A stretch of 52,941 nucleotides of DNA. It comes from an uncultured Caulobacterales bacterium. GTDB taxonomy: Bacteria; Pseudomonadota; Alphaproteobacteria; Caulobacterales; Maricaulaceae. The DNA lies in NCBI GenBank assembly GCA_937929915.1, contig CALFUN010000032.1, forward strand, positions 1-52,941, in the 5' to 3' direction. Positions 1-52,941 of this stretch are shown piece by piece. Position numbers and translations under genes: made by a program. How positions within the stretch are numbered: position 1 is the stretch's first letter; each line of letters starts with the position of its first letter. The notes under the pieces are model-generated. The model saw nothing but the letters and a program-made list of their open reading frames with translations, did not search any database and was not told where the DNA came from.

Positions 1-2
1 AG

Positions 3-140
3 CCGCAAGATGATAGCGAACCTATGGACTATATCAGTGTCAAACTTGACGGTCCGGAAATGGACAAGCCTATCAATGCGGCATTGTTTGCCCGCGAAGA
101 CGGCGCTGACTTGGTATGGTCTCGTCCCAAGCCTCAATAG
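3..140 (+). CDS. DUF736 family protein, C-terminal part (cut by window edge)
   Basis: An open frame enters from the left edge and stops at 138-140. The 45 visible residues (ending DLVWSRPKPQ) match the C-terminal half of DUF736 proteins: a YISVKLDGP strand, then NAALF and a closing LVWSRP. DUF736 proteins are small, of unknown biochemical role, and are typically carried by plasmids, integrative conjugative elements and genomic islands of Alphaproteobacteria. The neighbouring toxin-antitoxin pair and the tRNA-Thr fit such an element. The start and upstream half lie outside the window. Confidence 0.75.
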   Translation, partial: PQDDSEPMDYISVKLDGPEMDKPINAALFAREDGADLVWSRPKPQ

Positions 141-142
141 AT

Positions 143-424
143 CTATACGAAACGCAGCTCCGCGCGTTTACCTAAGGCACGCGCCAGCTTCTCAATTGTT
201 GCTGGCGTGGGCCATTGACCGCTTTCGAGCCTTGAAACTTGGGCTTGCGTCATGCCGGCTTTTTCGGCGAGCTGCGCTTGTGTAAGGCCCGCTTCGGCCC
301 GCGCTTTAATCATCGCGCTGGCTACCGCATATTCTGGAGTCAATTCATCATAAGCCGCTTTGTTTTTGGGATCTGCCAAAAACTCTGATTTCATATCTTT
401 GAAAGTCTCAGTTTGTGTACTCAT
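143..424 (-). CDS. HigA-type antitoxin, XRE-family helix-turn-helix protein
   Basis: 93 aa. The C-terminal two thirds form an XRE/Cro-type helix-turn-helix: GLTQAQLAEKAGMTQAQVSRLESG (about residues 45-69) is a textbook HTH_3 sequence, followed by PTPATIEKLARALG. The N-terminal acidic stretch (residues 1-35) probably contacts the toxin. It is encoded after the toxin and its ATG overlaps the toxin stop by 4 nt, so translation is probably coupled. Toxin-first order and an XRE antitoxin are typical of HigBA. By family knowledge it neutralises the toxin and represses the operon by binding the upstream dyad at 747-764. It lies only 2 nt past the convergent DUF736 stop. Confidence 0.88.
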   Translation of the reverse strand: MSTQTETFKDMKSEFLADPKNKAAYDELTPEYAVASAMIKARAEAGLTQAQLAEKAGMTQAQVSRLESGQWPTPATIEKLARALGKRAELRFV

Positions 425-747
425 GGTTCAAATCCTTTCATGCGGTTTCTAGCTTTTATCAATTCTTGCTTAGGCGTTTTCTGGGCCTTTTTCACAAAGG
501 CCGAACAGACGATGATACGTTTGCCGACAACCGTAAAATAAATGGCCCGCGCTATTCCGCTTTTTCCTTTCATTCTCATTTCCCACAATCCGCCTTCGAG
601 ATGACGCACGTGCGGCATGCCCACTTGTTGCGGGCCATGTTCAGTGAGCATATCGCCAATGTGAAAGAACCTCGCTTGTAGGTCGCGAGGCAGTGATTTA
701 ACTTCGCGCTTTGCGGCGGGTAGGGCTTCAATTGTCCACTTACTCAT
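421..747 (-). CDS. HigB/RelE-superfamily toxin (phage Gp49-like)
   Basis: 108 aa. It matches the phage-derived Gp49-like / HigB branch of the RelE/ParE superfamily: an N-terminal helix with KREVKSLP, the signature HLEGGLWEMRMKGKSGIARAIYF in the middle, and the closing VCSAFVKKAQKTPKQELIKARNR. Such toxins are ribosome-dependent mRNA interferases. The ATG sits directly on an inverted repeat and I see no Shine-Dalgarno sequence in front of it, so the message may be leaderless or nearly so. It overlaps the antitoxin by 4 nt. The ORF is full length with no sign of decay, so the pair is probably functional. Confidence 0.87.
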   Translation of the reverse strand: MSKWTIEALPAAKREVKSLPRDLQARFFHIGDMLTEHGPQQVGMPHVRHLEGGLWEMRMKGKSGIARAIYFTVVGKRIIVCSAFVKKAQKTPKQELIKARNRMKGFEP

Positions 748-764
748 ATATCATAAGTGATATA
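747..764. promoter_or_regulatory. Operator-like dyad of the toxin-antitoxin operon
   Basis: TATATCATAAGTGATATA is a perfect inverted repeat with 7-bp arms (747-753 and 758-764) and a 4-bp centre. Position 747 is also the first base of the toxin start codon on the minus strand. This is where an XRE antitoxin would bind to autorepress, covering both promoter and initiation site. Function is inferred from position and symmetry. Confidence 0.6.
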
Positions 765-947
765 ATGCAAAAGTGTCATTTTGTCAAACCAAAGCAAATT
801 TTTGAACGCAATTATGACGTCATGAGTTTGTCAGACCAGAGACTATGATTCGCTTTGATTGTGATCCCGATTGCTCGTTTATTGAGAAGTCTTACAGAGC
901 TTTAATGTTAGAGAAATGCACCTCAATACCGTAGAAATCACCGGCAA

Positions 948-967
948 TTGGTCCCTATTTGGTCCCT
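948..967 (+). repeat. Two direct copies of TTGGTCCCT between toxin-antitoxin and tRNA-Thr
   Basis: TTGGTCCCT occurs at 948-956 and again at 959-967, 11 bp apart (one helical turn). The stretch 765-1033 otherwise shows no convincing gene. Closely phased short direct repeats near a tRNA attachment site resemble integrase arm-type sites, but no integrase gene is visible here, so the role is a guess. Confidence 0.35.
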
Positions 968-1033
968 TGGGTTTTTCAGCCTAATTTTACGATTTTTAAA
1001 AATCGCTTAAGCCATTGATTTTATTAAGAAAAA

Positions 1034-1109
1034 TGGTGCCCCCACACGGACTTGAACCGCGGACCCCCTGATTACAAATCAGGTGCTCTACCAGCTGAGC
1101 TATAGGGGC
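1034..1109 (-). tRNA. tRNA-Thr (anticodon UGU)
   Basis: Read on the minus strand, this is a complete 76-nt cloverleaf. The acceptor GCCCCTA pairs with TGGGGGC (one G-U), followed by discriminator A and an encoded CCA. The D arm contains AGCTGGTAGA. The anticodon stem CCTGA/TCAGG carries loop TTTGTAA, giving anticodon TGT. The T arm is CGCGG-TTCAAGT-CCGTG. The 3' end lies at 1034, facing the toxin-antitoxin and DUF736 genes, which is the side where tRNA-targeted elements insert. Confidence 0.97.
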
Positions 1110-1409
1110 ACTGGTAGCATAGGATTTAAGATGCGCCGTTTAGCGGTGAGAGCTCTGTCTGGCAAGTCTATATTCTACATTTATATGATTTTTTTTCATT
1201 TCCTTTCATATCACTGTTTATCGCCCTAAAATTTATCACTAAGGCATTGAAAATAAATCCTTGGAAAGGCATTCATTTGCAAACTTATATGAGGTGAGCA
1301 GCCATTAAACGACTGGCTTATAGGCAAACGGCTGGCTTATAGGCTGATATTCAAATTTTACGACCCGTTGGCCCTTTATATTGGTCTGTCTCTTATTTGG
1401 AGTGTTGCA
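1110..1409. other. Intergenic region upstream of the metG leader
   Basis: No gene is supported in this ~300-bp, T-rich stretch. It must contain the promoters of tRNA-Thr (minus) and of metG (plus). Its only clear structure is a pair of direct repeats, CGRCTGGCTTATAGGC, at 1310-1325 and 1329-1344 (period 19). I see no riboswitch or T-box-like architecture. Confidence 0.5.
1310..1344 (+). repeat. Tandem 16-bp direct repeat upstream of metG
   Basis: CGACTGGCTTATAGGC at 1310-1325 and CGGCTGGCTTATAGGC at 1329-1344 differ at one base and are separated by AAA. They lie about 65 bp before the leader ORF. They could be a duplicated regulator site or a simple slippage duplication; nothing in the sequence decides between them. 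Confidence 0.6.
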
Positions 1410-1496
1410 ATGAATAGATTAGCAAATGTAACGCGAAATCATAATCAATCCTTGCACACAGAGATTGGCGCGCTAGAACGCAAGCACTATGTCTAA
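1410..1496 (+). CDS. 28-codon leader ORF overlapping the metG start
   Basis: This short ORF (begins MNRLANVTRN, ends ERKHYV) has GGAG at 1399-1402 with 7-nt spacing to its ATG. It ends with TAA at 1494-1496, so the metG start codon (1489-1491) lies inside its last codons, in another frame (8-nt overlap ATGTCTAA). metG itself has no recognisable Shine-Dalgarno sequence just before its ATG. Together this suggests metG is reached by ribosomes terminating on the leader. The peptide has no methionine beyond its start, so a classic Met attenuator is unlikely. Whether the peptide itself matters is unknown. Confidence 0.5.
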   Translation: MNRLANVTRNHNQSLHTEIGALERKHYV

Positions 1497-3213
1497 AATA
1501 CTGATTACTTCGGCTTTGCCTTATATTAACGGTGTCAAGCACCTTGGAAACCTTGCGGGCTCTATGCTGCCCGCAGATGTATATGCGCGAGCGATGCGTT
1601 TGCTGGGGCATGATGTGCTATATATTTGCGCCACGGATGAGCATGGCACGCCAGCTGAACTGGCGGCGCAGGCCGAAGGCATGGATGTCTCAGATTATTG
1701 CGATAAGATGCATGAAGCCCAGAAAAAGGCAGGGGCGTATTTTGGCCTGTCTTATGATTATTTTGGCCGCTCATCTTCGGCAGCAACACATAAATTGACG
1801 CAGGCCTTTGCACTCACATTAGAAACAAATGGCCTCATCGAAGAACGTGTCTCGCAGCAGGTTTATTCTAAGGCAGATCAACGTTATTTGCCTGACCGCT
1901 ATGTCGAAGGCACATGTCCCGGGTGCGATTTTGAAGGCGCGAGAGGCGATCAATGTGATAATTGCGGTAAGCTGCTTGATCCGATTGATTTAATCAATCC
2001 TTATTCTGCAATTTCAGGGTCAAAAGATGTGGAAGTGCGTGACACAAACCATCTTTACCTCAAACAATCTGCGATGAGTGATAAGTTGCGCGATTGGGTG
2101 AAGGCTGCAGATGGCTGGCCGCCGCTTGCAATGTCTATCGCGCTAAAATGGCTCGATGAAGGCCTGCGCGACAGAGCGATAACGCGAGATTTATCTTGGG
2201 GTGTATCTGTTGTGGATGCAGATGGAAATATCCGCGAAGGGTTTGAAGGTAAGGTCTTTTATGTGTGGTTTGATGCGCCGATCGCTTATATTGGCGCAAC
2301 GCAGGACTGGGCCGCGCAGGTCCCTGAGAGAGATTGGGAGAGTTGGTGGCGTACAGATAAAGGCGCGGATGATGTGCGTTATGTGCAATTTATGGGAAAA
2401 GACAATGTGGCTTTTCATACGCTCTCTTTCCCAGTCACGCTTATGGGCAGCGGTGAGCCATGGAAGCTCGTGGATCAACTCAAAGCGTTTAATTGGGTGA
2501 CATGGTATGGCGGGAAGTTTTCAACTTCGCAAAAACGCGGTGTATTTATGGATCAGGCGCGCGAGATAGCGCCGTCTGATTATTGGCGTTGGCACTTGAT
2601 GGCCAATGCACCAGAGGGCAATGACGCGGCCTTTACTTGGGAAGAATTCCAAGCGACAATTAATTCTGACCTAGCCAATGTATTGGGGAATTTTGTTAAC
2701 CGTATCACGAAATATACGGTTGGGAAATTTGACGGTAAAGTGCCAGATGGCGGTGTTGCAGGTGAAGCTGAAGCGTGGATTACATCAGAATTACAAACAC
2801 GTATCCCGCAATTAATCGCATATTACGAGTCGCGCGAATTTCGCAAAGCTATGGCAGAGACACGCGCGATTTGGGCGGCCGGCAATGAGTATTTAACCCA
2901 AGCCGCGCCGTGGACGCATTATAAAACAGATGTTGATCAAGCTGCGATTGGCACGCGTTATGGTCTTAATCTTGTCGTATTATTTGGGATTATCGCACAG
3001 CCCATTATCCCTGATGCGGCAGCTAAGATTTTAGATGCAATGAATATTCCGCACGCCAATCGTAGTTGGAATTTTGGCGGTCGTGAGGGCATTGCAGCTT
3101 TGCTTGATGCGCTCCCGCGCGGCCTGAATATTACGGCGCCTGATGTGCTATTTACCAAAATTGAAGATGATGATGTAAGTGCATGGAGCCAGAGTTTTGG
3201 CGGCCAGACTTAA
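1489..3213 (+). CDS. metG: Methionyl-tRNA synthetase
   Basis: 574 aa. It charges tRNA-Met with methionine in the cytoplasm. The class I signature HLGN (HIGH motif) is at residues 18-21, and the KMSKS-equivalent KFSTSQKRG at 343-351. Two CxxC pairs (Cys143/146 and Cys156/159) mark the four-cysteine zinc knuckle of the connecting domain. CATDEHGTP near residue 48 and VWFDAPIAYIGA near 260 belong to the catalytic core. The C-terminal EMAP/Trbp111 tRNA-binding extension of long MetRS enzymes is absent; the protein ends with the anticodon-binding helical domain. The start follows a leader ORF, and the next gene begins immediately after its stop codon. Confidence 0.97.
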   Translation: MSKILITSALPYINGVKHLGNLAGSMLPADVYARAMRLLGHDVLYICATDEHGTPAELAAQAEGMDVSDYCDKMHEAQKKAGAYFGLSYDYFGRSSSAATHKLTQAFALTLETNGLIEERVSQQVYSKADQRYLPDRYVEGTCPGCDFEGARGDQCDNCGKLLDPIDLINPYSAISGSKDVEVRDTNHLYLKQSAMSDKLRDWVKAADGWPPLAMSIALKWLDEGLRDRAITRDLSWGVSVVDADGNIREGFEGKVFYVWFDAPIAYIGATQDWAAQVPERDWESWWRTDKGADDVRYVQFMGKDNVAFHTLSFPVTLMGSGEPWKLVDQLKAFNWVTWYGGKFSTSQKRGVFMDQAREIAPSDYWRWHLMANAPEGNDAAFTWEEFQATINSDLANVLGNFVNRITKYTVGKFDGKVPDGGVAGEAEAWITSELQTRIPQLIAYYESREFRKAMAETRAIWAAGNEYLTQAAPWTHYKTDVDQAAIGTRYGLNLVVLFGIIAQPIIPDAAAKILDAMNIPHANRSWNFGGREGIAALLDALPRGLNITAPDVLFTKIEDDDVSAWSQSFGGQT

Positions 3214-3618
3214 GTGGCAGATGTGTCGCTTGTAATCATCCCCACAATTACAAATGACGGACTGGGTGCCTCTTATTTTTCCACACGTGAAATTACGCTA
3301 AACGGGGATATTTCGCGGCAATTATCGGATCAAATTGAGGCTGTGAATTTTCGGTTGCGGCGTAGTGAAACTTATGCGGCAGGGTTTCATGTGGCAGGCG
3401 ATCCGACATTGTTAATCGTCTTGAGCGGCACTATGCGTATAGCCTTGCCAAGCGGAGATTATCGCGAGTTTAGTCAAGGAGATATATATATCGCCGAGGA
3501 TTATCTGGAGCCTCATATTGAGTTTAAAGCAGGACTTCATGGGCATAGCGCGCATATGGTAGGCGATACGCCCTATCATGCGGTACATCTGAAACTTACG
3601 CGTCGCGCAGCCTCATAA
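3214..3618 (+). CDS. Small cupin-like protein
   Basis: 134 aa, starting with GTG immediately after the metG stop (TAAGTG, no gap), so it is almost certainly translated by coupling from metG. The core GDPTLLIVLSGTMRIALPSGDYREFSQGDIYIAEDYLEPH reads as a single cupin/RmlC-like beta-barrel: a GTMRI strand, a G-D turn, then a His near the second motif (H101), with further histidines in HGHSAHM and YHAVHL. No specific enzyme is recognisable. It may be a small sugar- or metal-binding cupin; the substrate is unknown. There is no signal peptide, so it is probably cytoplasmic. Confidence 0.7.
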   Translation: MADVSLVIIPTITNDGLGASYFSTREITLNGDISRQLSDQIEAVNFRLRRSETYAAGFHVAGDPTLLIVLSGTMRIALPSGDYREFSQGDIYIAEDYLEPHIEFKAGLHGHSAHMVGDTPYHAVHLKLTRRAAS

Positions 3619-3760
3619 AACTCGCCGTGATTATGTTGCTTATATTTTTTTACATTGATACGAAAGCAAGCGATAACTGCTTTGGGCACAACCCGAAATA
3701 TGGTAGCGAGGCATCTGTTTTTGATTGAAACTGATGTTGAAGGTAATGTAGGGGCTTAAT

Positions 3761-4222
3761 ATGCTAAATTTTGGACAAGCTGTTCGTGCTTTTTATATAC
3801 GATATGTTGATTTTTCGGGCCGCTCGCAACGCTCAGAATATTGGTGGGTTCAGCTGTTTCAAGCAACATGCTATAGTATCTTTGGCATATTAATTATTAT
3901 GGGCGTTGGCGGTTTTGAAGGCATGGACGCCCTTGTTAATGATGAAACGAACGGGTTTGGCCCTGCTGCTATATTAGGAACACTTGGGCTGTTTATATTT
4001 TTCATTGCCAATATTATCCCAAATATTGCTATCCAAGTTCGCCGGTTTCATGATCTTGGCCAAACGGGATGGTTGGTTTTGGTTTTTGGTATAGTTGGAC
4101 AAATTCCTTTAATTCAATTCTTTTCTATCATAGGAAATTGCATTTGGTTTGCTATGCGCGGGACGCATGGCCCTAATCAATATGGTCCTGATCCGCTATA
4201 TTCGCAAAGTGACGTTTTTTAA
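3761..4222 (+). CDS. DUF805 family inner-membrane protein
   Basis: 153 aa. The DUF805 hallmarks are all present: FYIRYVDFSGRSQRSEYWW at residues 11-29, QVRRFHDLGQTGW after the second hydrophobic block, and a terminal GPNQYGPDP. Three to four hydrophobic segments are visible (about 30-50, 68-92, 105-132). Function of the family is unknown; members are small integral membrane proteins common in proteobacteria. It is separated by 142 bp from the cupin gene, in which I see nothing certain, and by 144 bp from hpf. Confidence 0.88.
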   Translation: MLNFGQAVRAFYIRYVDFSGRSQRSEYWWVQLFQATCYSIFGILIIMGVGGFEGMDALVNDETNGFGPAAILGTLGLFIFFIANIIPNIAIQVRRFHDLGQTGWLVLVFGIVGQIPLIQFFSIIGNCIWFAMRGTHGPNQYGPDPLYSQSDVF

Positions 4223-4366
4223 ACCGCGTAAGATATATGCAGATATTTAGCATGCAATTCAGCTTTCAATTATTTTGACGCATGACAAAGATTCTCTAAA
4301 TTTTGGGCATACTTATGCGTTCTAATGTGCTACTGCGCCTTATCCAAAACTACTAAAAGGTCTCCT

Positions 4367-4939
4367 ATGCAAATCCAAATCGTGTCTAAAGGTATTGATG
4401 TATCTCAAGCTCTACGTGAGCGGGTTACGGGGAGAATTGAAGAGATGATGGATAAATATATACATAGGGATGGCGATGCACAGGTCAGTGTGAGCCGTGA
4501 AGGGTCCGGTTTTCGAACGATATGTTCAGTCCATTTACCCTCTGGGGCAACAATGGAAGGGCAGGGCGAGGCACCAGAGGCTTACGCCGCTGCTGATGAG
4601 GCGATGACCCATATAGAAAAACGTTTGCGCCGTTATAAACGCCGTTTGAAAGACCATAGCCAAAAAGCCAAAGCGAAAAATGCCGCTATGTTTGTTGTGC
4701 AAAACCCTGTCATGGAGGACACTGCTGATAACGACTCAGTCGATATAAGCGAAGTGGATGAACCCATGGTGATTGCTGAATCTACAAGTAAAATCAGAAC
4801 CTTAACGCCTGGCATGGCTGCACTAGAGCTGGGTTTAGCTGATAGCGGAGTGGTTGTATTTCATAACGCTAAACATGGCGGCGTGAATGTCGTTTTTAAA
4901 CGCCCCGATGGTCATATTGGGTGGATAGACCCACAATAA
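4367..4939 (+). CDS. hpf: Ribosome hibernation-promoting factor, long form
   Basis: 190 aa from the ATG at 4367, chosen because AAAAGG lies 6 nt upstream and the product then begins MQIQIVSKGIDVS as the family does; an upstream in-frame ATG at 4325 would add 14 unlikely residues. Residues 1-100 form the HPF/RaiA beta-alpha fold, ending in the basic run KRLRRYKRRLKDH. After an acidic linker, residues ~142-190 are the dimerisation domain of long HPF (GVVVFHNAKHGGVNVVFKRPDGHIGWIDP). Long HPF joins two 70S ribosomes into inactive 100S dimers in stationary phase. Together with ptsN next door this reproduces part of the usual rpoN-hpf-ptsN neighbourhood, but rpoN is not here. Confidence 0.95.
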   Translation: MQIQIVSKGIDVSQALRERVTGRIEEMMDKYIHRDGDAQVSVSREGSGFRTICSVHLPSGATMEGQGEAPEAYAAADEAMTHIEKRLRRYKRRLKDHSQKAKAKNAAMFVVQNPVMEDTADNDSVDISEVDEPMVIAESTSKIRTLTPGMAALELGLADSGVVVFHNAKHGGVNVVFKRPDGHIGWIDPQ

Positions 4940-5087
4940 TGTGAGTGATTAACGTGAAATGTGAGCTGCCAAACCATTGTCTGTTGGGCCTAAATATGGT
5001 AGCGTGCCTTTAGATTTGATACGTATTATCAACTGCGATTATACCTGAGTTAGACATTGACTCGGTAAATACGAAAAACTATAGGCG

Positions 5088-5129
5088 CCCCTTGGAATGG
5101 TGCGTGCCCTGCGTGTCATTCTAACGGGG
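5088..5129 (+). promoter_or_regulatory. Possible SD-sequestering hairpin before ptsN
   Basis: CCCC (5088-5091) can pair with GGGG (5126-5129), and GAATG (5095-5099) with CATTC (5117-5121), giving a two-part stem with an internal loop. The GGGG lies 7 nt before the ptsN ATG and is its likely ribosome-binding site, so folding would mask it. Pairing is visible; regulation is inferred. Confidence 0.35.
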
Positions 5130-5136
5130 ATTTAAA

Positions 5137-5628
5137 ATGAGATATAAAATGTCTTCTGAAGACCTATTTAGCGCCGAAGGCGTCTTGATTGACTTGCACG
5201 TCACAAGCTTGAAACAACTCTTTCAAGATGTGGCAGCTTGCATTGTCAAGACCCTTGCTCCAATGGATGCCACGCTCTGTGAACGTGACATCATAAATGC
5301 AGCCTTAGAGCGTGAGCGCCTTGGATCGACAGGTGTGGGGAATGGCGTAGCTGTGCCTCATGCCCGGATTGAAGGGATTGATCGTGTTATGACGGTCTTT
5401 GTACGGTTAGAAACCCCGCTTGATTTTCATTCGGTGGATGACCGTGCTGTTGATTTAATCGTGTTTATTTTAGCCCCCGAGAGCGCGGGGAGTGTACATT
5501 TGCGCGCACTGGCAAAGGTGTCTCGTTTGTTACGGTCGCAAGATATGCGTCAGCGCCTAAGGGCTGCGCCAACGGCAGAAGCTGTCTTTGCGCTCATTTC
5601 TGATAATCAAAGAGCAACGGCGGCTTAA
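5137..5628 (+). CDS. ptsN: PTS EIIA-Ntr nitrogen/stress regulatory protein
   Basis: 163 aa. A single EIIA (mannitol/fructose-type) domain. The phosphoacceptor histidine is His75 in GVGNGVAVPHARIEG, the canonical EIIA motif. It accepts phosphate from NPr in the nitrogen PTS and acts by protein-protein contacts, for example on potassium uptake, (p)ppGpp enzymes and kinases in other Alphaproteobacteria. No transporter domain is attached. It stands 197 bp after hpf on the same strand, with its own possible 5' structure. An alternative start is Met5; the translation is otherwise unambiguous. Confidence 0.93.
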   Translation: MRYKMSSEDLFSAEGVLIDLHVTSLKQLFQDVAACIVKTLAPMDATLCERDIINAALERERLGSTGVGNGVAVPHARIEGIDRVMTVFVRLETPLDFHSVDDRAVDLIVFILAPESAGSVHLRALAKVSRLLRSQDMRQRLRAAPTAEAVFALISDNQRATAA

Positions 5629-5684
5629 TAAACCGTTATAATATATTTCACATTCGTTATTTTGCGGCCTTGTTTTTATAAGGT

Positions 5685-7868
5685 ATGACTGTCATATCTG
5701 GGCTCAAATATGTGAGTACAGATATGAAAGCGGACAATACGCGCCGATATTTTAATAGAGAATTATCGTGGCTATTTTTTAATAGCCGTGTTCTCGAAGA
5801 AGCTCAAAATCCTGATATTCCGCTTTTAGAGCGCGTGCGGTTTCTGTCTATTTCTGCGTCTAATCTAGATGAGTTTTATATGGTGCGTGTGGCTGGCCTG
5901 CGCACGCAACAGCTAGCGGGCATGACAGCCTGTAGCTTTGATGGGTTAGAGCCGCAGCGCCAAATTGAGAAAATTACAAAACGCGTTGGGAAAATCACGC
6001 GCGCTCAGGGTCAATCTTGGCGCAAATTGCGCAAACAGCTAAAAGAGGAAAAAATTTCAGTTTTAGCTATTGAAGACTTAGACGAGACGCAACACGAAAT
6101 TTTGCAAGCTGAATATAAGCAAAATATTCTGCCGCTCCTCTCGCCGCTTGCTGTTGACCCAGCGCACCCATTTCCGTTTTTGCAAAATTTAGGATTTGGC
6201 ATGGCGCTCGCTATGCAAGAAAAAGGGACGAAGATACCTATGTTTGGGCTTATTCCCGTGCCAGCGCATGTGCCGCGTTTTATTTGTCTTAATCAAGCAA
6301 ATAAACGCCGTGACTATGTCGTAATTGAAGATGTTTTAACATATTTTGCGCCAAAGCTTTTTGCCGATTTTGACCTGCTGGAAACGGGCGTTTTTCGAAT
6401 TACGCGCGATAGTGATATTGCGGTTGATGAGGAGGCCGAAGATCTCGTGCGGCATTTTGAATTTCTGCTAAAAAAGCGTCGGCGCGGGCGTGTTATAAGG
6501 TTGGAATTAAAGACAGGCATTTCCGAGGCTATGCGCGAGTTTCTAATAGAAGGTTTTGAATGTTGGGATGAAAGTATTCAGGAAGATTCAACATTTTTGG
6601 GTATGACAGATTTATCTGGCCTATTAAAAAATGCACCAAACCAGCTTTTATTCTCGCCTTTTACCGCGCGTTTCCCTGAACGTATTCGCGAATATGATGG
6701 TGATTGTTTTGCCGCTATCGCCGCCAAAGACATTTTAGTACATCACCCTTATGAGGAATTTGATGTCGTCATCCAATTTTTGCAGCAAGCTGCCAAAGAC
6801 CCGCATGTTGTTGCGATTAAACAAACGCTTTACCGAACCTCTGATGATAGTCCGATTGTTTGCGCGCTTATTGATGCGGCGGAAGCGGGTAAAAATGTTA
6901 CGGCGCTTGTCGAGTTAAAAGCACGGTTTGACGAAGCGACGAATTTGCGCTGGGCGCGCGATCTTGAGCGAGCGGGCGTGCAAGTGGTTTACGGATTTGT
7001 GGATTATAAAACCCATGCCAAAGTCAGCCTTGTTCTGCGCAAGGAAGGGGATAAATTACGTAGTTACACCCATTTAGGCACAGGTAATTACCATGCACAA
7101 AATGCAAAAGTTTACACGGATTTAGCTTTATTCACAGCCGATCAAGACATGGGGGCAGATGTCGGGAAGTTATTTAATTTTATGACAAGCTATTCTAAGC
7201 CGCGGCATATGAAGAAATTAATTACGGCGCCTTTAAGCCTGCGCGAACAATTATACCGATTAATTGATGCAGAAATTACCCATGTAAAGGCTGGTCGTCC
7301 AGGCGCGATATGGGCCAAGATGAATGCTTTGGTGGATCAAGGCGTGATCGAGAAATTATATGAAGCCTCGAACGCAGGCGTCAATATTGAATTGATTATA
7401 CGCGGAATTTGTTGCCTGCGCCCTGGAGTCGCCAATATGTCGGAAAATATCCGTGTTAAATCTATTGTTGGGCGATTTTTAGAACATTCTCGGATTATAT
7501 GTTTTGGGAATGGATACCCTATGCCATCAGATCAAGCCAAAGTTTATTTTTCGAGCGCAGATTGGATGCCGCGAAATTTAAACCGCAGAATTGAAACCTT
7601 TATACCCGTTGAATCGCCTGCTGTGCATAATCAAGTTTTAGATCAAATCATGATGGCTAATCTTTTGGACAATATGAATAGTTGGGAATTGCAATCAACG
7701 GGCCGATATGAACGCCGTAGAGTTCATCAAAAAAGTGAGCAATTCTCAGCTCATGGATATTTTATGGAAAATCCGTCTTTATCGGGGCGCGGTCATTCTT
7801 TGGAAACACATGCGCCGCGTCATTTAGATATGTCCGTAGCTTTCGCGCCAATATTGGTCGCAAAATGA
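5685..7868 (+). CDS. ppk1: Polyphosphate kinase 1
   Basis: 727 aa, of usual length. It reversibly transfers the ATP gamma-phosphate onto polyphosphate. The N-terminal RYFNRELSWLFFNSRVLEEA (residues 21-40) is the family signature. The phospholipase-D-like catalytic halves carry His444 (YKTHAKVSLV, the autophosphorylated histidine of the family) and a second His in GRFLEHSRIICF. GTGNYHAQNAKVYTDL at 465-480 is also diagnostic. The start could equally be Met14 (5724), which has better spacing to a GAG. Its stop overlaps the ATG of the exopolyphosphatase gene by 4 nt, so polyP synthesis and breakdown are translated together. Confidence 0.96.
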   Translation: MTVISGLKYVSTDMKADNTRRYFNRELSWLFFNSRVLEEAQNPDIPLLERVRFLSISASNLDEFYMVRVAGLRTQQLAGMTACSFDGLEPQRQIEKITKRVGKITRAQGQSWRKLRKQLKEEKISVLAIEDLDETQHEILQAEYKQNILPLLSPLAVDPAHPFPFLQNLGFGMALAMQEKGTKIPMFGLIPVPAHVPRFICLNQANKRRDYVVIEDVLTYFAPKLFADFDLLETGVFRITRDSDIAVDEEAEDLVRHFEFLLKKRRRGRVIRLELKTGISEAMREFLIEGFECWDESIQEDSTFLGMTDLSGLLKNAPNQLLFSPFTARFPERIREYDGDCFAAIAAKDILVHHPYEEFDVVIQFLQQAAKDPHVVAIKQTLYRTSDDSPIVCALIDAAEAGKNVTALVELKARFDEATNLRWARDLERAGVQVVYGFVDYKTHAKVSLVLRKEGDKLRSYTHLGTGNYHAQNAKVYTDLALFTADQDMGADVGKLFNFMTSYSKPRHMKKLITAPLSLREQLYRLIDAEITHVKAGRPGAIWAKMNALVDQGVIEKLYEASNAGVNIELIIRGICCLRPGVANMSENIRVKSIVGRFLEHSRIICFGNGYPMPSDQAKVYFSSADWMPRNLNRRIETFIPVESPAVHNQVLDQIMMANLLDNMNSWELQSTGRYERRRVHQKSEQFSAHGYFMENPSLSGRGHSLETHAPRHLDMSVAFAPILVAK

Positions 7869-9391
7869 TAAAGACCCCCATCCCTCAGTCGCAATTAGGT
7901 GTGATTGACATAGGGTCAAACTCAATTCGGCTTGTTATTTATGACGTTTATGGCGCGCATTTCACACCTGTTTATAATGAGAAAATATTGGCAGGTTTAG
8001 GGCGTGATTTAAAAAATACAGGCCGCTTATCAGAAACAGGTAAGCAGGCTTGCTTGCAAGCCTTACAGCGGTTTTACCGTATTGCGCGCGCGCGAAATTT
8101 GCCTAAATTATTAATTGGCGCAACGGCTGCGATGCGGGTTGCCAAAGATGCGCCAGAATTTCTCAAAGATATATATGCACGAACAGGTTTGAATATAGAG
8201 CCTATAAGCGGCCAAGAAGAAGCCCGCTTATCTGCTATGGGGTTAATTGCAGGCGATGTGCGCCGAACGGGTTTGGCGGCAGATTTGGGCGGGGCCAGTC
8301 TTGAACTGATGCAAGTGGCAAATGGGCAGGTTGGGCAAAATATCTCGCTGCCGCTTGGCCCATTTGATGTCGTTGGTGCAAATTTACGAAAAATTATAAG
8401 CGCCCAATATGCAGAACTGGGCGAGCAAATTGATGATGTTTTGCGGCCTTTGCCTCCCGATTTAATTTATACGGATAGATTATATTTAATTGGCGGGGCG
8501 TGGCGTAATTTAGCCGCCATACACCAACAGCGCAGCTTATATCCAATGCGAACTTTGCAAGCTTATGAGATAGGTGCAAGCGAAGCTAAATCTCTGGCGC
8601 GCTGGGCCTATACTGACGGGCTGGAGACGATTTTGGATTGGGCGGGTATGCGCCGCGCGCGAGCTGAAACGCTGCCCTATGCGGGGTTGATGTTAGAAAA
8701 ATTACTCGCCCTGACAGAGGCGCAAAAGGTTGTCATCTCCATTGCAGGGCTGCGCGAAGGTATGGTCTTTGATACGCTCTCTCCTGCTATGCAAAGCCGC
8801 GACGCTATGCTGGATGGCTGCGTTGATTTTGCACATGGCACGGAGCAGGAAAAAAACTTTGGCGCGCCTTTATTTGCATTTATCGAAAATATCATAGAAA
8901 GTTTGCCAACCGTTTTTAATCGCACGTCTGATCGCAGGCTTTATAAGGCGGCTTGTTTTTTAGCAGGTATCGGTAAAAATTTACATCCTGATTATCGGGC
9001 CGAGCTTGTTTTTGAAAATGTCTTATACGCCCCGATTGCGGGGCTTACACATGCTGAACGGGCTTTTCTGGCACTTATTTTATTTAGGTCTTTCACATAT
9101 AAACGGGCCGTGCCGAATAAATCGGCGGTTGAAGCTATTTTAACTCCAGAGCAGATCAATACCGCACGCTCTGTTGGCGGGATTATAAGATTGGCGATTG
9201 TTGCGACAGGCCGCTCAGTTGACTTGTTGAAAGAATTTAAACTTTATAGAGACGACGAGACGCTGATTTTATCTGTCAGTCAAGAAGAGAGCGCTTTGAT
9301 GACGGATCAGGTCATTTTCCGTCTTGAACGCCTTGGGCAATTTATGAACTGCGCTACGGTTGTTGATACGCATAGGCGCGATGTGAGGTAA
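7865..9391 (+). CDS. ppx: Exopolyphosphatase, Ppx/GppA family
   Basis: 508 aa. The actin-like ATPase fold of Ppx/GppA is plain: GVIDIGSNSIRLVIYD at residues 12-27 (phosphate 1), GATAAMRVAKD, EPISGQEEARLSAMGL and AADLGGASLELMQV (phosphate 2). A C-terminal HD-like helical region follows (CVDFAHGTEQ, then FLAGIGKNLHPDYR). It hydrolyses polyphosphate and possibly pppGpp. The 4-nt overlap with ppk1 (ATGA) makes this a ppk-ppx operon. The final 150 residues are more divergent than the core, as is usual in Alphaproteobacteria. A pure GppA role cannot be excluded from sequence alone, but the ppk partner favours Ppx. Confidence 0.94.
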   Translation: MIKTPIPQSQLGVIDIGSNSIRLVIYDVYGAHFTPVYNEKILAGLGRDLKNTGRLSETGKQACLQALQRFYRIARARNLPKLLIGATAAMRVAKDAPEFLKDIYARTGLNIEPISGQEEARLSAMGLIAGDVRRTGLAADLGGASLELMQVANGQVGQNISLPLGPFDVVGANLRKIISAQYAELGEQIDDVLRPLPPDLIYTDRLYLIGGAWRNLAAIHQQRSLYPMRTLQAYEIGASEAKSLARWAYTDGLETILDWAGMRRARAETLPYAGLMLEKLLALTEAQKVVISIAGLREGMVFDTLSPAMQSRDAMLDGCVDFAHGTEQEKNFGAPLFAFIENIIESLPTVFNRTSDRRLYKAACFLAGIGKNLHPDYRAELVFENVLYAPIAGLTHAERAFLALILFRSFTYKRAVPNKSAVEAILTPEQINTARSVGGIIRLAIVATGRSVDLLKEFKLYRDDETLILSVSQEESALMTDQVIFRLERLGQFMNCATVVDTHRRDVR

Positions 9392-9393
9392 AT

Positions 9394-10656
9394 TTAGCGT
9401 GGTGTGTTTTTTTCAATCGGAGTGGGTTGAGCTTGCGCATCTTTATCTTGCGGCGGAGCATTGGGATCTGGGAAATGGCTATCATAAATTCCCTCTAAAG
9501 GGTTGCGCGCTAAAGGTGCCTCGGTCTGTTCTTTGACGGCATTTAATTTATCAAGCGCGATTTTAACGGTGTCTTTTTTAGAGCTTTTATTCGCTTTGGG
9601 CTTTGATTGAATAAGCCATAAATCTCCATTATACGGATCGGCGATAAATAAGCCGCGCCCGTCCAAATATAGCTCACCTGTTGTGCCCCAAGCCGTGCGG
9701 CCATTTTGAAATCCTGAGAAAATATCTCGGCCGCGCGGAAGAACTGTGCCCAAAGCCGTTGGCACCGCGACAACATCATAAGCGTTCTGCCTTGATATGA
9801 AGATATGGTCTTTTAAAGTATCTGGCCAATTATCAGTGGTTTTATTTATGTGGGGCAGCGCTATGCCACCTAGCTGAAAATCTGGGCCAAAATTCACAGC
9901 ATTATCGAAATTTATACCGATATGCACATTGCCGGCCTTGCTAAATACAACCCAAGGCCTTGCATGAGGCGCAGCGGCAAGGCGTAGTAAATTACCATCT
10001 GTTTCAGCTAATAATTGTGCTCTGCCTGTCTCTATGTCGATGGAAATAAGACGAGCTTTATTGTCAGGGGTTGAATATCCCAGAGTTAATTCAGGGGCTT
10101 GCGTGGAAGCGGCTTGATGAGCCGTTAAAAAATACCGCCCCTGACTTTGAATATTCTGTAAGCTTGCTAGCTTTATGGGGGTTTGGTTTTTGATAAGTTT
10201 CCAAACTGCCTCGCGGTCGGCGACATAGAGTATTTCATTTATAAAGGCCACCGCGCTGGGGCCGTTAAATTGATAAGGCAAAGGCAGAATTTGCTCGGCA
10301 CGGCCATCTTGATTATGGTCTGGAATTGTAAAAATGCGGCCGTGTTTTTCATCGGCAACATAAAGCTCGCCTTGATTGCCGCGCGTTATAGACTTGATTT
10401 GGCCCATACGCCGCGCGAATAGTTGAATGTCCAATGTGTCTAAGGTTTTAAGCCGTCGCTCTTGCCGCCCTTTTTGTAAGCGAGCTAGCGGCGCGGTAGG
10501 CGGCAATGTTAAATCCTGATAAGCAGAAGAGGTTTGGGGTGAAGATTGAGGCAAGGCATTGCCAGAGACGTTTGATGTCCCATCTTGCCCATAAGCGGTC
10601 TGAAACCCAAAGCAGAACGGCCATGTTAAGGCCAAGATATAATGTGCGAATCGCAT
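9394..10656 (-). CDS. Secreted beta-propeller protein, sorbosone-dehydrogenase-like
   Basis: About 420 aa from the ATG at 10656; an in-frame TTG at 10671 adds five residues. The N terminus MRFAHYILALTWPFCFGFQTAYGQ is a signal peptide, so the product is periplasmic. Repeated blade-like stretches follow (GNQGELYVADEKHGRIFTI, PSAVAFINEILYVADREAVWKL, GELYLDGRGLFIADPYNGDLWLI), as in NHL/PQQ-type six-bladed propellers such as the L-sorbosone dehydrogenase family. The C terminus is proline- and glutamine-rich and low in complexity. It ends 2 bp from the convergent ppx stop. No catalytic residues can be assigned with confidence, so an enzyme activity is not claimed. Confidence 0.6.
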   Translation of the reverse strand: MRFAHYILALTWPFCFGFQTAYGQDGTSNVSGNALPQSSPQTSSAYQDLTLPPTAPLARLQKGRQERRLKTLDTLDIQLFARRMGQIKSITRGNQGELYVADEKHGRIFTIPDHNQDGRAEQILPLPYQFNGPSAVAFINEILYVADREAVWKLIKNQTPIKLASLQNIQSQGRYFLTAHQAASTQAPELTLGYSTPDNKARLISIDIETGRAQLLAETDGNLLRLAAAPHARPWVVFSKAGNVHIGINFDNAVNFGPDFQLGGIALPHINKTTDNWPDTLKDHIFISRQNAYDVVAVPTALGTVLPRGRDIFSGFQNGRTAWGTTGELYLDGRGLFIADPYNGDLWLIQSKPKANKSSKKDTVKIALDKLNAVKEQTEAPLARNPLEGIYDSHFPDPNAPPQDKDAQAQPTPIEKNTPR

Positions 10657-10923
10657 ATAAAGAAAATACAATGCAAACCCTATGAAAGCTTAACGAAATC
10701 GCGATATGGACAGGATTTCATGAAAATGAGTGAAATAAATACCGAAAATCGTAATATTTTTAGCAAATGATAGAATTTGCCATAGCTCTCATTTTGAGTA
10801 TATCTATAGTCATACGAAAAGGAGCCATGTTTTCAGTTATAATGACAGTGTAAATATCTCGCCAAATTATATGGGCCAACGAGTCTGCGAGTCCTTTCAG
10901 CAAACAAGCTGCGAGGTAAGGGC

Positions 10924-11523
10924 GTGAGCGGTGTTGATATAGCCTTGAGCGATATAGCTTATGAAAATGCTGTCCCTGTCAAGCAAGGTAATTATCCCTG
11001 CTTGATTTTAAACGCTGATTATCAGCCCTTATCTTATTTTCCTTTATCCCTTTGGTCATGGCAAGATGCGGTTAAGGCGGTCTTTCTTGACCGTGTAAAT
11101 GTCGTAGATTTTTACGAACAATGTGTGCGTAGCCCGAGTTTTGAGATGCAAATGCCTAGCGTGGTCGCGCTCAAAGATTATGTGCCACAAACCCGTAATC
11201 CTGCTTTTACGCGGTTTAATTTATTTCTAAGAGACGGGTTTGAATGTGTATATTGCGGTAGCCCGGATGAGCTAACATTTGATCATCTTATTCCGCGCCG
11301 TCTTGGGGGGAAAACAAGCTGGGTGAATATTGTTGCAGCTTGCTCAAGCTGTAATCTTAAAAAAGGGGGACGTTTGCCAAAAGATGCGCATATGCATCCT
11401 GCGATAAAACCTTTTCAGCCGACTATGCACCAGTTACAGGCGCAAGGGCGCCGCTTTCCGCCAAATCATTTACATAAAACATGGCTTGACTATTTATATT
11501 GGGACGTTGAATTAGACACATGA
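10924..11523 (+). CDS. HNH endonuclease family protein
   Basis: 199 aa from a GTG preceded by GAGGTAAGG. The HNH module is at residues 104-148: CxxC (Cys108/111), FDHLIPRR (Asp120, His121), Asn135 and a second CxxC (Cys140/143) followed by NLKKGGR. The N-terminal ~95 residues (CLILNADYQPLSYFPLSLWSWQDAVKAVF) are typical of the conserved stand-alone chromosomal HNH proteins of Alphaproteobacteria, not of restriction enzymes or homing endonucleases. It presumably cuts DNA, perhaps in repair; the substrate is unknown. Its stop overlaps the ATG of the next small membrane protein by 4 nt. Confidence 0.88.
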   Translation: MSGVDIALSDIAYENAVPVKQGNYPCLILNADYQPLSYFPLSLWSWQDAVKAVFLDRVNVVDFYEQCVRSPSFEMQMPSVVALKDYVPQTRNPAFTRFNLFLRDGFECVYCGSPDELTFDHLIPRRLGGKTSWVNIVAACSSCNLKKGGRLPKDAHMHPAIKPFQPTMHQLQAQGRRFPPNHLHKTWLDYLYWDVELDT

Positions 11524-11711
11524 AGTTACATCCTTACGCAATAATTATTGGCCTTGTTATTGGTATCATGGTTTTCTTTACTTTACGGCATCCGCTTTTT
11601 GCGCTTTTTGCAGCTGTCATCGCTGTTCTGGGTTTTGATATGGCGTTTAAGGCCCGTATTGAATCTGGTAAATCTGATACTGATAAGTCTGATTCTGATA
11701 AAGACACATAA
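11520..11711 (+). CDS. Small membrane protein
   Basis: 63 aa. Two closely spaced hydrophobic helices (about residues 5-22 and 26-43) are followed by a low-complexity charged tail, ESGKSDTDKSDSDKDT, that arose from a short repeated TCTGATA-type DNA unit. It starts inside the HNH stop (ATGA), so the two are co-translated. No family is recognised. It may be a small inner-membrane accessory protein; nothing more can be said from sequence. Confidence 0.7.
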   Translation: MKLHPYAIIIGLVIGIMVFFTLRHPLFALFAAVIAVLGFDMAFKARIESGKSDTDKSDSDKDT

Positions 11712-11742
11712 GCTAGAATTTACGGCGTGATAAGGGGGGGTT

Positions 11743-12615
11743 ATGACGGAAAATTCAGATCAACCAAGAGCTGAGTATCAATATGATTGGCAAAACCCAA
11801 ATTTGAAAAAATTTGATTTTGGGCGTATGATGAGCCGTACATTTCGCGGCGCGCTATATTGCGCTAAACAGTTTTGGCTGCCCGTAGGGTTGGTGCTCGG
11901 TATTCCAACATTTTTAATCAGCCTTTGGCCCATGCTCTTGCCAAATGGCGCTTATGGTGAGTTCATAACAGGCGGTGGTTTTGATGGATTTGAAGGTGCA
12001 TTTACACCGTTTATAATCGTTATGACTATTTTGATTTATTTGGCTTTTATAGCTGTAACGGCAATTTTATATATTGCTTTATCACATAATATTTATGGAT
12101 TTTATAATGAATCGGCGCCAAGTTTTCGCGAATCTTGGCGGCGCGGTGTCTCTCGCATTTGGGTGACGATTGGGGCGTCGATTTTATTTTTTATGGGGGC
12201 TATCCTTGGATTTATAATCTTTATTATACCAGGATTATTATTGGTGTTGGGGTGGTATTTAATAACGCCCATTATCGCAATGGAACAAAAAGGCCCAATA
12301 GATAGTTTGGCACGATCATGGAACTTATCTAGCGGATCAAAACGCTGGATATTGTTGTTTTTTATTGTTTTGGTGGTGATTTCGCTCATCATTCAGACCG
12401 TTTTTAGTTTAATCGCTTTGCCTTTTGGCAATCAAACATTGGCTCTATTAGAGGGCGGAACGACGATATTTTGGATTTTATATGCAATAGGTGCAGCCTT
12501 GTCGCAGATTGTCATATTGTTTTTAACGGTCGCGGGGTTAACGTCAATTTATTACGAAATTCGAGATTTAAAAGAGGGCGTCGGTCAAGAGCGTTTATCG
12601 GCTGTTTTTGACTAA
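11743..12615 (+). CDS. Multi-spanning membrane protein of unknown function
   Basis: 290 aa. The first ~45 residues are hydrophilic and aromatic (PRAEYQYDWQNPNLKKFDFGRMMSRTF); then about six hydrophobic helices run to residue ~270, with a soluble SHNIYGFYNESAPSFRESWRRGVSRIW loop in the middle. The layout (a charged loop, then a GFIIFIIPGLLLVLGWYLITPIIAMEQKG helix pair) resembles the glycerophosphodiester phosphodiesterase membrane domain / YciC-like families, but I cannot place it firmly. It follows the HNH operon by 31 bp with a G-rich ribosome-binding region (AAGGGGGGG). It ends 15 bp from the convergent sufE stop. Confidence 0.65.
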   Translation: MTENSDQPRAEYQYDWQNPNLKKFDFGRMMSRTFRGALYCAKQFWLPVGLVLGIPTFLISLWPMLLPNGAYGEFITGGGFDGFEGAFTPFIIVMTILIYLAFIAVTAILYIALSHNIYGFYNESAPSFRESWRRGVSRIWVTIGASILFFMGAILGFIIFIIPGLLLVLGWYLITPIIAMEQKGPIDSLARSWNLSSGSKRWILLFFIVLVVISLIIQTVFSLIALPFGNQTLALLEGGTTIFWILYAIGAALSQIVILFLTVAGLTSIYYEIRDLKEGVGQERLSAVFD

Positions 12616-12630
12616 GCTTTCATTTCAGAT

Positions 12631-13065
12631 TTATGATTGTGTCAAAGCTTGAGCTTGGCTTTGAATACGCTCTATCATGGCTTTTAACCCATTAGAGCGC
12701 TGCGGGGATAAATGTTCATCAAGTTCGAGAGCTTTCAAAATTTCGCTCGCATTTAAAGCCATAATTTGCGCCGCGCTTCGATTTGAAAAAATTCGCAGCA
12801 CAACAGCAACCAAACCTTTAACAATATGGGCGTCACTATCGCCGCGAAAAACGAGCTTGCCGTCCTGTACATCACTTACAAGCCAAACTTGGCTCACACA
12901 GCCTTTGACTTTGTAAATATCTATTTTTTCTTCAGGCGCCAAAGGCGGCATAGATTTCCCCATATCTATGACATGCATATAGCGCTCTTCCCAATCGCTT
13001 AAAAAAGCGAAATCATCGATTAAGTCTTGTATATCACTGGGTATATTTTGAAGATTAGCTTGCAT
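12631..13065 (-). CDS. sufE: SufE family Fe-S cluster assembly protein
   Basis: 144 aa from the ATG at 13065; a GTG nine bases upstream (13074) is an alternative start. SufE binds SufS and takes persulfide sulfur onto a conserved cysteine, here Cys56 in YKVKGCVSQVWLV, for Fe-S cluster assembly. The preceding DDFAFLSDWEERYMHVIDMGKSMPPL and the RGDSDAHIVKGLVAVVL strand-helix are typical of the family. No suf operon genes are adjacent, so this is a stand-alone copy. A 17-bp perfect dyad lies just upstream (13079-13095). Confidence 0.93.
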   Translation of the reverse strand: MQANLQNIPSDIQDLIDDFAFLSDWEERYMHVIDMGKSMPPLAPEEKIDIYKVKGCVSQVWLVSDVQDGKLVFRGDSDAHIVKGLVAVVLRIFSNRSAAQIMALNASEILKALELDEHLSPQRSNGLKAMIERIQSQAQALTQS

Positions 13066-13078
13066 GAAGCTCACATAA

Positions 13079-13095
13079 GCCTAGCAGCGCTAGGC
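13079..13095. promoter_or_regulatory. Perfect 7-bp dyad directly upstream of sufE
   Basis: GCCTAGCAGCGCTAGGC has 7-bp arms and a 3-nt centre. It lies 13 bp before the ATG (4 bp before the GTG) of sufE on the minus strand, so it is either a 5' UTR hairpin near the ribosome-binding site or a protein operator. It is not followed by a T-run in either direction, so it is not an intrinsic terminator. Confidence 0.45.
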
Positions 13096-13250
13096 TGCAA
13101 GCTCTCTTATTATGTTAAAATGTAGGTGTAAAAATACGGCAAAAGCGCTTAAGGCGCGAAATGTCTCGCTTTATTCTTATTTTTCGGGCCTTTATAGAGA
13201 GATTAAGCCATTATGAACCTGTATATAGGGTGGGTAAATTAGGATGATAC

Positions 13251-14840
13251 GTGGACCGCTTTCATAATAAATTAATAACCCCAAGCTTGATTTGGCTGGC
13301 AGCATTAATGGCGGCCTTATTGGGTGCCTATCTGCGTGGTATGGACATGATGGGACTGGCCGCGCTGGCGATATTTGGGGCTATTCCTGCCATAATCAAT
13401 CTGGTGCTGACACCTTTCATGAACAGGGAGTGGGCGCAGATTATCATTATATTTGCTTGGTCAGGGCTTGCCGCTTTTGCAAGTGCTAGTCTTGGCGTTA
13501 TCCCAATGGGATTGATGTTTATTTGCCCGATAGCCTTGGCAATGTTGTTTTTACGAGAAAAGCTTCTTGAAACCATACTGATCGCTTTACTTATTGGCGG
13601 CGTGATTTTCTTTGTTGAGCGCGAAGGTTATATGCCTGCCGCGCCTTTATCGGATGTACAAATAAGTTGGGGGAGGGTGACAGGCTTGGCTGCGAGTTTA
13701 GCACTTTTATTCGGCGCTATGTTTATAGCGGCAAATACTCGGCAAGTGTCGGTTTTGGGAACCACAGGGACTCGGTGGCGCGATGGTGTAGAAGGCGGCT
13801 TGTTTGAATTTTCACCGTCAGGGGATTTAATTGGCGCAAACCCGTTAGGGCAAAGTCAATTTGGTTTAAATGATATAGCGCGAATTGGTAGTCTTTCGAC
13901 TTTGTTTAAGGATAATGACACGGCGCAATCCCATTTTAATGCCGCCGTGAGCGAAGCCCGCGCCACCCGCCAAAATCAAATTATAAGACTGTCTTGGCCA
14001 AATGAAGATAATTATATGATGTCCTATGATTTGCGCGTCACGCCGTTACGCTCTGGCGGGATATTACTGCATACAACGGACCGGTCTGATGAAGAAACCC
14101 GCATTGAACAGTTAAGACGTACGCAAGCTATCGCCTTGCGTGATAACCAAGATAAAACCTTATTTTTTGCAGGCGTTAGCCATGAGCTGCGCACGCCGTT
14201 AAATGCGATTATCGGCTTTTCTGATATGATGCGCTCGCGGCTTTTTGGGCCTTTACCAAGTAAATATGCAGAATATGCAGATATGATCCATGATAGCGGG
14301 CAACATATGCTCGATCTTATCGGAGATGTACTGGATATATCCAAAAGCGATGCGGGAAAATATGAGCTAGATTATACGGAATTTGATGTGGCGGATGTAA
14401 TTCGTAGCTCTGTAAAAATGGTGCGTCCATCTGCGGATAAAGCCGAAGTGGATTTGCAAATAGATATAGATGACCATGTGCCAGTCTTATTACGCGCAGA
14501 TCGCCGGGCTGTACGGCAAATTTTGCTAAATTTGCTCTCAAATGCCGTGAAGTTTTCAAAGCGCGGGGATTTGGTTCAAATCGGCGTAGAGCCTGAAACC
14601 GATAAGCTGGTTTTATATGTTAAAGATAATGGTATCGGTATGAGCCCGAGTGATTTGGATAAGGTCAGCGAGCCATATCAACAAGGTACAGGCGCTATGC
14701 TGGTTTCTGAACGTGGTACGGGTCTAGGTTTGAACCTTGTGCAAAACCTAACCGAGTTACATGGCGGAGATATGCAGGTCGAAAGTGAATTAGATAAAGG
14801 CACGACAGTTTCTATACACTTACCATTAGAGCCGCAATAA
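13251..14840 (+). CDS. Membrane sensor histidine kinase, DivJ/PleC-like
   Basis: 529 aa from a GTG. Residues 10-162 contain about six membrane helices, 175-285 a PAS-like region (GVEGGLFEFSPSGDLIGANP), 305-370 HisKA with the phosphoacceptor His311 (FFAGVSHELRTPLNAIIGFSDMM), and 410-525 HATPase_c with N box Asn431, G1 DNGIGM (459-464) and G2 GTGLGL (489-494). The dimerisation sequence KYAEYADMIHDSGQHMLDLIGDVLDISK and the six-helix N terminus resemble the polar kinases DivJ/PleC of Caulobacter relatives, which act on DivK. No response regulator is adjacent. The kinase assignment is firm; the DivJ-like role is inference. Confidence 0.9.
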   Translation: MDRFHNKLITPSLIWLAALMAALLGAYLRGMDMMGLAALAIFGAIPAIINLVLTPFMNREWAQIIIIFAWSGLAAFASASLGVIPMGLMFICPIALAMLFLREKLLETILIALLIGGVIFFVEREGYMPAAPLSDVQISWGRVTGLAASLALLFGAMFIAANTRQVSVLGTTGTRWRDGVEGGLFEFSPSGDLIGANPLGQSQFGLNDIARIGSLSTLFKDNDTAQSHFNAAVSEARATRQNQIIRLSWPNEDNYMMSYDLRVTPLRSGGILLHTTDRSDEETRIEQLRRTQAIALRDNQDKTLFFAGVSHELRTPLNAIIGFSDMMRSRLFGPLPSKYAEYADMIHDSGQHMLDLIGDVLDISKSDAGKYELDYTEFDVADVIRSSVKMVRPSADKAEVDLQIDIDDHVPVLLRADRRAVRQILLNLLSNAVKFSKRGDLVQIGVEPETDKLVLYVKDNGIGMSPSDLDKVSEPYQQGTGAMLVSERGTGLGLNLVQNLTELHGGDMQVESELDKGTTVSIHLPLEPQ

Positions 14841-14929
14841 ACTCTCTTAAATTTTTTAATAAAGCTTTATAGCATCAAGCCTGCTGCGCTTTTTTCAAAA
14901 TTTCATTTCATAAATAGCGTTTATCAATA

Positions 14930-17506
14930 TCAACGATCTTTACGAGACGATGCGCTTGAAGATAGTAGCCCGATTAAAGCTAAGATAAATGCAAAAAATA
15001 AGATTAAAGCCGCAGGGCTCAATAAGCGCTGCGCCAAGCTTTGACTGGCATATGGCACTTGGCTAGGCTTGAATAGGGTGCGTATGCTTTGTCCCAAAGG
15101 CCGAACGCGCATTTGTAGAGTGTCAATAGATCTTCTAAGATCAAATTCTGCAATGCTTTTACGTATATTTGCACTTACATTCTGGGCCCACTCATTGGCG
15201 GCATGTAATTTATTGTGTGCTGCGCTCGCTAAATTTGTGTCTGCCGTTGCTGTATCCGAACTCGATATTTCGCGCCCAATTTTAGCGCGTTTTAGCGTTG
15301 GCCTAATATCTTTCATCGTATCTTTAGCCGCCTCAATATTAGAGCCCTCCGTAGTGATAGAGGCTTCTTTATCAAATAGCTTTGCCGTGAGAGCTTTCAA
15401 ACCAGTCCATGTTTGATTGATGACATCAGATGTTTTATTGAAAATGTTATCAAAGATAGACGGGTCAAAATTAAAGCGGGGTTTTGCAGAGGTATTTTCA
15501 CCTTTTGGCAAAATATAACCGCTCACATTTTGCGCAGCTTGTACGCTTAAGACTGTCTCATTATTCCAGCGCGCAACGCCGCCTTTAATTTTAGACCAAT
15601 ATAGATTTTGCGAAATAGTTTTCGCGCTCGTAATATAGTCCTGCCTTGGCGTATTGGTGATGACGCCGACAATATGTGCATCCGAACTTTGCGATGGATA
15701 TAAGGCTGCTACGCCGCCATCTCTTATACGCCGTGATTGTGACAGGCGCTGCGCCGCAAGTTTAAAACTCGCCATATCGTCAAGACTGGCAAATTTCTCG
15801 ATATTGGCCGACAGTAAATTATCACCTTCAAAAGCCTGACCACGCAAGGCATCTTTTAAGGCGCGCGGGGCATTTTCAACTAGCTTGCTGGGTAAATAAT
15901 TTGATGGCCCCATCACTAAAATATGGCTTTGTTGCGCCTGATCTAAATTAATAAAGCGCGTATATTGCGCGGCGGTTAAACCTTCGCCTGATGTCTTGGC
16001 CAGACGTGCTAGAACTTTCAAACTGGCATTGAAATCAGATTGACTGCCTGTCATTGCGATATAACTTTGCGCGCCTTTTTCATCAGAAAAAGGTATAGCC
16101 GTTGCTGTCATTCGAGATAATTCGGTTACGGCGGATGGTGTGTCCGTATTCAGGATAATCTTAGACCCGCCGCCCAAATGGAAATTTGGCCCAATAGGGT
16201 GGTTACAGCTTGGTACCGTATTCGGGGTTAAATCTGGCATTAACGTCAAAATATTATCTTTTCCGTGTAATATGCCGGGTTTAATATCAAATGCGACAGA
16301 TTTCCGAGGCCGGTCCAAAAGGGTTGTGCCAAGGCTCTTACCGTTTAATTTAACACTGAGTTTTGATGTGTCAGATATATTTTTACTACTCGCAAGGCGT
16401 AAGAGAACTTCGCCGCTCATAGCGCTTGGGTCTGTGACGTCGAACCGCAAGGATTTTGGCCCGCTGGCCCAATCGTCACCTGTCCAATTTGAAAACCCTG
16501 AAACACCTGGAATATCCACCAAAGACCGTGTGCCTGATAAACGCACAAGCTTCGTTTTTAGAGGTGTTTGTAGATGCATTTCGCCAAGTCTAACCGTAGA
16601 GCGGCGCGTTGTTGGCAGACGGCGCTCTGCAAAACTTTTAACGACAGATAAAATATCTGCGTCTGTATCGCCTGTAAACACAAGTTTCACAGGGCGGCCC
16701 CGCGGAATGATAATGGCGGCATCGCGGCCTGCGACTAAGCTGTCATCTGCGAAATATTGAAATAATTCAGACCTGCGGGCCATAATAACTTCAAAATCAT
16801 TGCCCTGATTATGTGTCGTAAAATTAGGTAAATTATCCATACGTAACCCAATGCCTTGCGCGGCTAAGGCTTGTAATTGTGTGGCATTTTCACCTGTCGC
16901 AATCAGGCCAACCCTGCGCGGGGCAAGCCCCGCCGTTGATAGATGGTTATCAATTTCCCGAAATTGTACTGAACGGCGACGTGCGCGGCTGTTAATAGCG
17001 AGTTTTGACGCTTTTAAATCAATATCCCAGCCGCCATCTTGAGGCAGAATACACTCTGCGCCATTTTCGGCATTATAGCTAATGCGGATAACATTTCGCG
17101 AGGCGCGTGCTTTCCGCGGATCAAATGTGACGCGTGCATCAAAGGCCTGTCCATTCACATCGAGCATAACAGGTTCATCATTGTTAAATTGAACAGTTAA
17201 AGGCGCTCGCACATTCACACCAGCTTGAGGATTTGCGCTGATTAATAATTCTATTTTATTCGTAAAATTACCCGCAGGCAGATCAAATGTGAACTCTAGC
17301 TCAGATTTACGCCAATCTAATGTTCTGCGCTCTGCTGTTTTGTCATCTACGGAAATATCAGACAATGGCGCGGCATAGTTATACTGCGTATTTGTGCGTG
17401 TTTGTGCATTGGCCGGCATGGCGCTCGCTAAGTTCAATAAAGCGGCGCTTGAGAGTAATGTGGCCAGCCATACTGTATGTTTGGCGATCGTCTTAGGGTG
17501 GAACAT
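14930..17506 (-). CDS. BcsB-like protein (cellulose synthase subunit B family), isolated
   Basis: About 858 aa from ATG 17506; the frame stays open to a GTG at 17647, but the signal peptide MFHPKTIAKHTVWLATLLSS...AMPANAQ favours 17506 (17521 also possible). The periplasmic part has the BcsB arrangement: a carbohydrate-binding-like beta domain with NGAECILPQDGGWDIDL, flavodoxin-like parts, a second beta domain (VRLSGTRSLVDIPGVSGFSNW) and DLTPNTVPSCNHPIGPNF. A single C-terminal membrane helix (ALILFFAFILALIGLLSS) anchors it. BcsB normally sits beside BcsA and guides glucan export. Here ~140 extra residues (about 640-800), rich in Ser, Asn, Lys and helix, precede the anchor, and no bcsA or other polysaccharide gene is in the window. 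Confidence 0.72.
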   Translation of the reverse strand: MFHPKTIAKHTVWLATLLSSAALLNLASAMPANAQTRTNTQYNYAAPLSDISVDDKTAERRTLDWRKSELEFTFDLPAGNFTNKIELLISANPQAGVNVRAPLTVQFNNDEPVMLDVNGQAFDARVTFDPRKARASRNVIRISYNAENGAECILPQDGGWDIDLKASKLAINSRARRRSVQFREIDNHLSTAGLAPRRVGLIATGENATQLQALAAQGIGLRMDNLPNFTTHNQGNDFEVIMARRSELFQYFADDSLVAGRDAAIIIPRGRPVKLVFTGDTDADILSVVKSFAERRLPTTRRSTVRLGEMHLQTPLKTKLVRLSGTRSLVDIPGVSGFSNWTGDDWASGPKSLRFDVTDPSAMSGEVLLRLASSKNISDTSKLSVKLNGKSLGTTLLDRPRKSVAFDIKPGILHGKDNILTLMPDLTPNTVPSCNHPIGPNFHLGGGSKIILNTDTPSAVTELSRMTATAIPFSDEKGAQSYIAMTGSQSDFNASLKVLARLAKTSGEGLTAAQYTRFINLDQAQQSHILVMGPSNYLPSKLVENAPRALKDALRGQAFEGDNLLSANIEKFASLDDMASFKLAAQRLSQSRRIRDGGVAALYPSQSSDAHIVGVITNTPRQDYITSAKTISQNLYWSKIKGGVARWNNETVLSVQAAQNVSGYILPKGENTSAKPRFNFDPSIFDNIFNKTSDVINQTWTGLKALTAKLFDKEASITTEGSNIEAAKDTMKDIRPTLKRAKIGREISSSDTATADTNLASAAHNKLHAANEWAQNVSANIRKSIAEFDLRRSIDTLQMRVRPLGQSIRTLFKPSQVPYASQSLAQRLLSPAALILFFAFILALIGLLSSSASSRKDR

Positions 17507-17640
17507 AGTCCAATGCCTCATGATTAATGAAGCTTTAACGAAGCAATTTTGATGCCAGATCAGGTGCGTAGAGGCGTTTTCTTGAAAATAATTGCCTATA
17601 ATGTGTTCAACGCTGTCTTGAAACAGGCTATGCAAGGGCA

Positions 17641-18060
17641 ATGCCACAGCTTAAAACCGATATTGTTGTTAGTGCTTTAATGCGCCGCGCCGCCAGTGCA
17701 GGCGCATTTTCTGCCATTTTACGCAAGGGTGATAAGGATGCAGGGGCTTATCTGCTCATTACGCGTCAGGTCACGAAAGGGGAGGTCATATATACCTTAT
17801 ACCGCCCCATTCGAAACATAGATGGCGCCCCGGTTTGGTGGCCAAAAAACGGCCTTGATCAAGCCGCTATAGATACATATGTCAATCGCCGTATTGACGA
17901 AGACCCTGATCTTTGGGTGGTGGAAATTGAAGATAGAAAAGGGCGGCATTTTTTAATCGAGCCTGTCGAAGATGATGCAAACCTAGCGAACGCGCCTAAA
18001 GATTCAGATCCTGATATGGCGTTGAAAGCTGCCATAAAAGCCGTGTTCCCAGACCGATAG
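17641..18060 (+). CDS. DUF1491 family protein
   Basis: 139 aa. It matches DUF1491, a family almost restricted to Alphaproteobacteria: VVSALMRRAASAGAFSAILRKGDKDAGAYLLI at residues 9-40, then WWPKNGLDQAAIDTYVNRRIDEDPDLWVVEIEDRKGRHFL. Function is unknown. It is soluble, with no signal or membrane helices. It is divergent from the BcsB-like gene and convergent with the MATE gene, whose last 65 nt lie antisense to the end of this gene. Both ORFs look intact, so the overlap appears genuine. Confidence 0.9.
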   Translation: MPQLKTDIVVSALMRRAASAGAFSAILRKGDKDAGAYLLITRQVTKGEVIYTLYRPIRNIDGAPVWWPKNGLDQAAIDTYVNRRIDEDPDLWVVEIEDRKGRHFLIEPVEDDANLANAPKDSDPDMALKAAIKAVFPDR

Positions 18061-19411
18061 CGGCACAAAATAGTCCTGCCATTAAGCCAAACCAAACGCC
18101 ATTTGCCCCAAGCTCTGTATGCAAGGCGAGATAAAATGCGATAGGGAAACCAATCAGCCAATAGCTCACGCCCGTTATGAAAATAGGCGCTTTCACATCT
18201 TTTAGACCGCGCAAGAGTTGATTGGCGCCAACTTGCGCCGCGTCAAAGAGCATAAAGGCCGCAGCTAAGGGTAAAAAGCCAATGACAAATTGCGCAACAA
18301 TCGCGTTTTCGGCTTTCTCTGGGCTAAGATATAATCGGCTAATTTGCTCAGGGAATAGCACTACAGGCACCGCTATGAGCGAAATTGTTAGCACGCAAGA
18401 TATAAGGGTCGTACTAGAGGCGCGCTTTTCAGCAAGGCGGTTTTTCGCCCCGCGTGCAAGACCTATCCTGACAGACCCCGCCATAGCCATGCCCCAAGGG
18501 AGCATGAAGGCGAGCGCAACGACGTTTAAAGCTATCTGATATGCCGCTTGCTGCATGACGCCGATAATGCCTGTGATAATCACAAGAGCATTAAATAGCG
18601 CCCCTTCAAAGATGGTCGTTATGGAAATGGGGAAGCCGAGGGCCAATATCTCTTTGAAACGACTCCAGTCAGGCTGATATAACCGCTTAAACACATTATA
18701 GACTTTGGTGTGTTTATTGGATTGAATATAGACGACAAATAAAAAGAAGCCGATAATATAAGATAAAGAGGAGGCTATGCCTGCCCCGACAAGTTCTAAA
18801 CGCGGCGCGCCGAATTTCCCGAAAATCAGGATATAATTCAAGCCAATATTTATGACTGTGATGATTGTTACAAGCACAAGCGGAAAGCCTGTCTTACCCA
18901 GCGCAGCCAGAAAATTACGCAATGCCATAACGGCTAAAGCAAAAGGTAAACCCAGCGCGAGGGCTAAAACATAAGCTTGGGCTTTGCGCGCCACATCAGG
19001 GTCTTGGCCTAGGCGTAAGGCCATAGGCTCTGTCAAAAACAAGCAAGCCAGCACGATAGGTAGCATAAGAAAACACACCCATATCGACATGCGTACAGAT
19101 CGGCGCGGGTTTTTTAGATCATCTTTATTTTCGCCTAAAGCCTGCGATACAAGCGGGGTGACGGCCATGGCTGGCCCGCTACCGATCATCCAAAGCAGGA
19201 AATAAATCACAGATCCTAGTGCAGCCGCAGCGACATCAACAGGGCTAATCCGCGCGATCATCACCGTGTCAAAAAAATAGACAGAAAATTGGATAAGCTG
19301 CGTAGCGGCCATAGGCAGACCAAGCTTTAGCAATATAGACAACTCCTCGCCCCAGCTTTGCGGGAAGCTGCTTGTCTCGTTGGAAGAGGATATGGCCTGA
19401 TGATGATCCAT
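17996..19411 (-). CDS. MATE family multidrug/sodium antiporter
   Basis: 471 aa with twelve hydrophobic helices in two MatE halves. The first half begins LLKLGLPMAATQLIQFSVYFFDTVMIARI and the second LALGFPISITTIFEGALFNALVIITGIIG, the usual MATE internal repeat. Members export cationic drugs and metabolites with Na+ or H+ (NorM-like). It starts 51 bp after the orphan ABC ATPase on the same strand, so the two could share a transcript. Its 3' end overlaps the convergent DUF1491 gene by 65 nt. The substrate cannot be predicted. Confidence 0.92.
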   Translation of the reverse strand: MDHHQAISSSNETSSFPQSWGEELSILLKLGLPMAATQLIQFSVYFFDTVMIARISPVDVAAAALGSVIYFLLWMIGSGPAMAVTPLVSQALGENKDDLKNPRRSVRMSIWVCFLMLPIVLACLFLTEPMALRLGQDPDVARKAQAYVLALALGLPFALAVMALRNFLAALGKTGFPLVLVTIITVINIGLNYILIFGKFGAPRLELVGAGIASSLSYIIGFFLFVVYIQSNKHTKVYNVFKRLYQPDWSRFKEILALGFPISITTIFEGALFNALVIITGIIGVMQQAAYQIALNVVALAFMLPWGMAMAGSVRIGLARGAKNRLAEKRASSTTLISCVLTISLIAVPVVLFPEQISRLYLSPEKAENAIVAQFVIGFLPLAAAFMLFDAAQVGANQLLRGLKDVKAPIFITGVSYWLIGFPIAFYLALHTELGANGVWFGLMAGLFCAAIGLGTRLLWQLSTPYQDLNL

Positions 19412-19462
19412 GTGCGCCTCTATCGCGGCGCGTCATATATGGAAAGCTTTTTCAAGCTATGT

Positions 19463-20419
19463 TTATGGCGTTTTTTTACCGCTCGCATAGGTTAAAGCCA
19501 TAAATACGTCTTCCAAATCAGGTTCTTCTGTACGTAAATCTTGAATCTCGATGCCTGATTTTTTTACGCGCTCAAGCAAATCAGGAATAGAATCTGTGCC
19601 GCTTCGATATTCAATACAGAGATGACCTTCATTGGAAATAGAGCTTTTCAAGCTAGCAAGGCCTTCTGGAATGACGGTTAATTTTTGCCCTGTTGTGATA
19701 TTTAGCACCCGCTTATCAAAGCGTGAGAGCATATCATTTTTGGTTTCATTTGCGACCAATTCACCTTGATGGATAATCGCAATATGATCACAAAGCGCTT
19801 CGGCTTCCTCGAGATAATGGGTGGTTAAAATAACAGTTGTTCCGCGTTCATGAAGTGTTTCGACATAGGCCCATAATTGGCGGCGTAATTCTATATCCAC
19901 CCCGGCCGTCGGCTCGTCTAAGATAAGAACGGGTGGGTTATGGACAAGAGCTTTGGCAATTAATAAACGCCGTTTCATCCCGCCAGAGAGTTGCCGCACA
20001 TAGGCGTGACGTTTATCGGTGAGTCCCAGAGCTTCGAGTATCTCTTCGCTGCGCCGTTCGGATTTAGGTACGCCGTAATAACCTGCTTGAAGCTCTAAGG
20101 CCTGCAAGGGGGTAAAAAACACATCCATAGAAACCTCTTGAGGGACTATGCCGATTGATGCGCGCGCTTGGCGTGTATCTGTCTCAATATCATGACCGCA
20201 AATGCGGGCGGTACCAGCGCTTTTATTCACAAGACCTGCAAGGATATTAATCAAGGTTGATTTACCCGCGCCATTTGGGCCTAACAGCCCAAATATAGAT
20301 CCGCGCGGAACGACCAGATCAATGCCTTTTAATGCCTCTTTAGCCGCAGATTTCTTGCTGGCTTTATAGGTTTTTTGCAGGCCGATTAATTCAATCGCGG
20401 GACTTTCGCTATCTGTCAT
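19463..20419 (-). CDS. ABC transporter ATP-binding protein (ABC-2 exporter type)
   Basis: 318 aa. Walker A GPNGAGKST at residues 47-55, signature LSGGMKRR at 144-151, Walker B VLILDEPTAGVD at 164-175 and an H-loop His in LTTHYLEEAEAL. The C-terminal ~90 residues are the regulatory extension seen in YadG/CcmA/DrrA-like exporter ATPases, ending PDLEDVFMALT. The partner ABC-2 permease, usually the very next gene, is missing: the next gene on the strand is the MATE exporter. The permease must be encoded elsewhere, or it has been lost. Substrate unknown. Confidence 0.93.
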   Translation of the reverse strand: MTDSESPAIELIGLQKTYKASKKSAAKEALKGIDLVVPRGSIFGLLGPNGAGKSTLINILAGLVNKSAGTARICGHDIETDTRQARASIGIVPQEVSMDVFFTPLQALELQAGYYGVPKSERRSEEILEALGLTDKRHAYVRQLSGGMKRRLLIAKALVHNPPVLILDEPTAGVDIELRRQLWAYVETLHERGTTVILTTHYLEEAEALCDHIAIIHQGELVANETKNDMLSRFDKRVLNITTGQKLTVIPEGLASLKSSISNEGHLCIEYRSGTDSIPDLLERVKKSGIEIQDLRTEEPDLEDVFMALTYASGKKTP

Positions 20420-20580
20420 ATGCGGTTTTCATTTCCTATCTTCAACGCTTTAACGTATTGAGGTGATTGACCTGCACATAGGCCTGTCATATGAGGCATT
20501 TCAAGCGTTATTTCATTTTGTCACAGATAACATAGTGGCAGAATATAATATCAAATATCAAGTTAGCCATGAGGGTTTCC

Positions 20581-20772
20581 ATGTCAGATTCGCAAATAGA
20601 TAAGTTGGAAATTGTCACCACCAAGCGTGTATCGTGTAATGGCGGCGGCGGGGCTTTGGGCCACCCGCTTATTTATATGGATATGGGCAGTGATAAATCT
20701 GTGCGGTGTAAATATTGTGATAGGCTGTTTAAATTTAATCCTAAGGCAAGTGCAGGTAAAGCGTCTTCATAA
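20581..20772 (+). CDS. Zinc-finger CHCC protein, NDUFS6-like
   Basis: 63 aa from the ATG at 20581, chosen because GAGGG lies 5 nt upstream; an in-frame ATG at 20569 would add four residues. A CHCC zinc site is formed by Cys19, His28, Cys43 and Cys46 (VSCNGGGGALGHP ... VRCKYCDRLF). This domain is that of mitochondrial complex I subunit NDUFS6 and its alphaproteobacterial homologue, an accessory complex I subunit. No nuo genes are nearby. It ends 6 bp from the convergent TonB-like gene. Confidence 0.9.
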   Translation: MSDSQIDKLEIVTTKRVSCNGGGGALGHPLIYMDMGSDKSVRCKYCDRLFKFNPKASAGKASS

Positions 20773-20778
20773 GCGCTA

Positions 20779-21723
20779 TTATCCGCGAAATCTGTATTTT
20801 TTTATAATACCCGAAACGGGCACAGCTTTGCCGTTTATGGTTTGCGGATGATAGCGTGTTCGTAAGGCGGCGCGTTCAGCGGCTTTTATAAAGTCTTTTT
20901 CATAACGCCGCGCTTGTACATCAATCAATTCTGTCATTTGTACTTTCCCTTTAGCATCAATGCTTAAACTTAGCACGACGAGGGCGTTGACATTGCGCCG
21001 CAAGGCTTTTCGTGGATAGCGCGGCGTCACATTGCGCCGCACTTTTGGTTTTACAATAACCTCTTTGACGGGGGCTTTGACCACAGGCCTTTGCCTAACC
21101 GGCGGGGGCGATGGTAGGGTCACGGCGCGGCGCCGCGGTTCACCCAAAAGCCTATCACTTATGATAGTCTCAGGGATAGGACTTTGGCTTGCATCTAGGT
21201 TGCGGTCAGTTTTGGGAATGACATCAGGCAGCTCAAGGATATTGGCGCGCAAAGCCTGAATATCATCAGCGCGTCCGCCGAGTAAATCCCCGCCCCAGCG
21301 TTGATTATAGTCTTCTAAAGCAGACAGGCGCAATGTATGGGATAGGCTATTTTCATAAGCGATTTTGGTAATATGATTCCAATCACGCGTTTCATAAGCC
21401 GTGAGGACTTCTAGCTGGGCTTGGGCCGCGCTGCTGCGCTCATCGGTTGGATATATTCTCAAGAAATCTTGCAAACGCGCGCGCCTAAGAGCCGCATTTG
21501 ATTCGCCAATAGCGCTTAGATAGGCGTTATGACTGGCTTGGCTAGCCGTTATGTCTTCGGCTTTAGGCGGCGGATTTGTGCTTTGTGCATAGATAAGGGC
21601 AAAACATATGGCACTTGCCGCGCATAATGTTCCGATAATGATAGGTTTTCTATAGGCTTGTTTGGCGGCCGCCTGATTGTCGTGCGAAGTTTGTGCGTCA
21701 GTCGTGTCAACAGATTGATACAA
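20779..21723 (-). CDS. TonB-like energy-transducer protein with TTG start
   Basis: 314 aa. No ATG is available near the N terminus; the start is TTG at 21723 with GGGAG about 10 nt upstream. A single membrane helix (about residues 28-45, PIIIGTLCAASAICFALIY) anchors it in the inner membrane. The middle is a helical, Ala/Arg-rich region followed by a basic, proline-rich spacer (LPSPPPVRQRPVVKAPVKEV). The C-terminal ~90 residues are the TonB fold: VTPRYPRKALRRNVNALVVLSLSIDAKGKV and AALRTRYHPQTINGKAVPVSG. The partners ExbB/ExbD are not adjacent. It could energise a TonB-dependent receptor or be a TonB-domain envelope protein. Confidence 0.8.
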   Translation of the reverse strand: MYQSVDTTDAQTSHDNQAAAKQAYRKPIIIGTLCAASAICFALIYAQSTNPPPKAEDITASQASHNAYLSAIGESNAALRRARLQDFLRIYPTDERSSAAQAQLEVLTAYETRDWNHITKIAYENSLSHTLRLSALEDYNQRWGGDLLGGRADDIQALRANILELPDVIPKTDRNLDASQSPIPETIISDRLLGEPRRRAVTLPSPPPVRQRPVVKAPVKEVIVKPKVRRNVTPRYPRKALRRNVNALVVLSLSIDAKGKVQMTELIDVQARRYEKDFIKAAERAALRTRYHPQTINGKAVPVSGIIKKYRFRG

Positions 21724-21903
21724 ACTCTAGCTCTCCCTTTCCTATCAACTCTCATCGGTTGTTATGCAATTTGCTGCGGTTCAATTATGGCTTTAATGGG
21801 CCATTTTTTAGCATTTACAGTTTTATACCGTAAAATGTCGCTTAGGCTATTGAAAATACCGTCTGGCCTCCATTAAAACGACGCAAGATTTAAAGGACAT
21901 TCC

Positions 21904-24738
21904 ATGACCGCTACGGCGCCTGTTGATAAAAATTCTCATGTCGTTCTGGTGGATGGGTCAGGCTATATATTTAGAGCCTATCATGCGCTCCCGCCTCTAA
22001 CGCGCAAAACGGATGGGTTGCCGATTGGCGCGGTTGCAGGATTTTCCAATATGCTGTTTAAGCTGCTACGCGGCCAAACTGATGAAGATAGGCCAACACA
22101 TTTCGCGGTGATTTTTGATGCGAGCGGTCAGACTTTTCGGAATGATATTTTCCCAGCTTATAAAGCCAATCGCGGCGAAACGCCCGAAGATTTAATCCCG
22201 CAATTTCCGCTAACACGTGATGCTACGCGGGCCTTTGGCGCGCCGGCCATTGAAATGACAGGGTATGAAGCGGATGATTTAATCGCGACTTATGCACGGC
22301 AAGCCGAAGCCAAAGGCGCGCGCGTGACGATTATCAGCTCTGATAAGGATTTGATGCAGCTCGTCTCTGATAAAGTCTCTATGCTGGATACCATGAAAAA
22401 CCGCGCGATTTCTACGCCGCAAGTGATTGAGAAATTTGGCATGGGCCCAGAGCGCGTTATCGAAATTCAAGCGCTGGCAGGGGATAGTGTGGACAATATT
22501 CCTGGTGTGCCTGGTATTGGTGTGAAAACGGCTGTGTTATTGCTCGAACAATTTGGTGATTTGGAAACATTGCTGCAACGCTGCAGCGAAATTCCGCAAA
22601 AGGGCCGCCGGGAAAAGATGATGGCCAATATCGATAATGCTCGCATATCGCTAGAGCTTGTAACATTGAAAACAGATGTACCTGTAGACGTCCCTATCGA
22701 AGATATGGCCGTTAGTGACCCAGATATAGATCAGCTATTTGATTTTTTAGAGGCCATGACATTTCGAACGCTGACAACACGCGTGCGCGCCGCGCTTGGC
22801 GAAGGCGATACGGACGGTATTCGCAAAGATGATACAAAACCGAGCTATCAAAACCCCATGCAGAAGGACACGCCAGATAACGTCATATTTGATAAATCCA
22901 AATATGAATGCGTACAAACGATTGAGCGTTTGACGCATTGGATAAAACGCGGCTTTGAAGCTGGCATCATAGCCGTGGATCTTGAGACAAATAGCTTGGA
23001 TAGCGCGGCTGCGAAGATGGTGGGTGTGTGCTTGGCTGTCGCGGATAATGAGGCCTGCTATATCCCGCTAGCCCATATTGGCGAAGGCGGCGGCGCAGAG
23101 GATATGTTTGGCGAAAAGCCTCCGCAACAAATTCCAATGGAAACGGCTTTACGTGCTTTAAAACCTTTGCTTGAAGCCGAAAATATTTTGAAAGTCGGGC
23201 AAAATTTCAAATATGATCTGGGCGTGTTTCAACGCTACGGCCTTTATCCCGCGCCCTATGATGATACGATGTTGATCTCATATGCTCTTGCGACGGGCCT
23301 GCATAATCACAGCATGGATTTTTTAGCTGAGATGTATTTCGGACATAAACCGATTAGTTTTAAAGACATTGCAGGTACGGGTAAAAAGCAGAAAACCTTT
23401 GACCAAATAGCCCTCAACGAAGCCACACCCTATGCCGCCGAAGATGCGGATGTAACATTGCGTTTGTGGAAATTTTTTAAGCCAAAACTGGCCGCTGAAA
23501 ATGTAGCAACCATTTACGAGACGATAGATCGCGGCTTGCCTAAAATTGTCGCTGCAATGGAAAATCATGGGATTAAAGTTGACCGCACGGAACTTGCGCG
23601 GCTCTCTGGGGTATTTGCGCAGAAAATGGCAGGTCTTGAAGACAATGCTTATGAGGTGGCGGGTACGAAGTTTAATTTGGGTAGCCCTAAACAACTTGGC
23701 GAAATTCTCTTTGACCAAATGGGACTGACAGGCGGTAAGAAAACCAAAACAGGGGCTTGGCAAACGGGCGCAGGGGTTCTCGAAGATCTTGCCGCCGCGG
23801 GCGAAAAACTCCCGCAAATCATCTTAGATTGGCGGCATTATTCTAAACTCAAATCTACCTATACTGATGCGTTGGTCGAGCAAATCAATCCTGATACGGG
23901 CCGCGTGCATACGAGCTTTTCATTAGCCGCCACCACAACGGGGCGTCTGTCTTCATCTGATCCAAATTTGCAAAATATCCCGATACGCACCGATGATGGC
24001 CGCAAGATACGCGACGCCTTTGTGGCAGAGACAGGCCATGTTTTAGTGGCGGCCGATTATTCTCAAATTGAACTGCGCTTGCTTGCCCATATTGCGGATC
24101 TGCCGACAATGAAACAAGCTTTCGCTGATGGTGTGGATATTCATGCCCTGACAGCCAGCGAAATGTTTGGGGTTGCGATTGCGGATATGGACGCGGTTAC
24201 ACGCCGCCGTGCCAAAGCCATTAACTTTGGGATTATTTACGGTATTAGTGCCTTTGGCCTTGCCAATAATCTTGGTATTGGCCGCAGCGAAGCCAGTGAT
24301 TACATCAAATCTTATTTCGAGAAATTCCCGGGTATTAAAACCTATATGGAAGCGGCAAAATCCGAAGCCCGCGAAAATGGGTTTGTCACGACCATCTTTG
24401 GCCGTAAATGCCACGTCAAAGGGATTATGGATAAAAATCAAGCCGTCAGAGGCTTTGCCGAACGCCAAGCGATTAACGCGCCCATTCAAGGCGCGGCGGC
24501 CGATGTGATGCGCCGCGCTATGCTGCGTATACCAAAGGCGATTGCGGCGATTGACGGCGCGCGCATGCTCCTTCAAGTACATGATGAGCTGGTTTTCGAA
24601 GTGCCAGAGACAAGCGCGGATAGATTAATTGAAATCGCCAAAAATGTTATGGAAAACGCCCATAATCCTGCGGCGCATATCACCGTGCCATTACGTGTGG
24701 ATGCCCATGCTGCGAAAAACTGGAACGACGCGCATTGA
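21904..24738 (+). CDS. polA: DNA polymerase I
   Basis: 944 aa with all three domains. Residues 12-300 are the 5' nuclease (VVLVDGSGYIFRAYHALPPL, YEADDLIATYA, GDSVDNIPGVPGIGVKTA). Residues ~330-530 are the 3'-5' exonuclease with intact catalytic acids (Asp359 and Glu361 in VDLETN, GQNFKYD, YAAEDAD). Residues ~560-944 are the polymerase: motif A DYSQIELRLLAHI from Asp718, motif B RRRAKAINFGIIYGIS, motif C QVHDELVFE at 891-899. It fills gaps and removes RNA primers in replication and repair. The start follows AAAGGACATTCC. A group of co-oriented genes follows at short spacing. Confidence 0.97.
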   Translation: MTATAPVDKNSHVVLVDGSGYIFRAYHALPPLTRKTDGLPIGAVAGFSNMLFKLLRGQTDEDRPTHFAVIFDASGQTFRNDIFPAYKANRGETPEDLIPQFPLTRDATRAFGAPAIEMTGYEADDLIATYARQAEAKGARVTIISSDKDLMQLVSDKVSMLDTMKNRAISTPQVIEKFGMGPERVIEIQALAGDSVDNIPGVPGIGVKTAVLLLEQFGDLETLLQRCSEIPQKGRREKMMANIDNARISLELVTLKTDVPVDVPIEDMAVSDPDIDQLFDFLEAMTFRTLTTRVRAALGEGDTDGIRKDDTKPSYQNPMQKDTPDNVIFDKSKYECVQTIERLTHWIKRGFEAGIIAVDLETNSLDSAAAKMVGVCLAVADNEACYIPLAHIGEGGGAEDMFGEKPPQQIPMETALRALKPLLEAENILKVGQNFKYDLGVFQRYGLYPAPYDDTMLISYALATGLHNHSMDFLAEMYFGHKPISFKDIAGTGKKQKTFDQIALNEATPYAAEDADVTLRLWKFFKPKLAAENVATIYETIDRGLPKIVAAMENHGIKVDRTELARLSGVFAQKMAGLEDNAYEVAGTKFNLGSPKQLGEILFDQMGLTGGKKTKTGAWQTGAGVLEDLAAAGEKLPQIILDWRHYSKLKSTYTDALVEQINPDTGRVHTSFSLAATTTGRLSSSDPNLQNIPIRTDDGRKIRDAFVAETGHVLVAADYSQIELRLLAHIADLPTMKQAFADGVDIHALTASEMFGVAIADMDAVTRRRAKAINFGIIYGISAFGLANNLGIGRSEASDYIKSYFEKFPGIKTYMEAAKSEARENGFVTTIFGRKCHVKGIMDKNQAVRGFAERQAINAPIQGAAADVMRRAMLRIPKAIAAIDGARMLLQVHDELVFEVPETSADRLIEIAKNVMENAHNPAAHITVPLRVDAHAAKNWNDAH

Positions 24739-24773
24739 TATGCAATATAGATGTGTAATCTAACGGAAAAATC

Positions 24774-25196
24774 ATGACACAACAGACAATGCAATTAAAT
24801 GATATTACGACCTATGATGCAGATAAGCGCATAGCGGCGCATCCGCAATCTGGTGTCATGATAACATGGCCAGAAACACCGGCAGGGGCGCAGGGTCAGC
24901 TCTCAACAATTTTTCGCCTTGTTTATGAGCTACAAGTGTTGGAATTTCGTACGCATTGGCAGGTCAAACAAACAGGGGCGGCGGATACTTTAATTTGCCA
25001 GCCTTATATTGATGACGGGATAGAGCGCACGCCCGCAGAAAATCCGCTACATAATCTTATTGAACCTGTTTACGCCTGCCTTTGGAGATATGTGAATCAC
25101 GTCAGTCTTGATAAAAAGCGCTTATTTGCCTTGGCGTATGGTGACGGAATTTATACAGGTGGTGTTCGCCAAACGATTGCGCGTCCGCAATCTTAG
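24774..25196 (+). CDS. Hypothetical protein
   Basis: 140 aa, 35 bp after polA and 43 bp before gpmA on the same strand, so probably co-transcribed. I do not recognise a family. It is soluble, with no signal peptide or membrane helix. A beta-rich start (SGVMITWPETPAGAQGQLSTIFRLVYELQVLEFRTHWQVK) is followed by a Pro/Asn-containing segment and a helical HNLIEPVYACLWRYVNHV. The coding character (third-position use, open length, spacing) is like its neighbours, so it is a real gene. No function is proposed. Confidence 0.65.
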   Translation: MTQQTMQLNDITTYDADKRIAAHPQSGVMITWPETPAGAQGQLSTIFRLVYELQVLEFRTHWQVKQTGAADTLICQPYIDDGIERTPAENPLHNLIEPVYACLWRYVNHVSLDKKRLFALAYGDGIYTGGVRQTIARPQS

Positions 25197-25239
25197 GGGC
25201 TTGGCCGCCTTACGACTTAAATAATTTAGGGAATATGAA

Positions 25240-25980
25240 ATGAGCTCTCTCGTCCTCGTCCGTCATGGACAATCTGAATGGAACCTCCAAAACCGCTTTA
25301 CGGGCTGGGTTGATGTTGGCCTCACGGCGGAAGGTGTCAAGGAAGCTAAGAAAGCTGGGAAATTGCTGGCCAAAGAAGATATTAAATTTGATATTGGATT
25401 TACCAGCTATCAGCGCCGCGCCATTAAAACATTATGGCTATCCCTAGAAGCGGCGGGGCAATTCCATATTCCTGTCACGAAAGATTGGCGTTTAAATGAG
25501 CGACATTATGGGGGTTTGACGGGGCTTAATAAACAAGAAACTCGCGATAAGCACGGCGATGAGCAAGTGCATATTTGGCGCCGCAGTTTTGATGTCCCGC
25601 CGCCGCAAATTACGCAAGATCATGAGTTTCATCCGTCAAATGATATGAAATACGCCCATATCACACCGAGTCAATTACCCTCAGGTGAAAGCTTGTCTAT
25701 GACCTGTGAGCGTGTGTTGCCTTATTTTGAAGATCAGGTCATGCCGTTTTTACGAGCCAATTCGAATGTCATTATTTCAGCCCATGGAAATTCTTTACGT
25801 GCGCTATTAAAAAAGCTCTTTCATGTGAGTGACACAGACATTCCCGGCTTTGAGTTTCCAACAGGTAATCCGCTACTTATTGACCTTGAAGACGGCACGA
25901 TTAACGTCAAATCCGCGCGATATTTGGATAAAAAACGTGCTAAAGACTTACCAGATATTCCCAAGGTCAAATCTGTCTAA
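25240..25980 (+). CDS. gpmA: 2,3-bisphosphoglycerate-dependent phosphoglycerate mutase
   Basis: 246 aa. It interconverts 3- and 2-phosphoglycerate in glycolysis. The phosphohistidine is in LVRHGQSEWN (His9), followed by FTGWVDVGLTAEG; the second catalytic His is in VIISAHGNSLRAL, and the Glu of RLNERHYGGLTGLNK is present. Length and motifs match the dPGM family throughout. The deaminase gene starts 4 nt after its stop, indicating an operon. pgm lies ~1.1 kb further on the same strand. Confidence 0.96.
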   Translation: MSSLVLVRHGQSEWNLQNRFTGWVDVGLTAEGVKEAKKAGKLLAKEDIKFDIGFTSYQRRAIKTLWLSLEAAGQFHIPVTKDWRLNERHYGGLTGLNKQETRDKHGDEQVHIWRRSFDVPPPQITQDHEFHPSNDMKYAHITPSQLPSGESLSMTCERVLPYFEDQVMPFLRANSNVIISAHGNSLRALLKKLFHVSDTDIPGFEFPTGNPLLIDLEDGTINVKSARYLDKKRAKDLPDIPKVKSV

Positions 25981-25984
25981 TATA

Positions 25985-26434
25985 ATGGCGACAGACGTTC
26001 AATATATGCAAGCTGCGCTTGACTTAGCGCGCTCGCAGCTTGGGCGAACAGGTGAAAATCCCGCCGTTGGCTGCTTGCTTGTTAAAGACGGTGTTGTCCT
26101 TGCACGCGCCGTAACCTCTGATGGCGGACGGCCGCATGGAGAGGCCAATGCTTTGCAAGTGGCAGGCGCAGCGGCGCAAGGCGCAACGGCCTATGTCACG
26201 CTAGAGCCTTGTTCGCATTACGGACAAACAGCGCCATGTGCCAGTGCATTGATTGATGCAAAGATTACGCGCTGTGTCATAGCTATTATCGATCCTGACC
26301 CGCGCGTGCATTGGCGCGGGGCCGCTTTGCTGCAAGAAGCGGGTATTGATACCGTCATTGGCGTTTTAGGAGATGAAGCCCGCGCATTGAATGCCGATTT
26401 TTTTGCCCGTATTGAAAATTTGAAAGTCATTTAA
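25985..26434 (+). CDS. RibD-type deaminase, reductase domain absent
   Basis: 149 aa from the ATG at 25985; the frame is open further upstream inside gpmA, but the product begins MATDVQYMQAALDLARSQLG as RibD does. It holds a complete cytidine-deaminase-like domain: GENPAVGCLLV, the zinc motif HGE (His/Glu in RPHGEANAL) and PCSHYGQTAPC with both cysteines, then IDPDPRVHWRGAALLQEAGI and LNADFFARI. Full RibD continues for ~200 residues of NADPH reductase; here the gene stops just after the deaminase and the following 217 bp cannot code for it. By family the reaction would be deamination of the pyrimidine intermediate of riboflavin synthesis, with the reductase elsewhere; alternatively it is a repurposed deaminase. 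Confidence 0.85.
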   Translation: MATDVQYMQAALDLARSQLGRTGENPAVGCLLVKDGVVLARAVTSDGGRPHGEANALQVAGAAAQGATAYVTLEPCSHYGQTAPCASALIDAKITRCVIAIIDPDPRVHWRGAALLQEAGIDTVIGVLGDEARALNADFFARIENLKVI

Positions 26435-26651
26435 TCTTTCAAAACAAGGCATGTGTTAGGGTTTGGTTTATATCTGGCTATATGGCGGATTCTACGCATT
26501 AAAATCGAAAATAGATTATGAAAGCATAAAAATCTTTCATTTGCTAGCTTGCATTAACTCTGCTTTAATTTTTCCAAAATAACGGGCGTTGCCGCTTTCA
26601 TTTCACTGCGATTGTTAACGCTTCGCTTACCCTGATGCGTTATGTGGATGT

Positions 26652-26990
26652 ATGAGTCAAAAAGCCGTTGAAATGATGATCGAACCGGGAGCGCAAGCTC
26701 TCATTGAGCAAATGGGGAAGCGGATGAAAACGCGCGCACGGTCTAAAGTGATTGACCGCACGCTCTCGCAAATTCGCGAAGATTTCCATGTATCGGACAT
26801 AGCTGCGTGGTTTTCCGAAGATGTATTTGCCCCCAAACGCCGAACAACGGTGCGGCTCTCGCCAGATAATGCTGATTTCCTTGCGGCTTTGTCTCAAATG
26901 GTCGGTAAAGGCCGTCCTGCAATTCTCATGGGGCTTATTTATTTTGCCGCAGCGAAGTTATCGCGCGAAGATTTAGAGAGCCTTTCTTAA
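26652..26990 (+). CDS. Hypothetical protein, possible ribbon-helix-helix part
   Basis: 112 aa. No family is recognised. The N-terminal half is helical and basic (EQMGKRMKTRARSKVIDRTLSQIREDF). The C-terminal half, RRTTVRLSPDNADFLAALSQMVGKGRPAILMGLIYFAAAKL, has a short strand followed by two helices, a pattern compatible with a ribbon-helix-helix DNA-binding fold but too weak to assert. It stands alone between the deaminase gene (217 bp before, in which I see nothing) and pgm. Coding use resembles its neighbours. Confidence 0.55.
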   Translation: MSQKAVEMMIEPGAQALIEQMGKRMKTRARSKVIDRTLSQIREDFHVSDIAAWFSEDVFAPKRRTTVRLSPDNADFLAALSQMVGKGRPAILMGLIYFAAAKLSREDLESLS

Positions 26991-27029
26991 TTTATCTGAT
27001 GTTGTAAAGCTTGAGCTGATCTTATGTGA

Positions 27030-28691
<1,662 letters not shown>

Positions 28692-28698
28692 AGGGGGC

Positions 28699-30504
28699 TT
28701 AATCGCGGCTATTAATAAGCTCTAAAAATGCAGGGCCAAATTTTTCATATTTAACGGTCCCCACGCCAGAGACATCTAGCATAGCGTCGGGATTGTCAGG
28801 GCGTTTTTGAGCCATATCTATTAAGGTTGCGTCAGAAAAGACGATAAAGGCGGGTTTACCAAGGCTGCGTGCGATGTCCATGCGTTTGGCTTTTAGGCGT
28901 GAGAGAAGTTCGGCATCACGTTCGGATAAAGTCTTTTTTGCCGTTATTTTACTGTGTTGGTGAGCGGCGCGCTGTCTTGTCTTGGTGGCGGCGATGACCT
29001 TACAGGCATATGTGGCATGGCCGCTCAGAACGGCTTGCCCTTTTGGCGTAATGGTGAGCGCGCCAAAGCGTTCAATATCCATGGCGATATGCCCGCTCGC
29101 CAGAGCTTGCCGTATCAACCCTTGCAGATAAGGCGAGCCAATGGCTTTGGCCTTGCCGTAACCTTTGGTGTTTTGATGACCGAATTGACGTATGCGCTCT
29201 GTATCAGCACCGCGCGCAACGGCAATAATATGCGCCTGCCCAAAGCGAGCGCCCGTATCTTTGATTGTGGTTAAGATATGTTGCAGCGGTTGTGTTGCGT
29301 CAATCATTTCGGGCGGCGTTTCGCAATTATCGCAATTCCCGCATGGCTTCGCATCTTCGCCAAAATAAGCCAGCATGACTTGGCGGCGGCACGTAGAAGC
29401 TTCGCAATAGGATAGAAGCGCATCAAGCCGTCTTAACTCTCGGTTTTGATGATCTGAACCAGCCCCGTCATTCATGATAAATTGGCGGCGCATGCGGACA
29501 TCATCAAGCCCGTAACATAAAGCTGTTACAGCCGCGTCGCCGTCTCGTCCCGCACGGCCAATTTCCTGATAATAAGCCTCAAGTGAGCTAGGCAAGTTGG
29601 TATGATAAACAAACCGAATATCGGGCTTATCTATGCCCATACCAAAAGCAATCGTTGCAACGATGACCATACCGTCCTCGGCCATAAACCGCTCTTGCGT
29701 ATCAAAGCGAAGCTGCGCATCAAGACCGGCATGATAGGGCAAAGCCTTGTGGCCTGCGGCGACTAAATGCGCAGCAAATTCCTCTGTGTTTTTCCGTGAG
29801 AGTGCATAAACAATTCCAGATTGCCCGCGCATATTTTCCATAAAGCGCGTGAGCTGTAATTTACGGTCTGTCTTGGCGTTAATGGCAAGGGATAAATTGG
29901 GGCGGTCAAAGCCGTGGATAATGATTTGGCCTTTGCCATTAAATAGAATATTGGCAATATCGTCACGCGTAGCACTGTCCGCTGTGGCCGTAAAGGCGGC
30001 AATAATGGCGTCTGGAAATTCGGTTTTAAGCTGCTCTAGCTGGGCATATTCAGGCCGAAAAGCAGGCCCCCATTTGGAGACACAATGGGCTTCATCAATA
30101 ACAAACATGGCAGGCGATAAACGTGTCATTGCCGCCATCATACGTGGACTCATTAAGCGCTCGGGAGATAGATAAAGTAACTTCGCTTCTCCAGATACAA
30201 CCCGCCGCCATTGCGCAATATTGGTATCGCGCGATTGTCCAGAATGAATACAGGCAACTTCTACGCCATTGGCGCGAAGGCCTGCGACTTGATTATCCAT
30301 TAATGCAACCAAAGGCGATATAACCACGCTTACGCGGTCAAATAATAAAGCGGGCACTTGGTAGCAGAGTGATTTGCCAGCGCCAGTTGGCATGACAGCC
30401 AGAACATTTCTACCCGCCATTATCTCTGCAATGATTTCGTCTTGGCCGGGGCGAAATTTATCAAACCCGAAGGTTGATTTGAGAGTAAGATGGGGAGTCG
30501 TCAT
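28699..30504 (-). CDS. recQ: ATP-dependent DNA helicase RecQ
   Basis: 601 aa. A 3'-5' DNA helicase of recombination and fork repair. Walker A MPTGAGKS at residues 38-45, DEAH box FVIDEAHC, the aromatic-rich loop in its alphaproteobacterial form SKWGPAFRPEY, FTATADSATRDDI (motif III), and the motif VI region TNLPSSLEAYYQEIGRAGRDG. The zinc-binding RQC part has four cysteines (SYCEASTCRR ... PCGNCDNC), then a winged helix, and the last ~70 residues form one HRDC domain. Length is standard. No LexA-type box is visible upstream. Confidence 0.96.
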   Translation of the reverse strand: MTTPHLTLKSTFGFDKFRPGQDEIIAEIMAGRNVLAVMPTGAGKSLCYQVPALLFDRVSVVISPLVALMDNQVAGLRANGVEVACIHSGQSRDTNIAQWRRVVSGEAKLLYLSPERLMSPRMMAAMTRLSPAMFVIDEAHCVSKWGPAFRPEYAQLEQLKTEFPDAIIAAFTATADSATRDDIANILFNGKGQIIIHGFDRPNLSLAINAKTDRKLQLTRFMENMRGQSGIVYALSRKNTEEFAAHLVAAGHKALPYHAGLDAQLRFDTQERFMAEDGMVIVATIAFGMGIDKPDIRFVYHTNLPSSLEAYYQEIGRAGRDGDAAVTALCYGLDDVRMRRQFIMNDGAGSDHQNRELRRLDALLSYCEASTCRRQVMLAYFGEDAKPCGNCDNCETPPEMIDATQPLQHILTTIKDTGARFGQAHIIAVARGADTERIRQFGHQNTKGYGKAKAIGSPYLQGLIRQALASGHIAMDIERFGALTITPKGQAVLSGHATYACKVIAATKTRQRAAHQHSKITAKKTLSERDAELLSRLKAKRMDIARSLGKPAFIVFSDATLIDMAQKRPDNPDAMLDVSGVGTVKYEKFGPAFLELINSRD

Positions 30505-30637
30505 AAGCAGGGGATGGCCCGAAGCGCGGCGGATGTAAAGCCAAGCTTGCTTGTATAGCTACACTTAATTGCAGTTTAAGTTATCATCTCCCAAAGGCTG
30601 GGTTAGCAAAGCTCATAGCGATGATAGCTTAAAATGA

Positions 30638-32059
30638 TTATGGCAGGGTTGCTAAGACATCTTTGACAAAGGCTGGTCCGTCAAAATAATTGCCTCGGTA
30701 ATCATATCCGCGCCGAACGATTACAGCATTGCGGCTTGGGACGATGATAAGAAATTGCCCGCGATTACCAAGAGCGGCATAAGTGTCATTGGGAACACCT
30801 TCATAATTTTCATAGCGCCAGAATTGCGCGCCATAGCCGCGGCCTGGTTTTAACGCGTTTTCGCCTTGGCGGTTGGGCGGCTGTGTTGAGGCAGGCGCGG
30901 CGACATAATCGCTCCAGCCCTTATCTAAGATGCGCTCTGATTTACCATTATAGTTCCAAACACCATCATCAAGATATAATTGCCCAAGCCGTGCCAGGTC
31001 GCGCGCTGTTGTCCAGACTTGGCTAGAGAGGATAAAATCTCCGCCCCAATCCATTTCTGGAACTGTGTGAAACATACCGATTTTATGCAGCAGGTTTTTA
31101 AATGGAAATGCGTGATAACGTTTATCATTATCCATGGCTTCGCGGAGCGCACGCATTGCCAAGAGCGTGTCATTATTGGCATAGCGCCAACGCTGTCTAA
31201 TCGGGGCGTGGAGATGGTTTTTTGTGGCATATTGCGCCGTTAAACCGCCGCCAAAATAGATATTATCCGTACGGTTTCCCGCAGGTTCGCTCTCCAAGCC
31301 GCTATTCATATGCAGCAAATTTTCTACTGTAATTTGACCGCGCGGGTCGCCTTTGCGCGACCAAGCCTCTAGCCCAGCTTTGTCTTTAACATCAATTAAG
31401 CCTTGGTGCTGCGCGGCGCCTAAAATGGATGCGCCAATACTTTTGGCCACAGACCATGTGCGCTGAGATGTGTGCATATCAAAGCCGTCTATATAGCGCT
31501 CAGATAAAAGTCGTCCATTTTGAACAATCACGACAGATGTTGTACGGCCTTCGAAACCGCCATCAAAGGCTTTTGTAATGGCTGCGTCTAATGCCTGCTT
31601 ATCGATAGTGTTGGGTAATGGATCATTAGGCAGCTTATCCCCTTGCGGCCACATCATATCGGCAGGATTATATTTTGACGCTTTAAGTTTTACGCGCGGT
31701 AGAGTATCTGCAAAGCTTATATCTGCGCCTTGGGGCAGGGCGGTGCAACCTAAATGCTCGCGCCAAACAGAGATGCGCGGAACTATGTCATCTTCGAATT
31801 TTACTGTGACATATTTTTCAGCCATATTAATTTGTGCCTCGCCAATAGCTTTCATAGCGGGGCCAAAATCAGGATAAATATTATCCAATTCTTGCGCTGC
31901 AATTTGCGCCTTGGTCTTGTTACCATTAAATGTCGCCGAACAGGTGAACATTGCTTTATATCCTGCGGCCAGCGCTTTATCTGCGCGTGTTGGTAATGCT
32001 TGCGCAAAGCTGCTACTAGCGATGACAAGCGTTAAGAGGGCGGGGGCATATTTTAACAT
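30638..32059 (-). CDS. Exported serine hydrolase, class C beta-lactamase-like fold
   Basis: 473 aa with a signal peptide (MLKYAPALLTLVIASSSFAQA). A helical N-terminal segment (about 25-150) precedes the hydrolase domain. The catalytic SxxK is Ser203-Val-Ala-Lys206 in RTWSVAKSIGASILG and the YxN element is Tyr293-Ala-Asn295 in RWRYANNDTLL. Such proteins include esterases, D-amino peptidases and 6-aminohexanoate-dimer hydrolase-like enzymes. GRGYGAQFWRYENYEG near the C terminus, then GNRGQFLIIVPSRNAVIVRRG, fit the latter group. A true beta-lactamase is unlikely. It acts in the periplasm; the substrate is unknown. Confidence 0.87.
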   Translation of the reverse strand: MLKYAPALLTLVIASSSFAQALPTRADKALAAGYKAMFTCSATFNGNKTKAQIAAQELDNIYPDFGPAMKAIGEAQINMAEKYVTVKFEDDIVPRISVWREHLGCTALPQGADISFADTLPRVKLKASKYNPADMMWPQGDKLPNDPLPNTIDKQALDAAITKAFDGGFEGRTTSVVIVQNGRLLSERYIDGFDMHTSQRTWSVAKSIGASILGAAQHQGLIDVKDKAGLEAWSRKGDPRGQITVENLLHMNSGLESEPAGNRTDNIYFGGGLTAQYATKNHLHAPIRQRWRYANNDTLLAMRALREAMDNDKRYHAFPFKNLLHKIGMFHTVPEMDWGGDFILSSQVWTTARDLARLGQLYLDDGVWNYNGKSERILDKGWSDYVAAPASTQPPNRQGENALKPGRGYGAQFWRYENYEGVPNDTYAALGNRGQFLIIVPSRNAVIVRRGYDYRGNYFDGPAFVKDVLATLP

Positions 32060-32146
32060 ATTATCTCTCGATTAGGGCGTTATGATAGTATCTGTTCAGT
32101 ATATATTCATTCGCTTTATTGGCAGACTGTGCGTAAATCGTCTATA

Positions 32147-32200
32147 GAGTAGATACAGCCTGGAGAGTAGATACAGTCTGGAGAGTAGATACAGTGTGGG
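32147..32200 (+). repeat. Three tandem 18-bp repeats before the SIMPL gene
   Basis: GAGTAGATACAGCCTGGA, GAGTAGATACAGTCTGGA and GAGTAGATACAGTGTGGG run head to tail at 32147-32164, 32165-32182 and 32183-32200. They end 22 bp before the ATG at 32223, thus in the leader or promoter of that gene. The core GAGTAGATACAG is invariant. They may be a variable-number repeat or repeated binding sites. Confidence 0.85.
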
Positions 32201-32222
32201 GCTTAGGGTTAAGGGAAAGATT

Positions 32223-32960
32223 ATGAAACACATATATATAACAGCAACAGCATGTTTGGGCTTGGCGCTCTCGGCCTGTAATAGCGGCGGGCCGACCTAT
32301 ATCACGAGCAGCGCGGTTCCAGCGCCGCATATCCAAGTCTCTGCAACAGGCACATCTGCGCAGACGCCAGATATAGCTACGGTGAATGCAGGCGCTGTAT
32401 CTGAAGGCAAGACAGCCCGCGAAGCGATGATTGCCAATGCGACGAAAATGACGGCCGTGTTTGATGAGCTTGAAGCGGCTGGGATTGAGGCGAAAAACAT
32501 AACCACGTCACAACTGTCCTTGCAGCCGCGCTATAATTATGACAACCGCAGAACTGGCCGTACTCAACCGCGCATAGATGGGTACGAGGCGCGCAACACG
32601 GTGACTGTGAAAAGCGATGATATTGAAACTGTTGGCGTTATGATTGATGCGCTTGTCAAAGCGGGCGTTAATAATATTAACCAGGTGAGTTTTTCTGTCA
32701 AAGATACAAAAACGGCAAAGGCAGATGCGCGGGAAAAAGCGATTAAAGAGGCGCGAGCTAAAGCGCAAGCTATGGCAGAGGCGGCAGGTGTCAAGCTTGG
32801 CAAGCTCACCTCTATAAGCGAGAGCCGCGGCGGGTTTATATCGCGGCCTTATGAGCTACGCGCACAAGCTTCCGCTGAATTATCCGTGTCCACACCCATA
32901 TCTGCAGGTGAACAAACGCTCAGTGTAACCGTGAATTTGGTTTATGAGATTTTAGAATAA
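32223..32960 (+). CDS. SIMPL domain (DUF541) lipoprotein
   Basis: 245 aa from the ATG at 32223; earlier in-frame starts would destroy the signal sequence. MKHIYITATACLGLALSAC is a lipoprotein signal with lipobox LSAC (Cys19). The SIMPL/DUF541 domain follows: ISVSATGTSAQTPDIATVNAGAVSEGKTAREAMIANATKM-type start (here beginning IQVSATG), NITTSQLSLQPRYNY, VNNINQVSFSVKD and KAQAMAEAAGVKLGKLTSISE. Members such as E. coli YggE are periplasmic and linked to oxidative-stress tolerance; the biochemical activity is unknown. Three 18-bp repeats lie just upstream. Confidence 0.9.
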   Translation: MKHIYITATACLGLALSACNSGGPTYITSSAVPAPHIQVSATGTSAQTPDIATVNAGAVSEGKTAREAMIANATKMTAVFDELEAAGIEAKNITTSQLSLQPRYNYDNRRTGRTQPRIDGYEARNTVTVKSDDIETVGVMIDALVKAGVNNINQVSFSVKDTKTAKADAREKAIKEARAKAQAMAEAAGVKLGKLTSISESRGGFISRPYELRAQASAELSVSTPISAGEQTLSVTVNLVYEILE

Positions 32961-32972
32961 TAGAGAGGTTTC

Positions 32973-33335
32973 TTAATGCACAGGCGGGATGAAGACCTCA
33001 TTGTTTTCATCGAGCAACACAACATTCGGTCTGTAATTGCGCGCTTTTTCCGCTTTCATTTGGCCATAGGTGATGATGATAATTTTGTCGCCAATTTGCA
33101 CCCGCCGCGCTGCTGCGCCGTTAAGACCAAAGGTTTTTGAGCCGCGCGGGGCTGTAATGGCATAGGTTGTAAAGCGCTCGCCATTGGTGATATTGAGAAT
33201 ATCAACTTGTTCATTGGGTAAAATATCCGCGCGGTCGAGCAAATCTGCATCAATCGAAATTGAGCCTTCATAATGTAAGTCAGCTTGCGTCACAGTGGCT
33301 CTGTGAATTTTACTTTTCATCATGGTTAGACGCAT
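32973..33335 (-). CDS. panD: Aspartate 1-decarboxylase proenzyme
   Basis: 120 aa. It makes beta-alanine for pantothenate and CoA. The self-cleavage site is Gly24-Ser25 in HYEGSISID, with the pyruvoyl group forming on Ser25. Lys9 ([11 protein letters not shown]) and Tyr58 (TTYAI) of the active site are present, as are GLNGAAAR and IIITYGQM. The C-terminal tail is slightly longer than that of E. coli. It is divergent from a one-domain asparaginase-like gene, sharing a 164-bp promoter region; asparaginase would produce its substrate. Confidence 0.96.
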
Positions 33336-33499
33336 ATGCTTCTCCTATTCATATAGAACTTTAGGCTCGGGTGTCAGCTCTTATATAAGACTGGCAGACG
33401 GCTCATAAAAGGTGAATGCACAATTTTTCATAGCTGCCATGTCTGGCATTTATCGTGCGTTCAGATTGGTATATAGAACCAGAATCATATGAGGCAGTT

Positions 33500-33988
33500 A
33501 TGACAGTTTTAATTCTAATCACCGGCGGTACGCTAGATAAAGTGCATGATACAATTACCGAAGGTTTGATATTTTGCCCCGATAGACGCAGCCAAGTGCC
33601 GCATGTTCTTGAAACTGGCCGCAGCGCAGATTTTGATATGCGCATTTTAATGCAAAAAGATAGTCTGGATATGGATGCGGCGGATAGAGCTATGATTCTA
33701 GACGCTGTAAATTCTGCTAGCCACTCCCAAATTGTGATTACGCATGGTACAGGGACTATGGAGCTAACAGCGAAATATTTGGATGGCAAAACAGGCGATA
33801 AGACCGTGGTGTTGACAGGGGCTATGCGGCCTTATTCGCTTGGGCGCTCGGATGCAGGGTTTAATCTTGGCGGGGCGTTGATTGCCGCGCAAACCTTAGG
33901 AGCAGGGGTTTATGCGGTGATGAACGGCGCCGTTTTTGCGGGTAAGGATGTGCGTAAAGATACGCAAACGGGCCGGTTTGATGGGTGA
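33500..33988 (+). CDS. Single-domain asparaginase-like protein
   Basis: 162 aa from the ATG at 33500. It corresponds only to the N-terminal domain of type I/II L-asparaginases (normally ~330 aa): ILITGGTLDKVHD (first catalytic Thr), VITHGTGTMELTAKYL, KTVVLTGAMRPYSLGRSDAGFNLGGAL and VYAVMNGAVFAGKDVRKDTQTGRF. The usual THGTDT motif reads THGTGT, so the catalytic Asp is replaced by Gly. The stop is where the inter-domain linker would start and no C-terminal domain follows. Short proteins of this type occur widely in proteobacteria; activity is uncertain. It is divergent from panD and precedes the sRNA region. Confidence 0.82.
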   Translation: MTVLILITGGTLDKVHDTITEGLIFCPDRRSQVPHVLETGRSADFDMRILMQKDSLDMDAADRAMILDAVNSASHSQIVITHGTGTMELTAKYLDGKTGDKTVVLTGAMRPYSLGRSDAGFNLGGALIAAQTLGAGVYAVMNGAVFAGKDVRKDTQTGRFDG

Positions 33989-34062
33989 TATAAGCGGGTA
34001 GGAGGGCAAGATTTTAAGATGATTCGATGGGATGATCTTGGGACCCTATATGCTCACAAATA

Positions 34063-34099
34063 GTTTTATGGCCTGTGATGGAAAAATAGTGTTTAAGGT
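34063..34099 (+). promoter_or_regulatory. Promoter-like block of structured RNA copy 1
   Basis: GTTTTATGG (34063-34071), a 10-nt spacer, then AAAAATAGTGTTTAAGGT (34082-34099). The same two blocks with the same 10-nt spacer stand before copy 2 although the spacer sequences differ, which is what selection on a promoter leaves. A further TGCTCACA is shared at 34051-34058. It does not match a textbook sigma-70 or sigma-32 promoter well; the sigma factor is unknown. Confidence 0.55.
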
Positions 34100-34250
34100 A
34101 CATATTCTCTTCTTCCCCTAATTAAGAGAATACTGCCAAGCGAGACCCTCCTCCCATATACTCCCTTGGCCTGCACTTTGATAAGCTCCCCTTCTTATCG
34201 AGTGATAATATAGCAGGATTGGAATGCCCCTTCCAATTCTGTTTTTTTTT
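34095..34250 (+). ncRNA. Structured small RNA copy 1: four hairpins with C-rich loops
   Basis: Four stems are visible. H1: 9-bp perfect (34103-34111/34124-34132), loop CTTCCCCTAATT. H2: GCCAAG/CTTGGC (34135-34140/34165-34170) extended by GAG/CTC, loop containing CCCTCCTCCC. H3: GATAAG/CTTATC (34180-34185/34194-34199), loop CTCCCCTT, with an outer CACT/AGTG pairing. H4: 11 bp (34214-34224/34231-34241, one G-U), loop TGCCCC, then nine T, an intrinsic terminator. Every loop offers a C-run complementary to Shine-Dalgarno sequences. This recalls alphaproteobacterial CcsR/cuckoo sRNAs, which carry CUCCUCCC loops. The 5' end is estimated from the conserved block. No ORF is supported here. Confidence 0.8.
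34214..34250 (+). terminator. Rho-independent terminator of RNA copy 1
   Basis: The stem CAGGATTGGAA/TTCCAATTCTG, 11 bp with one G-U, has loop TGCCCC and is followed directly by nine T (34242-34250). It is also hairpin H4 of the RNA. Confidence 0.9.
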
Positions 34251-34357
34251 CGCAAAATATATGAAATTTCCTTCAATCACCTCTAAGCCTTACGGCTTGT
34301 GCGCTGGAAAGGTTCAAGCCTTTACTGTATTTTTATGCTCACATAACTTCACATTTT

Positions 34358-34394
34358 GTTTTATGGTCACCGCCCAAAAAATAGTGTCTAAGGT
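34358..34394 (+). promoter_or_regulatory. Promoter-like block of structured RNA copy 2
   Basis: GTTTTATGG (34358-34366), a 10-nt spacer, AAAAATAGTGTCTAAGGT (34377-34394): the same blocks and spacing as before copy 1, one base different. TGCTCACA recurs at 34336-34343. Each copy therefore appears to have its own promoter. Confidence 0.55.
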
Positions 34395-34540
34395 GATTAT
34401 TCTCTTCCTCCCTTAATGAGAATGACCGCCAAGTGAGCCCCCTTACTCCCTTGGCATAACACTCGGATAAGACCCCCTTTCTTATCTAGTTGTGTTTTAG
34501 CAGGATTGAAGCCCCCCTTACTTCAATCCTGCTTTTTATT
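34390..34540 (+). ncRNA. Structured small RNA copy 2: four hairpins with C-rich loops
   Basis: Same order as copy 1. H1: ATTCTC/GAGAAT (34399-34404/34418-34423), loop TTCCTCCCTTAAT. H2: GCCAAG/CTTGGC (34428-34433/34450-34455) extended by GAG/CTC across a T-C mismatch, loop CCCCCTTA. H3: GATAAG/CTTATC (34466-34471/34481-34486), loop ACCCCCTTT, with outer ACACT/AGT-GTGT pairing. H4: 13-bp perfect stem (34499-34511/34521-34533), loop CCCCCCTTA, then a T-rich tail. Compared with copy 1, stems are kept while loops and linkers differ, and in H4 two base pairs change on both sides (G-C to A-T, A-T to G-C). This is strong support for an RNA. It ends 36 bp before the convergent uvrB stop. Confidence 0.8.
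34499..34540 (+). terminator. Rho-independent terminator of RNA copy 2
   Basis: Perfect 13-bp stem AGCAGGATTGAAG/CTTCAATCCTGCT, loop CCCCCCTTA, followed by TTTTTATT. On the opposite strand no T-run follows the stem, so it does not terminate uvrB. Confidence 0.9.
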
Positions 34541-34575
34541 GCCTAAAACTATGAAGATATGCGCATTATGAACGC

Positions 34576-36726
34576 TTAAATGGCTTGAGCTTTGAGCGTC
34601 TGCATTTCATCGCGCAGGCGCGCGGCTTCCTCAAATTCAAGATTTTCAGCCGCGACAAACATGCGTTTTTCAAGATCTGCCAATATAGCGACCATATTGC
34701 CGCCCATATAGGCCGCTTGCCCATTTTCGGCCACTTCGAGAGCAGGCGTGCTGTCTTGCTGGTATTTTTTCTTAATTTGACCAGAGGGCGTATAGCGATT
34801 TGCTGCATCTTTGATTTTCTCGGCGGCTTGACTATCGCCGACCATATCGGCCACACCGCGCAACACAGTTTGCGGCGTAATGCCGTGTGTCTCATTATGC
34901 GCGATTTGGCGTGCGCGGCGGCGTTTAGTCTCGTCCATAGCCCGCTGCATAGACCCTGTGATTTTATCAGCATATAGCACGACACGCGCATTGGCATTTC
35001 GCGCCGCGCGGCCAATCGTTTGCACAAGCGAGGTTTCGCTTCGCAGAAATCCTTCCTTATCAGCATCTAAAATGCCAACAAAAGCACATTCGGGAATATC
35101 AAGACCTTCGCGCAGCAAGTTAATCCCGATCAATACGTCAAATTTACCAAGGCGCAGATCGCGGATGATTTCGATACGTTCCAGCGTATCGACATCACTA
35201 TGCATATAGCGCACGCGAATCCCTTGATCTGTCATATATTCAGTGAGATCTTCGGCCATTTTCTTGGTTAGGGTGGTGACAAGTGAGCGGTAGCCTTGAG
35301 CCGCAACTTTTTGAACTTCGTCAATAATATCATCGACTTGATTGCCGCCATCTTTGGAGACAGGACGTATTTCGACAGGCGGATCAATCAAGCCTGTTGG
35401 GCGAATAACTTGCTCGACAAAGACGCCGCCTGTGCGCTCCATTTCCCAATTTGCTGGCGTGGCGGAAACATGAATAGATTGCGGGCGCATGGCGTCCCAT
35501 TCTTCAAATTTTAGCGGGCGGTTATCGATACAGCTGGGCAGGCGGAAGCCATGTTCGGATAATGTGGTTTTGCGGTTCAAGTCACCTTTGCTCATTGCGC
35601 CGATTTGCGGCACCGACACATGTGATTCGTCCATGAATAAAAGCGCATCTTCGGGCAGATATTCAAATAATGTCGGCGGCGGCTCCCCTGGCGCGCGGCC
35701 TGTCAGATAGCGGGAATAATTCTCAATGCCTGAGCAAAACCCTTGCGCGGCAATCATCTCTAGATCAAATTCTGTGCGTTGGGCGATACGTTGGGCTTCG
35801 AGTAATTTCCCTTCGGCTTCATAACGCTTCAGAGTATCTTGGAGTTCTTTTTTTATGCCTTTGACCGCGGCCTGCAAAGTTGGGCGCGGCGTGACATAAT
35901 GCGAATTGGCATAAACGCGCACAGTGTCTAAATTCTGAAGGCTTTTTCCTGTCAGCGGATCAAAGGCGGTAATCGCATCAATTTCATCCCCGAAGAAATC
36001 AAAGCGCCATGCCATATCATCATAATGGGCGGGGAAAAGCTCAACGCAATCACCGCGCACACGAAATGTACCGCGCTGAAATGCCAAATCATTGCGCGCA
36101 TATTGTAGCTCGACAAATTGGGCCATGAGTGCGCGCTGATCAATCTCTTGGCCTTTAGCAAGGTCAACGGTCATCGCCGTATAGGTTTCTACTGAGCCGA
36201 TACCGTAAATGCAAGAGACAGAGGCGACGATGATACAATCATCGCGCTCTAATATGGCCCGCGTCGCCGCATGGCGCATGCGGTCAATTTGTTCATTCAC
36301 GCTGCTGTCTTTTTCTATGAAAGTATCTGTACGCGGCACATAGGCTTCGGGTTGGTAATAATCATAATAAGAGACAAAATATTCGACTGCATTATCTGGA
36401 AAAAAGCTTTTAAATTCAGAATATAATTGCGCCGCGAGCGTTTTATTCGGGGCCATGATGAGAGCAGGACGCTGTGTTTGCTCGATAATTTTCGCCATTG
36501 TAAAGGTTTTACCTGACCCGGTTACGCCGAGTAGAACTTGGTCGCGTTCAATAGAATTTAGGCCAGCAACAAGCTCTTTAATCGCTTTGGGTTGATCGCC
36601 TTTGGGTTCAAATTCGCTGACGAGCCGAAACCGTTTTCCGCCTTCGGATTTCTCAGGGCGCACAGGCTTATGCGGTGTCCAAAGTGCAGGCGTCTCTCGG
36701 ACGTTGATATTGGCAGAGCTAGGCAT
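34576..36726 (-). CDS. uvrB: UvrABC excision nuclease subunit B
   Basis: 716 aa. The damage-verifying helicase-like subunit of nucleotide excision repair. Walker [14 protein letters not shown] near residue 63; the beta-hairpin [13 protein letters not shown]; motif [17 protein letters not shown]; helicase motifs [17 protein letters not shown]-terminal UVR domain (about 675-712, [28 protein letters not shown]) contacts UvrC. An N-terminal extension of ~30 residues precedes [17 protein letters not shown], as is common in this class. No GTTC-N7-GTTC LexA box is apparent in the 98 bp upstream. Confidence 0.97.
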
Positions 36727-36824
36727 GGATTTAAAGTAAGGTGCCTATCTGAGAATGCAAGCCTTGGTATCTTATCTTCATTGAAACTTTGCGTATGATT
36801 TTAGATGTTAAATAATGCAGTGAT

Positions 36825-37334
36825 TTAGTTAAATATATTTAGCTCTTGCGGCTTAATTATAGGGTTGGTTGTTACATGCCCGACATAGCCTGCATATCCG
36901 CCTATGGCGACTGTCGAGATCCAATCTAATACAATTTTCCAATGCTCTGTCTGTAAGCTGATTAGAACATAAATATTTATACTGCCAAATATAACGCCCA
37001 ATATAAGGCCCATAAGAACTGTAAATGATAGAGTTATGGGGGTAAAGATTTCAGCAATATATAAAATGGGGAGGCCAATGAAATAACAACATATAAAAGC
37101 GATTGGCAGGCCAATAATCACATAAGGTATTATGAGTGCGAGTGCATTCAGGGTTGTGTTAATGCTAAAATTGCTTTGGTTGAAAAATATCAAAGATATT
37201 ATATCAACGATGAGAACGCCAGTCCAACCGATGACCGTAGCGACAGATAGAAATTGAATTTTAGGGAAGGTTTCGCCTTTAGATGGCTTAAAGCTGATCT
37301 CTGTTGGCGGTATATTTATATCTTTGGAGGGCAT
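36825..37334 (-). CDS. Hypothetical membrane protein
   Basis: 169 aa. A 25-residue polar N terminus is followed by four hydrophobic helices (about residues 27-50, 62-86, 90-122, 136-155). No family is recognised. It lies 35 bp after the 278-aa unknown gene on the same strand, so the two probably form an operon controlled by the palindrome upstream of the latter. Its composition is AT-richer than the surrounding genes. Confidence 0.6.
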   Translation of the reverse strand: MPSKDINIPPTEISFKPSKGETFPKIQFLSVATVIGWTGVLIVDIISLIFFNQSNFSINTTLNALALIIPYVIIGLPIAFICCYFIGLPILYIAEIFTPITLSFTVLMGLILGVIFGSINIYVLISLQTEHWKIVLDWISTVAIGGYAGYVGHVTTNPIIKPQELNIFN

Positions 37335-37369
37335 ATAATGAACCTTTATCTATGCGAAAATTGACAGAT

Positions 37370-38206
37370 TTATGCTAACGGCGCAGGTGCCGTATGGTTT
37401 TGAATGCGGACGGGTTTTACGGCATAATCATTTAGAGTTTTATCAACGTTGTCCCATCCTGCTCGTTGGGCACGTTCAAAAGCTTGTCTGCCTTTTTCAA
37501 TGCGCTCAGACTTGCTTAAGAAGTTTTTAAAAAAGAGAGGCCGTGATTTTGGGAAATACCGAAATTGAATAAGAGGCTTGAGGGCAATCCATTTTATAAG
37601 CGGCCAATCGAGTTTCTTGGCAGCTTTCATGACTTCGGGATGCACAATATTGTCTTGTTCCCAGTTAAAAAAGACTTCGAATAAATCCCGTTTATCTTCG
37701 GCAGATAACATAAATCCGAGCCGCCGCGCTTTATGGCATTTGTTTAATGCTGTGATGAAATTATCTGGGAAAAATGCTTTTAAATTATGTGTATGACCAA
37801 ACCTATCTGTCATATGATAGGCGATATATGTTTCCACACAGACTTGTCGATTGATTTCACGAAAACTCTCGGCAAAATTTTCTAATTGTTGTTGTTTTTC
37901 ACGTTTTAATTTTGGGTTTAAAATGAACTGGATGGCTAATATCTTCGCCAGTCGTGCCCCGAGATCAAAATAACCTTTCGCCCATAAAGCCCCATGAGCT
38001 GCGATTAGGGGAAATGTGTGGTTTCCATGAGAGTGCTTATAGAGGCTGTGGTATAATTCCGCGCGCTGTCCTAGCTCTTTAGGTTGTCCGGCCAGTTTGA
38101 CCGCGGCGACACGTAAAGTTTTATAATAATTGTCTATATGGCTCTGTTCGCAGGGCTTCGGATTAATATGAAAATTATCTCTTTTTTCAAATTTAAACTC
38201 GACCAT
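37370..38206 (-). CDS. Conserved-looking hypothetical protein
   Basis: 278 aa, soluble, mostly helical and basic. I recognise no domain. The most striking part is RAELYHSLYKHSHGNHTFPLIAAHGALWAKGYFDLG (about residues 47-82), dense in His and aromatic residues and likely to be conserved, followed by a helical CVETYIAYHMTDRFGHTHNL. The histidines could bind metal or haem, but that is speculation. It is the first gene of a probable operon with the 169-aa membrane protein, and a perfect 20-bp palindrome lies 52 bp upstream of its ATG. Confidence 0.6.
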   Translation of the reverse strand: MVEFKFEKRDNFHINPKPCEQSHIDNYYKTLRVAAVKLAGQPKELGQRAELYHSLYKHSHGNHTFPLIAAHGALWAKGYFDLGARLAKILAIQFILNPKLKREKQQQLENFAESFREINRQVCVETYIAYHMTDRFGHTHNLKAFFPDNFITALNKCHKARRLGFMLSAEDKRDLFEVFFNWEQDNIVHPEVMKAAKKLDWPLIKWIALKPLIQFRYFPKSRPLFFKNFLSKSERIEKGRQAFERAQRAGWDNVDKTLNDYAVKPVRIQNHTAPAPLA

Positions 38207-38258
38207 GTTGACCTCTTTATAGTTGCAGGTTTAGCGGTATTCGTCATTATTGCATGTA

Positions 38259-38278
38259 ATTTCTGTTATAACAGAAAT
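38259..38278. promoter_or_regulatory. Perfect 20-bp palindrome, operator candidate
   Basis: ATTTCTGTTATAACAGAAAT is perfectly self-complementary. It stands in the 239-bp divergent region between the 278-aa unknown (start 38206, minus) and the secreted protein gene (start 38446, plus), where a dimeric repressor of TetR/MarR size would bind. No such regulator is adjacent. Confidence 0.6.
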
Positions 38279-38298
38279 ATATGTATTAAAGAAATTAA

Positions 38299-38313
38299 TG
38301 TCAAGGTTTGACA
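38299..38313. promoter_or_regulatory. Second small dyad in the same divergent region
   Basis: TGTCAAGGTTTGACA has 6-bp arms around a 3-nt centre, 20 bp from the larger palindrome. TTGACA inside it (38308-38313) also equals a sigma-70 -35 box on the plus strand, and by symmetry on the minus strand, so the dyad may overlap both divergent promoters. Confidence 0.4.
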
Positions 38314-38445
38314 CTAAGATAACCTTAAAATTTGACTGAAATAGCCTTGAGGGAGCGGGGATAGCGTTTAAAAGCCCTGCGTTTTTACATAATTTTAGGG
38401 ATATTCGTTGATAAAAGATTTAAGTGGAAACTCTAAAGTGTAGAT

Positions 38446-39354
38446 ATGAAGGCTGGGTGGGAATTTACGCAAAAGCGACTAGCTAGGGATGTTTTACCTC
38501 TCATATCTCTATGTATGATGACAATAAGCAGCCCCGTATTGGCGTCTGTGATTGATAGACCGTTTCTGCGCGCCAATGCTGTTGTTATCGTTTTTGGTGC
38601 GGATGGATTTCAAGAAGAGGGCGGTATTGGCGGTATTGTCACTGACTTTTTATTTCTCGACACAGCTGCGGGTACGGCTGCAACTGACTTAATTGCTGAT
38701 GATGGTGTGACGATTAATTTTAATAATCAGCAATTTAACCCCATACAAAACGGTGAAGAATCAGGCATCGAGCTTGACGTGACCAATGCAACATTTGGCG
38801 GAGTTTTTACTAGCGCTGCGCCCAATCAAACCTTAGATGCCGCGGATAGCTTTACTGCATTTGGTTTGTCAGACGATACAGATATTGAGCTTCTAAATAA
38901 TGGAAATCGCGCCTCAAGGTTTTTTGTCGCCTCTAATGCCGCTTTTGATATTTACGGCTCTGTGTCTAATGTTCAAACGAGTGGCGATTTTACGGCGCTT
39001 GATTTAAGCAATATCCGCTATCGTTTGCGCGTGCAAACAACAGGTAATGCAGGGGCGGGGGCTAATCGTTGGGGCGAAGATGCACAAGACCCGTCCGTGG
39101 GCGGAGACGGAGTTGTGATAGGACAGCAGCCTGGGCCATTGCGCACTTTGGCTGATCTGGACGGGCCGCCTGTAAAAGTGTTCGATGGCGGGCGTAAAAC
39201 AGCGGCGCGTAACGGAACGATTCTGTCGCAAGCGGTAAGTTTTCAATCCCGATATAATCTTCGTCAGGCTGGCGGTATATTAAATGTGTATGATTTTTCG
39301 CAAGGTGTTGGCTCTATATCCGCCGATGTAACATATACGGTGTTTACGCCTTAA
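38446..39354 (+). CDS. Secreted protein of unknown function
   Basis: 302 aa. The N terminus (a basic stretch, then VLPLISLCMMTISSPVLA) is a signal peptide with cleavage near residue 33. The mature part is rich in Gly, Asn, Asp and Thr, has almost no Cys and reads as beta-strand rich (FTAFGLSDDTDIELLNNGNRASRFFVASNAAFDIYG). This is typical of envelope or secreted beta-barrel/beta-sandwich proteins. It ends with SISADVTYTVFTP, beta-like to the last residue. I do not recognise a family. An ECF sigma gene follows 196 bp downstream. Confidence 0.6.
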   Translation: MKAGWEFTQKRLARDVLPLISLCMMTISSPVLASVIDRPFLRANAVVIVFGADGFQEEGGIGGIVTDFLFLDTAAGTAATDLIADDGVTINFNNQQFNPIQNGEESGIELDVTNATFGGVFTSAAPNQTLDAADSFTAFGLSDDTDIELLNNGNRASRFFVASNAAFDIYGSVSNVQTSGDFTALDLSNIRYRLRVQTTGNAGAGANRWGEDAQDPSVGGDGVVIGQQPGPLRTLADLDGPPVKVFDGGRKTAARNGTILSQAVSFQSRYNLRQAGGILNVYDFSQGVGSISADVTYTVFTP

Positions 39355-39550
39355 ACAGATAAGAGTGTTTTAGTATCAGATGCTTGAGGGGTGTTGAAAA
39401 TAACTAAAATCTATTTTAAACTGTTATCCTGAGGAATAATTAAATTTTCTCATGACTTTCATGCTTTAAGCCCTTATATGGGCATCGATTAGCATATAAA
39501 GCTAACGCATAGGACTTATTGAAATTACCAATAGGAGACTGCGTAGATTA

Positions 39551-40135
39551 ATGACAAGCGATACAACCATAAACTCTGCAGAACGTGATGCTGTCTGGTT
39601 GACAGCTATTGTTCAAACAAGAGATGCGTCAGCTTTGGCTAGCCTATTTGAAATATATGGCCCTAAGCTTAGAGCATGGTTGGTTCAGCGCGGGGCCAGT
39701 GCGCAGACGGCCGAAGATATGCTTCAAGATGTCATGATTAAAGTGTGGACACGTGCGGATCAGTTTGATTCGACTAAAGCCAGTTTTGCGACTTGGCTGT
39801 ATAGAGTGACACGAAATAGCTGGATTGATCATAACCGCAAACATAACCGCACAGATGTGCGTGATCCTGAAGTCATGAAGGTCATTGCTGACGAAGAAGT
39901 GCCGTCCGCTGAATTTAGCTATATCTCGCAAGAAAGCTCTCAAATTCTAAAAGACCATATACAGCTTTTATCAGAGGTGCAGCAAAAGGCCATTCAAATG
40001 GCTTTTATGGAATTTAAAACATATCAAGAAATCTCTGAAGAAACAGGATTGCCTCTCGGAACCGTAAAAACGCGTATTCGTTCGGCGATTCAAACGCTCA
40101 AAACCAATATGCCGCGTCATTTGGGTAGTGTTTAA
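39551..40135 (+). CDS. ECF-type RNA polymerase sigma factor
   Basis: 194 aa. Sigma-70 region 2 spans about residues 25-95 (LFEIYGPKLRAWLVQRGASAQTAEDMLQDVMIKVWTRADQFDSTKASFATWLYRVTRNSWIDHNRK), region 4 about 135-185 with the helix-turn-helix YQEISEETGLPLGTVKTRIRSAIQTL. The region 2 sequence resembles the ECF11/RpoE group that in other Alphaproteobacteria is held by a ChrR zinc anti-sigma factor encoded next door. Here the downstream neighbour is the convergent gap gene and no anti-sigma gene is visible, so control must be from elsewhere. Photolyase and flavoenzyme genes, typical of such regulons, lie 1.3 kb away. Confidence 0.92.
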   Translation: MTSDTTINSAERDAVWLTAIVQTRDASALASLFEIYGPKLRAWLVQRGASAQTAEDMLQDVMIKVWTRADQFDSTKASFATWLYRVTRNSWIDHNRKHNRTDVRDPEVMKVIADEEVPSAEFSYISQESSQILKDHIQLLSEVQQKAIQMAFMEFKTYQEISEETGLPLGTVKTRIRSAIQTLKTNMPRHLGSV

Positions 40136-40229
40136 CAGCGCCGCCTATACGTTGTGACTGACCCTGAACAGTCATAATTCACGGATTTAACCTGAAAATC
40201 ATGTCAAGAAAGAGCCAGTCAGGCGCGGT

Positions 40230-41240
40230 TTAAATAAACCGTCCCATTTCTCGGGCTGTATCTAGCATACGATTGGAAAACCCCCATTCATTATCATACC
40301 AAGATAAGATACGAACCATATGTTCGCCCATACAAACCGTTTCGCTTGGGATAAAGCTAGATGAGTGCGGATCGTGATTTAAGTCTATGGAGACAACCTT
40401 ATCGTCTATGACTTGCATAACCCCTTTAAGCGCGCCATTTGCAGCTTGCGTGAAAGCTTGGTTGACGGCTGCAACGCTCGCGGCTTTTTGCGTATTGACG
40501 ACTAGATCAACAACAGAGACATTAGGTGTGGGAACTCGAATGGCTTTGCCGTCTAGCCGGCCGTCCAATTCTGGCATGACAAGTCCAATGGCTTTGGCAG
40601 CGCCTGTTGATGTGGGTATCATGGATAGAGCCGCCGCACGGCCGCGATTGAAATCCTTTGGCTCGATTGTATCAAGCGTGGGTTGATTGCCCGTATAGGC
40701 ATGAACCGTCGTCATGAACCCATTTTCAATACCAAATGTCTCATGCAAAACCTTAGCGACAGGGGCGAGCGCGTTGGTCGTACAAGAGCCGTTTGAGACA
40801 ATGATATGGTCTTTGGTAAGCGTGTCATGATTCACGCCGTAAACAATAGTATTGTCTACGCCTTTCCCCGGGGCTGATATAAGGACGCGCCGCGCGCCTG
40901 CTTCGAGATGATCGGCTGCTGCATCGCGTGCCGTAAAGAAGCCTGTGCATTCCAGAACTATATCGACATTATTATCGGCCCAATTCTGATCTTTTAAATT
41001 GCGTATGGCCGTCACTTCCATATCGCCGGACCCTATATTGAGGCTATCTTTTGTGTGCGAAATTGTTCCCGGGAACCGCCCATGGATAGAATCATATTTG
41101 AGAAGGTGAGCGAGGTTATCAGGCGAGGCGAGGTCGTTAATGGCGACGATTTGTAAATCGGTCTGTCCGCTTTCATGCAAAGCCCGTAAAACATTGCGGC
41201 CAATGCGGCCAAAACCATTAATGGCAAGTCTGAGGGGCAT
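40230..41240 (-). CDS. gap: Glyceraldehyde-3-phosphate dehydrogenase, type I
   Basis: 336 aa from the ATG at 41240, giving MPLRLAINGFGRIGRN; the frame extends 14 codons further upstream but those residues are not family-like. The catalytic cysteine is Cys153 in IIVSNGSCTTNALAPVAKVL; the NAD site shows AINDLASP (Asp36, consistent with NAD preference); substrate-binding HAYTGNQPTLD and RGRAAALSMIPTSTGAAKAI are intact; the C-terminal WYDNEWGFSNRM is diagnostic. pgk and tkt, frequent neighbours, are absent. A CGGTTT/AAACCG dyad spans the stop codon region. Confidence 0.97.
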   Translation of the reverse strand: MPLRLAINGFGRIGRNVLRALHESGQTDLQIVAINDLASPDNLAHLLKYDSIHGRFPGTISHTKDSLNIGSGDMEVTAIRNLKDQNWADNNVDIVLECTGFFTARDAAADHLEAGARRVLISAPGKGVDNTIVYGVNHDTLTKDHIIVSNGSCTTNALAPVAKVLHETFGIENGFMTTVHAYTGNQPTLDTIEPKDFNRGRAAALSMIPTSTGAAKAIGLVMPELDGRLDGKAIRVPTPNVSVVDLVVNTQKAASVAAVNQAFTQAANGALKGVMQVIDDKVVSIDLNHDPHSSSFIPSETVCMGEHMVRILSWYDNEWGFSNRMLDTAREMGRFI

Positions 41241-41443
41241 ATTTCGTCCTTTACATATGCGTTTTGTTGACAGCGCTGTCATATTTGATTTCGATATGAA
41301 AATCTAGTGATATTTGCCCATTTAGCATTCGATTTCGAACATTTAAAGTCATAACTTATTGATTGTTATGATGCAGTGCATGCCAACTGCTTTTTGACTG
41401 CATATGGGACTGTCTTTTTACTGTGAATTTAGGAAGAGATATA

Positions 41444-41479
41444 ATGAATTTATCAACCAACCCATATCAGCTATTATGA
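41444..41479 (+). CDS. 11-codon leader ORF coupled to the photolyase FAD domain
   Basis: ATG at 41444 with AGGAAGAG at 41431-41438, spacing 5; it encodes MNLSTNPYQLL and stops with TGA at 41477-41479. The stop overlaps the ATG at 41476 (ATGA), the start of the photolyase gene, which has no good ribosome-binding site of its own. A translational-coupling leader is the simplest reading. Confidence 0.5.
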   Translation: MNLSTNPYQLL

Positions 41480-42315
41480 CGCTACTGCCTCAAAAAAAGA
41501 CGAACAGCCCGCAATCTGAGCCGTTAAACTTAGCCAGTTTTGACGACCGCGCCGCTATAACGGCGCATATTCGTCAGCTTTGCCCATATTTGGATGATGA
41601 GGATATGACAATATCAGCCACGCGCGGTCATAAGAACATGGCTTTGGCACGGCTGAGTGAAATTGATCCCGAAAATTACGGTAAAACACGCAATCATATT
41701 GGCGGGAAGGTCACGCGCTTATCGCCTTATATTCGCCATGGGGTGTTGAGTTTGGCTGATATACGCGATGTTATTATGTCCAAGGTCAAAATACGGGACG
41801 GCGAAAAACTCATACAGCAAATGGCATGGCGGGAGTATTGGCAGCGCTTATACCGTGTTAACCCAGAGATAATTTGGCAAGATGCTGAAGATTACAAGAC
41901 AGGGTTTAGCGCGCAGGATTATGCGGATGACCTGCCTGAAGATATTGCAAAAGGACGGACGGGCGTGTCCTGTATTGATGCCTTTATTGGTGAATTATTA
42001 GAGCAAGGCACAATGCATAATCATGCCAGGCTCTATGTAGCGGCTTATATTTGTCACTGGCGGCGGATAAAATGGCAGGCTGGGGCACGGTTTTTCTTAT
42101 CTCACCTATTAGATGGAGATCCCGCATCCAATAATTTGTCTTGGCAATGGGTCGCCAGTACGTTTTCACATAAGCCTTACTATTATAATCTTGAAAATGT
42201 GCAGACATTCTCCCCTGATACTCTGGATACATCCCAAGAAAATAATGCCGTACTTATGGGAACATATGAAGAGGTTTATGTGCGGCTTTTTCCAAATTTA
42301 CCTACGCCAGAATAA
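41476..42315 (+). CDS. Photolyase/cryptochrome FAD-binding domain protein (split gene, part 1)
   Basis: 279 aa from ATG 41476 (an in-frame ATG at 41404 would add 24 non-homologous residues). It is only the C-terminal, FAD-binding half of a DNA photolyase: KVTRLSPYIRHGVLSLADI (FAD phosphate contact), MAWREYWQRLY, CIDAFIGELLEQGTMHNHARLYVAAYICHWRRIKWQAGARFF and LLDGDPASNNLSWQWVASTFSHKPYYYN. These are the full set of class I family motifs, with the W-rich region intact. The N-terminal antenna domain is not fused but encoded as the next gene, 12 nt downstream, so the normal domain order is reversed in the operon. By family it would repair UV pyrimidine dimers or act as a cryptochrome. Confidence 0.88.
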   Translation: MTLLPQKKTNSPQSEPLNLASFDDRAAITAHIRQLCPYLDDEDMTISATRGHKNMALARLSEIDPENYGKTRNHIGGKVTRLSPYIRHGVLSLADIRDVIMSKVKIRDGEKLIQQMAWREYWQRLYRVNPEIIWQDAEDYKTGFSAQDYADDLPEDIAKGRTGVSCIDAFIGELLEQGTMHNHARLYVAAYICHWRRIKWQAGARFFLSHLLDGDPASNNLSWQWVASTFSHKPYYYNLENVQTFSPDTLDTSQENNAVLMGTYEEVYVRLFPNLPTPE

Positions 42316-42327
42316 GAGGTTTGCGAA

Positions 42328-42750
42328 ATGTCACAGAGCTATATTTGGTTGCATGAAGATAGTTTGAGCTTGGATCATCCTGTATTTAGTCATGCAAGCG
42401 AGCCATCTTGTGCCGTGTTCATATGGGATGACGCTTATTTTGAACGTCAAAATTATAGTTTAAAACGTCTCACATTTATCTATGAATGCTTGATTGGCTT
42501 ACAAGAGCGGGTTGCGGTTTATCAAGGCGATACGGAAACCTTATTGCGCAATATCTGTGTGGACGGAAAACTCTATGTGGCTGATACACCTAATCCAATA
42601 TTTTTAGAAATAATAGGCAAAATTGCCCAAAATAATGTTGTCGAAATTGTAAAAGATAAGCCCTTTATCAATGCGCCAGATGATGTAGATATGACACGAT
42701 TTTTTCGGTTTTGGAACCGATCTCGAAAATCAGCTTTTGGGTTCGAATAG
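42328..42750 (+). CDS. Photolyase N-terminal (antenna) domain-like protein (split gene, part 2)
   Basis: 140 aa with GAGG before the ATG. It reads as the Rossmann-like N-terminal domain of photolyases: YIWLHEDSLSLDHPVF (compare W-R-DLR--DNPAL of the family), AVFIWDDAYFERQNYSLKRLTFIYECLIGLQ, VAVYQGDTETLL, and a P-containing strand near residue 90. The usual domain is ~130 residues, so this is one complete domain with no FAD part. It follows the FAD-domain gene by 12 nt. The most likely product complex is a two-chain photolyase; binding of an antenna chromophore is untested. Confidence 0.75.
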   Translation: MSQSYIWLHEDSLSLDHPVFSHASEPSCAVFIWDDAYFERQNYSLKRLTFIYECLIGLQERVAVYQGDTETLLRNICVDGKLYVADTPNPIFLEIIGKIAQNNVVEIVKDKPFINAPDDVDMTRFFRFWNRSRKSAFGFE

Positions 42751-42785
42751 ACCCTTTAAATATAATCATGTAAAAGATACTCCAT

Positions 42786-43772
42786 ATGTCCTCACGCCCG
42801 AAAATAGCAATAATTGGCGCAGGGATGTCAGGATTATCAGCTGCGCATGTTTTGGCGCCGCATTATGATGTGAGAGTATTGGATAAATCTCGCGGGATAG
42901 GCGGACGCATGTCGACGCGATATGCGGGCCTTTATGAATTTGATCATGGCGCGCAATATTTTACGGTTAAGGGGGCTGAGTTTCGCAAAGTCATTGAAGA
43001 GGCGATAGCAGCCAATGCTGCCGCGCCTTGGACGGGCCGTGCCTTATATTTGAAATCTGGTGATTATGTTCAAGATATAGGCGGCAAAAGATATGTTGGC
43101 ACGCCGCGTATGAATAGCCTGCCAAAATTTCTCGCCCAAAATTTAAATATTACATTGGGCGGCCGCGTTTCGGCTATACAGCTTATGGATCATCAATGGA
43201 CATTAGGCTTTGAAACAGGGGAAACTCAATCTGGTTTTGATGCCGTGATTTGCACAGCGCCGCCCGCGCAAGCCGAACATATATTACCCGCGAGTTTTTC
43301 CGATATGCAAAGCGTGAAATCTGCAAAACTGCAAGCGTGTTTTGCGCTCATGATAGCTTTGCCAGAGGCGCAAGATTTTGGCTGGGACAGCTTAAGGCTT
43401 GACGAGGGGCCGATTGCTTGGATGGCGGTGAATAGCGCCAAGCCTAATCGTAACGCAGATGTTTCATGTCTTGTCATTCATGCGCAGGCGATGTGGTCAG
43501 AGCAGCACCAAGAGGTTGATCGTGATTGGGTTCAATCGCAGCTTATCGAAGCGGCACGCCAGATTTGCCAAATTGATTTGCACGGGGCCGCCCATATTGC
43601 TTTGCACCGCTGGTTATATGCCTCCGTAGAAAGCGGCCCCGCGAAAGACTGTCTTTTTGACCCAAAGCTAAAGCTTGCGGCGTGCGGTGATTGGTGCCTT
43701 GGCGGACGTGTTGAAGGGGCGTGGCGTAGCGGACAGGCGGCGGGCGCAAAGATACTTAGCGCCTTAACTTAA
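42786..43772 (+). CDS. FAD/NAD(P)-dependent oxidoreductase, renalase/amine-oxidase-like
   Basis: 328 aa. The dinucleotide site is at the N terminus: IAIIGAGMSGLSAAHVLA (residues 6-23), then VRVLDKSRGIGGRMSTRY and a FDHGAQYFTVK motif typical of the renalase-like branch of flavin amine oxidases. The C terminus has the second FAD contact, AACGDWCLGGRVEGAWRSGQAAG. The substrate is unknown; relatives include NAD(P)H-oxidising flavoproteins. It is 35 bp behind the split photolyase and probably in the same operon. Photolyase and flavoprotein together suggest a light/oxidative-stress response. Confidence 0.88.
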   Translation: MSSRPKIAIIGAGMSGLSAAHVLAPHYDVRVLDKSRGIGGRMSTRYAGLYEFDHGAQYFTVKGAEFRKVIEEAIAANAAAPWTGRALYLKSGDYVQDIGGKRYVGTPRMNSLPKFLAQNLNITLGGRVSAIQLMDHQWTLGFETGETQSGFDAVICTAPPAQAEHILPASFSDMQSVKSAKLQACFALMIALPEAQDFGWDSLRLDEGPIAWMAVNSAKPNRNADVSCLVIHAQAMWSEQHQEVDRDWVQSQLIEAARQICQIDLHGAAHIALHRWLYASVESGPAKDCLFDPKLKLAACGDWCLGGRVEGAWRSGQAAGAKILSALT

Positions 43773-43832
43773 TCTGTTTACCTCTGATGAACTTTTGGTG
43801 AAACGCTTATATACACGCTTGCCATTTTTAAA

Positions 43833-44354
43833 ATGAAACGTCAAAACTCCGCTATGGATAATCAATCTGACATCACAACGGCCTCGAAAAAAACAATATA
43901 TAAGGAGGTCATGACGCAATTAGCGGCCATTATTCAAGATGAAAAAAATGTTACAGCACGGCTCGTAACGACGATTTGTTTACTGCATCATGCGTTTGAT
44001 TATTATTACTGGACAGGGTTTTACTTGGTCGATCCTGACACGCCAGATGAGCTTGTCATTGGCCCCTATCAAGGTACGCTGGGCTGCTTACGTATTCCGT
44101 TTGGAGAGGGGCGCGTTAAAGGTGTATGCGGTGCTGCGGCCGCCTCTGGGCAAACGGTGATTGTCGAAGATGTTCACGCATTTCCAGGTCATATTAGTTG
44201 TGATAGCCGGTCCCAGTCTGAAATTGTTGTCCCTGTTTTTTCGCCAGATGGCTCACTTTTTGCTGTGCTTGATGTTGATTCGACAGACATAGGGAGTTTT
44301 TGCGACGTGGATCAAGCCAATCTTGAGCTTATCATGAGCCGCATGGTTGTTTAA
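43833..44354 (+). CDS. msrC: Free methionine-(R)-sulfoxide reductase (GAF domain)
   Basis: 173 aa (start at 43833 or Met8). A single GAF domain of the fRMsr family: YYWTGFYLVDPDTPDELVIGPYQGTLGCLRIPF, GVCGAAAASGQTVIVEDVHAFPGHISCDSRSQSEIVVPVF, LFAVLDVDS. The three catalytic/resolving cysteines of the family are present (Cys85, Cys99, Cys123). It reduces free Met-R-sulfoxide with thioredoxin. GAGAGGGG-like spacing of the loop before Cys99 is four residues longer than in E. coli (GEGRVKGVCG). A strong internal AAGGAGG precedes Met27, but that start would cut the first helix. It ends tail-to-tail with the next gene, the stops overlapping in TTAA. Confidence 0.92.
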   Translation: MKRQNSAMDNQSDITTASKKTIYKEVMTQLAAIIQDEKNVTARLVTTICLLHHAFDYYYWTGFYLVDPDTPDELVIGPYQGTLGCLRIPFGEGRVKGVCGAAAASGQTVIVEDVHAFPGHISCDSRSQSEIVVPVFSPDGSLFAVLDVDSTDIGSFCDVDQANLELIMSRMVV

Positions 44355-44986
44355 ATTTTATCGGTAATATCATCCTTGCCAACATCTTTGGCATGAAGCA
44401 GCTTATGTTTTTGAGATGGATGCAATATGGTTTTTATCATCAAATTATAGGCCGCTTCGACGCTACTGGCTGATAATAAAACATCTTGTAACGAGTTCGG
44501 CGCAAAACCTGCGGTAATAATGTGTGTCAAACATTGCAATAATCCATCCCAATACTGTGTATCAGATAAGAAAATAATTGGCTTATTGTGCAAATTCAGT
44601 CTTTGCCACGATAAGACTTCAATGGCTTCTTCGAGTGTACCAATGCCGCCAGGTAGCACGATAAAAGCATCGGATTCGCTATACATACGGCTCTTGCGCG
44701 TGTGCATGTCAGCTACGATTTCATGTGTGACATCTGTGAATGTCTTTTCAATATCGGATAGAAATTCAGGCATTATGCCAAGGACAGGCGCGCCGTTTTC
44801 ATGAGCTGCGCGTGCGAGCGCGCCCATAAGGCCTAACCCGCCGCCGCCATAAACAAGCCTGTCGCCATGATTTGCAATCGCTTTGCCGAGAGTTTTAGCG
44901 AGTTGAACATGGCGTGGGTTCTGCCCGCTCGATGATCCGCAAAACACACAGATAGAATATGATAGGTCTTTTGAAATATTCGCCAT
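44351..44986 (-). CDS. LOG family protein (cytokinin riboside-phosphate hydrolase type)
   Basis: 211 aa. Rossmann-like TIGR00730/LOG protein: ICVFCGSSSGQNPRHVQLAKTLGKAIA at the N terminus, GGGGLGLMGALARAA, and the nucleotide-binding PGGIGTLEEAIEVLSW (the PGGxGTxxE motif). Bacterial members hydrolyse nucleoside monophosphates to ribose-5-phosphate plus base. The physiological role outside plants and plant pathogens is unclear. The C terminus is ~25 residues longer than the core. It is convergent with msrC, overlapping by 4 nt. Confidence 0.92.
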   Translation of the reverse strand: MANISKDLSYSICVFCGSSSGQNPRHVQLAKTLGKAIANHGDRLVYGGGGLGLMGALARAAHENGAPVLGIMPEFLSDIEKTFTDVTHEIVADMHTRKSRMYSESDAFIVLPGGIGTLEEAIEVLSWQRLNLHNKPIIFLSDTQYWDGLLQCLTHIITAGFAPNSLQDVLLSASSVEAAYNLMIKTILHPSQKHKLLHAKDVGKDDITDKI

Positions 44987-45101
44987 AAGCGCGTTCCTAG
45001 TAATATGTCCCGCATTTCTTAGTTGATTTGTTAGACTGACCGCTTACCTTAGCCAAGCTTTATATCAAAAGCCGATCGAAGTGACAAAATGGGCCGTCAT
45101 T

Positions 45102-46079
45102 ATGAAATATCGTTATATTGGGATGACATTAGGGGGGCTTTTGATTGCCTTTATTATGTTTTTCATTGTCCAAATTTCAGGCTTAACCCGTAATGGGCAA
45201 ATTCCGGGAGTTGGCGGAGATGATATATCAGTTGTAAGCCCAGCGTCCAATCCAGATAAAATTGGTATGCAGCCAGCATCGTTTGAAAATGTGTCAGAGT
45301 TTTCGACAGAGACAAGCCGAAAGATGCGTATATCAGGTATGGCAGATCCCGGCAGCGTGGTTGTTTTGCTCAATCGCGGGGAACGTTTGCGGCAAATTAA
45401 AACTGACGCGGAAGGGAATTGGGGGGTCACGCTCGATATTGATGGTCAGGCTATGGCAATCGAAGCGCTTATGTTTACGGGACAAGATGAGGTCAGTATT
45501 CGCAGTGATGAGACGATATTTCGTCTGCCCGTACCCGCAGGGCCAAATGTCGCGAGCGCAAATTATACCGCGCCAGCTTTGGTTATGATATGTGCCTCTG
45601 GCGGGCCAAGCCGTATTATCCAATCGCCATTTGGACAATCGCCAACAACAGGCCCGTTAACATTAGGCGCGATAGATTATGATGATGCTGGCGGCGTCAT
45701 TTTTTCTGGTTCGACCTCTGCTGAAGGGCGGGTTAGGATTTATCTGGGTGAACAAGCTATTGGCGAGACACCTGTGCAAGCCGATGGACGCTGGAACTTT
45801 ACGGCAGGTAAAATGCTACCCCTTGGGGAATATGATGTTTGGGCAGAGCTTTTACGCCTAAATGCACCGCGGGTGCGCATTGGTGTGGTCTTTGAGCGTT
45901 TACCGCCTTTACCGCAAACAGACGGTGATGATGGATCTTTATCTGTCAGTTTTGAGCCGTTGCGCTGGCAAATTCGGCGTAGTCTCATCGGCGGTGGTTC
46001 GCAAAGCACCGTGGTCTTTGCACAGCAAGGCCAAATCGAAACCATAAAGCTGCCAGAAAGCGAGAGCGCTAGGCCGTAA
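45102..46079 (+). CDS. Membrane-anchored Ig-like protein lacking the usual LysM tail
   Basis: 325 aa from ATG 45102 (a GTG at 45081 is possible). One N-terminal membrane helix (MTLGGLLIAFIMFFIVQISGL) anchors a periplasmic part with two bacterial Ig-like repeats: MRISGMADPGSVVVLLNRGERLRQIKTDAEGNWGVTL and VIFSGSTSAEGRVRIYLGEQAIGETPVQADGRWNFT. In Alphaproteobacteria this architecture normally continues into a LysM peptidoglycan-binding domain after a (R)SLIGGGSQSTVVFAQQG-like strand; here the protein stops there. The family is envelope-associated; function unknown. It ends 33 bp from the convergent RND permease. Confidence 0.7.
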   Translation: MKYRYIGMTLGGLLIAFIMFFIVQISGLTRNGQIPGVGGDDISVVSPASNPDKIGMQPASFENVSEFSTETSRKMRISGMADPGSVVVLLNRGERLRQIKTDAEGNWGVTLDIDGQAMAIEALMFTGQDEVSIRSDETIFRLPVPAGPNVASANYTAPALVMICASGGPSRIIQSPFGQSPTTGPLTLGAIDYDDAGGVIFSGSTSAEGRVRIYLGEQAIGETPVQADGRWNFTAGKMLPLGEYDVWAELLRLNAPRVRIGVVFERLPPLPQTDGDDGSLSVSFEPLRWQIRRSLIGGGSQSTVVFAQQGQIETIKLPESESARP

Positions 46080-46112
46080 TGGTTCTCTGTTGTTATGAAG
46101 CCAGTCTAAAGC

Positions 46113-49100
46113 CTATTCAGCAGGAGAACCAGCCGAGCTATGCGGTGGTTTTGTAGGCGGCTTTAACCGCTGCCATAGCCCTAAAATACGGCCTTTCATG
46201 ACCGCGGGCGCAGCCAGTAAAACGGGTGTGACAATCAAAGTCAAAATGGTTGCAAAGCCTAACCCACTGGCGACAACAAAGGAAATGGGTGCCCAGATTT
46301 CAGAGGTGCTAGAGCCTTTCGTCGAAAAACTACCTGTGAAAATATTGGCTTGCCACCCTAAAATAAGCGGCATTAGACCGACAATCGTTGTAAGCGTGGT
46401 GAGGAAAACAGGCCGTAATCTTTGCGCCGCGGTTCGAATGGCTGCATCCACAGCGCCGTAGCCATTTTCCAGTAAGCGCTGATACGTATCAATTAGAACA
46501 ATATTGTTATTTACGACAATTCCCGCCAAAGCGATCACGCCTGTAATGGTCAGGATCACGCTAAGATAAGGATAAAAGGCGAGTCCTAAAACTACGCCAA
46601 AGACAGACATAATCACGGCAGATAATGTCAAAAATACATGGTAGAAACTATTAAATTGTAACAGTAAAATCACGCTCATCATAAATAAAATCGCAAGACA
46701 CGCGCCTATAGCGAACCGAACCGCTTCGCTATTTTCTTCCTGTTGACCCAAGAATTTCACCTTCGTTGTTGACGGTAAATTCGCCTCATTTTCAAGCCAG
46801 TCATTCATCTTATCAATTTGAATATTTGTTGCAAAATCTGGATGCGTATTGGCCTGCACAACATAATAGGGCAACAGATCACGGCGCTCGATTTTATCTT
46901 GGCGCGGTTTGGCAATACGGGTGATAACAGATGATAAAGGCAGGGCTCCAGATGGGGTTTGAATACGCAGACTATCGAGCTGCGTGACATCGCGGGCATC
47001 AGAGGGATAACGTATGCGAATATCGACTTCTTCATCAGCATCAAGCGGACGATATTGCCCCACCAAAGTGCCTTCCGTGACAAATTGAATGACAGAGCCG
47101 ATGCGGCCAATATCCAGACCCAGCCGCCCAGCTTCAGCGCGGTCAACTACAATTTCCCAATCAAGGCCCGGCAAAGGCAGGGTGTCTTCGACATCAATAA
47201 TACCGTCAATGCTTTCCAGTTTTGCACGAACCTTTTGCGTGATAAAGGCCAGCTCTTGGCGATCTTCGGAGGATATTTGTATGCCAATATCTTTGCCAAT
47301 GGGCGGGCCTTGGCTTTCGGCTGTGACTTCTGTGATAATGCCCGGGATGCCTATCACAGCGGCTTCAATATCGCGTTGAATATCGAGAACATTACGGCGC
47401 TCGGCAAAGGGGAGAAGCTCTGTGTAAACGCGCACAACTGTATCGGATGGGACATTATTTGGCCCGCCTAAGGAGGCCCCGCCTGCGCCATTACCGGCTG
47501 CGCCGTCGCCGACCACTGTGTAAACTGATTCAATACCTGTAATATTGGCGATACGGTTTTCAATATCTGTACCGATTTTTATGATTTGTTGCGGCGTTGT
47601 ATTTCCGCGCGCGCGTGCGAGAATATATAATCTATCACTTGGCGTTTGCGTGAAAAACTCAACAGGCTTTGGCGGCGGGCCTTCCATACGGGCACTGAAA
47701 GTTATGAGAATAACTAATCCTATTATGGCCGTTGCGGCCATGACCAATTCAGGGAAGCGCACAATGACACTGATGAATTTTGCATATAGTCCCGTAAAAC
47801 CTGTGAGCTTGAGCGGATCGCCCTCCGCTGCGGATAAGAGCGCGGCATTGGAGTTGATTTTCCTTTTCGGCGTAAAGCCAATTTTCGCGCCAAGTGTTGG
47901 CAAAAATATCAGAGCCATAAGTGTTGAGGCCGATAATACATAAATCATCGTGCGCGGGAAATAGGCCATAAATTTACCCGTGATGGACTCCCAAAATAGT
48001 AAGGGAATAAAAGCTGCGAGTGTTGTCGCGGTAGATGACATAATGGGCCAGAACATGCGCTCACCTGCCAGTTTAAAAGCTTCAAGGCGCTCTAAACCTT
48101 CATCCATTTTACGATCAGCATATTCAACAATGACAATGGCGCTATCGACCAAAACCCCGACCGAGAGGATAAGGCCAAATAGGATCATCATATTAATTGT
48201 TTCGCCCTGCACAAAGAACAGAAAGAAGGCAATTAAGAAACTGGCAGGTATTGCCCATCCAACAAAAAGTGCAGAGCGCCAACCCAGCGCGGCAATGCAG
48301 ACAATAAAGACAAGGACAACAGCATTGACGATAGAGGAGAAAAGCTCGCTCATCATATCTCGGATATAAGTGGAGCGCGATTGGCTAAATGTTACATTAA
48401 TTGTAGAGGGCCAGTCATCTCTATTAGATATATCTGTCACGAGGTCTTGCACTAAGGTATTGGTTTCAATGATATTTTCACCTTGGCGTTTGCTAACTTC
48501 CAATGAAACAGATGGGCGGCCATTAAAACGCGCAAAACTGGCAACATCGCGGTAACCTTTACGGATTTGAGCGATATCACCCAGTTTCACAATGCTCCCA
48601 TTAGCGCTGCGGCGCACAACAAGGTCTGATAAATCGGCAGGGTTTTCAATCAGGCCTGGAAGCTTAACATTAAACTTCCCGCTTTGTGTTTGCAAAGCGC
48701 CCGCAGGGATGAGGCTATTATTACGGCTAATGGCTGCGGCAATTTCGTCAAAGGTAATGCCAAGGCTTTCGACTTGAGCGGGGTTTAAAACCGCTTCAAG
48801 AATATCTTCACGTTCGCCCGAAATATTGGCTTCGAGAACTTGCGGCAAGCTTTCTATGCGGCGTTTGAGATCTTTGGCCCGTTTTTGTAATTCACGGTCA
48901 GGGGCGTTTCCCCAAAGATTAACTGTGATAATGGGCAGAGTTGAGGTGCTAACCTCTTCAACAATCGGCTCTTCAGCATCCTCGGGAAACTCGGCGCGGG
49001 CGCGGTCAACTTTTTCTAAAACATCCGAAATCGCCTTGTCTTGGTCAAATGAAGCTTCAAATTCCATGGAAACATAGGCGATATTCGTTGCGCCAATGCC

Positions 49101-49400
49101 GTTTAATTCTTTTAACCCGTCAATACTTTTTAGCTCGGTCTCTAAGGGCCGCACAAGCAACCTTTCGGCATCTTCAGGCGATATACCTGGCAAAACAACT
49201 TGCACATTGATAAAAGGGACGGGAATGTCTGGCTCGGCATCCAAGGGCAAGCGTGACATAGCGAAAAACCCGCCAATCACAGCAAACATCATGATCCCAA
49301 GCGTCATACGCCAATTATGTATAGAGAAGCCAACAATGGCTGGCAGACCTTTTGCATTAGGCGATATTTTGGACTGTGTGGTTTTCGCTTTAAGGCTCAT
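46113..49400 (-). CDS. RND efflux permease (AcrB/HAE type)
   Basis: 1095 aa, with twelve membrane helices in two halves separated by two large periplasmic loops. The start AMSRLPLDAEPDIPVPFINVQVVLPGISPEDAERLLVRPLETEL is characteristic, as is LTITGVIALAGIVVNNNIVLIDTYQRLLENG in the second half and a C-terminal LRPVFLTTLTTIVGLMPLILG. In helix 4 the segment GVLVDSAIVIVEYADR carries Asp-Ser where AcrB has the Asp-Asp proton-relay pair. It exports small molecules with its adaptor (8 nt upstream, same strand). No outer-membrane channel gene or regulator is adjacent. It may be a lipid or cell-envelope exporter rather than a drug pump. Confidence 0.94.
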   Translation of the reverse strand: MSLKAKTTQSKISPNAKGLPAIVGFSIHNWRMTLGIMMFAVIGGFFAMSRLPLDAEPDIPVPFINVQVVLPGISPEDAERLLVRPLETELKSIDGLKELNGIGATNIAYVSMEFEASFDQDKAISDVLEKVDRARAEFPEDAEEPIVEEVSTSTLPIITVNLWGNAPDRELQKRAKDLKRRIESLPQVLEANISGEREDILEAVLNPAQVESLGITFDEIAAAISRNNSLIPAGALQTQSGKFNVKLPGLIENPADLSDLVVRRSANGSIVKLGDIAQIRKGYRDVASFARFNGRPSVSLEVSKRQGENIIETNTLVQDLVTDISNRDDWPSTINVTFSQSRSTYIRDMMSELFSSIVNAVVLVFIVCIAALGWRSALFVGWAIPASFLIAFFLFFVQGETINMMILFGLILSVGVLVDSAIVIVEYADRKMDEGLERLEAFKLAGERMFWPIMSSTATTLAAFIPLLFWESITGKFMAYFPRTMIYVLSASTLMALIFLPTLGAKIGFTPKRKINSNAALLSAAEGDPLKLTGFTGLYAKFISVIVRFPELVMAATAIIGLVILITFSARMEGPPPKPVEFFTQTPSDRLYILARARGNTTPQQIIKIGTDIENRIANITGIESVYTVVGDGAAGNGAGGASLGGPNNVPSDTVVRVYTELLPFAERRNVLDIQRDIEAAVIGIPGIITEVTAESQGPPIGKDIGIQISSEDRQELAFITQKVRAKLESIDGIIDVEDTLPLPGLDWEIVVDRAEAGRLGLDIGRIGSVIQFVTEGTLVGQYRPLDADEEVDIRIRYPSDARDVTQLDSLRIQTPSGALPLSSVITRIAKPRQDKIERRDLLPYYVVQANTHPDFATNIQIDKMNDWLENEANLPSTTKVKFLGQQEENSEAVRFAIGACLAILFMMSVILLLQFNSFYHVFLTLSAVIMSVFGVVLGLAFYPYLSVILTITGVIALAGIVVNNNIVLIDTYQRLLENGYGAVDAAIRTAAQRLRPVFLTTLTTIVGLMPLILGWQANIFTGSFSTKGSSTSEIWAPISFVVASGLGFATILTLIVTPVLLAAPAVMKGRILGLWQRLKPPTKPPHSSAGSPAE

Positions 49401-49408
49401 GGCAAAGC

Positions 49409-50527
49409 TTACTGCCTTGCTGCGTTGCGAGATGCTGGCTCGCTATTATAGCTACTGTTTGGGATGACTTCCATGCCTTCAGACACAAAATTCTGACCTT
49501 CAATGATAACTCGCGCCACAGGGGGTAGTCCTGTGACCCATGCGCCATTGTCATCTTCGTCAATCGTATTAACAGCCGCAAAGCGTACACGGTTTTTATC
49601 ATCCAAATACCGCACCCCGACTGTCCCATTATCATCAAGAGCAAGAATGTTTGACGGAATTTGATGCGCCATAGCTTCGCCAGCTTTTAAGCGCACTGTA
49701 GCTGTTACACCTGCTTTAAGAGCAAAGTCATCATTTGGCACATGCATAACGGTGCGAAATGTACGCGTAGCCGGGTCAGCTTTCGCTTCGATAAAGGCGA
49801 CTGTAGCTGTTACATTTTGGCCGGTTGCTAAGGCCACATCGGCTGAGCTGCCTTTGGTGATGGCGCTGACTTGGTCTTCGGTGAGCTGCACAACAATATG
49901 CAAGGGTGAGAGATCGACAAGTAACCCGCAAGCTTGGCCCGGCGCAAGATAATCACCTATTTGTGCCTGTTGACGTTCCCATATGCCCTGAAAGGGTGCG
50001 CGCATAACGACATTATCTAATTCGATTTGGGCTTGTTTGATCGTTGCTTTTGCCCCGTCCATTTGCGCTTCAAATGCGGTGACGCGAGAGGCGGATTGAT
50101 AGCCTTTATCGGCCAGAACCCGCGCCGCGTTTAAATCTGTTTCAATGGAGCGTTTATTGGCGATGGCTTGATCTAATATAGCTTGGCGCGCGCCGACATC
50201 TTGGCGGCACAAAGTTGTGCCTGCGCCAATGATACGGCCTTCCGCTATGGGGGTGGCGGCGATAAGTCCGGCTGTCTCGGCTTTGACATCTACTTCGCGC
50301 GAAGCTTCGCTTTGACCGTAAAGTTCTAAGACATTATCGTGAACGCGCGCGGATATGGCGCGCACTTGCACCGTTGGCTTTTGAGAATTCGCTTCGATAG
50401 CTGCGCGTGTTTGCGCCTGAGTTTGCCCAATAACGGTATTGTCTTTGCCGATATTATTCACAGCAAACCATAAACCAATTAAGATAAAAAGGGCGGCAGC
50501 GATGATATATGAGCGGTTTATTTTCAT
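49409..50527 (-). CDS. RND efflux periplasmic adaptor (membrane fusion protein)
   Basis: 372 aa. One N-terminal membrane helix (SYIIAAALFILIGLWFAV), then the biotinyl-lipoyl-like half VDVKAETAGLIAATPIAEGRIIGAGTTLCRQD, a helical hairpin (about 115-190: ARQAILDQAIANKRSIETDLNAAR ... DGAKATIKQAQIELDNV), MRAPFQGIWERQQAQIGDYLAPGQ closing the lipoyl domain, and a beta-barrel with LKAGVTATVRLKAGE. This is a HlyD/AcrA-type adaptor. The permease gene begins 8 nt after its stop. The operon starts here; 279 bp with no supported gene separate it from the divergent carboxylase gene and must hold both promoters. Confidence 0.93.
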   Translation of the reverse strand: MKINRSYIIAAALFILIGLWFAVNNIGKDNTVIGQTQAQTRAAIEANSQKPTVQVRAISARVHDNVLELYGQSEASREVDVKAETAGLIAATPIAEGRIIGAGTTLCRQDVGARQAILDQAIANKRSIETDLNAARVLADKGYQSASRVTAFEAQMDGAKATIKQAQIELDNVVMRAPFQGIWERQQAQIGDYLAPGQACGLLVDLSPLHIVVQLTEDQVSAITKGSSADVALATGQNVTATVAFIEAKADPATRTFRTVMHVPNDDFALKAGVTATVRLKAGEAMAHQIPSNILALDDNGTVGVRYLDDKNRVRFAAVNTIDEDDNGAWVTGLPPVARVIIEGQNFVSEGMEVIPNSSYNSEPASRNAARQ

Positions 50528-50806
50528 AGCTATTTACGTATTCGTTACAGCAAGTTTACGGCGAGTATGCGCCAGCGTCAATTTGGGTGTCTCTTGACCT
50601 AAAGCCCATAAAAACTCAAGCGTTAAAGCTGCAAGGCTGCGGTGCAGGAATGTATATGCAGTGCTTGCTATATAGGCGATATTTGCCCCAATCCTGTGAA
50701 TTTATTCGTAAATTAGGCTTGATATACCCCAAAGCAAAGCTAGTGTGCGACATTACGAAACAGATTGGCTACGAATTCTGGGTTGGCCGTTTTGGCGGAG
50801 GCTGTC

Positions 50807-52339
50807 TTGAGCGATATTTTAGAACAATTATACGAGCGCCGTGAAAAGGCCCGTAAGGGCGGCGGACAAAGACGCATTGACGCCCAACATGCTAAAGGCA
50901 AGCTGACGGCGCGCGAACGGCTCGAATTATTGCTTGATCCTGATAGTTTCGAAGAATTTGATATGTTTGTGAAACATCGAAGTGTCGATTTTGGGATGGA
51001 AAAAACCCATATTCCGGGCGATGGTGTTGTCACAGGTTGGGGCACGATTAATGGCCGTAAGACATTTGTGTTTGCACAAGACTTTACTGTCTTTGGCGGC
51101 TCTCTATCTGAAACACATGCTAAGAAAATTTGCAAAGTTCAGGAAATGGCCATGATGCACGGCGCGCCTATCATCGGATTAAATGATAGCGGCGGGGCGC
51201 GGATCCAAGAGGGCGTGGCTTCGCTGGCGGGCTATACGGATGTGTTCCAAAACAATATCAAAGCCAGCGGCGTAGTCCCGCAAATCTCTGTCATTATGGG
51301 CCCAAGTGCAGGCGGAGCGGTTTATTCGCCAGCGCTGACCGATTTCATCTTTATGGTGCGCGATAGCTCTTATATGTTCCTGACAGGGCCAGATGTGCTA
51401 AAGACTGTGACGAATGAAATTGTGACCGCCGAAGAGCTTGGCGGCGCCAAAACACATACAACCAAATCCTCAGTCGCGGACGGGGCTTTTGATAATGACA
51501 TGGAAGCCATCGCAGAAATCCGCCGCTTATTTGACTTCCTCCCGCTCAATAACCGTGCAGGCTCGCCCAAACGGCCATTTTTTGATAAGCATGACCGCAT
51601 TGATACCTCGCTGGATACGCTTGTGCCAGACAATCCGAACTTGCCTTATGACATGCATGAGCTTGTTGAAAAAATCGCGGATGAGGGTGATTTTTTTGAA
51701 ATCCAAAGTGATTTTGCTAAGAATATTCTTTGCGGGTTTATTCGCCTTGAAGGCCAAACGATTGGCATCGTGGCCAATCAGCCCATGGTGCTGGCGGGGT
51801 GCCTCGATAGTGACGCTTCGCGCAAAGCTGCGCGTCATGTACGCTTTTGTGACGCTTTCGATATTCCGCTGCTCACCCTTGTGGATGTACCAGGGTTTTT
51901 GCCGGGAACAAGCCAAGAATTTGGCGGGGTGATTAAACATGGCGCGAAATTGCTTTATGCTTTTGGGGAAGCGACTGTGCCGAAAGTCACCATCATCACC
52001 CGCAAAGCCTATGGCGGGGCCTATTGCGTGATGGCGCCGAAACATCTGGGCGGGGATATGAATTACGCATGGCCGAGCGCGCAAATCGCGGTGATGGGAG
52101 CTAAGGGGGCCACGGAAATTCTGCACCGCAAAGATTTAGGCGACGCGGAAAAAACTGCTGCCCACATCGCCGATTACGAGGCGCGTTTCCTCTCTCCGTT
52201 CCGCGCGGCAGAGCTTGGCTATATTGATGAGGTGATACAGCCGCGCAGCACAAGAAAACGCATCACCCGCGCCTTTGCTCTGCTAAAAGATAAAGAACTG
52301 CAAACCCCGTGGAAGAAGCATGGGAACTTGCCGCTGTGA
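50807..52339 (+). CDS. pccB: Acyl-CoA (propionyl-CoA) carboxylase, beta subunit
   Basis: 510 aa from TTG 50807, chosen because GGAGG at 50797-50801 stands 5 nt before it and the product then begins [27 protein letters not shown] as its relatives do; the frame is open to another TTG at 50765. Carboxyltransferase halves: [52 protein letters not shown] (first acyl-CoA oxyanion loop), then [56 protein letters not shown]. Length and motifs fit PccB; substrate (propionyl, acetyl or methylcrotonyl) is not decided by motifs visible here, but PccB is closest. The biotin-carboxylase partner is not in the window. Confidence 0.92.
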
Positions 52340-52406
52340 TGTCTGTCTATCATATCATCCAAACTGTCATAGGCTGGCTTGTCCAGCCTATCTATAAAAA
52401 AGACAC

Positions 52407-52941
52407 ATGATGAACTCAGTACCACGTAAAATCGCGAGCTATGATACTCTTGAAAAATTAGGACGGGTGCGCTTGTCTGAACATTTCTTTATGCGTGAAT
52501 TTTTATATTCGAGTATTGGTGATTTTTACGGCCTGCCAAATTACCCCGAAGACCCAAAACTAGCTGTCGAAGCAGGAACGCAGCTCTGCCAGAATTTGCT
52601 AGAGCCTTTACGGGCTAAATTTGGGCATATTGTTATCCGTTCAGCTTATCGCTCCCCTACCGTAAACGGGAAGGGTGCGGAAAACGGAAATCAACATGGC
52701 TGTGCATCTAATGAGGCTAACTATGCCCATCATATATGGGATAAACGCGATGTGGATGGTAATATGGGTGCGACGGCCTGTATTCAAATTCACTGGTTTT
52801 CAGAAGAATATGAAAAAGGCGCAGATTGGAAGAGCTTAGCCTGGTGGGTGCATGATAATTTACCATATAATGAAATGTTCTTTTTTAAGAAGCGTGCTGC
52901 TTTCAATTTAAACTGGCGTGAAAACCCTATTCGTAAAATAT
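52407..52941 (+). CDS. Peptidase M15-like protein, N-terminal part (cut by window edge)
   Basis: ATG at 52407 (or 52410), then an open frame of 178 codons running off the right edge. The product begins MMNSVPRKIASYDTLEKLGRVRLSEHFFMREFLYS and contains IRSAYRSPTVNGKG, then NGNQHGCASNEANYAHHIWDKRDVDGNMGATACIQIHWF, and WKSLAWWVHDNLPYNEMFFFKKRAAFNLNW. The SAYRSP-N...QH.....N.....H.WD pattern resembles M15-like (D-Ala-D-Ala carboxypeptidase/endolysin) zinc proteins, though the family may have lost peptidase activity. No signal peptide is visible. It starts 67 bp after pccB; the C terminus lies outside. Confidence 0.6.
   Translation, partial: MMNSVPRKIASYDTLEKLGRVRLSEHFFMREFLYSSIGDFYGLPNYPEDPKLAVEAGTQLCQNLLEPLRAKFGHIVIRSAYRSPTVNGKGAENGNQHGCASNEANYAHHIWDKRDVDGNMGATACIQIHWFSEEYEKGADWKSLAWWVHDNLPYNEMFFFKKRAAFNLNWRENPIRKI

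Follow-up and report, generated by a model that had tools for sequence, protein, structure and literature searches.

Two structured units between an asparaginase-domain gene and uvrB

In the window (the whole stretch of DNA analysed, 52,941 bases), the region between an asparaginase-domain gene and uvrB raises the question of what is encoded by two similar units that face in the same direction. A preliminary description had placed a tandem pair of structured RNAs at this locus, and the window sequence does contain two units there, both on the + strand (Table 1). The same description called the region the only long gene-free stretch, which is not borne out; the gaps at 12616-13307 and 26435-27050 are longer, based on open reading frames of at least 150 aa (shorter genes may lie there).

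RNA folding identified four hairpins in each unit, as had been described. MFE z-scores were -4.1 for 34080-34250 and -7.9 for 34385-34542 relative to 500 dinucleotide shuffles each, and none of the 500 shuffles had an MFE as low for either unit. The RNA parts of copies 1 and 2 are identical at 104 of 137 aligned positions (76%, or 67% counting gap columns). Two features noted earlier were confirmed: the stems GCCAAG/CTTGGC and GATAAG/CTTATC do not differ between the copies, and two pairs of the 13-bp terminator stem in hairpin 4 are changed on both sides (G-C to A-T and A-T to G-C). Two further pairs of that stem are changed on one side only (G-U to G-C). Both copies have a 13-pair stem followed by T's, in keeping with the "textbook intrinsic terminator" of the preliminary description; however, a simple terminator scan listed only copy 1, and this one match is at chance level (mean of 0.8 in shuffles). 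In copy 2, the nine-base terminator loop exceeds the length that the scan allows.

Table 1. Features of the locus, with positions in the window
Feature	Position	Strand	Remarks
Asparaginase-domain gene	ends 33988	+	
Promoter-side element, copy 1	34054..34071	+	TCAC-N5-GTTTTAT-N-G; matches TCACNNNNNGTTTTATNG; conserved in relatives
Putative -10, copy 1	34092..34097	+	TTTAAG; similar hexamer at equal spacing in the 14 copies laid out, by eye
sRNA gene copy 1	34104..34250	+	predicted transcript ~147 nt; R3 built without copy 1 matches 34042-34251, E = 1.2e-26
Copy 1 hairpin 1	34104..34131	+	loop CTTCCCCTAATT; folding; covariation of helix 1
Copy 1 hairpin 2	34135..34170	+	loop with CCCTCCTCCC; folding; extra hairpin, seen only in window copies
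Copy 1 hairpin 3	34174..34204	+	loop CTCCCCTT; folding; covariation of helices 2 and 3
Copy 1 hairpin 4	34212..34250	+	13-bp intrinsic terminator and T tail; terminator scan; covariation of helix 4
Promoter-side element, copy 2	34338..34366	+	TCACA-N6-TCACA-N4-GTTTTATGG; layout of relatives and count in window
Putative -10, copy 2	34387..34392	+	TCTAAG; by-eye reading of promoter layout
sRNA gene copy 2	34399..34538	+	predicted transcript ~140 nt; R3 built without copy 2 matches 34338-34541, E = 5e-23
Copy 2 hairpin 1	34399..34423	+	loop around CCTCCCTTA; folding; covariation
Copy 2 hairpin 2	34428..34455	+	loop CCCCCTTA; folding; extra hairpin, none seen in relatives read
Copy 2 hairpin 3	34460..34490	+	loop ACCCCCTTT; folding; covariation
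Copy 2 hairpin 4	34499..34538	+	13-bp intrinsic terminator, nine-base loop; folding; covariation of helix 4
uvrB	34576-36726	-	

Relatives in one family of Alphaproteobacteria

Using BLAST (E 0.001), we aligned the whole region against 40 genomes, including its own, and only the window matched; blastn against plasmids and phages gave no match. We used a covariance model of the RNA part of the two window copies (R1) to search 59 related genomes, and none outside the own genome matched at E ≤ 0.1. Against 137 genomes of the family (own included), R1 identified places in G087 (E 7e-5) and G089 (E 0.08). The G089 locus carries TTCACGAATAGTTTTATGGTATGTGAT, nearly identical to copy 1, upstream of the modelled part; since R1 never included the promoter region, this sequence gives evidence of homology that is independent of the model. 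The G089 genome is apparently that of Hellea sp. MAG-149, and NCBI taxonomy places Hellea in Maricaulales, Robiginitomaculaceae.

A second model (R2) drew on three copies and also covered the promoter region; it identified 14 places in 10 of the same 137 genomes at E < 1e-8, own copies counted, and 12 more genomes had weak matches only (up to E 5). A third model (R3) was built from 12 relatives, excluding the window copies, and it recovered both of them at the E-values in Table 1. Among 398 genomes drawn from the order, 24 matched R3 at E ≤ 0.5, and G044, G012 and G022 were added from these matches once their hairpins had been read. In total, we accepted 17 copies in 13 genomes and 6 genera, all within one family of Alphaproteobacteria that includes Hellea sp. 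MAG-149; members occur in 13 of the 137 family genomes and in 3 of the 18 from the own genus. Because the 398-genome search scored 7 of several hundred candidates per genome after a first look, it does not prove absence from other genomes. Either the sRNA family does not serve a core function, or the search misses members.

Acceptance near E 1e-4 depends on the reading of hairpins. G022 was accepted at an E-value of only 1.1e-4, as three C-rich hairpins were read there, and G226 (also 1.1e-4) was rejected together with G372 (6.7e-8) and G071:C153 (6.7e-5), as none of the three has a C-rich hairpin array. G372, which belongs to another family of the order, has the promoter motif alone. L128 (E 0.00096 in a small search) lacks C-rich hairpins and was also rejected, and a weak match at a second place in G087 (L057, E 0.87) was not accepted. 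Likewise not accepted was a place in G007 (E 0.73) with two hairpins and no promoter element seen; there, L032 1501-1629 (-) contains two strong C-rich-loop hairpins downstream of a gene, near DnaA-box-like sequences. The weak R2 and R3 places were read except L134, L135, L137-L139, L146, L147, L164, L169 and rows without a locus (for L170, the motif stretch only). The models also matched the opposite strand at L122 (E 1.2e-6), G071 (3.3e-4), G001 (5.2e-4) and the window (0.11), which we attribute to the palindromic terminator hairpins; because the opposite strand of some members scores in this way, moderate E-values alone are no proof of membership.

In genome contigs (a set that may exclude the own or near genomes), a pattern scan for hairpin 2 had 0 matches, and a scan for the promoter element with hairpin 1 returned 58 stretches, of which folds were viewed for 7. 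When R1 was applied to all 58, only Hellea sp. MAG-149 (L080) fell below E 5, at 0.0096, followed by L087 (5.4) and L089 (7.5). R1 gave no match to the viral stretch L116. For uvrB, synteny analysis gave a match in 28 of 30 genomes, and no sRNA was read on the downstream sides of L003 and L005 or the upstream side of L004; R1 had no match over 15 same-genus uvrB loci. The asparaginase-like gene was found in 19 of 40 genomes, and two of its neighbourhoods (L035 and L037) were read. Over 20 asparaginase loci and 12 further uvrB loci, R1 gave one chance match (E 3.3).

Covariation of stems and composition of loops

In a hand-made structural alignment of the 17 members, 94.5% of 454 cells are paired and 28 of 31 pairs have changes on both sides, counts that are inflated because the alignment was made to pair; in hairpin 1, MAFFT had displaced the row of G087 by one column. 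None of 500 shuffles of this alignment reached any of the five observed measures, and when partners were slid by 1-3 columns only 33-45% of cells paired. We also ran RNAalifold, unguided, on 13 of the 17 members as MAFFT alone aligned them (copy 2, G087, G012 and G022 left out). It predicted the middle and terminator helices unaided, and 13 of its 16 predicted pairs are doubly changed. Hairpin 1 was not recovered from this 13-member alignment, which we ascribe to misalignment by MAFFT. The homologues with covarying stems thus support the earlier claims of selected RNA structure and of a new sRNA family in this lineage.

The four-hairpin form attributed to the family was seen only in this genome. 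All 15 members outside it read as three hairpins (hairpin 1, middle and terminator), and the extra hairpin 2, with the stem GCCAAG/CTTGGC, was seen only in the two window copies. Hairpin 3 of copy 1 is taken as the counterpart of the middle hairpin of the relatives.

With loop borders set by hand, UCCC or CCCC is present in 48 of the 53 loops of the 17 members, the exceptions being hairpin 1 of G001b and of G087, the middle hairpin of G072, and the terminators of G090a and G090b. Leaving aside the two extra hairpins, the motif is in 46 of 51 loops, relative to 4.4 expected and a maximum of 13 in 2000 composition-matched draws. Loop bases are 85.6% pyrimidine and 54% C; the corresponding values for the stems of hairpin 1 and the terminator are 51% and 25%. 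The CCTCCTCCC loops of the preliminary description are represented by one occurrence, in hairpin 2 of copy 1, but by none in copy 2, and UCCC/CCCC is the general loop motif.

Repeated C/U-rich loops might instead titrate an RNA-binding protein without pairing to mRNA, as RNAs of the RsmY/RsmZ type do with CsrA. Several hairpins with the same type of loop, more than one copy and conservation of a promoter element are also typical of sponge RNAs, and all of these are found here. However, GGA occurs in 0 of 51 loops, which argues against a sponge of the CsrA/Rsm type, and we know of no sponge target that binds C-rich loops; we therefore think titration of a protein improbable.

Promoter-side element

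The sequence TCACNNNNNGTTTTATNG occurs exactly twice in the 52,941 bases of the window (at 34054 and 34349), each time in front of a unit, and 0 times in 100 shuffles. The preliminary description did not mention this element. Laying out the promoter regions of 14 copies by eye (G044, G012 and G022 left out) revealed one common spacing pattern: TCACA-N6-TCAC[AG]-N5-GTTTTATTG, then GTGA, 13 nt, a hexamer like T[TC]TA[AT][AG], 6 nt (but 5 in G087), and hairpin 1. The window copies depart from this pattern in the first TCACA, which is degenerate in copy 1, and in GTGA, which is lost in copy 2. Elsewhere, the half-sites of G090b are 10 bp apart instead of 11, GTTTG replaces GTTTT in three copies, G071 has CTTTTAT, and the -10 hexamer is weaker in G087 and G089. 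Outside the layout, the promoter of G012 is divergent, and the gap before hairpin 1 is longer in G022.

Relatives such as G071 and G001 have a possible -35 sequence, TTGTAT, 17 nt before the hexamer, whereas the window copies have TGGCCT and TGGTCA at this position. A simple sigma-70 scan of the window did not list the proposed promoter of either copy. Transcript starts where hairpin 1 begins, at ~34104 in copy 1 and ~34399 in copy 2, are therefore predictions.

The TCACA half-sites, 11 bp apart and upstream of the -35 region, look like the site of a regulator. By eye, they do not resemble the ChvI motifs in the excerpt of PMC9731502. TCACNNNNNGTTTTATNG was also found in two genomes from a different family of the order, at L155 1547-1564 (-) and L170 1514-1531 (+), with no C-rich hairpins in the stretches seen; these occurrences may be due to chance or may be further targets of the same regulator.

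Comparison with known RNA families

At the gathering threshold, Rfam 15 had no match in the window save one tRNA elsewhere. A permissive search (up to E = 5) added only snoZ163, at E 4.2, and a sub-threshold match to Chlorobi-1 on the opposite strand (E 0.0066, 19.9 of 50 bits). At 14 relatives' loci, the RNAs themselves had sub-threshold matches only, to mir-26 over the G001a RNA (27.1 of 57 bits) and to Pseudomon-1/ErsA over the G012 RNA (E 0.24, 26.9 of 50 bits). Judged by the features compared, the sRNA family lies outside NfeR1, CcsR/cuckoo and GsrN; we regard it as new but of a known kind, and do not place it in any of these or in sX13. The published descriptions used in this comparison are excerpts of the papers cited.

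In the excerpt of PMC3771888, sX13 of Xanthomonas has three stable stems with apical 4C/5C loops that act on G-rich motifs near translation starts. The family described here shares the several stems with apical C-rich loops (48 of 53 loops), and G-rich start motifs as targets are only inferred for it. As described in that excerpt, sX13 differs in its unstructured 5' region and in its place at polA, whereas the RNAs described here appear to begin with hairpin 1 and have TCAC/GTTTTAT as their promoter-side element.

NfeR1 of Sinorhizobium (alpha-r14), according to the excerpt of PMC10746234, has three hairpins with anti-Shine-Dalgarno loops that act at the ntrB start region, stems of differing sequence, and a conserved activator site upstream of the promoter. 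Three hairpins were likewise read in the relatives, and the window copies have four. In alpha-r14, CCUCCUCCC recurs unchanged in each of the three loops and the site upstream, TGCA-N6-GCAT, is that of LsrB (PMC10746234, same excerpt), whereas the loops here vary and the upstream site is TCACA-based.

CcsR1-4 (cuckoo) with CcaF1 are also small RNAs side by side in Alphaproteobacteria, but the excerpt of PMC10253847 has them processed from one ccaF1 (DUF1127) transcript with an RpoH promoter, whereas separate promoter-side elements and terminator hairpins accompany the two units here. No DUF1127 gene adjoins the pair in the window, where the upstream gene encodes an asparaginase N-terminal domain, and a crude DUF1127 pattern was found 12-800 nt upstream of 0 of the 17 members. 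A simple RpoHI/RpoHII promoter pattern (CTTG-N16-18-C[CT]AT) is also absent from all 17. The relation to CcsR/cuckoo suggested in the preliminary description is thus not supported by the features compared, given no DUF1127 neighbour in the window, no RpoH-type promoter by this pattern, CCUCCUCCC in one loop and no Rfam match up to E = 5.

The similar build in Alphaproteobacteria, with three or more C/U-rich-loop hairpins and a terminator, and the presence of CCUCCUCCC in copy 1 hairpin 2 would nevertheless fit members of cuckoo/CcsR or NfeR1 (alpha-r14) that have diverged past Rfam's models. We consider such membership unlikely: Rfam matches neither family, CCUCCUCCC is in just 1 of 8 window loops, the window's upstream gene is not DUF1127 as for cuckoo, and the promoter region is unlike the -35/-10 and activator site of NfeR1 as described in the excerpt of PMC10746234.

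GsrN of Caulobacter, in a related bacterial group, also has a C-rich loop that pairs with G-rich mRNA. Based on the excerpt of PMC5869019, it differs in that it has a single 5' loop rich in C, is transcribed from a sigma-EcfG promoter, lies near sigT-phyR and raises katG expression; a sigma-EcfG pattern (GGAA-N15-18-CGTT) is absent from the 17 members. AbcR1/AbcR2 (excerpts of PMC3712013 and PMC5461406) are likewise described as two homologous sRNAs encoded in tandem in Alphaproteobacteria; the units here have no Rfam match.

In open-access literature (most subscription papers and all bioRxiv preprints lay outside the search), "Hellea" and "small RNA" did not occur together in any paper, and no description of the sRNA family was seen among the matches listed. 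The family thus adds to those of Rfam 15, from which it is absent, in a group without an sRNA study among the literature matches listed.

Proposed action and candidate target

The conserved promoter-side element, compensatory stem changes, terminator hairpin and C-rich loops on nearly all hairpins point to trans-acting sRNAs. We propose, with a probability of about 0.77, that each unit is an independently transcribed small regulatory RNA that would silence G-rich translation starts in trans through its C-rich loops, most likely in the manner of sX13 or NfeR1. The RNA would begin at hairpin 1, and its stems would display single-stranded UCCC, CCCC or CUCC loops. These would pair with G-rich sequence resembling Shine-Dalgarno sites at translation starts and so keep ribosomes from binding; the several loops may be redundant or may engage several sites at once. 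A transcription regulator that binds the TCACA half-sites, immediately before the -35 region, could cause the pair to be made under one particular condition, and the duplication and extra hairpin could raise dose and loop number. The conserved promoter-side element offers a direct handle on this putative regulator.

For seven loops and 36 window genes, using first-ATG starts, loop-to-start pairing was weakly better than in coding DNA (p = 0.013 to 0.13, uncorrected); results looked better when starts were picked by Shine-Dalgarno strength, but that choice biases the test. Among the 36 genes, the one at 11743 is the best single candidate, having AAGGGGGGGTTATG at its start, and is only suggestive of a target. 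This gene (window 11718-12615, +) encodes 290 aa with no Pfam match and has a seven-G run just before the start. In sX13 and NfeR1, the action of C-rich loops was tested with loop mutants and reporters (excerpts of PMC3771888 and PMC10746234).

Copy number, hairpin number and neighbourhoods

Tandem pairs are present in the window (295 bp apart) and in G001 (372 bp apart). G090 and G126 have two copies on separate contigs; these are draft genomes, in which near-identical copies could be assembly variants. Over 51 promoter positions, within-genome copies are closer to each other than to copies elsewhere (0.71, 0.86, 0.75 and 0.96), which suggests repeated duplication or homogenised copies. It is possible, although we hold this only tentatively, that the family is a modular one specific to the Hellea group, under a regulator recognising tandem TCACA half-sites, in which the number of copies (four genomes have pairs) and that of hairpins (three to four) vary independently, with loop dosage as the evolving trait. 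The three-loop and four-loop, one-copy and two-copy versions form a natural series that bears on why C-rich multi-loop sRNAs recur in unrelated bacteria.

The RNA of G012 (L154 1233-1402, -), a genome of the own genus, has three hairpins with C-rich loops, but its terminator is different and its promoter divergent; it may represent a sister family.

Flanking genes, named by eye, are common within genera (G069 with G072; G087 with both G090 copies) and differ from genus to genus. In the window, both units lie downstream of the asparaginase-like gene and on its strand, as would be expected if they were its 3' untranslated hairpins or attenuators and not free sRNAs. However, a conserved promoter-side element precedes each unit separately and a terminator hairpin ends each, other genes adjoin the homologues found in other genera, the asparaginase gene stands without such a unit in same-genus L035 and L037, and R1 found no member over 20 asparaginase loci. 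We regard a cis-acting role as very improbable.

The asparaginase gene itself (33500-33988, +) encodes 162 aa with the N-terminal domain PF00710 alone, lacking the C-terminal half. Most relatives with an asparaginase match have a short open frame of similar length, and the gene thus looks like one for a conserved small protein and not a broken gene. In L035 and L037, panD and the asparaginase gene lie beside an M16-peptidase-like gene (by eye); within window 32973-34575, the sRNA pair and uvrB stand in place of that gene. Based on these different neighbours, the sRNA locus may sit at a rearrangement point.
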